A model generated the notes under the pieces. That model had not been told where the DNA came from, searched no databases, and saw only the letters and a program-made list of their open reading frames with translations. From Pseudo-nitzschia pungens (taxonomy: Eukaryota; Bacillariophyta; Bacillariophyceae; Bacillariales; Bacillariaceae), in the NCBI GenBank assembly GCA_037355855.1, contig CM074758.1:2329001-2393000 (forward strand): a stretch of DNA of 64,000 bases. The letters are read 5' to 3'. Below, piece by piece: positions 1-64,000 of this stretch. The number at the start of each line of letters is the position of its first letter. The stretch's first letter is position 1. Position numbers and translations under genes: made by a program.

Positions 1-454
1 TTACCATCCGTAAGGTTACGAGTACGAGTAAGCCATACTTGAACTCGCCGTTCAGATCATCAACTACTTTCGTCTGTAAAAATTGATTGGTTGTGCTCAG
101 CACTAAGTAGAACTGATCTGCTGGTGACAAGTGCAACATAGAATTGATCATTCGAACACAGCGGCGACCATGTCTGAAAAGATCCGACGTCGGTGGTTGA
201 TCGTACAATGTGTGGATCTTCATATTGCATGTAGTATTAGACGACACATGGAATAATTTAAAAATCAAAAATGATCTTCTCTCTATTTTACAGTTTCGAG
301 GCCATTGCCTGATTTCGTTCAGCCTACTAGAGAGGCGTTATGTATCGTAATCTTTCGTCTGTCGAATTCGTACGTGTGATTGGTTGATAGAATATTTCAA
401 ATTGTCCCATTGCAATGCGCTTGCATGTTGAAGTGTTTCTTTCGTCGGCACTCC
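1..454. other. Intergenic, 3' of the reductase gene
   Basis: No coding region is supported. The first 40 bases carry the GTAAGGTTACG/GTACGAGT words that recur in spacers across the window. The remainder is AT-rich and should contain the 3' UTR and polyadenylation region of the minus-strand reductase gene. Confidence 0.6.
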
Positions 455-2009
455 TTAAAGTCTCTTCTGAGATTCGACAGGGTTGGAGAAGACGGCATCA
501 GGCTTAGCGTTGGAGTATCCCTTAATGAGACATCCGATGGTCTCTCCTAGAAGCTTGAGGTCATCAAGAGGGTTGTTTCCTTGGACCTTCTTGTACAAGT
601 AGGAGTCGAAAGTGACTTGTTGGACGTACTTGGAGTCGCAAAGTTCAACGAAAGCTTCGCGAGCACCGTTGTTCGAGTAGAAGACCTTTTGCAAGATGTC
701 CAAGACGGCGTATGTAGGTCCGTAAAGCTTGTCGTACTTCTTGAGGTAAGTCTTCTCGATTTCTTCTTGAGTAGGGAGTCTCTTTCCACCGTCCATAAGC
801 TTGACGATTTCTTCGGCTGCCATTCGACCAGACTTGGCGGCAAAGTAGATACCTTCTCCGGAGCACTTGGTGACATATCCGGCGGCATCACCGACGAGTG
901 CCATACGTCCTTGGACACGACGAGGACGGTAGTGTTCGGGGATGGGGTGGGCTTCAACCTTGATAATCTTTCCTCCGGCAATCTTATCTCCTGCACGGTC
1001 ACGGATGGCCTTTTGGTATTGCTTGATGGCAGGTCGGTTGACAACGGTACCTGTTCCGACACCAACGTGGTCATACTTGGGGAAGACCCATCCGTAGAAA
1101 TCAGGCGAGACATCATCACCGACGTACATCTCTGCCATTTCTTCATAGAAGACCATCTTGTCGTCAGGGATCTTGATACGCTCTTGGAAGGCAATGGCGA
1201 AGTTGTATTCTCCGGCGTCCATGGCTTTGGCAACACGAGAGTTAGCACCATCGGCACCGATGACCATATCGACCTTCATTTCGCAGGGGGTTCCGGATGA
1301 TTTGCCCTCTTCATATTGTTGGTAGTAAAGGGTGTACTGGGATTCGGAGGTCTTGTGGTCAGCAGGGACGTCGATCTTCGTGACAAGCCCGTTGATGGCT
1401 TCAGCTCCGTACTCAATAGCACGGTCCCGGAGGTATTTGTCCATGATTTCACGACGGCACATACCAATGTATTCATCGGGCTGCAAAGTATCGCCGATGG
1501 AGACCTCGGCTCCAGTGGGGGAGACAAGGTTCATTCTTCGAACCTGTTCACGACAGATGACAAACAAGACGAAGAGTGATGATGAGACTCAAGTTGCACT
1601 CAGGATCGTTGTTCTTTTCAAATTAAAATCTTTCGTCCGACAAGAAGGTCTCTGACAAAAATTTGGTGGTCAACGACAACAAAATGAAATGGCATACCTT
1701 GCGGTCGACAACAGTCTCAGGGATGTCGAACTCTCCAACCATGCACAAAGGAATGGCTCCTCCGCAAGGCTTGGCGTTGTCCATCTTACGCTCGAACATG
1801 ACGGTGTCAATTCCCCTCTCTTGAGCAAAGATTTCGGCGGCGCAAGCTCCGGAAGGACCTCCTCCGATGACAGCTACCTTGTAACGCATGTCCATGTTGG
1901 ATCCATTGGAGGCAGCATTAAGGGAAGTCTTTCCGGTGAAGGAAGACGAAGGGGAGAAGGCACTGGCGGCAGTGGCGAAGGTGGCGAGGGCGGCAATGGA
2001 GAATTTCAT
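455..2009 (-). CDS. chlP: Geranylgeranyl (diphosphate/chlorophyll) reductase, plastid-targeted
   Basis: This enzyme reduces the geranylgeranyl chain to phytyl for chlorophyll and tocopherol synthesis, using NADPH and FAD. There are two exons, 1698..2009 and 455..1543. Removing the GT-AG intron 1544..1697 joins VDRK to VRRMN in frame and gives 466 aa, close to the usual family length. The N-terminus MKFSIAALATFATAASAFSP is a signal peptide ending in an ASAF motif, which in diatoms marks import through the four plastid membranes. A Rossmann FAD motif (GGGPSGACAAE) follows at about residue 50, then the family signature around KPCGGAIPLCMVGEF. GDAAGYVTKCSGEGIYFA in exon 2 is the second FAD contact region typical of geranylgeranyl reductases. 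Identity is certain at the family level. No lesion is seen. Confidence 0.96.
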
Positions 2010-3571
2010 GGTTTCTTGTTCTTTTCGCGGTTGATGGAATGGAATTATGAGTCTTTACAGCGTGGAGCAAAGATATCCGATGGAAAGAAAAGAATAATAG
2101 CGAGAGCAAAATCAGGACGAGAGAATCTACCTTCGGAATGATTTTTTTCACCAAACGAAGTTCAACAAAGGCTTCCACGTTGAACGGTCCATCACTCCAT
2201 TTGTAATGTTTACCGACGCACGACGGTCGCCCAGGAGGCGCGTGCCATTGTAAGGTTGAAAATGATCATTTCCCGTAAGACTATCTCTAAAATGAGCGTT
2301 TACTACATAGTACGGAGTTCTAGCGCTCGTAGTATTTTGAGTGATCTTCATTCGTTTTCTCACAAAAATAGTTTCTTCATGGTTGATCATTCCTATGCTT
2401 CATAGATATGTTCTTAATGATAGATCCACGTGGAATAATGCAACTGGATATCTTTTTTTGAGGTTCGTTACTTCGATAATATGACGAACGGAATGATTCT
2501 AAAAAAATTAAAAACTGAACGAATGATGAATGCAAGTAAGTTAAAGTCTTACCTTACTTGTATATTGCAGATACCATCCGCACTAAGTACGTACCGGTAT
2601 GTTCTAGTACGATCTTTTTTCTGTAAAGGAAGGAATTGGATTCATTCTGTTCGACAAGTGCGTCCTTGTACCCGGTACGTACTAAAATATGTTTGCAGCT
2701 GCAGCATAAAAATGCTGTACCGCTACAATCTTACTTGTACAGAACCTAGCCGAAATAATTTTTATTTACCGTACGTATCGAAGTTTCAGAAGACCTTGCC
2801 CACATTATTTTTGCATTGAGTGAATGAAGCGCATGTTTGGAGATGAAAGATTAGAATGTATCAAGAGACGTGAATGATTGGCTGGTGGTTTCTAAATTCA
2901 TTTTGAGGGTCAATACTCCAGGTTTAGCGCTACTAGTGATTAGAATAGCAACTTTTAGTAGCAAATCACGACTACTAGTTGTGAATCATTACTACTACTA
3001 CCAGTACTAGCACTACTACTAAATATTAGAAGAAAAGAAATCCTTCCGTCTAGGAGTATCCAGATTGTAGAGATTGACATAAGATGCAGGGATGATATCT
3101 GTTGCTGACGTTCACACTGCTGGTGTTCACATGATGGACAAGTGGATGACGATAAAGTGATGACTAGTACTAGTAGCATTATGCAACATCATTATGGTTT
3201 TGCTAATCAATCAAACAGTGGAAGAAATCACCTGCCAATCAGATGATGCATGCAATGATACACATGCAGGAATACAACTTTCATTGCCTTCTTTTCACAA
3301 AAGTTAGGAATGACATCTACTCAATCACAAACTAAGTCTGAACGTGTTCCTGATGTGAATCACATTATCATTCTTAGTTTTATGTTTTGTATTTCTCTTC
3401 ATTATCTACTTTGCATCCGTGCATGCAATTCCTACGACGTTGCGAGATTCGTTATACTTTTATTAGCCCATTACTGGTGCTGTCGAAATGACATGCCTTT
3501 TAGCACGGACATATAGCCAGACAATGTGACATTAGAATGATTCCACTTAATAACCATGAAATGAATTTTCT
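2010..3571. other. Intergenic spacer with TACCGTAC words and ACT-rich microsatellite
   Basis: No supported gene. Positions 2560-2780 hold repeated GTACGTACCGGTA/GTACGTACTA words. Positions 2930-3030 form an ACT/TAG-rich microsatellite. The short open frames here have no recognisable domain, and their composition follows the repeats. Confidence 0.6.
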
Positions 3572-4975
3572 TTACAATATTGTCACTTCTCTAATTCCGA
3601 TCCGATGTTCGAACCAAATTCCATTCCTGGTTGGCATATTCTCAAGCCGTCGAACTGTATCGAAGCCTGAAACAATCCTCGCAAAGCATGGTTCTCCTGC
3701 GTGAATTTCAGTGTTGTCTTCAGTGTTTATGTAAAAGCTTGGACTTCCGTCTGCCGCAAATCCAACGGTGTATTTGTCATGAGGAAAATCATGGGAGTAC
3801 TCCCGAAAGGCAACCGATTCTAGACCATGGTCTAAAAATTGTCGTGCCTTTGTGGAAGCCGAACTACCGTCATAAGGAAGTGGGGCCGCCTTCAAAACAT
3901 GGAGAGCATTCAAGATGAAGGAACAACCATCGAGTAGATTTTCCGACACCATTTCCAGAAACGTGTATACAGAGTGAGGCATTATATCAAGGGACGCCAT
4001 TTCTATAATTATTGCGTTCGGTCCACTATCAGCGCGAAGTTCACCTTCAGAACGAACTTCAGGAAAGATCAAGTCCATTTTGACGCGAATAACACCAGAT
4101 CCGTACTTTGCAATGGCATCCTGCTTTGACAGTGCAATAACTTGCGACTTTAGTTTCTCGGCCTGGGTCTGTGATTCTTTGAGCTTGTCTTGGATGTTCT
4201 TCATCTCTTGGATCAGTTCGGGATTGGCAAATGCGGAGGACTGGCTCAAGACGCGTTCCTCTATTTCTTCATCCTCTCGTCTAGCTTCCATTGCATCCAA
4301 CGCCGTTAGTTCACGCTCAAGTAATCGCATTTCATAATCCGCACGTCGCAACTGCCGGTGTACCTTCTCCGAGAATACAACCAGTTCGTCGACCTCTTTC
4401 ACGGTCGTATGTAATGAAGATCTTGCATTACTGTATAGGCAGAAGCCCAGTATACAAAATGCCGTGACGGCAAAGGAAAATGTTGATTTGCGTTTGTGGG
4501 CTGTGAATACCAGACTGCTGCGAAGGGGCAGACCGTTGCTAGTATCTGTCAAGAAAGGAGATGGATTATTGGAATTTCTGTGTTGCTGCTGCTGTGTTCG
4601 ATAATGTTGGTAATATTGATTCTGATGAGTTTCATGTTCTTCTCCTGGTGATTGAGGATTGGCGGGTGTTGTCATCCGATGGAGCGGCGAAGTTGGAGAT
4701 AACCTCTCCCTGCCTTCTTGCAGAGACCGTATTGGTACAAACGAATGGTTCGAGTGATGATCATTTTGCATCCCATAAGAATCACGACCTTGGTCTGCTA
4801 CAGGAATGAAAAACTCGTCAGAACTTGACCTGTCGTCACGAGTACTGTCCAGCATCACGTCAACTGAGCCTGATCTTCTCTTCATTTTGAGGGAGGTTAC
4901 AGCTGATATTTTAGAATTCAGAAAATGATTTGAATAGACTCCAGACCTCTCTTTTTGATTGGTGTTGTGAAGCAT
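3572..4975 (-). CDS. Membrane-anchored coiled-coil protein with a cyclophilin-like C-terminal domain
   Basis: A single exon of 467 aa if the first ATG is used; M31 (MKRRSGS) is an alternative start. Residues 1-160 are hydrophilic and rich in S, Q, N and H. Residues about 165-183 (STFSFAVTAFCILGFCLY) form one membrane span, which suggests a type II anchor in the secretory pathway. Residues about 190-285 form a coiled coil rich in E, K and L. Residues about 295-467 resemble a cyclophilin barrel (IRVKMDLIFPE, PHSVYTFLEMV, GFAADGSPSFYIN, GEPCFARIVSGFDTVRRLE). The usual catalytic FHR...QGGD block is absent, so isomerase activity is doubtful and a binding role is more likely. Residue positions are approximate and no partner can be inferred from the neighbours. 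Confidence 0.8.
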   Translation of the reverse strand: MLHNTNQKERSGVYSNHFLNSKISAVTSLKMKRRSGSVDVMLDSTRDDRSSSDEFFIPVADQGRDSYGMQNDHHSNHSFVPIRSLQEGRERLSPTSPLHRMTTPANPQSPGEEHETHQNQYYQHYRTQQQQHRNSNNPSPFLTDTSNGLPLRSSLVFTAHKRKSTFSFAVTAFCILGFCLYSNARSSLHTTVKEVDELVVFSEKVHRQLRRADYEMRLLERELTALDAMEARREDEEIEERVLSQSSAFANPELIQEMKNIQDKLKESQTQAEKLKSQVIALSKQDAIAKYGSGVIRVKMDLIFPEVRSEGELRADSGPNAIIIEMASLDIMPHSVYTFLEMVSENLLDGCSFILNALHVLKAAPLPYDGSSASTKARQFLDHGLESVAFREYSHDFPHDKYTVGFAADGSPSFYINTEDNTEIHAGEPCFARIVSGFDTVRRLENMPTRNGIWFEHRIGIREVTIL

Positions 4976-6182
4976 GTGTGTTCCGTGGTCAGTGATTCTG
5001 CGTTATCGTTGTCTTCGTGGGTAAGCCTTACAGAAACAATAGGTATTTCTCAATTACTACGTAGTACAGTCGGAGGCCGAAGCGGAGCACGCAAAACTTT
5101 TGGAAAATTGTGGATTTTCGTACAAGTAATGCTGAAAGCCTTACCGTACACGCAAAGTCGCCGCGAAATAATTCGCAGGTCGCCCAGCGGTACCGTAGGT
5201 ATGAATACGGTAGGCGAGAAAGCAAAAGCGTCTTTTTCTTCCATTTCAAGGGTCCTCTGGTCATCATCCAGACGAGGCTTATCATTCTAATCATGAATGA
5301 CTGGAAAATGCCTGTTCAATCATCCAAGCGGGATAAAAATAACTTGTACTCTACAAGGTACGTACAGTACCCTAAAGTACGTATTAATAATACTACGTAC
5401 ACGTACCATACCTAGAATGCAATGGTAATAATGCTGTAATACTACTACTAGTATCAACAGTAGTGATGCTATACTCTTCATGCTCATCTCCTATTGATGA
5501 ATGCTAGTCGTTCTTAAACTAGTAATGTAAAATATGGAACCATGGGATTCTTCTTTGCTCATTGGCTTGTTCTTTGATTTGAGACTATGCTGCTGTCAAC
5601 ATTGTCATCACTGTCGTTTTGGTGTAGTATTTGCTGACACTGATGGATGTGGCAGACATTTTGTCCGCAAGCATCATGTACTTAGTATACTCCTCCTCTT
5701 GGTGCTACTAGTAGATATAGTTACATCCGCGAGGATGGCAAAGAATTTTCGTCCTTTTTTGACTTGATCCTGAGAGAATATATTGCTGAAAACAAGGAGC
5801 AGCTGTAGAAATTCTTCCTCCTGTTGCCAATGAATGGTATTCATCAACTCTTTTCTTCGCATTCTTCTGTTGATCCTCCCAACAAATTAGCAGACTGAAA
5901 AGCGAAAATTGGAAATCATCCTGTTTGTGATTCATAAAACAGTAATAATGTCCTTCTTGAAAACGGATCGCGGGAAATTCTAATGTGCTCAGATGTGAGC
6001 TGAAAACCGAATCTTCATGAGCATTATGAACAAGAACCAGAGGTAGCACACCAACTCTCTATTCCGATATGTAGTAAATGCACGTATGACAAAGACAAAA
6101 CAACAAGGTAATACGTATCAAGCTGTCTTTGTGATTAGTTTTTTTTAATTTACATAGCTACACCGACCTAGTTCGTGGCTAT
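4976..6182. other. Intergenic spacer
   Basis: No supported gene. Positions 5330-5420 contain the GTACGTACAGTAC/ACGTACCATAC word family. Positions 5440-5480 hold TACTACTAGTA-type low complexity. Short open frames on both strands lack domains and a plausible start context. Confidence 0.55.
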
Positions 6183-9100
6183 CTAGAATTGCAGCGAAGT
6201 CCCCCTGCCCGATGTAGTCGATGCCGTTTGATTCTGATTTGAAATGCTTACTTCCGCTGAGGCTTGAGCTCTCCCCGACGCAGGATTCGGGGCAGGCGAC
6301 GCGGCCCCTGAGAGATATGATGTGAAGCCAGAGAGGTAATCAGTTGACGAAGGTGTGCCCGGGGAAGTCCCTGTCCCGATAGCCACAGGTTCTACACCAC
6401 CCCACCATGATAACTTGCTTTTTCCTTGCTCAATCATCCTATAATCATTGTCATCAAATTGAAGTAGCGTCGCTAAAACTGGTAACAAAGCAGCTCGCTC
6501 GCTTGTTCCAGGCGCCTTGGATAAAAATTGCACCACGATGCTTTTCAAATAATCCATATTCACATCTTCTCTTCGTTGGATACGACCTAACTCAGCTACC
6601 TGATCCTCAACTTCTTCTATTTTCTTTTCCGCAGATGCCAACGCACCATCGCGTTCTGTTAATGCTTGGTTCAAACGCGCAAGAGCCTTGTCGCGAATTT
6701 CGATATCCATCACCTTCGCCGTATCACGGTTGCTCTGCATGGCGGCCAACTCGAAAATTTTTCGGTCACTTAAAGAACCTTTATCAACTTCTTGTTGTAA
6801 CTTCTTGTTAGACGCCCGAAGCCTAGCGCATTCGGCTTCATTCTCCTGGATCATCTTTTGAGCGGCAGCACTTTTTCTGGCAGATGATTGCTTGTAATGA
6901 AGAAGTTCGCGCTGCAGATTCTCTATCTGCACGGAGCTCTTTTTCGCGGCTCCCTTTTGAGCTTGTGCAAGATTTTCGACAGCTACCTTCTTTTCCTTCA
7001 GAGCTTTGGCGAGGGAAGACTCGATCTCTTTCAACTTGTTTTCTTTGGATTCGATTATCTCATCTTTTTGGCTGAGATCATATAGAGCGGCTTCCAGCTT
7101 AGCGTTCGCGTCGGTGTTCTTTTCGTTTATCTCTGCAAGCTGAGATTCAAGCATGCCCATCATGGCTGTTCTTTGACCACGATCGCGTTCGCTGGCCTCC
7201 TTTTCACTCTGTAAACGGCTTGCAAGCTGACTATTCTTCGTATGCTCCAATTTGAGTTTATTGATTTGTTGTCTTAATTCAGCAACTTCGCTCTCGGTGG
7301 AAGAAAGTTTGGCTTTTTGCTTCCCGGCTTCCTTCAAAGCAACGTCTTTTGCCTTGATATCCTCGGCCATAGCGTTTAGATTCTGAGTTAATGCTGTAAG
7401 CTTACCATGGAGTTCCTCAGCCTCGTTCGATTTTTGTTTCAGTAGAGATTGGTTCTTTTTCGCTTCAGCTTCCATTGACTTTGCTGCGTCCTTAAGGTTA
7501 TCCTGTTCTGCCAGAAGCGACTGAGTAGCTGACTCGCTGTTTGATATTGTTTCACTGAGAGATTTCTTTGTCGCTTCCAAATCCTTGGTGAGCCGTTGCT
7601 CTCGAGACTTCTGTTCCTTGATTGTTCGATTGAGAGTCACCTTGTCATCTCTTTCCTTTTTAAGAGCGTCATTCATTTGTTTCAGTTGAGCTGCTAATTT
7701 CGCCAACTGCTCCTCTCGTTTTTTGTCCTTTGTCTCAACGCCATCCATCATTGTTTTGGTTTTTGCTCTCTCTTCAACTAGCTTGGCCTTCAATTGATCT
7801 TTCATCTTGTCCACGTGGTCTGCCATCTTCTTTTTCAGATTTTCGATATCCTTGCTGTGTTTCTCCGAAATTGTGGCCTGTTCTTTCTGTGTATTAGCAG
7901 CAGTTTCTGCTATTTTTGATTCGTGTTCTGATTTCAACAGCTCCTTTTCAGCATTGTGTTTTTCTAATATTTTGGTCAAAGCGGTGTCATGTTCTTCCTT
8001 TAGTGCGGTTCTCAACGCATCCAAGGCCTTGTCAAGCTCTTTTTCTTGCGTTTCAGACAAATCCTTCAGCTTTTTCTCTAGAGATATCTTCTCCTCTTCA
8101 AGTGATGCGTGCTTTTCCGACATTTCTTGAACTCTAGTCTCATTATCCGTTCTGACATCTACGAGCTCCTTTTCCTTCTGTGCTATCGTTCCTTCGAGCT
8201 CTTGTAATTTTTGCGATGAATCAGACGCACTAGTCTGAAGATTCCTTTTCAAATCCGCAAGGTCCTTCTTGTGACCTTCTTCAGCTTTTGCTCTGGATTC
8301 TTTCAATTCCTCAAGCTTATTAGTCTTATCTGCGATATCTTTCTGCAGCTCGTTCATCTTTTCCGCAGTGACTGCGCTTGCTGATTTCAATTTCTCAAAT
8401 GTCGCTTTGTATTTTTGTTCGGATACCGTCTGGGATTTTTTCAACTCCTCCAGTTCAATTTCTTTGTCTTCTAAACTTGTCTGGAGTTCCTTTAGCTTCT
8501 CGGCACTTTCCGAAGCATTAGACTCAGTGGACGATTTGAGTCCATCAATAACCTTCGCGTGATTTTCTTCGGCCCTCGCGTGGACTTTTTTCAACTCATC
8601 GAGTTCTGAGTTTTTGGCTTCAATACTTTTTTGAAGTTCTTTAATTTTTTGGTTGCTATCTAAGGCGAAAGAGTTCGCAGATGCTTTGATTTTGTCGATG
8701 GTGTTCTCGTAATCTCCTCTCGAAGTCTCTAGATCTTTTTGCACTTTCTCGAGCATTGCGTTCTTCTCAGCTATGGCACTTTGAAGTTCGTTCATCTTCT
8801 CGGTAGTTGCCGAAACGTCCGATATAGCAGATGATTTTATATCTTCAATAGCTTTCTGATGATCATCTTTCAAGGTCACCAACCGCTTTTCAGCTTCTAC
8901 AAGGTGGTCTTTCAGATCAGTAACTTCCTTCAATGAATTCGATTTTTCGGTCTCTCGAAGCTTGCTCATCTCCTCTGCTTCCAACTTTAATTTCTCAGTT
9001 TGCTGCGTCAAAGAAGAAATCCTATCCTCTAGTTGCTTTGTAGAGTCAGATCGTCCTTTTTCTGCCTCTTCTTCCTTTGACTTCAATTCCGAAAGCAATT

Positions 9101-12100
9101 TCTTCAACTCAGCGATTGTTTTCTCATTTTTCCCCTTATCGGTCTCCTTTGTTTTTTCCACTTCCTCCAGGGTGATTTTCAACTTCTTCATTTCTTCTGA
9201 CAAAGTGGTATTCTTTTCCAGCATTTTTTTCTCGACCTGTGATGAGTTCTCCTTCGCCTCCGATAGTTCGGTTTGAAGAGCAGCACTCATCTTCGATCGT
9301 TTTTCTTGCTCTTGTTTTATTTCTTGCTTTGCATCGTCGAGTTGTTTCAATAGATTTTTATTTTCCTGCGATAATGCTGCAGTATTGCTTTCTAGCTCTC
9401 TGGACCTCTCTGATGCAACCTTTCCGACCTCTTCTAGCTTTGACCTCGTCGATGAAAGTTCTTGCTGTAAATCTTCTCGTTTCGACTCAAGCTTCTTAAT
9501 TTTAGAGTTGTTTTCTTGTTCGTTTGAAGCAAATTTTTCCTCCATCGCTTTGTGAGCTTTCTCTAAACGATTATATTTTGCCCTGAACTCTGACAGTTCT
9601 TGTATGTTCTTTTGAAGCTGATTCAACTTTTCATCTTGTCGCACCTGTTGATCCTTCATCATTTTCTCGTACGACTCCCTCTGCTTCGACAACGACTCCT
9701 CAATTGCATTTTGCGAGTCTTTCTCTCCATCCTTCGCAGAAGCGAGGATCGCTTCTTTTTCGTTCTGAAGGGCAGAGAGTTTTGACTTCAAGCTTGCTAC
9801 TTGACCCTCAAGGTCCTTTCCGTGATCCACGGACGAAATGTGCTCACTCTTAATTTGTTCTGTCTCTTTTTCGAGTAAGTCTATCTGACTCTCGAAGCCT
9901 TCCTTCATCGAGTCAATTTGTTCCTTGGATTTTGCGTTGGCTTCCTCGACCGCTTTCTCCAACGACAATCTTCCCTCTTCTCTAGCTTTTTGAACTTCAT
10001 TTGCTGTATTCTTCTGCGAATCTTCTTTGAGGTTTTTCATCGCTTCTTCGAGCTCGGTTCTAATTCTCGAAACTTCTGTCTCTCTTTCAGCGTTAGCTTT
10101 CTTCGTAATTTCCTCTATTTGGTTCTTGGTACTGACATCCATCAACCCTCGGACTTTCGCGATTTCTGCCGTGTGAGACTCTTGAAGCTGTTGTCTTTCT
10201 GTGTTGGAGGATTCTTTGAACCTCTCTTCCATCCCAGCGATCTCCTTTTTGTGCGTCTCCTCGACATTTTTTAATTTTTCCAGTAGCTCCGACTTCACCT
10301 TTACCAGTTCGTCCTCGACTGATTTGAGTTTCGTCGCGCTTTCCTCCATCGATTTGGTTGCAGATAAAGACGCCTCACTGGTTGCATCTTTCAACTGTTT
10401 CGCCGCTTCACTTTGCAGCTTTTTGATCTGTGATCCATGATTTGCCTTTTCTTCTTCCAACTTTGTTCGAATGTTGTTGACTTCTTTTTCCATCTCTTCT
10501 CGAATGGATGCCTCGGTTTCCTTTCTGGCAACTTCGACGGCGTCCTTGAGTTTTTGTGCGGACGTCAATTGAAATTTCTTGGCTTGAGAGGCGAATCTTT
10601 CTTTTAGTGCTTGCAGTTCGTTTGACTTGCCATCCTCGCTGGTCTTGGCAAGCTTCGCTTTCTCCGCTGCGTGGACACTTTCGAGCTCGGCCTTCGTCTT
10701 TTCGACAGTTGCCTCCAGCATCTTCTTGGATTCCTCCAGTAATTGTTGTTTTTGCTTCTTCAAATTCTCCTCGAACTGTTTTGTGGATTGTTCGAGTTTC
10801 TTTTGCTCTTCTTCCAAAGATAGTTTCGATGACTCCATTAGTTTTGTCCTTTCGTGCTCAAATTGTTGTGTCAACTCGGCACGCAGCTTTTCCAATTGTG
10901 CATTGCGCTCTTCTGTCACTTTCTCGTTGGTTGCCGTCTCTAATTCACGATTTGATTTTGCAATCTCCTCTTTCGCGCGTTGCAGCTGTTCCTCCGTTTC
11001 TTTCTGCCATTCTTTCTGTTTTGCCTCGAGATTGGCACTGTGTTGCTTTTGTAACTCCTGCATCTTTGTTTGCAATTCTTGCTGATGTTTTTGGGTAACA
11101 GTGGCTTGTGACTTCGAAAAGCTCTCGGCAGCTTTGGCTTCTGATTCCTTCAGGCTTTGTTCCAGCTTTCGTTCGAACTCTGTCTCGACACGAATCATTT
11201 CTTCTTGGTGTTCTCTAGTCTGCAGTTGCATCGTCGACAACAATTTGTTGATTTTCTCGTTGCTAGATTTGCTTGCTTCTTCCGCCCCCTCCCGTTTCGC
11301 TTTCTCCACGGCCTGGGCCAAACTTGCCTTGAAATCTTGGACTTCTTTGAGGTGGCTCTCTCCTGCCTTTTGGATTGCCTCCTTCTGTTCTGTTTCTAGT
11401 TTCTGCTTGTATTCTAGTTCTAGTTTCTGTTTCAACGACTCCATTTCTTGAGCATGCACTTGCTTTAGGTCGTCCACTACCGCATTGGATGCCGCGTCAT
11501 CGGTTGCGGAGGTTGTCGCCTGTTGTTTTTCCATGAATTCTTTTTCGGCTTCTTCCCTTGTTTCCTTCTTGATCTTTTCGAGTTCCACGGACCTTGCTGC
11601 CGCAACCTTCTTCTTAAAATTGGCAAGCTGCATGGCCGCCACCTTCTTGAGCTTTTCGATTTCGGCGGCGTGTTTCTGTTTCAATTGACCCACTTGATCC
11701 GGTGCGGATCCTTCGACACCGGTGGATTGATTGCTTTGAAGCTTGGCAATTATTTCGTCCTTTCGAGCAATATCTTTCCGGTGTTGTTGCGTCAACGACT
11801 CTCTGAGAGCCGTCATGGCTCGGTCGTGCTCTTGTTTGAGCTGTTCGTCTCCGGTACCACTACTTCCGTTTGCTTTCGGTGGAGGCGGCGTTTGCGACAA
11901 GGCTTGTTTGAGGGCCAATACCTCTTGTTCCTCCTGGGTTTCCATTTCCTTCCATAATTTTGATAGATCCTCGACGGGCATTTTGGACAGGGCCGCACTC
12001 CCGTCGCTGGTCTCGTCACCATCGAGCAGCGGCGTCGGACGCTTGGTCATGACCGACGAGTTGATTACCAGCGATTTGAGCTGGTCGCGTTCTTTCTCCG

Positions 12101-12711
12101 TCGTTTGCAGCTTTTCGGTCATCTGTGTCCGCAGCATGCTCAGCGCCTTGACCTTTTTGTTCATTTTCGTCAGCACCTCGACGAGTTCCTCTTTGCTCGC
12201 CGATGCGAACGCTGGTGGGACCCGGCGATGCGGCCGCCGCCGATGGTGTCGATGCTTCCGGCGCTTTTTTCGGAGAGGGAGACGACGCATCCGGAGCCTC
12301 AGCTTTGGCACCGTGTTTCGAACCGTGCTTCGACAGGGACAACGAAAAGCCGTGCTTCGAACCGTGCTTCGACAACGACAGGCCTTGCTTGGACTTTCTC
12401 ATTTCCGCATTTCTGGCAGCCGCATCGGCCACATTGGTTTTCATCTCACCGACCGAAGATGCCACATTGTTCCCGATTTCCGAGGCCTTTTCTTTGAGGG
12501 AGGCCAAATTCATACCGAAGCGGTTGCCGAACCCGCCGCCATTTGGTTTCTGGAGTGAGCCGCGAATGACGTTTGATCCACCAATCGAGACGCAAGAATC
12601 CGTCAGATAAACGCTGCTTTCAGTTCCGCGCAAAAGATGACATTTCCTTCCATATCCCCTGGCACATCAGCCAATAGATACACAAACACAGTCACCTACC
12701 TCGGACGACAT
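6183..12711 (-). CDS. Giant coiled-coil golgin with C-terminal GRIP domain (one surplus base near 12217-12223)
   Basis: A long Golgi tether, predicted at about 2125 aa. Nearly the whole protein is heptad-rich coiled coil (K/E/Q/L). About 120 residues from the end lies a GRIP-type domain (MDYLKSIVVQFL, ERAALLPVLATLLQF), which in golgins binds ARL1 on trans-Golgi membranes. I infer a tiny first exon 12700..12711 encoding MSSE, with donor GTAGGT, a 150-nt intron 12550..12699, then exon 6183..12549. The N-terminal part reads in one frame (LASLKEKASEIGNN, then two LSLSKHGSKHG repeats) up to about 12223. The rest reads in the +1 frame starting at FASASKEELVEVL. The spliced length is a multiple of three plus one, so exactly one base is in excess around GGGTCCC. 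The cause may be an assembly error or a real shift. The start exon is inference; the GRIP assignment is strong. Confidence 0.85.
12310..12395 (-). repeat. Tandem coding repeat (SLSKHGSKHG) in golgin N-terminus
   Basis: The protein motif SLSKHGSKHG occurs twice, with the bases TGCTTCGAACCGTGCTTCGA repeated on the plus strand. It lies just upstream of the frame change in the golgin gene. Repeat slippage or mis-assembly here is possible. Confidence 0.7.
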
Positions 12712-13357
12712 TATCAAAAATTTCAATGGGATTTCCTTTCTTCTCGTCCCCCGTATGTACGTAGTGAGACAGCACTGATTCCGCGGTTGAAGTCCGATGT
12801 GCGTTCGGTGTGAACAGATCAAGGATGAAGAGACGAGGAGCCGAATGACTTCTCTCTAGCATAATGTGCTCGGAAGCAAAAGTTTTACGACATTCGACAT
12901 TGTCGAACTCGTGACGGGTGACGGGCATTTTCATTCCAGCAAGTTTCCAGTTTCGTTCGGCAAGAAGATCGCGATGGGATCGGTTGAATTATTATTTCGG
13001 AGACTTTGTTCACTGTGACTACACGTACCTTTGGGGGATGACATCGAAAAGGGGGGATCAGGCAAGAATTAGTATCCGTCCATAGATTTTTGAGCGCGAA
13101 CAAAATCCAATCACTCCGAAAGCAATCATCTCACGAGAAATAAATAATTTTTAGTTCCGACTCGGCTCTCGGCTTAAAGCGATTCGAAAAAACGATTGCA
13201 CGGCATCCATCTTCTGTGAATTTCGTCGTTCATTTCGAGAGTCAAGCTTCCCGACAAGTGTCTTGCCGAGATCGGAGAAGTCCCCTTCGCCATTTTCGCA
13301 AGACAATACAATTGTTTCGTTCCCGAGATCCGGACTCGCTTTCGAAGAGACGACACC
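12712..13357. other. Divergent intergenic region between golgin and RRM-like gene
   Basis: This 646-base spacer lies between two outward-facing genes and probably holds both promoters. An open frame at 12692..12934 (minus) has no domain and overlaps the inferred golgin start exon, so I do not call it. No clear core promoter motif was recognised. Confidence 0.5.
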
Positions 13358-14677
13358 ATGTTGCCCCGCAGAATAATGGTTGCTGCCGCCGCCGCTGCGA
13401 CGAGGAACCCGGCGGCTTCGGCGCAGAAAACGAGACCGGCATGGATGCCGGTGCCCAATTCGACGTCGTTCGTTGTTGGAAGAATGTTTTCTTCCTCCCG
13501 GACTACTTCGCTGTCTCGATCCAACGGCGAACAAAACATCGAGGGAGATCTCGGGGATCCGGATCGACGCCAACGGGGGGATCAGCCGCGACCACCGCGG
13601 GAACCGCAGCATCGGAGGGACCGGGATCCGCAAATCAGCAAAGATGGGACCGGAAGCAACGAATCGCGGTCACTGTCCCCGGAGAAAAAGTGGCGGGCTC
13701 CGTTCTGGTTGCCGCCCTCGTCGTCGCGGAGGAGACGAAACCCGCACCACGAACGCCAACACCCCGGGCAACAGCACCGAAAAAAACCACGGCGGTTTCG
13801 AAACGAGCGCTTGCCGTGCCGTCGGCACCTGGATCCCGATGGCTCGATGGGGTTTCCGACGAGCGACTGGGTGCAGATTTTTGGGGCACTGCCCATGACC
13901 AGCCTTGAGGAAATCTTGGATTCCATCGAAGGCATCTTGAGGAGGGAGTTGCTGGAGCCGACAAGGACCAACCAGCGACACGGAGGTGTGGTGGATTTGG
14001 ATGCGGAATGGAACCCAGCGGAGGACCATTCCGGAGCACCGCTTGTTGACGAGATACTGGACAGGGTCCCGTGTGCTTCGGAAGAGCAACGTCCGGAGTT
14101 TGCTCTGGACAAAGACACTGACGGTGATCGTGATCCGGTCAAAAGCAGCTATCGTGGGACCGACCATGCACGGGTAGAAGCATTCCGAGTGGTCAAGGCC
14201 CACGTGGTTTTGTCCCCGTTTGGACGACCGACGGGCTGGAATCTGAAACTGTCCAGCCCTTCCATGGTGAACGCTTTGTTGTCGGTTGCCAACGACGCCC
14301 GCGTCCGGGGAAGCATTCGCATAGGATGGAGGTTCGCAAAGGTAAAGGAATACCATCCTCGTCCGGTGGAGAACGACCACAACGACACAAGAACCATGCT
14401 GCTCGTCAACGACACCATGGTTCGCTTCGAAAATTGTCCCCCGGACGTGACCGAGGATTATTTGAGACACTTGCTTTCTCGATACGAACTGACCACGAAG
14501 GGTTCCACCATAATCAAGTGGATGGGCAGGACGGACGACGGAAAAGAACCACCCCTGACGTACGTGGTGCGATTTGCAACCGCAGCCTATGCACGAGCGG
14601 CAGTGCGAGAAATGCAAGGGAAGCTAGTGAAAGGACAAGCAATCCGCCTGATTCAATACCCCAGACAGTTGCTGTAG
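13358..14677 (+). CDS. Putative RNA-binding protein with C-terminal RRM-like fold, possibly mitochondrial
   Basis: 439 aa, starting at an ATG in the good context ACACCATG. The N-terminus (MLPRRIMVAAAAAATRNPAA...RMFSSSRTTSLSRS) is rich in A, R and S and lacks acidic residues, as in mitochondrial presequences. Residues about 60-165 are a basic, low-complexity R/P/S region. Residues about 165-350 are better structured (DWVQIFGALPMTSLEEILDSIEGILRRELLE, HVVLSPFGRPTGWNLKL). The last 85 residues resemble an RRM (MVRFENCPPDVTEDYLRHLL, TYVVRFATAAYARAAVREMQG, GQAIRLIQYP). The region is GC-rich, so all frames are open for hundreds of bases. The C-terminal half is secure, but the low-complexity middle could conceal a frame error. 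The family is not recognised beyond RRM-like. Confidence 0.65.
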   Translation: MLPRRIMVAAAAAATRNPAASAQKTRPAWMPVPNSTSFVVGRMFSSSRTTSLSRSNGEQNIEGDLGDPDRRQRGDQPRPPREPQHRRDRDPQISKDGTGSNESRSLSPEKKWRAPFWLPPSSSRRRRNPHHERQHPGQQHRKKPRRFRNERLPCRRHLDPDGSMGFPTSDWVQIFGALPMTSLEEILDSIEGILRRELLEPTRTNQRHGGVVDLDAEWNPAEDHSGAPLVDEILDRVPCASEEQRPEFALDKDTDGDRDPVKSSYRGTDHARVEAFRVVKAHVVLSPFGRPTGWNLKLSSPSMVNALLSVANDARVRGSIRIGWRFAKVKEYHPRPVENDHNDTRTMLLVNDTMVRFENCPPDVTEDYLRHLLSRYELTTKGSTIIKWMGRTDDGKEPPLTYVVRFATAAYARAAVREMQGKLVKGQAIRLIQYPRQLL

Positions 14678-15243
14678 GGTAATCCGTTCCCAAGCAATGA
14701 ATTGGGCAACGATTGTCAAGTGAAACAACGAAGTACTATGCGACGAGATAGTCATTGTAGACGAACGCATTACGCCTCGCTTCGATAATGTCAGATACAT
14801 CTAGGTTCTGTAATGTTTTTATCTATTTTATTCAATTTTAACATAATCTTGTAGAATCCACGGATGGGACCGTCTGACAAAAAATAGTTGTTCTTGAGAA
14901 CAGCTTTCCGAATGATTTTCTTTCATAGTAGTAAGCAATGGTTTCGCTGAGTGCATTTACCTGTTCAAATGTTTGATATGGCTATCTCGACTCCTGCTTT
15001 TTGTCTTTTCGTGTGTATCAAAGTAGTCTGCGAGATTTTCGTGGTGAGTTTTCATACGTATCCGTTTCATCTTTATTCTCTTCAGCAGATCCATCTAATT
15101 TGTTCTCGACGTTGCTCTTTGTTGAGGATGACCATGCTGGGTTCATCGGGGAGGCTGGTGTTGACCCAGATGCATCGGGACGGCGAGCGCGTCTTCGAGG
15201 CGATGATGGCGTAAGGGTAACTTCAATTTTTTCAAAATTTGCA
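14678..15243. other. Tail-to-tail intergenic spacer
   Basis: 3' flank of the RRM-like gene (plus) and of the GNAT fusion gene (minus). It is AT-rich around 14810-14860. Open frames near 14951-15243 are antisense to or continuous with the neighbouring coding sequence and have no domain. Confidence 0.55.
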
Positions 15244-18200
15244 TCAATGTTGGTTCTGATCTTTGGTCCCTTCTTCGTCGCTCTCTGCTCGTTCTTTCGT
15301 TGCTCCATTTGCGTCAAAGAATTCACAGGCGTCCCTCCCAAATCGGCCCTTCGCACCAAGGCATCCAACCGCTTGGCTCGGTGACGCACCATTTAAGATG
15401 CATCTCATACATCGCCTCCGTTTTCGTTCTCGTACGGGAGAAGCCATCTTGCTAGCTACAGCCTTCTCAGCCAAGAGAATTTCTTCGACTCGTCTCTTAC
15501 GACCAGACGACGGACTGGCACGAGTTCGCTTCAGCGGATCTTGTGAGTACCGTGCAGTGGTACCGATCGCTATCTTACCGCTCAATGGTTTCACGGGAGT
15601 TCGTGCTCTGAATTTGGGTTGTTTGCTCAAGGTCTTTCGCGTCGAGCCAATAGTAATTGTATTCTCGGAGTGGATCGACGTCGCATCAGTATCCACATCT
15701 TCTTTAACTAGTTCAACTCTTCCATCGAGTATATCCCATTCTTCCTTGTCGGCATCTGCTGTACGTTTCAGAGCCTTTGATTTCACAGGAATGCAAAAAC
15801 TACTACTGATATCTAACTCTTTGCCGAGTTTCTCGTCCACCAAACGGTACCGCGGTCTTCCGTACGAACGCTTTCGATCTGGTCCAAAGTGTCCCTCTTG
15901 AACCATTGGAGCCAAATGACACCATTTCAAGTCTGGAATGAAGGTAAGGACAAACCAATATTTGTAATCCTTGCCCTCTAAAGCGTCTTCTCGAAGTTTG
16001 ACTACTTTGTTGAACAGAGAGTTTTCCTTGTCCCTAGACGCTGCGGCCTCTGCTTGTTTTCGCTGCACCTCGAGTTCGTGTTCCTCTTTGATTTTGTCAC
16101 ATTCTCTCTTCCACGCAGACATTTCCCCTTTGTATTCTCGTTCGATTTGCTTGTAGATCTTTTGAGCCTCTGCAGCAACCCCGTGATATCTCTGCTTTTT
16201 GTGATTTCCCAATCTGCTCCATCTATCTCTTATGATTTTTTCGTTCTCCGGAGTGGACTTGGTAAGCTCAGGATGTAATTCCTTCTGATGGTCCCAGTAT
16301 ATCTGTTTTCCATCTTCAGGAGGTTTCCTTTTCAGCTCTTCTGGGGATTTTGGTTGTTTCGGTAGCTTTAAGTCAACGACCTCCTTCGATGCCCTTGTAC
16401 TGCGAAGTGGTGATTTTCGTAGACGCGGTAACCCAGGCAGAGTTTCTGTAGGTGTATCTGTAGATCTTGGAAGAGGCTCGTTCTTTGGTGGTGCTGGAAA
16501 GAGTAGCTTTGGTGGACTGTACTTGCCCACTGGTACAGCCAATGAATCTCTCACTGTCCGTGGATTACGAGCTGTCTTGCGATCCAACTTGTACACCATC
16601 ATATAGCTGGGGTCCCCACCTTCAACAGCAGTGTCCTCAGGAAAAGACCAATGGCAATAAGGTTCGCAAATTTTGTCTTGTTGATCCAGATTTGAAACTT
16701 TCACGCGAGTTCCTGCCCTCAGTCGACTCGTAGCTTGCAATTCTGGTAGTCGACGTCGGTTTCCTGCGACAAGCTTGTTGCAGGCAACGCCGAATTGTTT
16801 AGCAATCTTGCGTGGGGTGTCATTCTCTTTTGCAACAAACCATTTGGTTGGTGATTCGGGCCCAGGCGAACTGCACTTGCGTTTTTCATCATTTTCGTTC
16901 AAAGATTCTGATGAATTTTCTTCGTCCTCTGTCTTTGGCACATATAGTTGGGTTCCCTTTTTCATTCGACTCGTTGGCTTCATTTCGGGGTAAATGTCCT
17001 TGTTCAAGAAAATGATATCCCAAACACAGACCTTGAATCGTTTCGCGATATCGTTTGGTGTCGCCCCTGCTCTCGCAACTTCATGTACAAAATTCGGACT
17101 TGAAACAATTGTCTTTGGCATAATCAACTGCGTTGCCTTCTTTTCCAATGAGATCCCAGACACCGGACTAGAAGGTCGATTGTTCTCGACATCCTCGTCC
17201 TCTTGCTCCTGTTTCATGTCGTAGCATACGGCTCCAACTCTAACAAAGCCTAGCGATTCGTAAAAAGGAATGGAGTTATCAGTCGCCTGTAGCGCTATGT
17301 AGTCGTAATTTGCGGAGCCCGTTGCACGTTGGAATTCGAGTTGTTCGATCACTAGTTGCACTAGCACTTTACCGCACCCCAGAGCCCCCAACTGAGCAGC
17401 AACAAGAAGAAAGGAAAACAGATTAATGTGGGGTAAGAGAATCAAATCTTTGTCAACTCAAGCGCCAAAACTACGTCCTGCAGTTGCCAAAGGGGATATC
17501 ACACTTGATCGTGTTGGGACCAAGAATGAAATGTGCCACACGGGATAGTTCCCAACGTAGCATTCCGGTACTCTACTCACAAGTGATATCTCAGCAATAC
17601 GAGGCCATACAATGCCTTCATTATACGGATCTCCCAATCGGACTGTCTTTTCAAGAGCTTTCGCCAAACTTCCATCCTCATCTATGACTCGTTTCCCCCT
17701 CTTTTGACGCGCACCTCGCTTGTTCGGGGTTTCCTCATCAGAACAGGGCGTTCGACGTAGAGTCTTTTTCTTTCTGTTTGATTTGTTGTTGTTGTATGAT
17801 GCATCTTCCGCAGTCTTCGTTGGAGTTACTGCCAAGTGTTGGTTGTCTTTGCTATCGCTGCCCTTTCCGATCCTCCCGCTAACTTCTTTGCTCGCATTGA
17901 TATCATCGCCACATGCATCATCATAGTAAAAGGACATTTCTTGCAACGAATCCCAACTGAATGACTTCTGCCAGTTGGTAAACGTGGTGACGGTTATGAA
18001 CCCCTGGAGGTGACCTTGCTCACTTCTAATAATATACCCGAAGCAAGGATCGTCCACATCCAGTCGGTCCGCAATGTATTCGAGAGATAAGGGTTTTCCT
18101 GCAGTTCTTCCCGACCGGCTGCGTTTGATTGCTTCCGTACAAAGAAGCACCATCTCCGCCATGATCTCTTTGAAAGCTTCCCTAGTGTTTGGGATTTCTT

Positions 18201-18339
18201 GAACCACGCTACCCTCCATTGACTTTTTGCATTTTTCGACATCCTGGAAACGATACCTTGGCTGTGCAATTGGACTGGAAAGGTGGCGATGAGCGTTCCA
18301 GCCAAGGGATTGTAAGTTGTCGTTGTTGCCACCACCCAT
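15244..18339 (-). CDS. GNAT acetyltransferase fused to two LysM-like repeats and an HMG-box-like region
   Basis: 968 aa from the first in-frame ATG (MGGGNNDN). Exons are 17581..18339 and 15244..17391. The intron 17392..17580 (GTGAGT...CTCAG) joins IAEISL to LGALGCGK and restores GNAT motif A. The GNAT fold is split by a long lysine/serine-rich insertion (about residues 150-230). It ends at IALQATDNSIPFYESLGFVRVG, the acetyl-CoA and C-terminal motif. Two LysM-like repeats follow at about 350-405 (FVHEVARAGATPNDIAKRF) and 440-490 (WFVAKENDTPRKIAKQFGV). At about 610-690 an HMG-box-like stretch begins PPEDGKQIYWDHQKELHPEL, with RWSRLGNHKKQRY. The basic C-terminus suggests nuclear localisation. 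A chromatin or protein acetylation role is inference; the substrate is unknown. Confidence 0.85.
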
Positions 18340-20737
18340 TATGACATTAACACTCCGACGACAACCTCGGTACGTGTATTTTCGCTGGGGTCGACTATTC
18401 AACCCCGAGTTGGCTGGGCTCAGCTCGAATTCCGCCCGTATTGAATCGTGTCGGCGTTCTGATTAATCGTTTCGTTCCCGTTCGTTCGTAGATGTCCTGC
18501 CGTCGTTTTGGTGAGGACAATAATGGATATAGTCCGCGACACCGACGTCTTTTCGTGAACTAGAATGGTCTCAGAGGTTGACCCTTTCCGACTTGTGTGA
18601 GTTCGTCTGTGGACCTGGAGTTCCCAGAATTCCGGGATAAAGGAAATGTACGGTACCCTTGTTACAGGGGCGCCAAAATGTGCTGGCCGTAGTGAAACCA
18701 GTGAAAAATTCCAAACATCACCACCAAGGGAACATGGGTGATAGGGGTTCTAGCGCAGTGATTTCCCGTAAGCCAAAAATTTAGCAGCAACAGCGTGGTG
18801 ATCAGGCGATCCAGCGCTTTGCTCTCTTTTTCTGTCTTTGCTAGGGACGGGTAACCTTAAGCCTTACCCGTACACTGCTAGGTTCGATGCGCAGGTTTTT
18901 GTCGACGGACTGAAAATTGTTCGGTCGAGCAGGCTCGTCAAATTCGCTCCGAACCAATAAGAATGCAGAAACAAATTGTCACAAGGCACTCTTTCGATTT
19001 CGGGCATTGCCTTGTTGCTTCTCCCGAAAACCAAAAATGACGAATTTTTGCATTTTAGGGTCCAAAATTAACTTAGTATTTTAATCAAGTGCACAGGAGA
19101 CGTTATTAGCGAACTACTACCGGTTAAGTTACTGGAGAAGGAAATCGGTGAGTAAGGTTTACGGTTTGCAGAATTTGGTCTCACTGTGCATAACTTACTC
19201 GTATCCATAGACTGCGCCTTCTGTTTTCATGAAAGGTTCGATATTGACCGTAAGGTTATCACAAACTGCACAGGGCAAGAAAATCAATTTCTCAGAAAAA
19301 TAAGTAAAAATTGTTGTTGTAGTAGGGCTCGTGCACAAGACCTCTTTCTTCTGTTGACACCTTGCATCACAACTTCTTGAAGATTTTTTCTGACACAGTC
19401 TCTCTTCCAACAAACTATGTGGACCCTCCTCATCACAACTTTACTACTACTAGTACCATTGTGTTCAAGTGAACACTCTATGATGATGCACAGAATCAAA
19501 GGGAAGAGAGGTGATTGTTCCAGCAGCATCAATAGTGGTAGTTGCAACAGTTTTAAACATTTTTGGATCTCTAATTGATCACTCCACCAGAGGTACAAAT
19601 CTAATGTTGGATTACTTGCGACATATGAGATATGTATCTAATAGATAGTAGAGCTAGTAATATCTCAAATGAATGGCAAGGCGGCAGATGACAAGAACAT
19701 TGCTACTACTAGACAGGTTTCAATGGAACAAAAGTGAACAAGCATCTCACAGTTAATATGATGGTGGATTGTGATATTATCTGGTTAGAGGATGCAAAAA
19801 ATGGTATGCTTTATCTTCAGTACTATTCAAGATTGTAGTAGTAAAAGGGTGTTGCTCCTTGTCAGCAAGAGAGAGAAAGGAGGAAGAAAGCAATATCAAT
19901 ATAGTAATTAACAAACAATACTAGTGCACGGAGTGCTGATAAGGAGTACGGCAACATAGAGAGCATTCAGTCACTATTGCATAGAGAACGACACACTAGC
20001 TACTGGTCTAGAGGTAGGAAGAGAGAGCTGTACGGCACTTTGCTCCGAATGAATGAATCATCATCGTTTCGTCTTCCCTTCCATCCTGTGGTGAAAAAGA
20101 GGAATTTTTCTTCGTATCGTAATTTACCGGTAATCTTAGTCAGACTTACTGGTACGAGTAATTACTGGTGCGTACGATACGGTTAAGTCTTGCGAACTTC
20201 ATTCAGACTTCCCGTTTAATCTTACTCGTATTCATACCGTAAGACCTTACCCCTACCCGTACGTAGATAGAGTGATAGCTATGAAGTACTAAGGTGACCG
20301 GTGATACTGGATCAATAAAATGCCGGAAGGTATTTGCTTTTTTTGGGCGCGGTATTGAGCACGCTACCGGTGGCAGGTAACCTTATCTCTTTTGACTTTT
20401 GACCGTTTGCACACAGCGCACACGTACCAAATACGGATGGCAATGAGTGTTTTGACGCACTTGTAGCCGTGGATTCAACGAGCAAGGAAAAAAATAACCC
20501 GTTTGATGAGATGCAAGCAGAAACCGTAGAACTAAAAAAAAAAGTTGGAACTTCAAAACGTCAATCTCCATCTTCAATTCAATGAGCTGAAGGCCGAACG
20601 GGAAATAACAGAACCTTTTCTAGGAAACGATGAGCACTTTTTCTGTCGTAATGTTCTCTGTCCCAACCAATAGAGCATTACTCGACTAGTCGATAAATTG
20701 ATAATTTCATCACAATAAACAAGAGACAGCAAGCACT
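18340..20737. other. Large intergenic spacer
   Basis: About 2.4 kb with no supported gene. It contains several bursts of the AACCTTAC/TACCGGTA word family (18850-18880, 19100-19260, 20120-20280, 20365-20390) and CTACTACTAG-type low complexity (19440-19460, 19640-19720). It should include the promoters of the flanking divergent genes. Short open frames have no domain. Confidence 0.55.
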
Positions 20738-22681
20738 ATGCCAGACACGGGTGTTTCGTTGATTCCACGAAGTTCAAAAACGACGAAGAAAAAGCGTACT
20801 GCTTTTCGTCCTGCTACCAGGAAGTTGAACCAGAACAAGAACAAGTCGGGATCATCAACAACAAAGACGTTATCTGTTGAAAATGATGTCTCGTCGAAAA
20901 TTCCTGTGCAAAACGATTCAGATAGAAAAACGACAGTTGGAAATCAAGGAGGAAGCAAGCCTTTATCTTCCAGAAGTGATACCAAACAATCGGGTCCTCA
21001 GGAGAGAAGGGGAGAAGTCGAAGGTTCTTTTAATACCTCGGTGCCAGTAACCGAGACGGAAATCGCAGCTCCCAAACAACCAACAGAAAGAATAGTGACG
21101 ATATCGTCTTCCGCCATAACCACAACGAGCTCTGTTTCGACTAGAAAACGAAAGGCCAACTCACTCAACAATGTGATTCGCATAGGAAGTTCTCTGAGAA
21201 AGAAGACGACGGTTTCTATTTCTACATCACCTTCGACTCCTGTCGTCGCAAAAGATCGAGAAAATGATATCAACCGAAGCGATAATGGTCAGAAACCAGC
21301 AGATGAAACCGCCATAGTGACAGCCTCGAAACCCCAGAATGAAGATGAAGAACACAACGACGAAAACATCGTACCAGTCGAAACGAAAAAGACAGCATCC
21401 AATGCACCGCCCTCTGCAATATTTCCAGAACTTTCGGCCCGGGATCAAGCCACTCTGAAACAATTGAGAAGCGAGGGAAACCCAGAGGGAAAATCTCTCT
21501 TGGGTGCTTTTTGCAGCGGATTCAAAGGTCCAAAACGAAAACTTAGGGAGAGACTCGGAGGTACAGTCCACAAGAACAAAAGCAAACAAAACAACAACAA
21601 CAACAACAACGCAATTGGGGAGAATTCTGAAACTCGATCAAATTCAGCTGCCGACTCATCCAATGACAAAACAGCTGCTCCCAGCGTTCAAATAATTGAC
21701 GGAGAAATCGTTCTACAAGAATCCTCCGTCATGTTCCCCGCTCGACGAACTGTCCAGGAAGTAGAAGAAGAATTCCAAGATAATATTGTGGAGGAAGACG
21801 AGCAACTGAATATAGTTCAAGCATCCTATACTTCATTTATCACAAAGGGAGATCACGGCAAGACGAGAAACAAGGGGTCGTGGACGATTAAAGAGACCGA
21901 GCTCTTTTACGTTGCCCTACGGCAACTTGGAACGGATTTTGGATCAATGGAGGCTTTATTCTTTGAAAACAAACGAACTCGACGCCAACTCAAAAACAAG
22001 TATCGGAAAGAACTCATCAAAAACCCGCAGTTGGTCGAAGAACTAGCCTTGAATCCGAAATACTCAGTTGCTTTAGGTAATACTTATAATTCGTTTCCGC
22101 TGTTATTTGTGCATGATTCAAAAGTCGACTAACAATAATTCTTGCTTCTTCCTGCCTTAGATATGACTGCATTCAATCTCGAGGTCGATCCGAAACGAAT
22201 TGAAGCCCACGAAAACGAGGAACCTCCTACTTATGAACCAACAGACGACGATGGCGTTGCAACAACCCCATCAGAAGTTCCTAAGAAAGAAAATGATATC
22301 TTTGAAGGAGAGGTGGTCGAAGAAGATGCTGAAGAAGAGATGCGTGCGGAGGCTTCTGCTGCTTTGAGATCGTCAGGGGGTAGTTCACTTTGGCCGACAA
22401 CAGGGGAAGAACATTACGAGGCAGAAGGTGGCGATGGTTTTGGCGACGAAATGGGGGGATTTCCAGCCGAGGATGGACCGAACATGGAAGATTTTTTCCA
22501 CGACGATTCTTACAACGACAACGACGACCATGAACAAGGAAGCTCAAAGGAGAAAACATCAGAATCAGCGACGGCAATTAAGCAAGACAGTTCGCAACTG
22601 GTATCTTTGGTACCGAAGAAATCCAGTTCCAAATCTCGCCGACCGAAAATTCGTCCTTCGGCGAGAAGAAAAATAAAATAA
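20738..22681 (+). CDS. BDP1: Transcription factor TFIIIB subunit B'' (BDP1)
   Basis: BDP1 is the Myb/SANT subunit of TFIIIB, which places RNA polymerase III at tRNA and 5S promoters. Exons are 20738..22076 and 22161..22681. The 84-nt intron (GTAATA...CCTTAG) joins SVAL to DMTAFNLEVDPKR in frame, giving 619 aa. Residues 1-280 are low-complexity S/T/K/N. The extended SANT domain lies at about 376-445 (NKGSWTIKETELFYVALRQLGTDFGSM, then FFENKRTRRQLKNKYRKE), with tryptophan and aromatic spacing typical of BDP1, followed by the conserved NP.L..EL and LD(M/L)TAF segment. An acidic tail and a basic end (SSSKSRRPKIRPSARRKIK) complete it. Convergent with the PDCD2-like gene, 204 bases apart. Confidence 0.92.
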
Positions 22682-22885
22682 GCGTTGTGGTGTGTCGTAA
22701 TATTTTGCACGAGTTGAAAAATGTATTTTGATGCCATTTGTACCAGCTTACGCAGTGCAGAACTGAATCAGAAAAGTTGTTTTGTGCCGTTTGCACCAGG
22801 AAATATGTAATCTATAGTCAAAATAATAATGAATGATGTATTTTGGAAACCAACATTTTCAACTGATTCTTTAACAGAGCGTTGT

Positions 22886-24217
22886 TTATGCATCGGGTTG
22901 GAAGTCGGCATCGTCATCCAGATCTTCCACAATAGCCATCGTAGGTGTAGAAAAGTTGTCATCACGTCTACTGTTCGCATTTCCGTTCTCGGGTAAATCA
23001 TCGACGCTCTTTTGAATCACCAACGACGCGTCCTTCTCCTCAGGTCCGCACGATGCATTTGAGCACGTGAATACAGCTATAGAACCAAAGTTCAATCCAT
23101 TTGATAGTAAATCGTGTAAGGCTAGAGCCTCACCTGTTGTTTTCGTTCTGCTTTCAGCTTGATACTTTTCGACTGCCAAAGCGTCCAAGATAGAGGGCAA
23201 TATCTGAAATTCAAATTTTTGTTCTTCGCCGCAAGAAGAACACTGTGGCACGCTCCACAATACTTTTCCTGATTTCTTTTCAGGAATGGACCAAAGTGGC
23301 TTTCCACCATCCGCGTGCCTGATGACTTGTCTAGGTGCCCGTCTTTGTCGATCCTGGAAGCCTCGAAGGACCCGATCCTCCTCCGATAAGCGTTCGTCTT
23401 CTTCTGTACCACCACTGCCACTACCCGTTCCATTCGCTCCACCAAGCGCAGCAAGAATGTCTTCATCGTCTTCTTCTGCCATATATCTTGCTAACATATT
23501 ACGAATTTTCTCATCGCTTTCGGACAGTCCTACATCGTCTTCATCTTCCAGGAATGATTTGGTTGATCTGGGCTCACTTTGTTTCTTTAGAAGGTAGCAA
23601 TCGAATGCATTCTTTCCAGCTTCTGAGTTAGAAGATGAAGACGCGGTTGTTTTCGAAGCGGTCTTTTTAGTTGTCACAACAAGCGCACCGCCTTCATCCA
23701 ACTTTTTTTCCATGGCGGCAACAGCATTTTCCAAGTTTATATCATCATCACCACCCATTCCCCAATCGTCGTCATCACTACCGCCATCATCATTATCGTC
23801 ATACCAAGACGACTTCTTTGGTGCTACTGGTGCACTTGGTTTTTTTTCGCAGCTGCTAATTGGAACTCGCTTTTCAATGCATTTGAAAATGCCCTGTCCT
23901 CCTTTCGAAGAGAATCCATTCTCAAATTTGAGTTGACCAAAGCATTCTTCTTTAGGACACGAAAAAGTGCAAATGAATCGCTCAAAACAGTCGTCACCAG
24001 TTTCAGATGATTTTTTCTGCAGTCTCAGCTGTGACATGAGACACATTTTATCCCCGCACGCATCGCAACATGGTGTAAAACTTTCATCAAAACAGTGATG
24101 TCCACCGATATGAGAATCTTGCGGGGCCGTGTTGCTCTTTCGTGGTGGAGCTTGGACAGGAAGATAGAGCTCAACGGGCTCTCCGCATTCGTTTACATCT
24201 TCACCGTTGTTCCACAT
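22886..24217 (-). CDS. Programmed cell death protein 2 / TSR4-like 40S assembly factor
   Basis: 443 aa from the first ATG in frame (MWNNGEDVNE). The N-terminus has the family start GEPVELYLPVQAPP, then IGGHHCFD and a zinc-ribbon-like CCDACGDKM. A central acidic low-complexity region (DDNDDGGSDDDDWGMGGDDD) follows. The C-terminal PDCD2_C domain begins around GKPLWSIPEKKSGKVLWSVP, with CSSCGEEQKFEFQILPSILDAL and a final CSNASCGPEE. In yeast and animals these proteins chaperone ribosomal protein uS5 and help 20S pre-rRNA processing. The N-terminus is slightly short compared with relatives: an open stretch with another frame, just upstream (24235-24300), reads plausibly, so a small extra 5' exon is possible. 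Confidence 0.9.
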   Translation of the reverse strand: MWNNGEDVNECGEPVELYLPVQAPPRKSNTAPQDSHIGGHHCFDESFTPCCDACGDKMCLMSQLRLQKKSSETGDDCFERFICTFSCPKEECFGQLKFENGFSSKGGQGIFKCIEKRVPISSCEKKPSAPVAPKKSSWYDDNDDGGSDDDDWGMGGDDDINLENAVAAMEKKLDEGGALVVTTKKTASKTTASSSSNSEAGKNAFDCYLLKKQSEPRSTKSFLEDEDDVGLSESDEKIRNMLARYMAEEDDEDILAALGGANGTGSGSGGTEEDERLSEEDRVLRGFQDRQRRAPRQVIRHADGGKPLWSIPEKKSGKVLWSVPQCSSCGEEQKFEFQILPSILDALAVEKYQAESRTKTTGEALALHDLLSNGLNFGSIAVFTCSNASCGPEEKDASLVIQKSVDDLPENGNANSRRDDNFSTPTMAIVEDLDDDADFQPDA

Positions 24218-25302
24218 ATTGTTTTGCTTCAATCAATTGTTCGAAGTTTATATCGAATCCAAAATCTGCAAGTTCTGGTCGTTTTGGTTTCGCATCAATA
24301 ATTTTCAAGAAAATTGTGTAGTCGAGGTTTGCTCGAAGACGTACGGTACAGCACCGTAACCTTACCGGTATTCATCGAGGCGTTTTCATCATCGAATATG
24401 AGATTTCCAAAACATGATAAGTTCGGGGCATGTATCATGATGATTTCGCGTTTTTTGTGTATTAGGAAGTAGAAGTAATTTTTTATGGCTAGAGACACGC
24501 ATCTGGTGTGACGGTTAGACCAGTCTTGGAACGAATAAAATTCTAATTTGGTATTTTAGTCGAAGACTGCTTGGCTACGGTAAGTAAAATGGATTCAACA
24601 CAATGAAAGATCATTAATTAACTTACTTCTTTGTCTCAATATGGATTTCGTTCGAATGACTTTGATCTTTAGAGTTTGATTTTTTTGTTGACAGATCTAA
24701 GGGATGTTTTTGCCAAGCATCACTGCTGAAGTACTTTTGGCTGATGGTCTTATTTTAATAGTAGTAGTAGTTACAGTATTTTGTCCCTTGCTCTTCATCT
24801 CCAGATAGTATACACGGAGAAAATGAAATAGAGAAGTCCCAAATGATCCATTTTGAGTTTTTGCAAATCCAACACTGTTGTGACTTCTCATCATGTAAGT
24901 CAACATCATTGTCCATCTGTATCTTTACAATCAAATTCCTGAGCATAGCATTATAGCAAAAAAATACTAAGAGTAATAGGTCCATAGTTTTAGTTCATTT
25001 CTGACATTTCAATCAAAATATGTTTCAATTGATTGATAGAAGGGATCCAATTACAATTCAGTTCCACTGCAAATTGGTCTGCATAAGCACCATACCCTAT
25101 CAATATCTGTGTTAGCATGCTGAAAGGAAAGCTACAATTCTTAGTACTATTGCGCAAGCAATGAATTTTTGCTCCTTCTTATCTTCTTGTTATAAAGTAC
25201 CGATACAATAAAATTTTGCACGACTTCATCCCAAATTACAACTCAGTGATTGATCACTGCTACATGTAGGATAGCACGTCTCCCTTCTCAACAACTCTGA
25301 GG
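24218..25302. other. Intergenic spacer
   Basis: No supported gene. Word bursts of GTACGGTACAGC/AACCTTACCGGTA occur at 24340-24375. The rest is AT-rich and ends at the TA target site of the DNA transposon at 25303. Confidence 0.55.
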
Positions 25303-25304
25303 TA

Positions 25305-25707
25305 CTACGAAATTCCTATCAGCTGTCCCCCCTCCGGTTTAAGAAGAAAAAAAAGCTTTTTTACGTCGATTCGACCTAAACTCTGAAAAACTCTGTAGTA
25401 CAAATTTCTACGTAGTTTACTGTAGGATCAATCGTGCTCATTGAGCTCTGTTTTGACACCGTTGTCAGAGCACTGATTTTTTTCATTCTTTTCGACAACA
25501 CCTTCTTGTTTCGACCCGACCATGGTGATTGCCCAAATCCTGTTGCAACAGCTCCATTGAACCATTTTTCTTGTCCAGAGCAACCCTTGCATCGAGAGTG
25601 TGTTTGAGGCCTTTTTTCTGCTGGAAAATCGACCTTCGTAGCAAAAATACCCCTTCCTTCTTTTTCGGCCGACGAGACCTTCTTCTTTGTCCGACAATTC
25701 CACCATG
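25305..25707 (+). repeat. Left terminal inverted repeat of the DNA transposon
   Basis: The outer 78 bp match the right end perfectly in reverse complement. Further in, blocks such as GCCCAAATCCTGTTGCAACA and CTTGCATCGAGAGTGTGTTT are shared with the right arm. The repeat runs up to the start codon of the second gene (CCACCATGG). Confidence 0.9.
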
Positions 25708-27666
25708 GCCGACTTCAATCAGAATTCCACTGCTGGCAGTCTCAAGCAAGAGATTGAGCGCCAACTGAACCACAGAACTCAAGTGGATGAAAAACCCATG
25801 CAAATTGCAGTGAAAAAGCTTGCAAATAACAAGAAATTCTTGGGGACGAAAAGTGAGAAATTGGCGCACATCAAGAAGATTGGCGATGAGATGATAATTA
25901 GATTCTTCAGACAACAAAAGAATAAAAAGCGAGTCGCCGATGATATCAAACTACTTACTAAACTGCCTCTCTTACACAGGGCCAAGACATCAAAAGAAGA
26001 CGTCGCATTGGTGGTTTTCTACATTGCAGAAATTCTGTACTCGTGCGATGTCAGGGTAGGAGGGAACAAAGAAATTGGTGATTGCGTCAACCCCTTCAGA
26101 GACGCTTATGCTGCGCTAATGAGTGAGGTACGAGAGCAAATAGAAGCGAACAACAAGAATTACCTTATCAAACAGTCTCCAGAAGAATTGAGTCGGCTCT
26201 TCTTGGAAGGGGGGGGGAAACTACCAGACGATGAACTCCTTCGGACGTGCCCATTTTGCTCCCATTCGTATGTGGATGAACCCGCCACCAATGCCGCTGT
26301 AATGGATAGAAATAAAGCATTGGCAGCTGATTTCGACGCAAAAATGAGGGAATACAGGAGCAACAATGGGCATTATACGAATGCCGTTGGCGAGAGAAGC
26401 AATCGGACTCCGCCAAAGCCACAATACAAGCACGAAGTACTCCAGTGCCATTGCCATCAGATCAGATGCCTGGACGCTGCTGGGAATGGATCTTGTAGGG
26501 ATTGCAACACGAATGGTTCAAAGCTCGTTGCGAATGGGAATGGGAACTGCAATTGCCAGGTCTGTTCTTGTACTTGCAATTTCGCATACAAAAAAAATGC
26601 TGTAAACTTGATTTCCGTCAACAAGGGAGCAGAGAAGATTGCTGACAAGGAAAACGTTGACACTGGCAACGCTGTTGCTGGAAAAGCAATTGGATCGATC
26701 TTTGCTGCGTCTGCAACAGAAGCGCACGCTGCTCAAGCTGCAGTTATCCATGCACGGAATGGAAAAACTGACGCTAGTGACGCGTTTCATACGGAGAATC
26801 TGTATTTCCAGGGAGCAAGCCGAAGATTGATGGTAGATCCGTCTATCAACCTCTCATCTCTGCGGGATTTTGCCGGGACTGCCGTCAATATTGCCCTCCC
26901 TGGCGGCGCTGTTTTCGATACGCGTCTCCTTGGCAAAGACAATGGTGGATTCAGGGCAAGAAACAATCGTCTCAACAAACTTGCTGTAGCTGCATCAAAT
27001 GGACATGGTTCTCTTGAGATGGGGCCTCCAGCGCCAAGAAATACCACTTCGGCTGCAACAATCAGTCCGATCCCGGCGTCGACAGCTGTCGTGGCAACTC
27101 CACCGGCAGCAACGCTCCCTACCCTTGGTCCGTTCGATCCATCCAGCAGCGAGATGAAAAAGCCACCCCCCAAGAAATATCAGCATAAAATTCCGATCTC
27201 TGCAACCATGAAGACGTTTCTTTCTGTCAACGCTGCAGTGAACGGGGGGGTGAAGATGCCATCCGCAATGTCACAAGCGCAGGTGGACCAACTCCAGGAG
27301 ATAATCGACGTGCCTGATGACGAGGACGACCTGTCAGTTCTATCAGTCACGTCCTTCAAACGCCAGAAGACTGATGATACTCCTGCCACAGCCATGGTGA
27401 ATGAAACCATCAATAGTGTTGTTGAGTGCGCTTACAATCCAATCATCGATGTTGATTCCCCGGCGTCTCCTGACTCTGCCTTGGGCAGAGACGTTGCTCA
27501 CATTATTGATCTCCCCTTCAAGAATGTGAGAAAAATTGCTCGCGGGATCCTCAAACGAAACAAGGACGCAGGTCCCGAAGACCTAAAGAGATTGTTGGAC
27601 CAAGCGTACCCGTTCCCATCTTCTATCAAGAAGAAGAAGAAGAAGGCAAAGAAGGGAGGGAACTGA
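25705..27666 (+). CDS. Transposon-encoded Cys-rich protein (second gene), function unknown
   Basis: 653 aa from the ATG at 25705 (CCACCATGG context); an upstream in-frame TTG at 25687 is not needed. The N-terminal 170 residues are helical and charged. Residues about 175-300 hold a Cys/His-rich block (CPFCSHSY, CHCHQIRCLDAAGNGSC, CNCQVCSCTCNF) that could bind zinc. The C-terminal half is alanine/proline-rich low complexity, with an acidic patch (DVPDDEDDLSVLS) and a lysine tail (KKKKKKAKKGGN). A heptapeptide ENLYFQG lies at 26794..26814. No enzymatic domain is recognised. An accessory DNA-binding or regulatory role in transposition is inferred from position only. Confidence 0.75.
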   Translation: MADFNQNSTAGSLKQEIERQLNHRTQVDEKPMQIAVKKLANNKKFLGTKSEKLAHIKKIGDEMIIRFFRQQKNKKRVADDIKLLTKLPLLHRAKTSKEDVALVVFYIAEILYSCDVRVGGNKEIGDCVNPFRDAYAALMSEVREQIEANNKNYLIKQSPEELSRLFLEGGGKLPDDELLRTCPFCSHSYVDEPATNAAVMDRNKALAADFDAKMREYRSNNGHYTNAVGERSNRTPPKPQYKHEVLQCHCHQIRCLDAAGNGSCRDCNTNGSKLVANGNGNCNCQVCSCTCNFAYKKNAVNLISVNKGAEKIADKENVDTGNAVAGKAIGSIFAASATEAHAAQAAVIHARNGKTDASDAFHTENLYFQGASRRLMVDPSINLSSLRDFAGTAVNIALPGGAVFDTRLLGKDNGGFRARNNRLNKLAVAASNGHGSLEMGPPAPRNTTSAATISPIPASTAVVATPPAATLPTLGPFDPSSSEMKKPPPKKYQHKIPISATMKTFLSVNAAVNGGVKMPSAMSQAQVDQLQEIIDVPDDEDDLSVLSVTSFKRQKTDDTPATAMVNETINSVVECAYNPIIDVDSPASPDSALGRDVAHIIDLPFKNVRKIARGILKRNKDAGPEDLKRLLDQAYPFPSSIKKKKKKAKKGGN

Positions 27667-27679
27667 ATGTCCCCACCCT

Positions 27680-27780
27680 CTGTATATTGTTGTGTCTCCA
27701 CCATTGTCGATTGTCGCGTCTCCACCATTGTCGATCGATTGTCGCGTCTCCGGCTCCGGCTCCAGCTCCACCATGGTCGA
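27680..27780 (+). repeat. Short tandem repeat TCTCCACCATTGTCGATTGT
   Basis: Two to three copies of TCTCCACCATTGTCGATtgtcg-type units lie just after the second gene. Similar words occur in inverted orientation near 28430-28490, at the 3' end of the transposase gene. Confidence 0.6.
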
Positions 27781-28020
27781 TTGTCGATTTTGGTTGTATT
27801 TCTTAGTGGTTGTTTAGATTTTGCTTTTGCAAGTTGCAAAAATACAAATAATGAATTAGAGTTGCTGAGCGCTTTGAGCGCTTTTCATAGTGGTAGTGGA
27901 TCGATCGATCGCGTTTTGGTGTTCCGGTTTTCATGTAATATATATATATAATCGATATCCACTGCTGTAGATAAATAATGACTAAAGACAACTCTAACCT
28001 ATCAGATTACAAGCACGTCG

Positions 28021-28161
28021 GACTTCAATCCCATCAGTTCTCCTATACATGGACGCGTCGGTCGACTTCAATCCCAGGAGTTATCCTATACATGGACGCG
28101 TCCGCCCACTTCAATCCCACCATCTGAACGTCCGCCGACTTTAATCCCACCACCTAGACGT
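28021..28161 (+). repeat. Degenerate tandem repeat in transposon centre (43-nt and 30-nt units)
   Basis: Four units begin GACTTCAATCCCA or a close variant. The first two are 43 nt and share TCCTATACATGGACGCGTC; the last two are shortened to about 30 nt. They lie between the two convergent transposon genes and may be a shared 3' region or a subterminal binding array. Confidence 0.75.
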
Positions 28162-28492
28162 CCAAGGTTTTCTATTGTACCTATGTTCGATATCCACCAA
28201 TAAAGATGAATATAATCGATTCCCACAAGTGTTCGATACTTAGCTGTGGGAGTGACACGGGAGTGACGTGGGAGTGACACGGATGCCGTCGCTATTGGTA
28301 TACAATCGAAAACCTATTACAAATAAGAAACTGGAGCAAACTGGAGCAAACTGGTGGAACAAACTGGAGCAACTCTAATTCATTATTTCTATTTTTGCAA
28401 CTCTGCAAAAGCGAAATCTATCGACAATCGACCATGGTGGACACAACGGTGGAGACGCGACAATCAACAATGGTGGGGACCCGACAATACAC

Positions 28493-29587
28493 TCAGTTCG
28501 TATATCCGACGTTCGCAAAGTAGTTTACAAACTCGGGGATTCCACGAATAATCGCATACAACTGCTGGCTCAGGTCAGCCGGGTTGGAGATATCGTACAT
28601 CTTGTAGCTCAACGCCATCTCAATGGTATTGAAGACATACTCAATTGGTCCATCCACTGGATAATACGGGGCACGGAACACGAATCGGTGTCCCGCAGCT
28701 AGAATTGCACCCAGCGTCAGTGGATTGTGGTGAGCCAGCAAATTATCCATGATAAAGCACTTCCTATTCCCTGGCGTCCCTTGCGGCAGCGATTCTAGGA
28801 TACTCTCGATAAACGCAGCAAAAGAGATAGCGTCGGTCCCTGTTGTATCAAATCTAACCCAGCGGCGTCCCTCGGGATCCCCACTGATTGCCATCTTGAG
28901 TGTATGATTTACACCATGACCATAGTTACCTCTCTGGCGTACTCTCCCACAAATCGACGCTTTGCCCATTCGGCGGTTGGCATTCTCCAGCTTGATTCCT
29001 GCTTCATCCACATCAATCATATCGTCCCTACGAATGTTGGCAATTCCATACGGATAATTCATTGTCCAGTATCGGAATCTCTTGTATCGATTTCGAAAAG
29101 TAAACGCTTGATTTGCTGTTGTAGAGCCCTTCTTTCTGTTAATTCCAATCGCATTTTCTGCTTCTGTAATATCCTTGAGAGAATATACCCGGGGGACAGG
29201 TAAGTAGCTACTGTAGGATCTCCAGAGGAACGCGATACACTCATACCTTGTTGCCTTTGGATAGATCTTCCGGTATACAGCAAGCAAGAACATTGGGTAT
29301 CCTCGGATCCCTTCCTTCAGCTTGTTTCCAGTGTGTCTCATTCGAACATTCCTCCCTAGCGTTTGGATCCTCCTCCTGTAGCGTTTGGCAGTTCTGGAAT
29401 GAGGAAGAGTCTCGATATCGTTGATTAATTTTCCTATCTCCGCATATCTCACTACAGTGTGTCTCCTCATGTCCTCAGAATAGCCATTCCCTCCATTTCT
29501 AGGGACAGGGATGTCATTTTCACCATATCTAGGCGTTTGGCGAGGAGGCTGGACCGTGTTGCTCTTCAAGGGATTGCCATTCACCAT
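28493..29587 (-). CDS. Tc1/mariner (IS630)-like DD34E transposase
   Basis: 364 aa from ATG 29587 (CCACCATGG context). In-frame upstream codons belong to the inverted repeat. The N-terminal half is a basic helix-turn-helix-type DNA-binding region (RYRRRIQTLGRNVRMRHTGNK). The catalytic residues are visible: D in DMIDVDEAG with the family RRMGKA after it, D in FIMDNLLAHHNP, and E in YYPVDGPIEYVFNTIE. The last two are separated by 34 residues, the Tc1 spacing. The C-terminus is short and hydrophobic (FVNYFANVGYTN). The frame is open throughout and all three acidic residues are kept, so the enzyme may be active. It moves the element by cut-and-paste, consistent with the TA duplication. Confidence 0.92.
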   Translation of the reverse strand: MVNGNPLKSNTVQPPRQTPRYGENDIPVPRNGGNGYSEDMRRHTVVRYAEIGKLINDIETLPHSRTAKRYRRRIQTLGRNVRMRHTGNKLKEGIRGYPMFLLAVYRKIYPKATRYECIAFLWRSYSSYLPVPRVYSLKDITEAENAIGINRKKGSTTANQAFTFRNRYKRFRYWTMNYPYGIANIRRDDMIDVDEAGIKLENANRRMGKASICGRVRQRGNYGHGVNHTLKMAISGDPEGRRWVRFDTTGTDAISFAAFIESILESLPQGTPGNRKCFIMDNLLAHHNPLTLGAILAAGHRFVFRAPYYPVDGPIEYVFNTIEMALSYKMYDISNPADLSQQLYAIIRGIPEFVNYFANVGYTN

Positions 29588-29962
29588 GGTGGAATCGTCG
29601 GATTGTCGGATTCTCGGATTCTCGTCGTTGTCCGCAAAATCAGAAGCAGTTCGAAAAATCGGTTCTACAAGGTCAATTTTGACAGAAAAAAGGCTCAAAC
29701 ACACTCTCGATGCAAGGAATGCTCTGGACAAGAAAAATGGGTTCAAAGGAGCTGTTGCAACAGGATTTGGGCAACCACCATGGTCCCGGTCGAAATGAGA
29801 AGGAGTGGTGTGTTGGTGTCAAAAAAGAAGAAGACTAGTTCCTACACTAAATTACGTTCAAATTGAGTACTAGAGAATTTTCGAAGTTTAGGTCGAATCG
29901 ACGTAAAAAAGCTTTTTTTTCTTCTTAAACCGGAGGGGGGACAGCTGATAGGAATTTCGTAG
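29585..29962 (-). repeat. Right terminal inverted repeat of the DNA transposon
   Basis: Reverse complement of the left end, perfect over the outer 78 bp and imperfect up to the transposase start codon. It ends in the same CGA(A/T)TTCCACCATGG context as the left arm. Confidence 0.9.
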
Positions 29963-29964
29963 TA

Positions 29965-30922
29965 TCCTGAAGTACGGGACTGACATTGTTTTTTGTTTCG
30001 TTCTACCGTAAGATTAAGCCTTACCGTACTACGGTTACAAGTATCCGTTCAACACCATAACCTTACTCGTACCAGGGGTGATAATAGGGTAAGTAAACCT
30101 TACGGTAACCTTTCGATTTACGATACATCATACTGCTCGCACAACCCTTATTTGACCCCCAAAATCTTACTTCGTACAAGTAAGGTTAAGATTTTACGGA
30201 AACCTTACTTCGTAGTGTTTTGATTCTTGGAATCAAAAAATCAGATATCAAACTACGATACTCGACGGTAATTTTAAGGTTTACATAGTGACGCCGATTA
30301 TTCTATTAGTAGTATTATTATTTCGTTGGCCTTGGCATATCAACGTGCTCGTCGAAAACACCTTACTCGTTGAGCAGTAACAGAACCAGTCCTAATATCA
30401 AAACTAAAGCTCACCTCTGTTCCAATAGCAAACACTCGACGTTATTGATGGAAAACCTCTCTCGAAGATCTGGGAATGCAGCACTCTTCGTTACTACCGT
30501 ACCAGTACACGTGCATGCTGAGAATTGAAAAAATATGAAATGGGAGCCATTTAACACCAAGCACGTCGTCTCGCCGAAAATAGCTACAACGTAATCTGCC
30601 TAATGCTTTTTTGGGCGAGACCTTGCCTAAAATCAGGGCAGAACTACAAACTCCATTAGATGAGAACGAGACAGCAAGCTGGCAAACTCATGCATATCAC
30701 GAAAAAGTTCAGTTGCGCAAATTCCAATGATATTCCAAAGAATAATAATGATCAATTGTTTCGTGCTTTCCGATCGACCGAAAAGGGATGCATATCGTTT
30801 CTTTTGTGTCTACCCGTTGAGTGTCATTGAATTTTTCCGAAAGCGCCAATGCTCTCATTTTTTTCCATTGAAGATATCAGTAAACTCTGATCCTTCACTT
30901 CTATGCCAAAATACCCTAAAGC
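29965..30922. other. Intergenic spacer dense in GTAAGGTT/TACCGTA words
   Basis: No gene. Positions 30000-30250 contain at least ten words of the ACCTTAC/TACGGTA family in both orientations, one of the densest bursts in the window. Confidence 0.6.
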
Positions 30923-31708
30923 ATGAAAACCATCGCAGGATCGCGTGATAGAAGACTACAATCCGAGCGTGAGAGCAGTGCCAACGTGAAGAAGGGCAAC
31001 GAAAAGCTGTCCGGTCCCCGAAAAGCTCGAAACGACGATAAAAGCAATTCATCCGATCGCAGAAAACAAATATACGTCAATCATCTCAGGAGAATAACAA
31101 ATAGGCTTTTGAAAGAACAAGTCAAGGCCTCTGTCTTAGATGATGATTCCGCTGCGAGCGAAAGCAGCAGCAGCAGCAGCAGCAGACCATCGAAAATAAC
31201 TGAAGAAACAAACAGACAGCAGCACACTACAAGTGGCGATATGCGTATGCAAATGCTGGAACCATGGGCTGAGCCACCACCACCGGATGTGCAACAACTA
31301 AACGATTCACTGACCGAGCATACCACTCTATGCAGTGCATTTGAAATGCTGTCATTCGATAATTTATGCAACGGTAACAAAGATCCTTCGCTGAAGGACG
31401 GTATGAATATCGAGGATATGAAGGTCGTTGCTTCAGTTGTTCCTCGCGAAATAAGTTTTCAAAGTCAAGACGTTCACAGTGACCATAGCTTGTTGCGGGA
31501 AGAGCTTGTGATCAAAGGGCAACGATCGAACTTTCTGAAGAAACTACTCCAGCTGAGGTCGGGCAGAGGCGACCGCTCTACTCGAGTGACAAAAGTCAAG
31601 CTTTACGTTGATCCTCCGAAACCATTGGTTAGCACCAACAGTATTGGCAACAGTACACTTACGTGGCCGACTGAATATCAAGAGGGGTTTCCGGTGGAGG
31701 AATCATAA
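30923..31708 (+). CDS. Hypothetical low-complexity protein
   Basis: 261 aa in one exon starting at ATG in context AAAGCATG. The N-terminus is strongly basic (RDRRLQSERESSANVKKGNEK...RRKQIYVNHLRRITNRLLKEQVK). A polyserine run (ASESSSSSSSRPSK) follows, then a weakly structured middle. The C-terminus (SNFLKKLLQLRSGRGDRSTRVTKVKLYVDPPKPL) is again basic. There is no signal peptide, membrane span or known domain. It lies tail-to-tail with the MgtE-like gene, 234 bases apart. The long open frame and eukaryotic-looking start support a real gene, but without homology this remains moderate. Confidence 0.5.
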   Translation: MKTIAGSRDRRLQSERESSANVKKGNEKLSGPRKARNDDKSNSSDRRKQIYVNHLRRITNRLLKEQVKASVLDDDSAASESSSSSSSRPSKITEETNRQQHTTSGDMRMQMLEPWAEPPPPDVQQLNDSLTEHTTLCSAFEMLSFDNLCNGNKDPSLKDGMNIEDMKVVASVVPREISFQSQDVHSDHSLLREELVIKGQRSNFLKKLLQLRSGRGDRSTRVTKVKLYVDPPKPLVSTNSIGNSTLTWPTEYQEGFPVEES

Positions 31709-31942
31709 TGTTGCCCCACACAGTTTTGGGTAGGTGGTACAACAGGGTTTTGAAATGCAAGAGCCGAATAAGATAGTTTACCACAAACAATTATCCGATT
31801 GCTAGATTTGAGACGGGTTTTTTTATTTCAAACGGCATTTCGGGAAGAAGATAGCAACAACTCTAGAAAAGGTAATGAATTTAGGATTAGTCTATTGTTG
31901 AATAATACATAGTTTGAAGTCTATATCTGGATGGAGAGCCTG

Positions 31943-33352
31943 CTAGAATCCTAGTTTCGGCAGAAGAAAAGCACCCAGCGGTCCGTCCAAAATTAATCCC
32001 GAAACCAGTACAGCAAGTGCCACACCTAAGATATCCATAATCACTTGAATTGTAGTAGACGAGTGGGCAGGATCGATTCCTATCCTTTCTAATATCAACG
32101 GTAGGACTGCTCCGAGACAGATACTACTAAAGACGATCAAAGATAGGGCAGCAGTGACGGTGATGGCTTCCGGAAATGGAGTCTTGAAGAAGATAGTGCG
32201 GCAAAAACCTGCAGCGGAAAGGATCAAACTCAGGGTGGCTGCCATTTTGAGTTCCCGAATCAGAAATTGTCCCCTGGTTCGCTCATTTAGTGTCCCCAAG
32301 GCAATGCCTCGAATGACTAAAACGTAGAAAGAATTGCAAAGCACAAAGGAGTCATCAATCGAATGCCTCGACGAAATGAAGATTATTCCGTGTACCAACC
32401 CGTATCGGAGGGAAACGTACCTCGAACGCTAGCTTGGTTTCCTGCATTACCACCTGCCCCAACCATCATGGTCAAATAGTATATGATGACGGGATGGTTT
32501 GCCAAAAGAAGCTCGTTTCGACTCAAAATGATTCCCGAGAGCGATTGCATAATTAGAAGCCCTGTACGACAAACAAAGCAATCACATCATTGTTAGAGCA
32601 TCTTACAGTTCATCGATGCCGGAAAGGAGGCAAAGAAGAGTACGACAACCATAGATCATGGTCAAAGAGGCGCCGTCGATTCAAGTGAACATACCAACTA
32701 ACCAGTACGCTCGATCTCGTAGGGCTTCTCCGAATGATACGGTAGGTTCCACTGGACACTGCTCTCCATCCAAAACGTCACACCACAGCTCTTCGTCCTC
32801 AACCTGGTCCTTCTCAGGCGAAAATGACGACGACGACGACACTCCTTGGTTGTCGCTGAAGGAATCAAACAAGTGCTCTCCTTCAAACCTCTCCAGGATA
32901 ATCCTCTTTTCGTTATTCTTTGCCGCAACTGCTGCACCCTCTAGTTCCCGCTCGTGCCGTTGCTCTACAAACTTCTTCAGCCGTTCGTTTTCCTCTTCCA
33001 ACTGTCGAATCGAGTCCCGAAGTGACATATTCTCGGTGTACAAATTTTTGGCCTCTGCTGTCGCATTTTCCATGTTTACGGATGGATCTTCAAAATAGTC
33101 TTGCTGGCGGTTCTGGGAAGATTTTCCTAATCTGACGCGAGACACTCTGTCAGGAGATACTGATCGCGGCACATATCTACTCCTTCTGCTATTGAGCACG
33201 TTATTCGTTTGGCTCCATCCCGATACAGAATTCCCGTGAAGGAAAAATAAGAAGACAAAAAACGGAGCTGCAGATGTACCCTTCATGCTTGAGAGTCGGT
33301 GTCGCGACTCCCGAATATCAACCTTCCGATCCATGCTTGGCGATGGAATCAT
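31943..33352 (-). CDS. MgtE/SLC41-type magnesium transporter half, probably organelle-targeted
   Basis: 387 aa in three exons: 32695..33352, 32421..32561 and 31943..32307. Introns are GT-AG, and splicing restores LVG-LLIMQSLSGIIL and GNAGNQASVR-GIALGTL. The C-terminal 170 residues form one MgtE membrane domain with its signature MVGAGGNAGNQ and about five helices. The N-terminal region carries a signal-like segment (M23: MKGTSAAPFFVFLFFLHGNSVSGW) whose cleavage before W suggests secretory or plastid entry. A coiled coil (AEAKNLYTENMSLRDSIRQLEEENERLKKFVEQRHE) follows. Bacterial MgtE and SLC41 proteins move Mg2+. This one has a single half and no CBS gating domains, so it should work as a dimer. 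Plastid location is inference. Confidence 0.88.
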
Positions 33353-34094
33353 GGTAATTGTTGGATTGGAAAATACCGCGGGAAGACGACGGGCGACAAA
33401 AAATAATTACCCCAGAGAGAGATAATCCAGCGTCAGTGGTACTCGAGAGGGCATGAATCTCCGTCGTTTGACTGTCTATCCGCCGTTTGGTGGGTTGGTT
33501 CCTTTCCGAAACTTTGCGTCTCGTGGTGATCCAAAAAACCTGACAAAACTCTGATTTGACACGGATGGTGCAGCAGGGGAAAAGCGTTCGACCAGAGGCA
33601 ACCAACCACACTCCGGAAACTGCAACTCATGGAACAACCATGATTGAAGCTGATCTTTGCTCTTTCGCAACGTCTCAGTACAAAAATCCTACAAGATACT
33701 CGTTGAAACTTTTCTACTCGGATCAGCAATTAGATTAGGAGTCAAATGGCGAGGGTCCGCGTTTCACCAGAATGGGAATGCCTTGTCTCTCTGTGAAGTC
33801 GCCAAAAAAAGAGCGCGCACGAAAACTGAAATAGCTTCTTTTATTGTTGGCAACAAGAAATCTGAGTGACATCGATGATTTTTTGAATTTCCAACTCAGA
33901 AAAATTCGTTCGAAGGCAAGGCATTCCGAAAGGATCCATGCTTACCGGTACCGTACGAAACCGTGTTGTTCGTACCGACAAACGGCATGATGCATCGCAA
34001 ATTGGAGAATCACCTCTGACACGAAAACTAGAAGTACAATCGTAGTGTTGCCTACGCCTGCTCACAATTTTTCCCAATCGAAAGTAGCAAAACG
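33353..34094. other. Divergent spacer (shared promoter region)
   Basis: 742 bases between the outward-facing Mg transporter and the secreted/plastid hypothetical gene. It carries a few CCGGTACCGTACG words at 33945-33975. No coding sequence is supported. Confidence 0.5.
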
Positions 34095-34874
34095 ATGATC
34101 CTGAAGGTTGTTCTCGCCTCTATCCTGTCGCACGCACTTGTAGTGGCGTCGTTCCAGACACAAATGCCGATCACTCACAACTCCCGCAGCGCTCGTGCGT
34201 CCGTTGTTGTTGAATCTTCCACCGAGGCGTCGTCGTATCTTTTTAGTCCCAAGGAGCGCGATGCACATTACGACGGAAACATTGCTCAGTATCTTGTCGA
34301 TCTTCACAACAACAAATCCACCTTCAACTTTTGCGGAGGCATGATGTTCCAGCTCGTTCTCTCGGAAAAACTGAAAAAGCACCTCGAAGGAGTTGCAGCG
34401 GGCTCTTCTTCCGCCGAGCAACCCGTCGTTTTCGACGCGTCACACCCACGCATGCATGAAGTGTCGGATTATTCTCAATCCGCGGATGCTGACAACATTC
34501 GAATTTTCCACGGCCGAGAAATTCGTCAGGTTCCTCACGCAAATGGTGGTATGGGATTTGTTCTGCAATTGAGCCACAGTGACGAAGACGATCCAGAAGG
34601 TTGGACTAGCGAAGAAGTAAAAGGATATGATGGATGGGGTCATGATAGCGGACGGGTGTGGAGGAATGGTGACCGTCTCGAAAAGGAAGGATTTTCTGAT
34701 TTTAGATCAAGGTTTGGACCCAAGTCTTTTGCGCTTCATCATCGATTCTATTTGCATTACGACAAATACGATTCTATTTGGTTATCGGCCGAAGATGGTT
34801 GCGAGGGAACTCCTGCACCGGATAGTGGCGGCATCGCCAACCGAATTGCAGCGTTGATGGGCCTCGGTGCTTGA
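34095..34874 (+). CDS. Hypothetical protein with signal peptide and ASF-type plastid motif
   Basis: 259 aa in one exon. The N-terminus MILKVVLASILSHALVVASF is a signal peptide followed by VAS-F, which fits the diatom plastid import motif (Phe after cleavage), although secretion is also possible. The mature part is acidic and aromatic, with recognisable but unassigned blocks: DAHYDGNIAQYLVDLHNN, FNFCGGMMFQLVLSEKLKKHLE, NIRIFHGREIRQVPHANGGMGFVLQLS and SFALHHRFYLHYDKYDSIWLSAEDGCEG. There are two cysteines only and no membrane span after the leader. I do not recognise the family. Its 3' end is 177 bases from that of the DnaJ gene. Confidence 0.7.
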   Translation: MILKVVLASILSHALVVASFQTQMPITHNSRSARASVVVESSTEASSYLFSPKERDAHYDGNIAQYLVDLHNNKSTFNFCGGMMFQLVLSEKLKKHLEGVAAGSSSAEQPVVFDASHPRMHEVSDYSQSADADNIRIFHGREIRQVPHANGGMGFVLQLSHSDEDDPEGWTSEEVKGYDGWGHDSGRVWRNGDRLEKEGFSDFRSRFGPKSFALHHRFYLHYDKYDSIWLSAEDGCEGTPAPDSGGIANRIAALMGLGA

Positions 34875-35051
34875 GCCCGTGGGTTGGATGGTGTTACGAT
34901 CACTTTGTTGCAACGGCTTGAGATCATTTACAATTCTCGGTGAAAAAGCTCCGACAGATTGTAGCTCATGAAATCAAACAATTTAGTAGACCACACAATA
35001 CACCCCTAGTATGAATGTGTATGAATGCTGATGCAATCCGATTTGCTATCA

Positions 35052-36270
35052 TCACCGTTTGCTACGACCTTTGGATGATTGTCCCGAAACATTCACTGTC
35101 ACGTACAAATCGCCATTGAGATAAACATCTGGATGATTTTCGTTGTGTTGTGTATTCCGTATGGGCCAACCTCGACCTCGTATCCTGATAGTGTTTTCGT
35201 AAAGATTGTCAGATGATGATGTATCGGATTTCATCTTTTGCTTCCGTTGCTGTTTTCGATAGCTGTATGTCTTCGGCGGAATGGCGATTTCAATGGGTTT
35301 TTCGTTCGGATCCAATGGATCCATTTTTATTTTGCATCCATTTTTGGCTTGTTTGCTGGTGATGGTTATTTCTGCATGCAAATCATTATTCTCTCGTCGA
35401 TAAACAGGATGACTTTCTTCTTCAATCTCGGAATATTATTTCTATTCCTGGTTGGTGATTGATGCCAGCACTTTTAAATTTAATATTCGTCTGTCCTCCT
35501 CTTGCACCTCGTCGTAGCGATGTAACATAAGAGGCTAAAGGATCTGGTTGCGGCAAGGTCGTATGGACGACAGAAATTCCGATCACAGCAGCGAGAGTTC
35601 TACTGATTCGAATTATCGGAAGCGATACATAGCAAGACAACATGAGGGACCAATATATGCTTTTGCCTCGAATTGCTGCTTTAAACCTTGTGAAAATGTT
35701 GTCGTTTAACTCAAGGCTAACAGATTTCTTTCCTTTATAGAGATCTTGCAGCGGTACTTTCACTTTTTGTACATAAATCGACTTGAAGGAGTCTAGGGAT
35801 GGGGAGGCATGTGGCATAAAAGGCGTTCTCATTCCAAACACGGGACCATTTGCTCCTGTTCTGTAGAAGAAAAAATTGTCGTTTCCCTCGAACGCCCGGA
35901 AAAATTGCTCCGCTCCCCCGGCACTGGCATAAGTATTCGCATACCGTCGGGAATATGGTTGCTGGCCATGCTGGCCTGGTACATATCTCGGACTAGGGTT
36001 CTGAATCATGTCGTATGCTTCTTGAACCTGTTTGAATTTCTTTTCGCATCTCTCTCTTTCCTTCGTGGACTTGTTGACGTTTTTGTCCGGATGATATTGG
36101 AGGCACAACTTCCTGTAGCGTTTCTGTAGCTCTTTCTGTGGCGTGCCGCGTGACACACCTAAAACAGTGTAGGGATCGAAACCTCCGCCAAGGGTTCCAG
36201 TCCACGCAGTGCACCACAATCCGAGAATGAGCAGAAGACGGCAATGTAGGCGGAATCGAAGGAAACACAT
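35052..36270 (-). CDS. DnaJ (Hsp40) co-chaperone with membrane segment; one surplus base near 35430
   Basis: A J-domain protein entering the secretory pathway. The N-terminus MCFLRFRLHCRLLLILGLWC is a signal peptide or anchor. The J domain follows at about residues 30-95 (DPYTVLGVSRGTPQKELQKRYRKL, HPD in YHPDKN), so it can stimulate Hsp70 ATPase. The substrate-binding part begins VQKVKVPLQDLYKGKKSVSLELNDNI and is interrupted by a hydrophobic segment (IYWSLMLSCYVSLPIIRI...TLAAVIGISVV). It resumes at GINHQPGIEIIF and continues in the +1 frame with EEESHPVYRRENNDLHAEITITSKQA, which is the expected DnaJ sequence. The span is 3n+1 nt, so one base is in excess at about 35430 (TTCCGAGATTGA). The corrected product is 405 aa. 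No zinc-finger domain is present. Confidence 0.85.
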
Positions 36271-37737
36271 TTTAGTATTCTATGTGTCGCGCAAGACACA
36301 GGGCTAGCCAAAAACTAGAATAGGCTTTTTCTGGTAGAATTTATGATCCAATAACGTGATAGAGACTTGCGCCAATGACCTGTTCACCATGGTGGTTGAC
36401 ATTCCCTTATCAACATCAGAATATGTTCGATCTGCAATCAACAAGACAGAGAACGACGACAACACAAAACACAACAACATGGAAAAACCAAACGGTGCAA
36501 ATTGTCCATTTTCAGGGCAGGTAAGATCTTAAGTACCGTACGTAAGGTTAGGCTCTTTTTAAAATACGGTATGTTTCGTGATTCATTCTCGGTTCCATGC
36601 GCGTCTCATCGGCTTTTTGCCTTCCAACAAAACTACGAAACTACGGTAATTACCGGTACTAGATCTGTTTCGAAATGCTTTCAGAGAGCTCCATGTGGAA
36701 CTCTGCAGAAAAACTTCTTTTTTGCGGAGTAGCAAAAAATACCATAGCGCGAACTATCAACGACGACCATTCATCACCTCGGAATGATGGCACGAGTCGC
36801 GTTATTTTACCCGAGCTGAAGAAAAAAGTATTACCAAACGATATCTTGATGGTGTATTCGAACAATCCGCTCTTGACATAAAGTTGATTTCATACAGCTC
36901 AAAACATCAACCGAGCACCAATGACAAATGCAACATGATTTGTGATATTATATGAAAACTCAGTCTCTCGTGACCCCAAGTCTGGGTTCAATTCTTTAGG
37001 GTATATCCCATCGGATGGCGTCAAGCTGACGACCAGCTGATTCAGCGCGTTGGAACATCGTAAGGTGAGTAACTACAAATCATGATGCCGTTGAGCACCC
37101 CCCTTTCTTTTTTGGTTTGTCTTGGATAACTTAAATGATGAGATAACATACTCCCACTACATAATCACGACGGTCTTTTGAGTTCTGGAAGCGAACGAGA
37201 TGTAGCGCCTTCCAAAATGGAAGGAGTTGCATTTTCGTCGTGGATAGCGTGATATTACTGGAGTTAACACTAACACCTGAAAAAGTAATCGAATGACATT
37301 GCAAAGAAGAGCACGACACGAAATTTGGTTGACCATTCTCCAGGAATTCTCACTTGATTTCTTTTGATTTCCTTCTCCTCCTTTCTCTGACATACAACTC
37401 GAACAGTACGCAACTATTTTGGTTCACTGTGCAAACGACTCAACAGGCTCCAGAATGCAAATGCAGCGCCTTTCAAATGAAGATTAAAAATAAATTCACT
37501 AAAAATTCTGACACCTCTAATGCTAGATCGAATCAATCGATCGATGATCTGAAAGTGAACCCGATGAAAGAGAAAATCAAGTTGCGCCGAAGAAGTATCT
37601 GAAAATGTTGAACGAAAGTGTTCTCTCGTATCAATATCACAGAAAGCTCACGCCGATCTCTTTGCCTATCTTTTCAGTTCCAGAAATTTCTATGCGAGAC
37701 CAGTGATATGAGTTAGCAAGTTTCGTTTATTTTATTT
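36271..37737. other. Spacer with orphan exon-like pieces (unresolved gene)
   Basis: No complete gene could be assembled. On the plus strand, ATG at 36479 opens 14 codons (MEKPNGANCPFSGQ) ending at a strong donor GTAAGA. At about 36682..36881 an exon-like stretch encodes SSMWNSAEKLLFCGVAKNT... after an AG. At about 37000..37070 there is VYPIGWRQADDQLIQRVGTS between AG and GTAAGG. At about 37451..37602 APECKCSAFQMK... runs to a stop. The phases do not join cleanly, so this may be a decayed or wrongly modelled gene. GTACGTAAGGTT words occur at 36535-36555. Confidence 0.3.
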
Positions 37738-38754
37738 TTACTTCTTCGCCTTTTCCTGCTTCTTCACCTTTCGGTGATTCAGGAAAAGCCCGATTATTGA
37801 TCCAAAGGCGAAGCCATAGGTTCCGCCAATGAACACAGGGATTGGCCACCGTTGCCTCTGGATCTCCATGATCCAGCACAGACAAGATGGAAAATGCAAC
37901 GATAAACGCGAGCGTCATGAACAGACGACTGGTTGCCAAAATGTCAGATTGATCGAAAAACGGCAACTCTTCCAATATCTTTGAAGTTCTTTTTTCGGTC
38001 AAGTTCGTGCACAGCAATGTCGAGAGATAAAGAGCTGCGGAGAGAGAGTGCCGCCATGTAGCTATCAAATCCTGCCCGCATAATCCAAACATAACGAAGA
38101 TAAACCCCGTTACTTTAATGAAACTCAGTACTTTCCACCCAGCAGTAGAAGGGTTCTTGACCGTCCACACCAAAAACAGTACGAAGACTGGTAGCACGGA
38201 AAAGATGGTGACATTGATCAATGGGAATGGCAATCCGATAATTTCTGATGGGTCCATGTGAGCCTGATTCCGAACGCAACGGAGTTGGAAGCGATACAAA
38301 CAAAAATAGGAGTTAGTTCCTGAAACTTTTGTTCTTAGTTCCGAAAAAAAAAAACCAGTTGGCATGAATGTATTCCTCCGAGAGAGCCATAGATCTCGAT
38401 GTTGTTTCCTAACATGTCGGTGAAAAAGAGATGGTACCCTTTGGCGTGACAAAGGACCGAAGCGACATCTAGAAGAGCACGGTGGATATCTCGCGCAAGA
38501 CCGTTCTAAAGCAATTGATTCCGACCCTGCCGCTCTAGATTTTGTTCCTGATTGCGACAAACTTCGGCTACAGGTCCAATAAAATCGAACTGGTCGCAAT
38601 CACTCACCATTTCATCCGCCATTTGAGTTGCTGGGTTCAGGATCATGATTTCAAACCATCCAATAAGCAAGGCAAATGCCATCGATGACGAGAAGGTTCG
38701 CATGAGACGCTTGGCCTTCTCGTCCGTGTACACGTTTGTCGCTGCTGCTGCCAT
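37738..38754 (-). CDS. Polytopic membrane protein, unknown family; one surplus base near 37873
   Basis: Three exons are inferred: 38563..38754, 38356..38505 and 37738..38263, all phase 0. The first intron (57 nt, GTTTGT...CTTTAG) removes an in-frame TAG and joins GPVAE to NGLARDIHRALLDVASVLCH. The last exon is read as hydrophobic helices (INVTIFSVLPVFVLFLVW, FIKVTGFIFVMFGLCGQ, LFMTLAFIVAFSILSVL). It then needs a +1 change near CTGGATC (37873-37876) to continue as MEIQRQRWPIPVFIGGTYGF and a basic tail HRKVKKQEKAKK with stop TAA. The corrected product is about 288 aa with four to six membrane spans and a cytosolic KKxx-like basic end. No family is recognised. The second intron's donor, next to an 11-T run, is the least certain part. 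Confidence 0.65.
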
Positions 38755-39866
38755 GGCGATGATTCCGACTTGTAACTTAGAAAATGCGAATGGTGGTAAT
38801 GTGATGACAACGTTCTATCCATCGGATACCTGGAACTCGGATTTGTGATCACCGCGAAGTTTGATTTTCAGACCGTTACTTGTTGAATTTTATTTTTTCG
38901 GCTTCATTCGAAAAAATTCAAAATGATGGCTGAGGAGGGAGGCATGCGACAATAAATTCTGCCATCTATGCCTTGGAGTAGTAGGAGTACGAGTTTTGAA
39001 CGAAGATACCACGTACGAAATTCCAGTGCATTGAGCATAGCGGTACGTCTAACCGTACCGTTTGGTCATAATTTGGCGCACAGTAACGTTCGTACCTACT
39101 CCTTTGTACGGATGGTATACGGTGTTCGTACTCCTTGCTCATTGTACCAGTAAGGTTACTGGAACCACCCCTGACTGGTAAGTTACCTGGTTCTACCGGT
39201 AAACCGTAAGCCTTATCGTAAGACCTTACTGGTAATACAGCTGATTTTTGACATTGCCACTCAATCGTATTACGTAAGACTTACGTAACTTACTCTACAT
39301 ATTTGACTAAAAAGATTAAAAATGTAACTTAGACCAATTTTTTAGTCGAATGAGTCTCACGTAGAAATTAGTACCAGAAAGCGATGCCCAAAATCGAGGG
39401 TATTACCCTCGATTTTTATGCCGCGACTAGACGATAACGTTGCCTATAGACGTGATTAACGAATATTCAGTCCCGCATTGCGAACAACAGCTGTTTGTTT
39501 TGTCAACAAACATGTCGTCGAGACTTCGCCTTTGTTGATGTTTTAACGTTCGCAAAACGCAAAACACTTCGCTCGTTAGGGAACAAAGAGAATCTTCTGT
39601 GCCCATGCTGGCGAAAGTACAGAAAAATGATCGGAACAATACCTATTGCACCTGTAAGATTACGGTAGGTCTCACACAATTATCGATCGAAGTATTGTGC
39701 TCGTGGATCGAGATAATCTTGTTCAGATCGCTGATCGATGAAAAAAGCTGTCCAATTCCTGCTGCTAACAATCACTGCATAAAATGCATTCCAGATTCAT
39801 TTCGTTTTCGAAAGAACATCCGATAGCAAAGAATACATTATTCACCCATCACCCAACTAAGGCACC
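38755..39866. other. Divergent spacer rich in TACCGTAC/GTAAGGTT words
   Basis: 1.1 kb between outward-facing genes. Positions 38985-39300 contain about fifteen words such as GTAAGGTTACTGG, CTTACTGGTA and TACCGTTTGG. A perfect palindrome lies at 39390-39416. No gene is supported. Confidence 0.6.
39390..39416. repeat. Perfect palindrome, 13-bp arms with 1-nt centre
   Basis: The arms AAAATCGAGGGTA and TACCCTCGATTTT are exact reverse complements around a single T. It lies in the pyruvate-kinase/membrane-protein promoter spacer. It could be a cruciform, a dimeric factor site or a miniature-element remnant. Confidence 0.8.
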
Positions 39867-42123
39867 ATGGATTTCACCGTCGGCTTCGATATCGTCAAAG
39901 AGCCACTCAACACCCTCTACAGGCGCACTAAGATCATCTGTACAATCGGTCCGGCCAATTGGTCCGAGGAGGGCATCGGGAAACTCATAGATGCCGGCAT
40001 GAACGTCGCTCGTTTCAATTTTAGTCACGGTGACCATGAACGGCATCAAAAGAGTCTTGATCTTCTTCGTGAAGTAGCAGCTTCGAAGTCGAGCAATATC
40101 GCTGGTGAGTTCCTGCCGTCGCTGTCTTCACTGCTTTTGGAGTCACCCGTTCCGTCGAGCTATATATATATATATATATGCCGTATAACGCTACTACGTA
40201 TGAAAATTTTCACTCATTCTTTCATTCTCAATGACATCAATGCCAACAAAAAACTGCGTCAATCATTGAAAGTTCTTGTCGACACCACGGGTCCCGAGAT
40301 TCGCACCGGTTACTTTGATAAAAGCGTGATGGACAAACTTAAGTTGGAGAGGGGCCAGGAATTGATCTTGACCGGCGATTATTCTTACACTGCCATTGAC
40401 TCAACAAAAGTCGCTGTTTCTTATGACAAATTGGCCGAGGATGTCAAAGAGGGACAGCAGATCCTCATTGCAGATGGTTCGTTGGTCTTGACTGTCTCGT
40501 CTTGCGACACGGCAAACAAAGAGGTGACCTGCAGAGTTGAAAACAACGTATCTATTGGAGAACGCAAAAACGTTGGGCTTCCTGATGTGGATATCAAACT
40601 CCCAACCTTTTCGGAGAAGGATGTCGATGATATTGTAAACTTTGGTATCAAGAACAGAGTGGATTGCATCGCTGCTTCCTTGATACGTACCGGCGAGGAT
40701 GTTCGCAACCTTCGCAAGCTTCTTGCCGACAACGGTGGAGAGGAGATCAAGATCATTTCCAAAATTGGAAACCAGGAGGGGATGAAAAACTATGACGAGA
40801 TTATTGAAGAAACCGACGGAATCATGATTGCTCGAGGTACTGTAAGTTCACAGAAATGCATGTGGTAACCTTAATTGTGAAAACGTTCAATGGGTGCTAT
40901 CTCTTTTGTGGAAACGATTTGTTTTCTCTGACTCTAATCACTGTACCTGCCCTTGCCAACAATTCCAATACCATCGATCATCGAAACCTCCCCGATCGAC
41001 ACTTCTGTCGTTCAACACAATTTAACAATTGATCTCGATCCCTACCACGTGGTTCCTTAAATTTCACACAAAGCTTGGAATGGATATTCCGCCAGCGAAG
41101 GTAAGAGATCAGGGAGAAGAACAGAGTTTGAATGAAACTGGAATGTTAATATCGTACAAATTTTATGTCTGTTCTCTCACGGATTTTCTCTTTCCAGCTA
41201 TTTCTGGCCCAAAAGTACATGATTCGCAAGGCGAATCTTTGTGGCAAGCCTGTCATCACAGCTACCCAGATGCTTGAAAGTATGCTCAACAATCCTCGCC
41301 CTACTCGTGCCGAATGTTCCGATGTCGCCAATTCAGTTTTTGACGGCACCGATTGTGTGATGCTGTCGGGTGAAACAGCTGTAAGGTGAGTTGATAGATT
41401 GGTTTGTCACTGATCGAATATGGAATGCTGCAATTTTATCAAGCGCTCGTAGGTTGCGAATTGATGTATCAACGAAGGAAAACGCTCTCACAGTTTCTTC
41501 CTTCTTTCCATCGATTTTTTCGTACTTCTTTCTCTTGTTCTATAGTCCCTACTTCGAGCAGGCGGTTCAGATTATGAGTCGAACTGTCACGAACGCGGAA
41601 CAAACTCGGGACTACGATGCATTGTATCAAGCCATGCGGCACTCGATAGTCACTGAGAAAGGACCACTCAGTAAAGGTGAAAGTGTTGCTTCAAGCGCTG
41701 TCTCTGCTGCCCTCGATACCGGGGCAAAGCTTATCGTCATCCTCAGTGATACTGGAAAATTGGCCGGATATGTTAGCAAGTTTAGACCTGCTGTGAGCTC
41801 GTTGGTTTTGACACCCGAACGCAGCCGTTGCCCGCACAGCGCATGGCTTTATGTCTGGGGTTCATTCCATTCTTGTGGATTCGTTGGAAAAAGCCGAAGA
41901 ATTGATGGAAGAGACAATGTTTTTCCTCTCCAATACTGGGATGATGAACAAAGGAGACAAGATTATTTTTATGGCGGGACGAGCGGCATCCTTGAAGGAG
42001 CGTCTTATGATTGATGTCCTAGCTGAAGGCAAATCCCACGGACGATTTGCAAAAAATGATGGCTTTTTCAACAGCAAACACATTTTGATGTCCGGTACTT
42101 ACGACGGAATGAAGAATTTTTGA
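39867..42123 (+). CDS. Pyruvate kinase homologue lacking both catalytic metal ligands; surplus C at 41814-41816
   Basis: Five exons: 39867..40104, 40273..40841, 41074..41100, 41198..41385 and 41546..42123. All have GT-AG introns and consistent phases. Family blocks are present in order: [42 protein letters not shown], a full B domain ([16 protein letters not shown]...[11 protein letters not shown]), [49 protein letters not shown]. In active enzymes the third-last blocks read SKIEN and ARGDLG; here the Glu is Gly and the Asp is Thr, so both Mg2+ ligands are lost. In the last exon LVLTP must shift by one base (one extra C in ACACCCG) to continue [20 protein letters not shown] to the true stop. 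The corrected length is 532 aa. Pseudoenzyme or pseudogene. Cytosolic: no leader is seen. Confidence 0.88.
40158..40179 (+). repeat. (TA)n microsatellite in pyruvate kinase intron 1
   Basis: About ten TA units inside the first intron. The intron length is a multiple of three and has no stop in frame, so an unspliced message would still be open. Confidence 0.8.
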
Positions 42124-42466
42124 GCAAATAGTAGTATTGAATTAAGTACAGCAGAAAATAATTGTGTTGTACAACAACACATGCTTTAATAATTTAAATA
42201 CAGAACAACAAATGAAAGCAATGTGGGCACTAACAATTAAAGCGTTTCAAAAACCACTCTTGAAAGCTTCCCAGCTCTACAATGACTTCTCTCTGCTTCC
42301 TTTCTCTACAGTGTTCAAATTTGCTTCATTAAACTGTCGAGGAATTGCCACATTCCCCCCCCTAAATTCGCTTTCCTCTGAAATGATGCTGTTATGATCG
42401 TCGGCTCCCTTTTGAAGTTTATTTGCCATCGAAATCCTGCGAAATAATGCCCCTGGTTGTACATGG
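42124..42466. other. Tail-to-tail spacer with a possible extra 3' exon of the channel gene
   Basis: On the minus strand, 42277..42450 is open and charged (FRRISMANKLQKG, SIISEESEFRGG) and looks coding. It could be an alternative last exon of the OSCA-like gene, spliced after RSQR via donor GTAAAG. The shortest matching intron would be only 25 nt, so the gene is annotated as ending at the stop at 42467. Confidence 0.4.
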
Positions 42467-45400
42467 TTAGTCTTTACTTCTCTGAGATCTGTGCGAATTG
42501 TAGCTATCGAGAGTCTGATGCCCATAGGTCATCGGGGAAGAAATACTAGAGTGATCGCGAGAGTCATTCGAACCCTCGTGGTCTATTGACGATTCAAATC
42601 GATTGTCCTCTTCTGTAGATATGACAACGGCGGGTTCTGAAGTCAAGTAGTTGTCTTCTGCATTGACACAAACTGGTACATACGCCGCCTTGTGACAGTC
42701 CACAATCCACCTTCTGTAACGTTCTCTTTCCTCGAACGACATCCGTTCGTCCACATTCCACCCATCAAGTTCGCTTGTCTGTAACAAGGCAGCGTCATTA
42801 AAACTTTCTTCGAAAGTATCTTCGCACACGTTTTTGAAGGTCCACGTAAAAATTATTGTTATCAAACAGATCATTGAAAGAAGAAAAGCTTTTTTCAATG
42901 AAAGACTGATTGCAAGGAGAACCTTCAAGGGAGCGTCAAAAATTGAGTATAAATAAACTTGTTAGGAAAACGGGAAGATCAGCGTCGGTGAAGTGTGTGC
43001 TTCTGGCAGTTTTCCATTCATACCTGTGACACAATAACTGAAATCATCAAAATCCGATGAAGCTGAGGCCATCTCATCCCCCCTGCATCGAACGTTGGTC
43101 GATAAACAAAGATGAAAGCCCATTTCAGCAAAGGTGTGATAAATAAGAAGAATAAAGTTGAAAAAGGTGCAACCATAGGACATAGAGGCGATAATGCGAC
43201 CACACATAAAAAGATAACACCAGAATTCACATAGACTCTGTATGGCATAAGGCCGCCTGGTCCCCTGAATGATTAAGACTAAAGGTAAGAGAAATCTATA
43301 CATTACATAATATAGTCAAGCCACCCAGATCAAATTACAAAAACTTACCCACCAGCAGTGGCACGAGCACAGCAATCCCATTTCAATGCTGTGAACATGA
43401 AATTGTTAAACTGCAAAAAGTACATAAAAGGTAAGATTACACCGGTTTGTGTAATCATCCATGTTATCCAATAGAAGGATTGAGTTGTCGGAACAATTCT
43501 AGTCAGATCTTCTAGATATTCGGTTGCATTTCGCAAGGTCGCTTTATTGTTACTGAAAGCTGTCCAAACAATATCTCCAAGTGATTTTCCGGCGAAGACG
43601 AAAACCAGCATGAACCACCAGTAGTATATGAGTGCATGGCGCTCGGCCTCCTGAATACTGGTTGCTGCGCCATCGGAGTTGGCCAACAATTTGAATATTT
43701 GTGGGAGGACTGCAAAGAAGCCGATCATTACTCCGCTGTTTAACCAAGGTGACAAAAATTTGGCATACCAATCGATATTCGGAACGTCGGGAAAAGTCCT
43801 AACTAGAGCTTCCGGTGTGGTAGCGGAAGTGAAGAGACTGTTAAGCTGTAAGATGACGATCAAATAAGGTAACCGATGCCATGGAAAAACTCATTCACAC
43901 TTACTAGAATGGATACGTCCAAATGGTGGAGAAAATAATCAGAAATGCTACGACTCTTCAGTCCATTACGATGAAAGAAAGATCGAGTTAATTTGAGTTG
44001 CGTTCAAATCTGTGGTCGAAAGGAATTCCATAAGAGCCGTAGACCATTATAAATGGCCGTTGAGTAATTTGCACTTACATTCTGAAGCGTATTCTCCTCT
44101 GATGCGGTGGGATAGTCACAGTAACTGGTCTGCAGCAGCCTCTACAGTCAAATATGTTCCATGGTACCGCGTCAGCGAGGGGTGGAATAGGAATTTTGTC
44201 GACTTCTCTCCAACCATCTAAACCGGAGCCATCACTTAAACATTGCCGTGCAGCAATAGCAGCCTGGCGTGATGTAAAGGTTACAACGGCATAAGATTCT
44301 GATTTGACGATCCCGGATAAAACGCCGCTGGGAATTACATTCTCCACTACTCTTCTAGTTGTTGTTATTGACTCATCCGAATAACCTCGTTGTTTTCGGC
44401 AAGGGACGTACCAGCTCCCAGTGTTTAATTTGCGTTTTAGAACCTGGTTTCCTAGCTTGACCATATACTGTTCAGTGCCTACAAGCTTTTCTGCCTCTTC
44501 CCACAGATTCAGACTATCTTCTGGAAGCATTTTTGTCGGTTCAATGATTCCAGTCCTTGGAACCTCTAAACACGAAGATGCCCCATCATACTCCTCTACG
44601 TCCCCATCCCGTGTAGTTGAAAGCTCTGCAGGGTGCTCATGCTGCACTTGTGAAAAGGGAGTAGTAGCTTCTTGGATATTTTTCCGAATATCATGAAGTT
44701 CGTTGACGGCATCTTCGACCTCATCGTTTGCTTCCTCCTCCAAGAGTTTTAAGGTGTCAATGGAGTCGGTCTGCACTATCACATACTCATCACATCCGTA
44801 AGGTCCACATGCAGCCGAACTTTGCAAAAGAGTTTAGACAGAGCAAAAAAATTAGAGCCATGACGACAGAACATTCCACGAAAGACTCCTATTTTTGTAC
44901 CAACCTTCGAGAAAATTCTCTGTAGTATACGATCATTTGCTCGTACTCATCATCCTTTAAAAACATTTCGTTGTTCGGTTCACTAGCGCGAGCTGATTCC
45001 AAGTCCAAGTCACCTCCATTTCTCAACCTCGGTCCAGCGGTATTTAATTCGACTGAAGCGTAGCGCGGACGGCCCTCTTCTTCGCAGCCATTTTTGATCA
45101 GTTGGCTATCATCGTCGAGATTATCCGACTGTTGCTTCTCTTCCAGCTCTTTGATCCTTTGTCGGATAAATTTTAATCGCCTCACTTTACTCGCACACTC
45201 GAACCATTTCCTCCATGCCTGAGACAGTCGTTTGACGTCCGGTAAAATTGTCAAGGCCGCGATCGAACTTGTGAAACCAGGTTGATTCGGAACAATCCTA
45301 TCGAAAAATTCGGTCGCCACTTTGAGCTGAAGTTCCACGGAGTTGCTTGCACAAGACAGATCATCATCAAGTTGGACGCCAGGAAGTCGAAAAAGGACAG

Positions 45401-46587
45401 AATACAGACCAATATTTGGAACGGTATCTCTGTATTCAGGATGGACAACGTAGACCGGTCGATTCTTTGTGTTGACGTCTTCCGGATCTGTGAGATTTTT
45501 TATGTAGTCGAGCTCCTCCTTCCGATGTTTGTAATGATCGTATTCGAGATAGTATACGCGCCTCAGGGCAAGGTTCTAAGGAATATCCGAAGATAGGCAA
45601 TGTTAGAATGAAAATGACTTTCCTTTTGAGGTCTTTGATCCAGTTCGCATCCTTCGAGGGGAGAGCTCACCTGAATCCACTCTTCCCAGATCAATACTAA
45701 AGCCAATCATTCAAAAGAAAGAGATGATATTAATTATTGAATTTCTTGTTTCCATTGCGCCTATCTTGTTTCACAAGGCCCAAGCAATTGACTGCAACTT
45801 ACCACAAGTGTATGTATAGATGACAAAGCTGACTAATACCGTTGTCAGCATTCTCAGGGTAATTCCAGTTGATTCGCTGAACGCATTTGCGAACAAATCT
45901 GCGCTATACCAGGTTGAGTTGCTGTAGTAAACCAATGATGGTATATGAGCAAAGGTCGTTTTCTCGAACGTCGTAACATTCGTTGTGTTTCCACAAATGT
46001 AAAGTCCTTCGTCAATACTTGGATACTGTTCAGGTACACAAACTGCGTTAAAATTGACCGGCAAAACAACGCCGACACACAACAGAGTAGCGAGGACAGA
46101 AACCTTTAAGCAGAGATTGACGAACTTTATCAGAATGATTCCATCCAAATTACAGCGAAGTTTCGGTCCGGACCATCCATCTTTACGCGTGCCTGTGCCC
46201 TCGATCCCGTCGAGCATTTCAGCATAGCTCAGTTGAAGCGCCCAGATAATCCATGAGAAACAATAAGGCTTTCTGATTTGGTTCTTAATAATCTTTTGTG
46301 TACGAGATGAGAAAAACGTCGATGCCATGGCATGGAAAAGTCGTCTCAATTTTTTAGTGCTGTGTTCGTTACTGACTTCGACGTGCTTAAATTGATCACT
46401 TCAAAACTCCGATCGCAAAAACCGGCACTTCACTCACCGCTCTAGGCCGCGCCCAAGACCGAGGAGCAAAAAGTCTATTCCATTCATGTTCCACTGCGTA
46501 TCCAAAGATTGTCATGCAAACGACAAACAAGAAAACGGAAAAGCCAATTACAGGGAGCAGAGTCCGAAATTCGACGCTTTCCGTCAT
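42467..46587 (-). CDS. OSCA/TMEM63 (CSC1-like, RSN1_7TM) mechanosensitive cation channel
   Basis: 1135 aa in nine exons: 46438..46587, 45803..46385, 45671..45696, 44905..45575, 44079..44819, 43905..43955, 43349..43837, 43024..43264 and 42467..42922. Every join keeps phase. Exons 1-2 give TM0 (LLPVIGFSVFLFVVCMTIFGY) and two more spans. Exons 3-5 form the cytosolic domain with NLALRRVYYLEYDHYKHR, an acidic insert, and SYAVVTFTSRQAAIAARQ. Exons 6-9 give the pore-forming helices (VVAFLIIFSTIWTYPF, LNSGVMIGFFAVLPQIF, GVILPFMYFLQF, FFLFITPLLKWAFIFVYRP). In plants and animals this family opens on membrane tension or hyperosmotic stress and passes Ca2+ and other cations. Plasma membrane location is likely. 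The tail after the last helix is acidic and S/T-rich. Confidence 0.93.
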
Positions 46588-48441
46588 GCTATCTCAATCT
46601 TCGCGAATTTGCAAAGTTTTGCAACATTCGCACTAGAAGCAGGAGCGTCGTTTCGAGAGCTAGCTTTCGGTATCTCGAGTTCGGTGATACGAGCACTTGT
46701 ACTTCTTATTGTGATGGCCAGCTTTCATGTGAAGTTCCATTTCTGCACAGCAGAGGCCGTTCACTTTTTCAAACCATTGGAGAATTCGAAAACGACCCGA
46801 ATGCGATAGTACGGTATTGTTAAACCTTACTCATCCGGATTACTTCTACTAAGTTACTTTTTGATTGCTCTAATTAAGTAAGTTACTACCAGGCCTATTG
46901 AAGCAGATAAATGACACCAGCATATAGCTAACGGTCCCAAACGGCTGCATCTCAGTGCTCCGTATTTTGAGTCATGGTTGCGACAGTAAATACACGTAAT
47001 TACCGTACATACGGCTGACAACTATCGGCTTGGTTGATGCACACAACTGCTCTACGCAATCTTGTAGATTGGAAGTGATATACCCGTTCGTACAATCATA
47101 CCAACGCGCATTCCTTTTAAAATTAATTATTTTAATTACGGTAAGATCTTAACCTTGCAGTGTCTTAGAGCAGGTAAAATTTGGGGATGACGTGCTCGAT
47201 AGGGGTCTGTCTGTCATTCCAATTCAGCTGCGCCCTCAAAAAATTCAAAAAGGATGAAGAAACAACTGTTTTCATTCCTCACACAACACTCTCTGCTGCA
47301 TTGCAAAATTCATCAAAGTAAGTCATCACACTTCCAGCCAATCAAACCATGAGGCACAGCAGTTGACCTTCCGATTCCAGCAACGCACTGAACAAATTAT
47401 CATATTTGCTAGAAATACTATCATTATTTCAAGAGTACTAGTACTAGTACTGCTGGTGGTGCAAGCTCATGCTATTAGGGCTACAAACAACATGCTAGTA
47501 CTGCTAGCACTAAACTCATTACAAACAACATACATTATACTAACTTATTGTGCTAATAACAAAGCACCAATCCAACAATTATCTAGGTTGCAGGTACAAT
47601 AGGAATCATTCTAAACAACACTAGTAGCACTTGAGCATTCCTCCTTGCAGAACATTTTGAGTGAGTTTCCAGTGAGTTTTTGGTGTTAATGCTATTTTTT
47701 CGATACATTTCTAGCAAACTGTAACATTTTACGGAGACGTTGCTTGTGCGCAACAGAGCAAACATCACCAGCAGTCCTTGTGACAAAAACAGAAAATGAC
47801 ACACACGAGGGTGAGAATTATTTGCATCGGGATGATGACCCTGCCTTACAATCCAGAGGCATGAAACGAATGTTTTGCAACGTGGCAGTTCGTTACTCTT
47901 ATTCGACAGGAACTTTTGGGGAAATGACATCAACATGACGACGTCTATCACCAGTACCAAACCCACAGCAAGATTTTTCAGGCATCAATCATCAAGTGCA
48001 GTTTTTGATAGTGTGTTTGTTTTGAAACTTTTGTGTGGTCCCCTTAGGCCCCCTTAAATTATTTTATGAATTGTGATACAAATTGTTCGTACGTCTTCAA
48101 AATCCTTTTGTGGAGTTACTGAATTCGGAATTCGGAGGCATCGAGTTTGTGTGGACAATCCTGAAACGTGCTAAGTAATGAGTAATTTTCTTGCATTTGG
48201 TCGAACAACGAATTCAACAAGGAATCTTTTCAATTGACCAAAATCGATTTGCATTCGCTTCGAGTCCGCATGTTCAAAAGATTTGCTGAGAAACTGCGCT
48301 GGTTGTTCTCCCCTTCTTTCAAAAAGTAGGAAAAGGGTATCATCCGTGCGTATGACCTTGTCGTTTCTTCCCCACACACACCCCCTATGCGTTGACGTCT
48401 ATACATTCCTTTTCAACTCCGCTCTTATACAAAATGTATCA
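46588..48441. other. Intergenic spacer
   Basis: About 1.85 kb with no supported gene. Positions 46810-47170 hold GTAAGTTACT/TACCGTACATACGG words; 47430-47510 hold AGTACTAGTACTGCT low complexity. Open frames near 47363-47966 lack domains. Confidence 0.55.
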
Positions 48442-48997
48442 TTATGGCTTTGGCTGGTCGGGTCCCCCACTGCTGGCTCTTGCAGCTGCTTTGTCAGGCT
48501 TGTCGCCTCTGACTGCTTCCCGGTACTTGCTCAAATAAAGCTTGAGAGGTTCCACATACTTATCGAACCCGAGGGTAGACATTGCCCACAATAGATCATC
48601 TCCGTTTATTGTTTTTCGTTTTTCCTGTAAACACTTATCGGATGCTTCCGACGTTATAAAGCTTATAAATTCGGAAACGCATTCTTGCACTGTTTCTTTG
48701 GAATCCTTTGCGATTTTTGCGTTTTCAGGTAGTGTATTTTTCATTATCCGAGCAATGTTGGCGATGGGTAAATAGCGATCCTAGACGAGCATATTCAAAG
48801 GAGTGCGTCAGAAATGAAATCTTGAGGCCATCATCATCACATAATTTAAGAAGTCTGTTTTCAAAAACCTTGGCATTTTACACGAGGTTCCTGTTACGGC
48901 ATTACCTACGCACCTGTTCTCGAATCTCTTCGTAATCGTCTCCCGGAGAAATCTTCGCGTCGGCGATCGCTTCGGCATTCGTAGGGTGTTCAGCCAT
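48442..48997 (-). CDS. Nuclear transcription factor Y subunit B (NF-YB/HAP3)
   Basis: 140 aa in two exons, 48914..48997 and 48442..48780, both phase 0. The intron is 48781..48913 (GTGCGT...GTCTAG). Exon 1 gives the short N-terminus [15 protein letters not shown]. Exon 2 opens with [20 protein letters not shown], the canonical start of the NF-YB histone-fold domain. It continues [20 protein letters not shown], then [20 protein letters not shown] and [14 protein letters not shown]. This matches NF-YB residue for residue at the DNA-contact and NF-YC-binding positions as I remember them. NF-YB pairs with NF-YC and NF-YA to bind CCAAT boxes. The tail is short and rich in K, A and G. Confidence 0.96.
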
Positions 48998-49820
48998 CGT
49001 TTCAGGAATACTATTGTTTCTTAAGGTAGATCAGAGATAAAGGTTGCCGCCACTACGGTAGGTGATTTTGATTTGATTTATCCGTATGATGAGGTTATCT
49101 TCTGTTTACAACGAGATGAAGGTTACCGCATTGAAGCTCACACCAAGACATAATCATTTTCGCCATGATTTTTATCATGTTGATGGGATTGACGCAGATA
49201 TTGTACCTAGCGCACGATACGAAACCCGTGAGACGTAATACAGTAAACCTTACCGTACGAGTAGTGTACGGTACATTTTCAATGTTGTGTGCTGTAATTC
49301 TTTCGATTGGCCGGAATCGTTCCGCGTGGAAGTTCTTATTTGGGGGGTTTTTTCCTTTCATCTCCCTTTTTCTAAGCCGTTGTCGTTTCAAAGGAAGTAA
49401 AATGCTGTTCTTGCTATGGAATGAATCCAGTTTAGAGCGGCACACTAACCTTACGCACCTCAATGACGAGGAAGGAAGTAAAACCATTCGGATCTAGTGC
49501 GTGAAAGAAGATTTTTTTCTAGTGGATACGGAGTAAACCTTACTTCTTATCAACTACCGTAGTATGATTGGTTGTTGCCACTTCTCTCCAAAATACGAAA
49601 CATGACATGGTATCCAAAAGATTCTGTACTAGTTTAAAAGTAATGATGTGTTATTTTTATGACTGTACGAAAATATGCAAATTGTGATTGAATTAAATCA
49701 ATTAATCCTTGACTTTCCTCCTGTGCGGAATGCAGTGCATCCCATTGGTCCCACTCCTAATAACGCCACAAAACCTAGTACATGGTAGATCTCTGCAATG
49801 ATTCCAATAATGATAGTTTA
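48998..49820. other. Intergenic spacer
   Basis: No supported gene. TACAGTAAACCTTACCGTACG words occur at 49230-49275 and AAACCTTACTTC at 49535. The overlapping open frames at 49095-49497 on both strands have no domains. Confidence 0.55.
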
Positions 49821-51835
49821 CTAATCATCTTCAGAATGTTTCAATCCCACTGTCCACAAACGATAATCGATCAGAGTGAGAGCTGAAATTAGTTGCCATC
49901 TAACATTCTGTATGTTCCGTCGTGATCGCATTGACGACAAATGATTCGGGGTCTGGGTACTTACATGAGTTGAAGGAATCCCAAGGGTTTTCATCGTCGA
50001 CACCGAGTCGAATCCACTGAGTTACTATCTTCTTTTCGCCCACGAGAACTGGGCAACCAGAGTGTTCTGTTAATCCTTTGTCCATCACTTTCGTTTCTGG
50101 ATCGATATAAGAAAAGAAGACGGCACCCCCTTTTGTTGGTTTCACATGGACTCCTGCATTTCTAAAGTTTGTGTGGCCTCCAACTTCAGGCATGGTGCTA
50201 AAAATGTCATGGCAGTATTTGAAATTTAATTTATAATCAAGATGTTTGCGATAGAATTCTGGAAGTAAGAAGATTGATCAAAAGAAACACATTTTACAGC
50301 ATTCGCCCATTTAGGTTCAGAACGTACCAATACATCACCATCGTTGCCATCCTCGTTCCAAACTTGTGCGGCAGCCCTGTGCAATCTCTGTTTCGTATGA
50401 ACGAAGGGAAAAAGTTAGTTTGGTTCGGAACGAGAAGCTGTGAACGATTAAAATCGACACTATTGGACTTACCCATCACAGTGTGGTGTGTACCTATCGG
50501 GTTCCGTATCGTTCATACCTCTTCCAAAGTATTGGATCGACATCAAATCTTCTTGTCCATTCTCTTTAATACCAAGCTTCAATACATGGTTTGTAAAGTC
50601 GTAAACTCTTCTTGAAAGAATGGCAATGTGATCTCCCGCATCCTCCTTGCTCCAGTCAACTTTGATCCCAGCTTGCAACGCCTTCCGATGTTCTGAAAAA
50701 TGAGATCCCCCTTTTCCATCGGCAACCGTCGCTTTGTGTAGCTTTGGTGCTGCTGCTTCAGCCATTGCATTGCATTCCGCCTGACTGATAAAATCTTTGA
50801 CAAACATGATCTTTGAAGCGGGTCTATCCAACAACACATCAACCGTCCGACGTCGACGATCACGGGAACTGCGCCACTGAGTCGTGCTTATGGGTTCTGT
50901 TGACTCCAATTCGGTATCGATGCATGTATAATTTTCCATCAATGCTGCCATGTCCGTTCTAATCTTGCTTTGGAAGGCAAGTTCTTCGTTTGCTTTGGAC
51001 AACGATTCCGTTACTTCAGCCTCTACACATTCCATGAGATCGTCCATAGCACGTTGGATTTTATTTGCATCTGTTCCTGCATCTTGCAAACGTCTTTTCG
51101 CTCTTGTTTGACAACCTTGAACAATTTCACTTGCTTTTGATTTAGCTCGAACTTGATCATCAACGAATTCAATATCGAGACCTTCCCGAGCAGTGACGAC
51201 TTTTTTCATTTGTGTTCGATGTTTTATCGGTCGTCGGAGCAAAGTGGCAATCAAATCTATTTAGGCATAACGTACGGTACGTAGCTCACGAACAACCTTC
51301 ACTGCGTCTGGTAGATTTCAATAAAATTCATCGAAACTTTGACTCACCTTGGTCCTCATTTTTTGACACATAAAAAAAACCATTTCGACAGGTCTGGTCT
51401 TCTGATTTGCACACCCCAGAAGACTTTGATGGTACTTCTCGAAGCTCAAACATGTGACCTACATAAGAGTTCAATGCAAAATCTGCTCCGTTAAGAATAT
51501 GGGGCTCCGACATCAGCGCAACCTCTCGGGTCTCCGGCTGTACCGAGCAACAACGAACAACAGAAATTTCTGAACATGAGATGACGCGCCGAACGTTGCA
51601 ATTGATCACTATTTTTTGTCACTTTTCCATCTTTCGGCTCCCTTCAAGGTATGCACTTGTCACTCACATGAATCCAGTAGAGCTCGACCCGGGATCCAGA
51701 GTTGTTGATAATTTTGACCGCTCTGCCAGTATTATCCGCCATGGTTGCAGTCGTCACAAAAAGCAACACAAACAATGTGATAAGCTTGTGACGACACTGC
51801 CCGAAGGCAGAAGCACCGGGAAACAACTCGGGCAT
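49821..51835 (-). CDS. Secreted/ER VHL-beta-like + prolyl 4-hydroxylase fusion (copy A)
   Basis: 479 aa in six exons: 51668..51835, 51348..51537, 50473..51199, 50328..50387, 49965..50197 and 49821..49882. Phases are consistent. After a signal peptide (HKLITLFVLLFVTTATMA), residues about 40-95 (VKIINNSGSRVELYWIHPET, then NSYVGHMFELRE) match the VHL beta domain pattern (N.S...V.L.W ... SY.GH.W.FR). A charged helical linker leads to a 2-oxoglutarate/Fe(II) P4H domain at about 255-470. It has SKIMFVKDFISQAECNAM, iron ligands in YTPHCDG (HxD) and TEHSGCPV (distal His), and a 2-oxoglutarate Lys in GEKKIVTQWIR. It should hydroxylate proline in the ER. It is paralogous to the gene at 61956..63895. 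Start: first ATG in frame. Confidence 0.9.
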
Positions 51836-52442
51836 TGTTTCTCTTCTCCTCTGATACTTCAATACAGTGACTTCGAACTATTGCAGTGCGTGGGTGATTT
51901 CGATGAACTTCAACGGAAAACACCGATTGGTATGGTCTATCCTATTCTACCGGTAACAGGCACTTGAAACGCAGATGCTTGACGCAAGTTTCCCAGAACG
52001 AAAACTGTACGTCGCGTAGAAACTAGCAACACCACCGTGTATCGTTTTCGGGTCATGAAAATGGAAAAACCCGAGTTGTACGAATCAACGGATAACTTCG
52101 TCTAATTCTACCGTAATTAAGCGAGCCTTACGTACTGAAAAACGAAGTAAATTACTGTATTTCATTCTGTGGGCAACTTTTAAAACTGGCAACGCTAATG
52201 AATAAGGTTACCAGACATAACGTATGACCCCATTTTTAGAATCTGTACCAGTTTTTGTGTGCTTTAGTTCATCCTTAGGTTTCTACCAGTACCGTGCGGA
52301 GCACTTGGTGCTGGAAGTTTACGATTAACGATTTGCAATCAGACCAGTTTCAGTATCACACGAACACGAACTCAATCGTTCAGAAAATCACAGCGTGCCA
52401 AGTTTCGACAGATCAAAAAGTGAGTTGAGTGTCTCAGTGACA
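51836..52442. other. Spacer between copy A and the retrotransposon
   Basis: Promoter side of copy A. Words GTAAGGTT-like and TACCGGTAAC occur at 51945-51960 and 52080-52330. No gene is supported. It ends at the target duplication of the LTR element. Confidence 0.55.
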
Positions 52443-52447
52443 GTAGA

Positions 52448-52624
52448 TGCCATACCCCGGGTCTACTAGTGATTTAGAAAGTAGTAGTGATATGCAAATT
52501 GTGAGAGCTATTGATTAGTCTATTGCTATTGCGCTCCGGCAGTCTCCTGTATTCGGCGATAAGGAGACTCGCCAATCGTAATCCAATCACGAACGGATTC
52601 GTGACTGTATTCCGGTGCACGGCA
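52448..52624 (-). repeat. 3' LTR (left)
   Basis: 177 bp, TGCCATACC...GTGCACGGCA on the plus strand. A purine-rich ATGGAGGAGCA lies just inside it on the coding strand and may be the polypurine tract. Confidence 0.95.
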
Positions 52625-52652
52625 TGCTCCTCCATGGTACTGTTACAATTGG

Positions 52653-55600
52653 TTACTTGTTCGATTCAATGCCATCCCTGCAATAATAGGGATGTACTCT
52701 CCTAATGTTAACCCGGTCGGTTACAAAGGGAGCAGTTTCAATAGTTACAGTTCCATTATCATGGGCCTTGAGCACCTTGTAAGGTCCTTGCCGTGGGAAG
52801 GAGAGTTTTGGAATAATGCCCTTCCTTTCCAGGGTGACATAGTCTCCTTCTTTATAGACATGGGGGATCCTCTTCTGGTTTTCCCTGATGTTGCTCTTGT
52901 GGATGCTCTTCTGCTTCCTCGCTTGGATTGCTTCCCAATCCACTGGGAAGTTCACCGGCATGAACATGTCTCGGCCAAACACCAGTTGTGCTGGGGAGTA
53001 CCCCAGGGTGGTATGGATGGCGCTTCTGATAGCATATGCTGCCTTGGTGGTGAATTCCTCAAAAGGGTCCTCCTCGTGGAGGTCCCTGTTTTCCAGGTTG
53101 AAGGACAACAGACAGTCCTTTAATACCTGATGGATCCTTTCCAACACCGAGTTGGATTGTGGGTTCCAAGCCCCGCTGGGCTTTCTTTTCATCCCCATGT
53201 TCTCGCAGAGCTCTTGGAACTCTGCTTTGAACTCACTCCCGCCATCAAAGCCAATTTCCTTTGGGCGCGGATATCTTGCCAGCCAGGTACTGTCCAACAA
53301 TCGTTGAGTTTCTGCTGCATTTGGGGAGTCCTTCAGGTGAGCCAGTTCAAACCATCCGGTCACTGGGTCCACCATGGTGAGGACATGGATTTGGTAGTCT
53401 TTACCATTTTTGTTGTGGACAGTTGCAGGTCCCCAGAGGTCCACATTGACCCTCTGCCATTTGGTGACCTCAGCTGCTTTTTCCGGTAGTAGTCCATACT
53501 TCTTCCGGCCACTCTTCTTAAACATCTGACACGTGTGGCAGTGCTTACAAAGGTCCTGGACGTCCTTCCGTAGGCCTTTCCAGGTGAAGACTGAGCGTAT
53601 GCTCTGTTCCATTCTCTTTTCTCCGGGATGGACCAACATGCTGTGGTACCATTCCATAACTCTATCCTTGAGTTTATCGGGAATCAGGATCTTTCCTTCT
53701 TTATGGATTAGGTTGTAACCTTCCACCATTTTGGTGGTTAGCCGATTGTCTTTTTCCAGAGCATTCACGATTCCTGTGTCCTGTTGCTGGTAGAACTGAA
53801 TCATGTCCGGGGCAAGTGGGAATGCACTATTGCCCTGGAATTCTTCCGGCGCTTCTCCAAGTGGGAATAGGAGTTGCCGGAGGTGCTCTTCCTCATCCGC
53901 GTAGGTGAGGGGCTTATTTGGTGGTAGCCATTCCACCGTATCTGCTGGGTCATCCGTAATATCCAGTCGTGATAGTGCATCTGCTGCATCGTTGTCTTTG
54001 CCAGCCACATGCTTGACTACCGGGTGGAACTCCTCCATGAGGAGTCTCCACCGGACCATCCTTTGGGTGGGCATCTGCTGATAGAGCAGGTTAAGGTGGT
54101 CTGTGTGAATAATCACATCTTGTCCTCGTAGGATTCCTTCGAATGCCTTCAGGCCTTCTACTATGCCCAGGAGTTCTTTTTCTCCAACAGTGTAGTTGAG
54201 CTGCGCCGAGTTCAGCTTCCGGGTGTAGAAACCAAGGGGCTTGCCATCTTGGCATACAGTTGCTCCCAGTTGCCTATCGCTGGCGTCTGAGTAGAGGTGA
54301 AATGGTTTCGTAAAGTCCGGGAATGCGAGTTTCGCTTCATCTGCGAGCATCCTCTTCGCCTCCATGAAAGCTTTCTGCTCTGCTGGACCCCAGTACCAAT
54401 TCATTTTGCCCTTTTTCCCTGCTAGTTTGTTCAGAGGGGCTAGGATGTGGGAGCGGCGCTTCCACATGTCCCGGTAGAAATTTACCATTCCAAGGAACAT
54501 CTTGAGTTGCTTGGTGTTCTTGGGGGCTTCCAGGCGCTTCATCGCCTCCAGCTTCTTTGGCTGGGGCTGAATGCCCTCTGTCGTTAACAGAAATCCCAGA
54601 TATTCCACTTCTTTTTGCATGAAAAAGGATTTTCGTAGGTTGGCGCGAAAGCCGGCGTCATCCAGTCTTTGTAGGACTGTATCGATTTTGTCGAGGTGAT
54701 CCTGCTCAGATTCTCCCTCTCGTTGAATGATCAGGATATCATCAATATAGACAAGAACGTAGTCCAGATCCCCTAGTAGGTTCATCATGACCGATTGGAA
54801 GATATCCGGCGCACAAGCAATCCCCATTGCTAGTCTCTTGTAGGCATACTTTCCCCACGGCAGAATGGTGGAGCAGATTTTCTGGCTCTCTTTGCAGATG
54901 GGGATGGTGTAGTAACCTTGGGACAAGTCCAGCGCCGTAGCTGATTTGAACTTTTGGAGCCTTTGGATTGTTTCCCCTATTCGTGGTAGTGGGAATGGTT
55001 TCCTTTGGATGGCTGCGTTCATCTTCCGAAAGTCGGTTAGGACGCGAATGTCCCCTGTCTTCTTGGGGTGACAGAAGGTAGGGGATGCCCACGGTGAGTC
55101 GTCATCGTGGGGGAGTTTTTCCAGGACTCCAATATCACAGAGCCTGGTGATCTCCTTTCGGAGTGCTTGTTCAAAGGCATGGGGTACAGAATAGTACCTC
55201 TGCCGGACCGGTTTGACCCCTGGTTGGAGTTCAATGGACACCGGTTCTATATTTTTAAGCAGACCCAATCCTCCTCCAAAGAGTGTTGGGAATTTCTTCA
55301 GTGTTTTCTTCAGCGCTTCCTTGGACGCGTCTGTAATCTCCAGGTCATTGACCATAGCATCTATATCGACTTTGGAGTAGTCGGCGTCCAGGATTTTGGC
55401 TTGTCTTTCTTCCTCTTGTTGGAGGATTGGACTTTGTGTGTTGGCAAAGAATACTGCCTCACATTTGTCCGGGTCAGAGAGTTCCCCCATTCCCTTCATG
55501 GGAATGAAGTCACCCTGCCATTCGATCGTACGGGAGCTGTATTTTATATCCAGTCCCAGTTGTGCCATTAGATCGGATCCTATGATCATGTCATAGGGTA

Positions 55601-55922
55601 CTTCCTCATGGTGATGATATTCATCCACTTGGAAGGTCCATTTGATGGTCTTGGAGTTTGAAAATTCTATCAGCCTTAGTCCCACTGAAGCCGCAGACTT
55701 GGTTCTGAACTTGCCTCCATATGTGTTGTAGGTGACAGATCTTTGGTCTCGGTTCGTTAGTTGACTTCGGTTGACAAAGTGCCTTAGTATGATGGATTTG
55801 GAGCACCCGGAGTCGAGTAGGCCCCGGAGCATCCTCCCCCTTCCCTTGTGGTCCAATACCTCCACACAGACGTCCGCAAATCGATTGATTATGCGTGGTC
55901 CGGTGTGGATGGTATTGGCCAT
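52653..55922 (-). CDS. pol: Ty3/gypsy Pol polyprotein (protease, RT, RNase H, integrase)
   Basis: 1089 aa. Aspartic protease at about 35-130 (LLDSGCSKSI). Reverse transcriptase at about 235-410 (DFRKMNAAI, LDLSQGYYTIPI, catalytic VYIDDILI). RNase H at about 545-680 (LYSDASDRQLG, IHTDHLNLLY, KDNDAADALSR). Integrase with an HHCC zinc finger (HPGEKRMEQSI ... CKHCHTC), core residues in DLWGP, FDGGSEF and SNSVLERIH, and a GPY-type C-terminal module (FPRQGPYKVL). This is the domain order of Ty3/gypsy, not copia. No chromodomain is seen. The start ATG follows the gag stop directly in the same frame, so Pol could be made by UGA readthrough or by reinitiation. All catalytic motifs are intact. Confidence 0.96.
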   Translation of the reverse strand: MANTIHTGPRIINRFADVCVEVLDHKGRGRMLRGLLDSGCSKSIILRHFVNRSQLTNRDQRSVTYNTYGGKFRTKSAASVGLRLIEFSNSKTIKWTFQVDEYHHHEEVPYDMIIGSDLMAQLGLDIKYSSRTIEWQGDFIPMKGMGELSDPDKCEAVFFANTQSPILQQEEERQAKILDADYSKVDIDAMVNDLEITDASKEALKKTLKKFPTLFGGGLGLLKNIEPVSIELQPGVKPVRQRYYSVPHAFEQALRKEITRLCDIGVLEKLPHDDDSPWASPTFCHPKKTGDIRVLTDFRKMNAAIQRKPFPLPRIGETIQRLQKFKSATALDLSQGYYTIPICKESQKICSTILPWGKYAYKRLAMGIACAPDIFQSVMMNLLGDLDYVLVYIDDILIIQREGESEQDHLDKIDTVLQRLDDAGFRANLRKSFFMQKEVEYLGFLLTTEGIQPQPKKLEAMKRLEAPKNTKQLKMFLGMVNFYRDMWKRRSHILAPLNKLAGKKGKMNWYWGPAEQKAFMEAKRMLADEAKLAFPDFTKPFHLYSDASDRQLGATVCQDGKPLGFYTRKLNSAQLNYTVGEKELLGIVEGLKAFEGILRGQDVIIHTDHLNLLYQQMPTQRMVRWRLLMEEFHPVVKHVAGKDNDAADALSRLDITDDPADTVEWLPPNKPLTYADEEEHLRQLLFPLGEAPEEFQGNSAFPLAPDMIQFYQQQDTGIVNALEKDNRLTTKMVEGYNLIHKEGKILIPDKLKDRVMEWYHSMLVHPGEKRMEQSIRSVFTWKGLRKDVQDLCKHCHTCQMFKKSGRKKYGLLPEKAAEVTKWQRVNVDLWGPATVHNKNGKDYQIHVLTMVDPVTGWFELAHLKDSPNAAETQRLLDSTWLARYPRPKEIGFDGGSEFKAEFQELCENMGMKRKPSGAWNPQSNSVLERIHQVLKDCLLSFNLENRDLHEEDPFEEFTTKAAYAIRSAIHTTLGYSPAQLVFGRDMFMPVNFPVDWEAIQARKQKSIHKSNIRENQKRIPHVYKEGDYVTLERKGIIPKLSFPRQGPYKVLKAHDNGTVTIETAPFVTDRVNIRRVHPYYCRDGIESNK

Positions 55923-57362
55923 TCAGTTGTGGGATCCTTTCTTTTTAAAGGTCTTTCTGTACTTTCTTCTGTACTCTTTGAGTTCCCGTTCGGAGATGTC
56001 GATCTCGTCATCGGAGACTTCGTGGTCAGCTTGGGCCGTGGCCAGTACATAAGAGTACTCGTGGTTCGATAGGTTCCTTCCCCAGTGGGGTTTGGAGTGT
56101 TGCTCAGTGTCTGAGTCTTGTTCTTTAGCCACAAAGTGCTCCTTGAGCAGGTTGATGGTTTCCCGGTCGAACTTCCCCTTCTTGTGGGGACCACCGGTTA
56201 GTTTCCAGCATTTGCCGGCATGGACCTTGCCACAGGTCTTGCATAGCTGTTTGTTGCTGTTGTCCACAGGGCGCTTCTTTTTGCCAGGGGATTTCCCGTG
56301 GTGGGTTCCTCCCCCAGATGCGGCCTTGGGGGTCTTCTTGGTGACACCGGTCTGTTTTTCGAGGTCGGTGATGCGTTGTTGCATTAGTGCTTCCTTCCGG
56401 ATGGTGATTTCCAGGTTTTCGAGCTTGTCGATAGTGGTGTTAAAGGAGTGGGTGTAGAGGTCCCAACTAATGTGCTCCAGTTTCTCGCGTTGGGAGTGGG
56501 TCATGTTGGCATCTAGGATTTCCTTCATTTCTCCTTGGGTGAAACTTCTTGGTGTTTCCATTTGGTCACTGCCACATTCCCAGAGGCAATCTGGGAGGTA
56601 GCTTTGGAGTTCGGCCATTCGGTTGGCCCAGGCTCTAATGCCATGTTTGAGGTCCACGCGCATGCCTCGCATGAATCGGCGGAGGACGATATACGAGCGC
56701 TTGCCGTGTTGGTCATTGCCAAAGATTTTGAGCTTGAGGGAATGCATGCATTCCTCAATGACATCCTTTCTGTACTCCTGGGATTGGTAGTACTGGATGA
56801 GTGCGCTTGCGGCCTTTTTCTTTGGGATTGGAGACTCGAGGTTGTCGGTCTCCGATTCTTTGTCCGAGCTCGCCTTGGCTGTGTCGGCTTTGTCGGCGTT
56901 TGGAGCTTGCTCCTTTGCCGTCTCCTTGGAGGCTCCCGTGGGAGTTTCGGTGGCGTCTTGCCCCATTGATAGCAGGATGTTTGCTTGGTCCCTTTGTTCG
57001 ATCTCTTGGATCTTTTTCTGTACGTGTCTGGTGTGATGGACCTTATGGGTTGGTTCGGCCAAGTAGGTCCGCGCGAGCGTCCGCTGGACAAGTCCGAGTG
57101 CCTCAATAGAGAGGATTCTCTGTAGGACCTCCAATTTTTGGTCTCCGTTGAGTTTGTCATTGCCAGCAATTTTCTGGTCAAAGTCTCTCTTCCAGATAAG
57201 GAAGAGTTCTGGTCTTTCAGTACCATTGAGGACCTTCAAGTAGTCGCTGAATGCGATTCCACCTTGTTCGCTGTCTACATTCATCTTTACGGTGTTGGCG
57301 TCTTCCGGCCAGTCCTCCCGTGTGATGTTGAAAGGTTTTAGTTTGGTTCCTTTGGTCGCCAT
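55923..57362 (-). CDS. gag: Retrotransposon Gag with zinc knuckle
   Basis: 479 aa starting at ATG in context GCCATGG-like (ACCATGGCGACC on the coding strand). The N-terminal two thirds are a capsid-like helical region (FSDYLKVLNGTERPELFLIWKRDF, LRRFMRGMRVDLKHGIRAWANRMAEL). An acidic/Q-rich insert carries KETAKEQAPNADKADTAK. At about residue 372-385 a zinc knuckle CKTCGKVHAGKC (CX2CX3HX3C, shorter than the usual CX2CX4HX4C) should bind RNA. It ends in a K/R-rich tail (RELKEYRRKYRKTFKKKGSHN) and a single UGA, after which pol continues in the same frame. Confidence 0.92.
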   Translation of the reverse strand: MATKGTKLKPFNITREDWPEDANTVKMNVDSEQGGIAFSDYLKVLNGTERPELFLIWKRDFDQKIAGNDKLNGDQKLEVLQRILSIEALGLVQRTLARTYLAEPTHKVHHTRHVQKKIQEIEQRDQANILLSMGQDATETPTGASKETAKEQAPNADKADTAKASSDKESETDNLESPIPKKKAASALIQYYQSQEYRKDVIEECMHSLKLKIFGNDQHGKRSYIVLRRFMRGMRVDLKHGIRAWANRMAELQSYLPDCLWECGSDQMETPRSFTQGEMKEILDANMTHSQREKLEHISWDLYTHSFNTTIDKLENLEITIRKEALMQQRITDLEKQTGVTKKTPKAASGGGTHHGKSPGKKKRPVDNSNKQLCKTCGKVHAGKCWKLTGGPHKKGKFDRETINLLKEHFVAKEQDSDTEQHSKPHWGRNLSNHEYSYVLATAQADHEVSDDEIDISERELKEYRRKYRKTFKKKGSHN

Positions 57363-58106
57363 GGTGATTTAATCAGCTGTTTATTAAGTTACTTTAGTTA
57401 CACTATTTCTGTTATCTTTGTTGCTTGTGTTGAAATTGAGCAAAAAGTGATTGCTCAGTTCCTCCAGTTCTTTTGCTGGATTTTTACACTGTTCTCGTGA
57501 TAACTCGTGTTGTAACTGATTTTCCCCCTGGTTTGTCCAGTGGTGGGAGTTGTCTCTCTCTTTAGTTCCCGGGAATCCTGTGGTTCTCCGGAGTTGTTTC
57601 TGTTTTTATTTCGTGGGATTCGATTCCCGTGGTTCTCCGGCGTTGCTTCTCTATTAAGCGTTCACCGGGCCGGTCCCACTTCCCGTTTCCCGTGGGATTG
57701 GTGGTGTTTAGGTATTCATTATATACCTTTCCGGATATCCGTATGCTTCGGTTTTGGTTGGCATCCCCTATTCGGTCTGTCCATCCACTCAGTGTTGGTC
57801 CAATTAGTCCACTCACTGGATTATGTGTCACTTTTTCGACACTTATTTTATTATTTCTTTGTTTCTGCTGTCGACCATGGTCCTGTTTAGGTACTTAGGT
57901 GTCTCTGTTGCTGCTGTTGCTCCCTTCTTTGGGCGCCAACAGTCGCTGGGGTCGGTCTTCCTTGTGCTGCAGACACTGGATATCCTTCTCCCTGTTTTTG
58001 CTTCTCTGCGCCTCCATTTTTGGCAGTCTTTCGGTCTCGTCGGCGCCTTGGCCGATCGATCTTTTTCTGCTCATGGTCATCAGCGCTCAGCTTGATTTTA
58101 AAATCA
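57363..58106 (-). other. 5' untranslated leader of the retrotransposon
   Basis: 744 nt between the 5' LTR and gag. Directly inside the LTR the coding strand reads TGATTTTAAAATCAAGC, where the tRNA primer-binding site is expected. I do not recognise the primer. Note the palindrome TGATTTTAAAATCA. Plus-strand open frames here are T-rich and not convincing. Confidence 0.6.
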
Positions 58107-58283
58107 TGCCATACCCCGGGTCTACTAGTGATTTAGAAAGTAGTAGTGATATGCAAATTGTGAGAGCTATTGATTAGTCTATTGCTATTGCGCTCCGGCA
58201 GTCTCCTGTATTCGGCGATAAGGAGACTCGCCAATCGTAATCCAATCACGAACGGATTCGTGACTGTGTTCCGGTGCACGGCA
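58107..58283 (-). repeat. 5' LTR (right)
   Basis: 177 bp, identical to the left LTR except one base. It should hold the promoter for minus-strand transcription of gag-pol. Confidence 0.95.
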
Positions 58284-58288
58284 GTAGA

Positions 58289-59174
58289 TGCTAATGATTT
58301 GTTTAATATGGCACCTTGATTGAACAAATCAACATATTCTCAAAGGATGAAAGTCGGCAAAGAATCTTGTTGTACTCCTCCAAGCTCTTGATTCCCTGCT
58401 GTTTGCAAGGCTTGTTTGTATAGTGTTTACTGAAGTCTCTGTTATGCACCATCTAAGTATTAACCTTCTTACAAGAGAACATACAAAACAATGTGTCAGA
58501 AAACTCTTGAAACTTCGTGTACAACAAAAAGATGGAAATCAGTGCTTACTAGTTGTTTTGTCAGTATTGTTCGAAAGATCCATTATGACAAAGATATGAC
58601 ACAAAAGTCGACAAACAGAGATGGTAGGTCTTAAATTGTCATGAGACAACTGCACAGTATTCTTTTGAAGATACTTTTGATGAGTCAAGAATTATTATTA
58701 TTTATTTACGACATTCTTCAGGAAAATTATTTTTTGTGAGTTTAAAAAATTGCAATGAATGAATCAAAACGTGTTTTGTTTTCGTACGGAGGGAGAGTAC
58801 AGTGATACAGTACCATAGTAGGGATATCATAAGGAATACTTCCACATACGACACATAATACGTACTAAGTCTTAACTTACCGTATGATGCCAGAATTGAG
58901 CTTATTATAATATTATGTGTTGACCGGTGACTGAAGAAATCTGACCTGGGAGTGCACTGGGCGTTAATAAGTAAATGCCGATAACCAACAAGATTGTTAA
59001 GTAAGGTTAACCTTACTGAACTTCGAGAGAAGTAACATTCTTGATTAACGAGAGATACGCGGAGTGGTTCACTCTGTAGTGAGTAAACCTTACCAAACGA
59101 TCTGAGGACCTTTTTTTGTTGATTGAGATTGTAACGGCTCGGTCATAGATAGAGAAAACTGATTACAACCGAGA
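58289..59174. other. Intergenic spacer
   Basis: No gene. AT-rich, with GTAAGGTTAACCTTACT at about 59002-59018 (a near-palindromic pair of the spacer word) and TAAACCTTACC at about 59083. It contains the FKBP promoter side. Confidence 0.55.
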
Positions 59175-59564
59175 ATGGGTGTTGACAAAGAAGTTATTTC
59201 CAACGGAGATGAAACCACGTTTCCGAATGTGGGAGACCAGCTCACAATGCACTACACGGGGACATTGACGGAAAACGGAGAACAGTTTGATAGCAGTGTC
59301 TCGCGTGGGAAACCATTTATGTTTGTGATTGGCATCGGCCAAGTCATCAAGGGTTGGGATGAGGGCGTAATGAAAATGTCCCTTGGCGAAAAGGCCAAAC
59401 TACAAATTTCATCGGATTATGGATATGGAGCACGTGGAGCACCAGGTGCGATTCCTCCAAACAGCGATTTAACTTTCGAGGTAGAACTCTTGGCCATCGG
59501 CAACCAGAAATCACCAAGCTATGCCGCCAGCAGCAAAAGTGGAAGCAGCTGCAATGTAATGTAG
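59175..59564 (+). CDS. FKBP-type peptidyl-prolyl isomerase with C-terminal CaaX box
   Basis: 129 aa in one exon; ATG in context ACCGAGAATGGGTG. The entire FKBP12 fold is present: [61 protein letters not shown] and [14 protein letters not shown]. The aromatic and acidic drug/proline-pocket residues (Y, F, D, W, Y, F) are kept, so isomerase activity is expected. After the fold a 20-residue S/K linker ends in CNVM, a CaaX box; Met at the end favours farnesylation, which would tether the protein to membranes. There is no signal peptide. It is convergent with KTI12, 207 bases apart. Confidence 0.95.
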
Positions 59565-59771
59565 ACGATCTTCCACCAAAGCATACAAGGTGCGATATCA
59601 AATGCTTTGAAACTGAAACACTGTCCAAGAATGCTTTTGTTTTGTGCTGCTGGACTGAAGTCGAAGTTCTGAGACATGAAAAACTGTCGTATCGATTATA
59701 AAGTGTATTTTGAAGATCAACATGTGGCATAAAGAAACTAGAGTTTATCTTTTATCCCGAGATAAAAAAAT

Positions 59772-60914
59772 TTATTCATATTGCCGCGTTGACATCCCCT
59801 CTTTGAGATTTTGAGTCCGGAGAAGAAAAATATCCAGAATTTCATCAAGCTGCTCCTCGAGAGACTTATCATCGCTCGTTTGTCGCTGATTTTCTTGAAC
59901 GGGTTGCGGGTCCCCAGATGACGATGACGGTATAGGATTACCATCGCCAGGGATTTTTTCAAGCTCAATTGAGGTATCCTGCAGCGAAGAATTCATCATT
60001 GAAGTATCAATTACAATCTTATTATTGTGATTGAGTGTCGGTGTGATTTTCTTCGTCTCTTTCTCGACAGTTTTTGATACTTTCCTCCTCCGTTGAAACG
60101 CGGATTTCTTAGGTGCTTTTGATTGACGTGAGGCTGGATCAAGTGCGGTCCTGCTGGCTTGCTGAGATTCGGTGACGACAGATGAAGTGCCTGTATTGCT
60201 ATCTGTTTGCTCTGTTATTACTGAGCTCCCGAAAGCTTCTCCGAGGGAATGCATGTTGTACACAGAACGTTCCAGCACTTCATTCTTACTAGAAAGGTTT
60301 TTTTTAACTTGCGAATCCCTGCCCTCACAAGAAGACGAAGCCAAGCTTGACGCCGCTGCTACGTCAATTGTGAACAGCGGCTTATCCCATCGATTCCTAT
60401 CATCAGGAGGTTCAAACCGAGAGATCAATTCTTGCAGCAATACCGAAGAGTAGTTCTTGTTCCATTCTTGAACGACCGATAGTCGATTCAATACCCACAG
60501 GATACCATGTTTTTCTCCCGCCGCCTTGGATATACAATGTAACTCGTATCGAAACCCTTTGATGTAGTTCAGGGAGTCCAGAATAACGAGTCGTCGACTA
60601 CTATCATTGTTCCCACCACTCTTCTTCACAGCTCGATCAAATGCAGCTTTCAAAGCTCCTCGTGTTTGCTTTTCAGCCAATGAAGTTTCGTAGAGAGACT
60701 GCTTGGTAGTAGCGATATTCTGCTTTTTCTCCGCGGTTGAAGTGCCATCCCCTCCATTCTCATCGACGTCGTTATTAATGCAACCGCATTCTGTTTCTTC
60801 GTTTAAAATAACAACCTCGTCGATCGAATCGTGCAGCAAAGCTCTTTCTTTCAATAGATTGGCGACTGTAGTCTTTCCCGCAGATGGGTGACCAACTACA
60901 ATCAGACAAGGCAT
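59772..60914 (-). CDS. KTI12: KTI12-like P-loop ATPase (Elongator-associated)
   Basis: 380 aa in one exon. The N-terminal P-loop GHPSAGKTT (residues 8-16) matches KTI12/PSTK-type kinases. LVILDSLNYIKGFRYELHCI is the Walker B and KTI12 signature, followed by GILWVLNRL. RFEPPDDRNRWDKPLFTI is the conserved substrate-side segment. Yeast KTI12 binds Elongator and tRNA and is needed for wobble-uridine modification. The region about 235-330 is a low-complexity insert (QQASRTALDPASRQSKAPKK). The C-terminus EEQLDEILDIFLLRTQNL matches the family end. The related O-phosphoseryl-tRNA kinase is less likely given the GFRYE signature. The frame is intact. Confidence 0.9.
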   Translation of the reverse strand: MPCLIVVGHPSAGKTTVANLLKERALLHDSIDEVVILNEETECGCINNDVDENGGDGTSTAEKKQNIATTKQSLYETSLAEKQTRGALKAAFDRAVKKSGGNNDSSRRLVILDSLNYIKGFRYELHCISKAAGEKHGILWVLNRLSVVQEWNKNYSSVLLQELISRFEPPDDRNRWDKPLFTIDVAAASSLASSSCEGRDSQVKKNLSSKNEVLERSVYNMHSLGEAFGSSVITEQTDSNTGTSSVVTESQQASRTALDPASRQSKAPKKSAFQRRRKVSKTVEKETKKITPTLNHNNKIVIDTSMMNSSLQDTSIELEKIPGDGNPIPSSSSGDPQPVQENQRQTSDDKSLEEQLDEILDIFLLRTQNLKEGMSTRQYE

Positions 60915-61955
60915 TGATGCAGGTTTCGTAGACGCCGATTCGTTATGATGATTACTTTCCCCGGTTTCATTTCCTTATCGGTACTAGTAACTACTTCGAC
61001 GATTCATTCGCTCGTAATTGGTACAGGACGAAGTAAGGTTTACGGTAGCTTTGTACCGGTACTACGGTAGATGAGAAATTCGAATCATTTTCGTGACCCG
61101 AAAACGAGTGGTAAGAGTACAACAACCGATGGGCCTTGAAAGTCAGTAAGGTTACTCCCTTATTGTACGTAAAAAATACCGCCATGAATATTCATACACG
61201 ATACGCGTACGCTGAACACGTACCGGTCGGTACCGGTAAGGTTTACTTTATTCACATTTTTTTATTCATACTTTACGATAAGTTACTGATCAGTACGAAC
61301 CGGGAGTGTCTTGTTGGAACGATTTATGATACAGTTTCAAGTTAGGTAATAGAAGTATGTACTACTACGAAGTAAAAGTAAGGTTGAGGGAGAGGATGTC
61401 CTCATTGTTTTGGAAAGGTTGCCTTACTCCCGTTTGATGAAACCGGTGGTCTGCGAAAACGTCTCCAACCTTTCACCCTTGCAATGCACCTGCTTACAGT
61501 TTTCGGTGATACACCCCAAACTGTAAGCAGTGGGATACTCTACCTAGCACCACCTTTCCACGCTTTCAAATTTGTAATCCTGCCAAATCTGTATGTCGTC
61601 CATAACACATGGATGTGGACCCCTATGGGTGAAGTGGTCAAAAGTACTGATTCAGGTGCAACACAGTACGCTGGATTGGCAGTTTCTGGCCAGATGCGCC
61701 AGGTACCAAAACTGTGTAGCTGTGATTCTTGCCTCCTCCTCACCCTTAATCAGATACTCATACAATCATAGAGATAATGGCATTTCCATAATTTTGAGAC
61801 AAATGAGATGTAAAAATCTACAATGCAATCAGAAAAAATCAGTACAAACAGCATCTAGAACCTAAAAATTATCATGTTCTGCTAATTTGCTCAACAAACA
61901 TACAACTGGGTCATAATGTCAACCAGTCTCTGTAGTGATACTATTGATAGGTGCA
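60915..61955. other. Intergenic spacer
   Basis: No supported gene. Positions 60970-61400 are dense in GTAAGGTTTACGGTA and TACCGGTACCGGTAAGG words. A perfect stem-loop lies at 61490-61530. Short open frames have no domain. Confidence 0.55.
61490..61530. repeat. Inverted repeat, 13-bp arms with 15-nt loop
   Basis: The arms CTGCTTACAGTTT and AAACTGTAAGCAG are exact reverse complements. It lies downstream of the minus-strand copy B gene and could act as an RNA hairpin or mark a small element. Confidence 0.75.
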
Positions 61956-63895
61956 TTATTCCCCATCCTCTGCATGAAGAATGGTCACTGAAAGGAGAAC
62001 AAGAGTCGGGGGATGAGAATGTCAGAAATACATTGAATTTCACCAAAAACTCAAAAACAGAGGATATTTGAGGCAGCACTTCAGTACTTACATGTGTTAA
62101 ACGCACTATGAGGCGTCTCTGTGCTGACACCGTAGCGCACCCACTGGGTAATGATTTTCTTTTCACCCTCGTACACAGGACATCCTGAGTGTTGCGTGAA
62201 TCCATTGTCCGTCAGGTTTGTTTGGGGATCCATGTAGCTGAAAAAAACAGCACTTCCACTGTTTGGCTTCACGTGAACATTGGCATTCTGAAAGTTTGTA
62301 AATCCGCCCTTTTCTGGAATTGTACTACATTTTTTCCAGAAAGGAGATCGCACAGCAGAAAAGAACGAGTGTGGTGTTAACAAATGTGGCATGCGAAAAA
62401 AAGCAATAAAATATTTTTGTCACCGCAACTTCTTACCAATAGATTACCATGGTTGCCATTCTGCCACCGATCAAATGCTTTTCCCCGTTGCAGCGACCAT
62501 CGCAGTGTGGGGTGTACCTATCGGGTTCGAAGTCGTGTTTTCCTCTTCCAAAGTACTGAATTGACATGAGCTTGAATGCAGGGAGAGTGGAAAAAACAGA
62601 AATGGAGAGAATCAGTAAATTTTTCGGCGTTGTATTATTTCCTAAATTCCTTCTGTTACAAAATCGAAACAGAAAGCTTACCGGTTCTTGCCCGTGATGC
62701 GTGATGTTTAAATCGAGAACGTGGTTGGTATATTCGTATACCCGTCCACTCAGGACCGAGATCAAATTGTCATTCAGGGGTAACCCATCGTCTGTGAATT
62801 TTGGTCTGATACCTGCTTGCATGGCTTTGCGATTTACGGAAATTCTTGTTCCACCCTTGCCATCAGCAGTTGACGCAATGTGTAAGTCTTCCTCTGCCTC
62901 AACTTCCATAGCGTTGCACTCCTCGGGGCTTGCAAAGTTTTCGACGACGTGAATTTTACTGGCAGCACGATGCAGCTTTTTATGCACAGTTCTTGTGACA
63001 CCATCTACCGGCGACGTCCATTCCTCAGTCTCAACATCAGGACTGGATTCCAAACCAACATCTACACAGGTAAAGTTTTCAGCGATATTCGAAGCCTCCA
63101 ATCGCAGACTTCGCTGAAACTCTACTTCATTCATTGACGCGTGGATACTAGGGGCCAACCCAACGGTCATACAATCGTGGAGTTCCGAGTGAATTTGTTT
63201 GATAGCGTCTTCATCATCGTTGTCATCCAATTCGCTCAATCTACGAGTGGCTTGTTCTTTACAGTTAGCTAAGGTATCAGTTGGATCCTTCACATCATTC
63301 AAATCGATTTGACCAATGAGCCTCTCCACTTGACGAGTCTTTGTCTCTTCTGCTTCTTCGATCACCAGACCACTCTTAATAAAAAATTCTATTGATGAAA
63401 ACATTGATTGCGAGCGTTGCAGATTGCAATCGAATTTCTACGTTAGCTCGACAAGGACGACTTCGTCAAGAAACAAAATTAAGTCTTCACACGGTGTTCC
63501 GCCCTGCGTTGTTGACGTATTTGCGAAATTTCGGACCAAATTTCGGACCAACTACAAACCTCTGTTGACTCACCTTGATCGGGACTTTTTGTAACTGCAA
63601 AGTAGGCAACTTTGCATTCCTTGTCATCTTCGCTGCCGCAAAAACCCGTTTTGGGATTCTGCTCCTGCCTGACTTCAAATCGGTGCAGGAGAAAAGAGTT
63701 CACAGTGAATTCTGACCGTGGTTTGATGTTGGTTTTGATGGGGCTTGTTTTTTTCGTTTCTGGATGGACCCAATGAATCGACAAGTAATCATCGCTTTCG
63801 TTGGTAAATAGGAGGAGCGATGGCGTTGCCGACGCAGCCGTCGCCACTGTGAACGAGAACGCAAATAATGATACCAGTGTGTTGATGATTTTCAT
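61956..63895 (-). CDS. Secreted/ER VHL-beta-like + prolyl 4-hydroxylase fusion (copy B)
   Basis: 475 aa in five exons: 63574..63895, 62682..63388, 62437..62570, 62092..62324 and 61956..61987. Phases are consistent. The signal peptide MKIINTLVSLFAFSFTVATA is followed at about 25-75 by a VHL-beta-like region (LLLFTNESDDYLSIHWVHPETKK ... FTVNSFLLHRFEVR). A cysteine pair CGSEDDKEC and an acidic helical linker follow. The P4H domain spans about 260-470: SKIHVVENFASPEECNAM, iron ligands in YTPHCDG and TQHSGCPV, and Lys in GEKKIITQWVR. It shares with copy A the 233-nt penultimate exon and the TG|T(A) and T|GTAAGTAC splice points. It differs by an intron at QEP|LMS and by lacking the one at HCDG. Hydroxylation of proline in the ER is expected. 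Confidence 0.9.
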
Positions 63896-64000
63896 GGTGT
63901 TGTATTTAAATCAATGGTATCAACTTGTCCTTGCTAACCGTTTTCGGATGACCTCTTCAACTCTCTGATTGTAAAGGGTTGTCGAGTTGCGTTGCCGTGA
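63896..64000. other. Promoter side of copy B, window end
   Basis: Only 105 bases are visible. There is no coding sequence and no recognisable motif. Confidence 0.4.

Follow-up and report, generated by a model that had tools for sequence, protein, structure and literature searches.

We found that a diatom gene, here copy A, encodes in a single spliced frame a signal-like N-terminus, an N-terminal domain (N-domain) predicted to adopt the VHL beta-sandwich fold, and a prolyl 4-hydroxylase (P4H) domain; the observation itself, that all parts lie in one frame, had been made in a preliminary description and is confirmed. The reading that we favor, to which we assign a probability of roughly 0.45, is that the product is a secretory-pathway P4H whose VHL-fold N-domain binds stretches of substrate rich in proline or hydroxyproline (Hyp) and keeps the enzyme on the chain. 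What computation supports is the exon structure of the gene, the order of its domains, the ligands of the P4H, the fold as predicted, the pocket conservation and the occurrence in several diatom groups; beyond these, we infer Hyp binding, processivity and substrates. A second gene of the same domain order, copy B, lies in the same window (the whole 64,000-nucleotide stretch analyzed, bases 2329001-2393000 of one contig). The features of both genes are as follows.

49821-51835, minus strand: copy A gene, encoding a VHL-beta-like domain, a helical linker and a prolyl 4-hydroxylase; 6 exons (51835-51668, 51537-51348, 51199-50473, 50387-50328, 50197-49965, 49849-49821), 468 aa
51734-51835, minus strand: copy A, N-terminus that by eye resembles a signal peptide, about residues 1-34
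51668-51730, minus strand: copy A, first part of the VHL-beta-like domain, exon 1, about residues 36-56
51348-51537, minus strand: copy A, main part of the VHL-beta-like domain with the NSYVGHMF pocket motif and Cys pair, exon 2
50473-51199, minus strand: copy A exon 3, final beta-domain strands, helical linker with conserved Cys and start of the P4H domain (secondary structure derived from the model of the relative P0001)
50483-50481 (His) and 50477-50475 (Asp), minus strand: copy A, HCD iron ligands, exon 3
50328-50387, minus strand: copy A exon 4, P4H domain
49965-50197, minus strand: copy A exon 5, P4H domain with the second iron His (50064-50062) and the 2-oxoglutarate Lys (50034-50032)
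49821-49849, minus strand: copy A exon 6, C-terminal tail without a KDEL-type ending
61956-63895, minus strand: copy B gene, same domain order; 5 exons (63895-63574, 63388-62682, 62570-62437, 62324-62092, 61987-61956), 475 aa
63575-63832, minus strand: copy B, VHL-beta-like domain in a single exon, 86 aa, the sequence used for modelling

All five introns of copy A are GT..AG, and the open frame runs to a stop. The relative P0081 (468 aa; cluster members from JGI and MMETSP; ORF name 'type:complete') was collinear with copy A over the full length, all five junctions included, which speaks for a single transcript, and comparison with it set the exon-3 acceptor at 51199. The gene ends and six exons first proposed for copy A proved right, as did its two VHL-pattern segments (NNSGSRVELYWIH from residue 44 and NSYVGHMFELRE from residue 79) and its HxD...H...K ligands, which are H359, D361, H427 and K437. 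Six transcriptome-only clusters likewise join both parts in one frame (P0003, P0011, P0040, P0053, P0057 and P0093; all from mmetsp, P0053 additionally from eukprot).

Copies A and B share 45% identity (199/445 aligned residues), and P0001 matched copy B end to end, with 94% identity over 100% of its length. A search of the source genome (66.9 Mb, 28 contigs) at E<=10 recovered the N-domain in copies A and B only, the sole query being copy A's domain, which could miss a diverged copy; matches to the oxygenase family numbered 33 stretches. For a midpoint-rooted tree we selected 36 of the 159 rows of the family alignment; in it, copy A with 20 others and copy B with 9 others formed two groups, each with support of 100/99. 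Because these separately supported groups each hold a Nitzschia inconspicua protein, the tree suggests that the duplication predates the genus Pseudo-nitzschia.

Other features of the window were recorded as well. Between the two copies lies an LTR retrotransposon (52447-58283; 178-bp direct repeats, 99% alike) with two minus-strand ORFs named by eye, one pol-like (52653-55922, 1089 aa) and one gag-like (55923-57368). An FKBP-type peptidyl-prolyl isomerase ORF (59163-59564, plus strand; assigned by eye, with no evident signal peptide) also sits between them, and by eye we further assigned a KTI12-like P-loop protein (59772-60974, minus) and, directly downstream of copy A, an NF-YB-like histone-fold protein (48442-48780, minus). 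Farther away, within 25303-29964, inverted repeats (one of 87 nt, 98% complementary, plus shorter ones) surround a transposase-like ORF (28493-29818, minus; named by eye), with another ORF at 25642-27666 (plus).

The preliminary description had called for a survey of the same domain order elsewhere, and we found that order in several diatom groups. Homology search returned 512 relatives at E<=1e-3, of which the best 120 were listed, and a search with P0111 as query returned 253, with 37 new among the best 120 listed. The resulting alignment comprised 159 rows (157 retrieved proteins plus copies A and B), and the whole N-domain precedes the P4H domain in 125 of them, an order too frequent for coincidence; the other 34 are N-terminally shorter, begin inside the N-domain or are unaligned there (P0046 and P0060 were removed). 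Among the matches listed, every relative with an organism name is from a diatom, most listed proteins carrying no such name, and the closest named ones belong to Pseudo-nitzschia. The matches listed include Pseudo-nitzschia multistriata, australis, delicatissima and arenysensis, together with Nitzschia, Phaeodactylum, Seminavis, Amphora, Entomoneis, Grammatophora, Astrosyne and Synedropsis, further members from Cylindrotheca, Mayamaea, Epithemia and a Bacillariaceae MAG, and, from the centric Thalassiosirales, Thalassiosira minuscula and Cyclostephanos tholiformis.

Modelling of the copy B domain and of P0001 predicts that the N-domain is a pVHL-type beta sandwich, as the early reading of copy A had proposed. 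The predicted fold aligned over pVHL residues 68-147 at 18-20% identity in the fold alignment, within what we take to be the human VHL beta domain (about 63-154, Pfam PF01847). In Foldseek searches against the PDB, 50/50 of the matches listed were pVHL-complex entries, the best E-value with the domain alone being 4.9e-3, and profile comparison placed the N-domain pocket residues in register with those of pVHL. The VHL-family profile match that had been anticipated was not obtained: PF01847 was silent for both copies at E up to 1 and for 36 N-domains at E up to 10 (0/36), and was absent among the best 25 of 29 Pfam families listed for 56 full proteins. The Pfam VHL search of the source genome gave no match, but its controls were silent too, which makes it uninformative, and NCBIfam gave none on three relatives at E<=0.01. 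A PDB profile search returned no VHL entry, its six hits (RecU x3, MER kinase, RNase 7 x2; E 0.17 to 0.68) being taken as chance, and the hhalign probability did not rise with a deeper profile (125 rows). Proof of VHL kinship from sequence was therefore dropped, the Pfam, PDB profile and NCBIfam searches being without a VHL match. A search with human VHL found vertebrates wherever an organism was named (best 120 of 377 listed).

A viral origin was considered and set aside: no relative was confirmed in viral contigs, and when the model of the copy B domain (63575-63832) was searched against BFVD, nothing reached E<=0.001. Several viral proteins in that database may share the fold, among them a chlorella virus protein (E 0.019) and two pithovirus proteins, which matched it with probability 1.00 at E 0.02-0.08, and from such models VHL-like folds in giant viruses are possible.

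The C-terminal domain conformed to the P4H fold and resembles algal P4Hs and collagen P4H more closely than it does PHD2. It exceeded the Pfam 2OG-FeII_Oxy_3 cut-off of 27 bits in copy A (37.4 bits, in a 487-aa version of the model) and in copy B (38.7 bits). The H-x-D iron ligands are present in 159/159 rows, the second iron His in 149 (10 gaps) and the 2-oxoglutarate Lys in 148 (11 gaps), and all are intact in both copies. The domain should thus be a P4H with complete iron and 2-oxoglutarate ligands, and peptidyl-proline hydroxylation is its predicted activity.

In both copies the N-terminus is hydrophobic and, judged by eye, resembles a signal peptide, and we infer secretion or an ER location in this species; the paired conserved Cys would fit an oxidising compartment. 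Endings of the xDEL type occur in 8/157 relatives, including Amphora P0090 (HDEL) and Phaeodactylum P0072 (SDEL), and two more end in EEL; copies A and B have no such ending. Passages of PMC5501833 and PMC4557024 report dihydroxyproline in diatom walls and in the silaffin tpSil1H, so that hydroxylated secreted proteins do exist in diatoms.

A role as an E3 ligase or oxygen sensor was considered and set aside in view of the signal-like start, the lack of a proper BC box and a P4H domain closer to algal and collagen enzymes than to PHD2. Taking the BC box for Elongin C as strictly [APST]LxxxCxxx[AILV], we found it in 7 of 125 rows, LxxxCxxx[AILV] in 43 and a loose hydrophobic form in 90. The linker does contain a Cys (copy B residue 150) that is invariant in 125/125 rows, in the helix pattern hydrophobic-xxx-C-xxx-A; this loosely recalls the VHL BC box and is probably a coincidence.

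To judge what the N-domain might bind, its pocket can be set against that of pVHL, where, according to a passage of PMC9528729, Trp88, Tyr98, His110, Ser111, His115 and Trp117 surround the hydroxyproline, Ser111 and His115 binding the hydroxyl and Tyr98 the carbonyl. Among the 125 rows with a whole domain, the equivalents of Trp88 and His115 are invariant (125/125 each), that of Ser111 is Ser in 117 and Thr in 8, that of Trp117 is Phe in 124 and Ile in 1, and that of His110 is Asn in 83 and Asp in 26. Tyr98 was not kept: Tyr occurs in at most 7/125 rows at any of columns 51-57, the exact Tyr98 column being uncertain. In the first set (94/122 rows), 4/6 pocket positions fell within the top eight of 98 columns ranked by conservation (P 2.7e-4, calculated post hoc). 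The N-domain thus appears to retain much of the pVHL hydroxyproline pocket.

In the mechanism that we favor, the N-domain would dock Pro/Hyp-rich stretches of a secreted substrate, for instance repeat proteins of the cell wall or associated with silica. It would prefer, or at least accept, stretches in which hydroxyprolines have already been formed, and its docking would keep the P4H domain on the substrate for successive rounds of hydroxylation. A precedent for docking by a separate domain is the PSB domain of collagen P4H: according to PMC12433258 it binds peptides that are rich in proline and also ones that contain hydroxyproline, its mechanistic role being still unknown. A precedent for a beta domain that reads Hyp without the remainder of VHL is VHL 63-157 in Arabidopsis (PMC13223302). 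A stronger version, which we hold tentatively and at somewhat short of even odds, is a reader and writer of Hyp in one chain, the VHL-fold domain recognising the mark made by its own P4H and spreading it along proline-rich repeats of wall proteins. Such an arrangement had been put forward at the outset, and that interpretation is supported in part: the domains, their order and the predicted fold agree with it.

Rather unlikely, in our estimate, is general capture of proline-rich chains, in which the aromatic pocket would hold a plain proline ring and not discriminate Pro from Hyp. Substrate capture is what we take to be the suggested job of the collagen PSB domain. The pocket aromatics (W/F) are retained and Tyr98 is lost, as this reading would have it, and PMC12433258 likewise describes a separate peptide-binding domain ahead of the catalytic domain of C-P4H. 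However, the Ser/Thr and His that bind the hydroxyl in pVHL are kept in 125/125 rows although a pocket for unmodified proline could do without them, and the case for Hyp reading as opposed to plain proline capture depends solely on these residues.

We consider it unlikely that the N-domain has a structural role or some unrelated target (a partner subunit, a dimer contact or a glycan), with W, S and H kept for folding. Strong structural constraint is evident in the same domain, where the Asn78 equivalent is found in 125/125 rows and the two Cys in 122 and 125, and such constraint could yield equal conservation of pocket columns. On the other hand, four columns of the top eight by conservation belong to the pocket, a post hoc pattern, and the attached enzyme should produce exactly the modification that is read by this pocket in animals. 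Product feedback or hand-over, where binding of the finished hydroxylated chain would free the enzyme, hold it back or deliver the substrate to a glycosyltransferase, draws on evidence identical to that for docking and differs only in the consequence of binding; nothing specific speaks against it, but no data favor it over docking, and we regard it as improbable. That the VHL resemblance is a chance likeness of small beta sandwiches is very improbable, since the weak sequence signal and the modest domain-only E-value are set against uniformly pVHL-complex PDB matches and pocket residues in register.

Both parts are of known kinds, and their combination and its setting are new to us: among the open-access papers listed, no title or opening of an abstract described a VHL-P4H fusion, and the parts consulted of a treatment of animal VHL (PMC5800844) make no mention of one. 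A structure-based annotation of the family may already exist. The pVHL fold and much of its pocket on a secretory-type P4H suggest that Hyp reading extends beyond HIF degradation, and the family offers a test of reader-writer coupling outside chromatin. It is also a concrete candidate for hydroxylating the dihydroxyproline-bearing wall and silaffin proteins, and the N-domain, if it binds Hyp, would be a compact natural scaffold for Hyp recognition. The single-chain reader-writer, if true, would place a VHL-fold module outside both ubiquitin signalling and the cytosol.

Compared with known systems, the N-domain shares with the pVHL beta domain the predicted fold and the equivalents of N78, W88, S/T111 and H115; it differs in its 18-20% identity in the fold alignment, the loss of Tyr98, the replacement of Trp117 by Phe, the conserved Cys pair, the signal-like start and the absence of a Pfam match, and the strict BC box occurs in only 7/125 rows. 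The solved chain of Chlamydomonas P4H-1 (213 residues) is without a VHL-like domain and aligns to the diatom catalytic part only. The extra module of the C-P4H-I/II alpha subunit is the PSB domain, presumably of TPR type, whereas that of the diatom enzyme is a predicted VHL-like beta sandwich ahead of the linker; TPR is among the terms given in PMC12433258. With the oxygen-sensing pair of HIF PHD2 and pVHL the diatom protein shares the association of a prolyl hydroxylase with a VHL-fold module, although in animals, as is known, pVHL reads a mark that another protein, the hydroxylase, has written.
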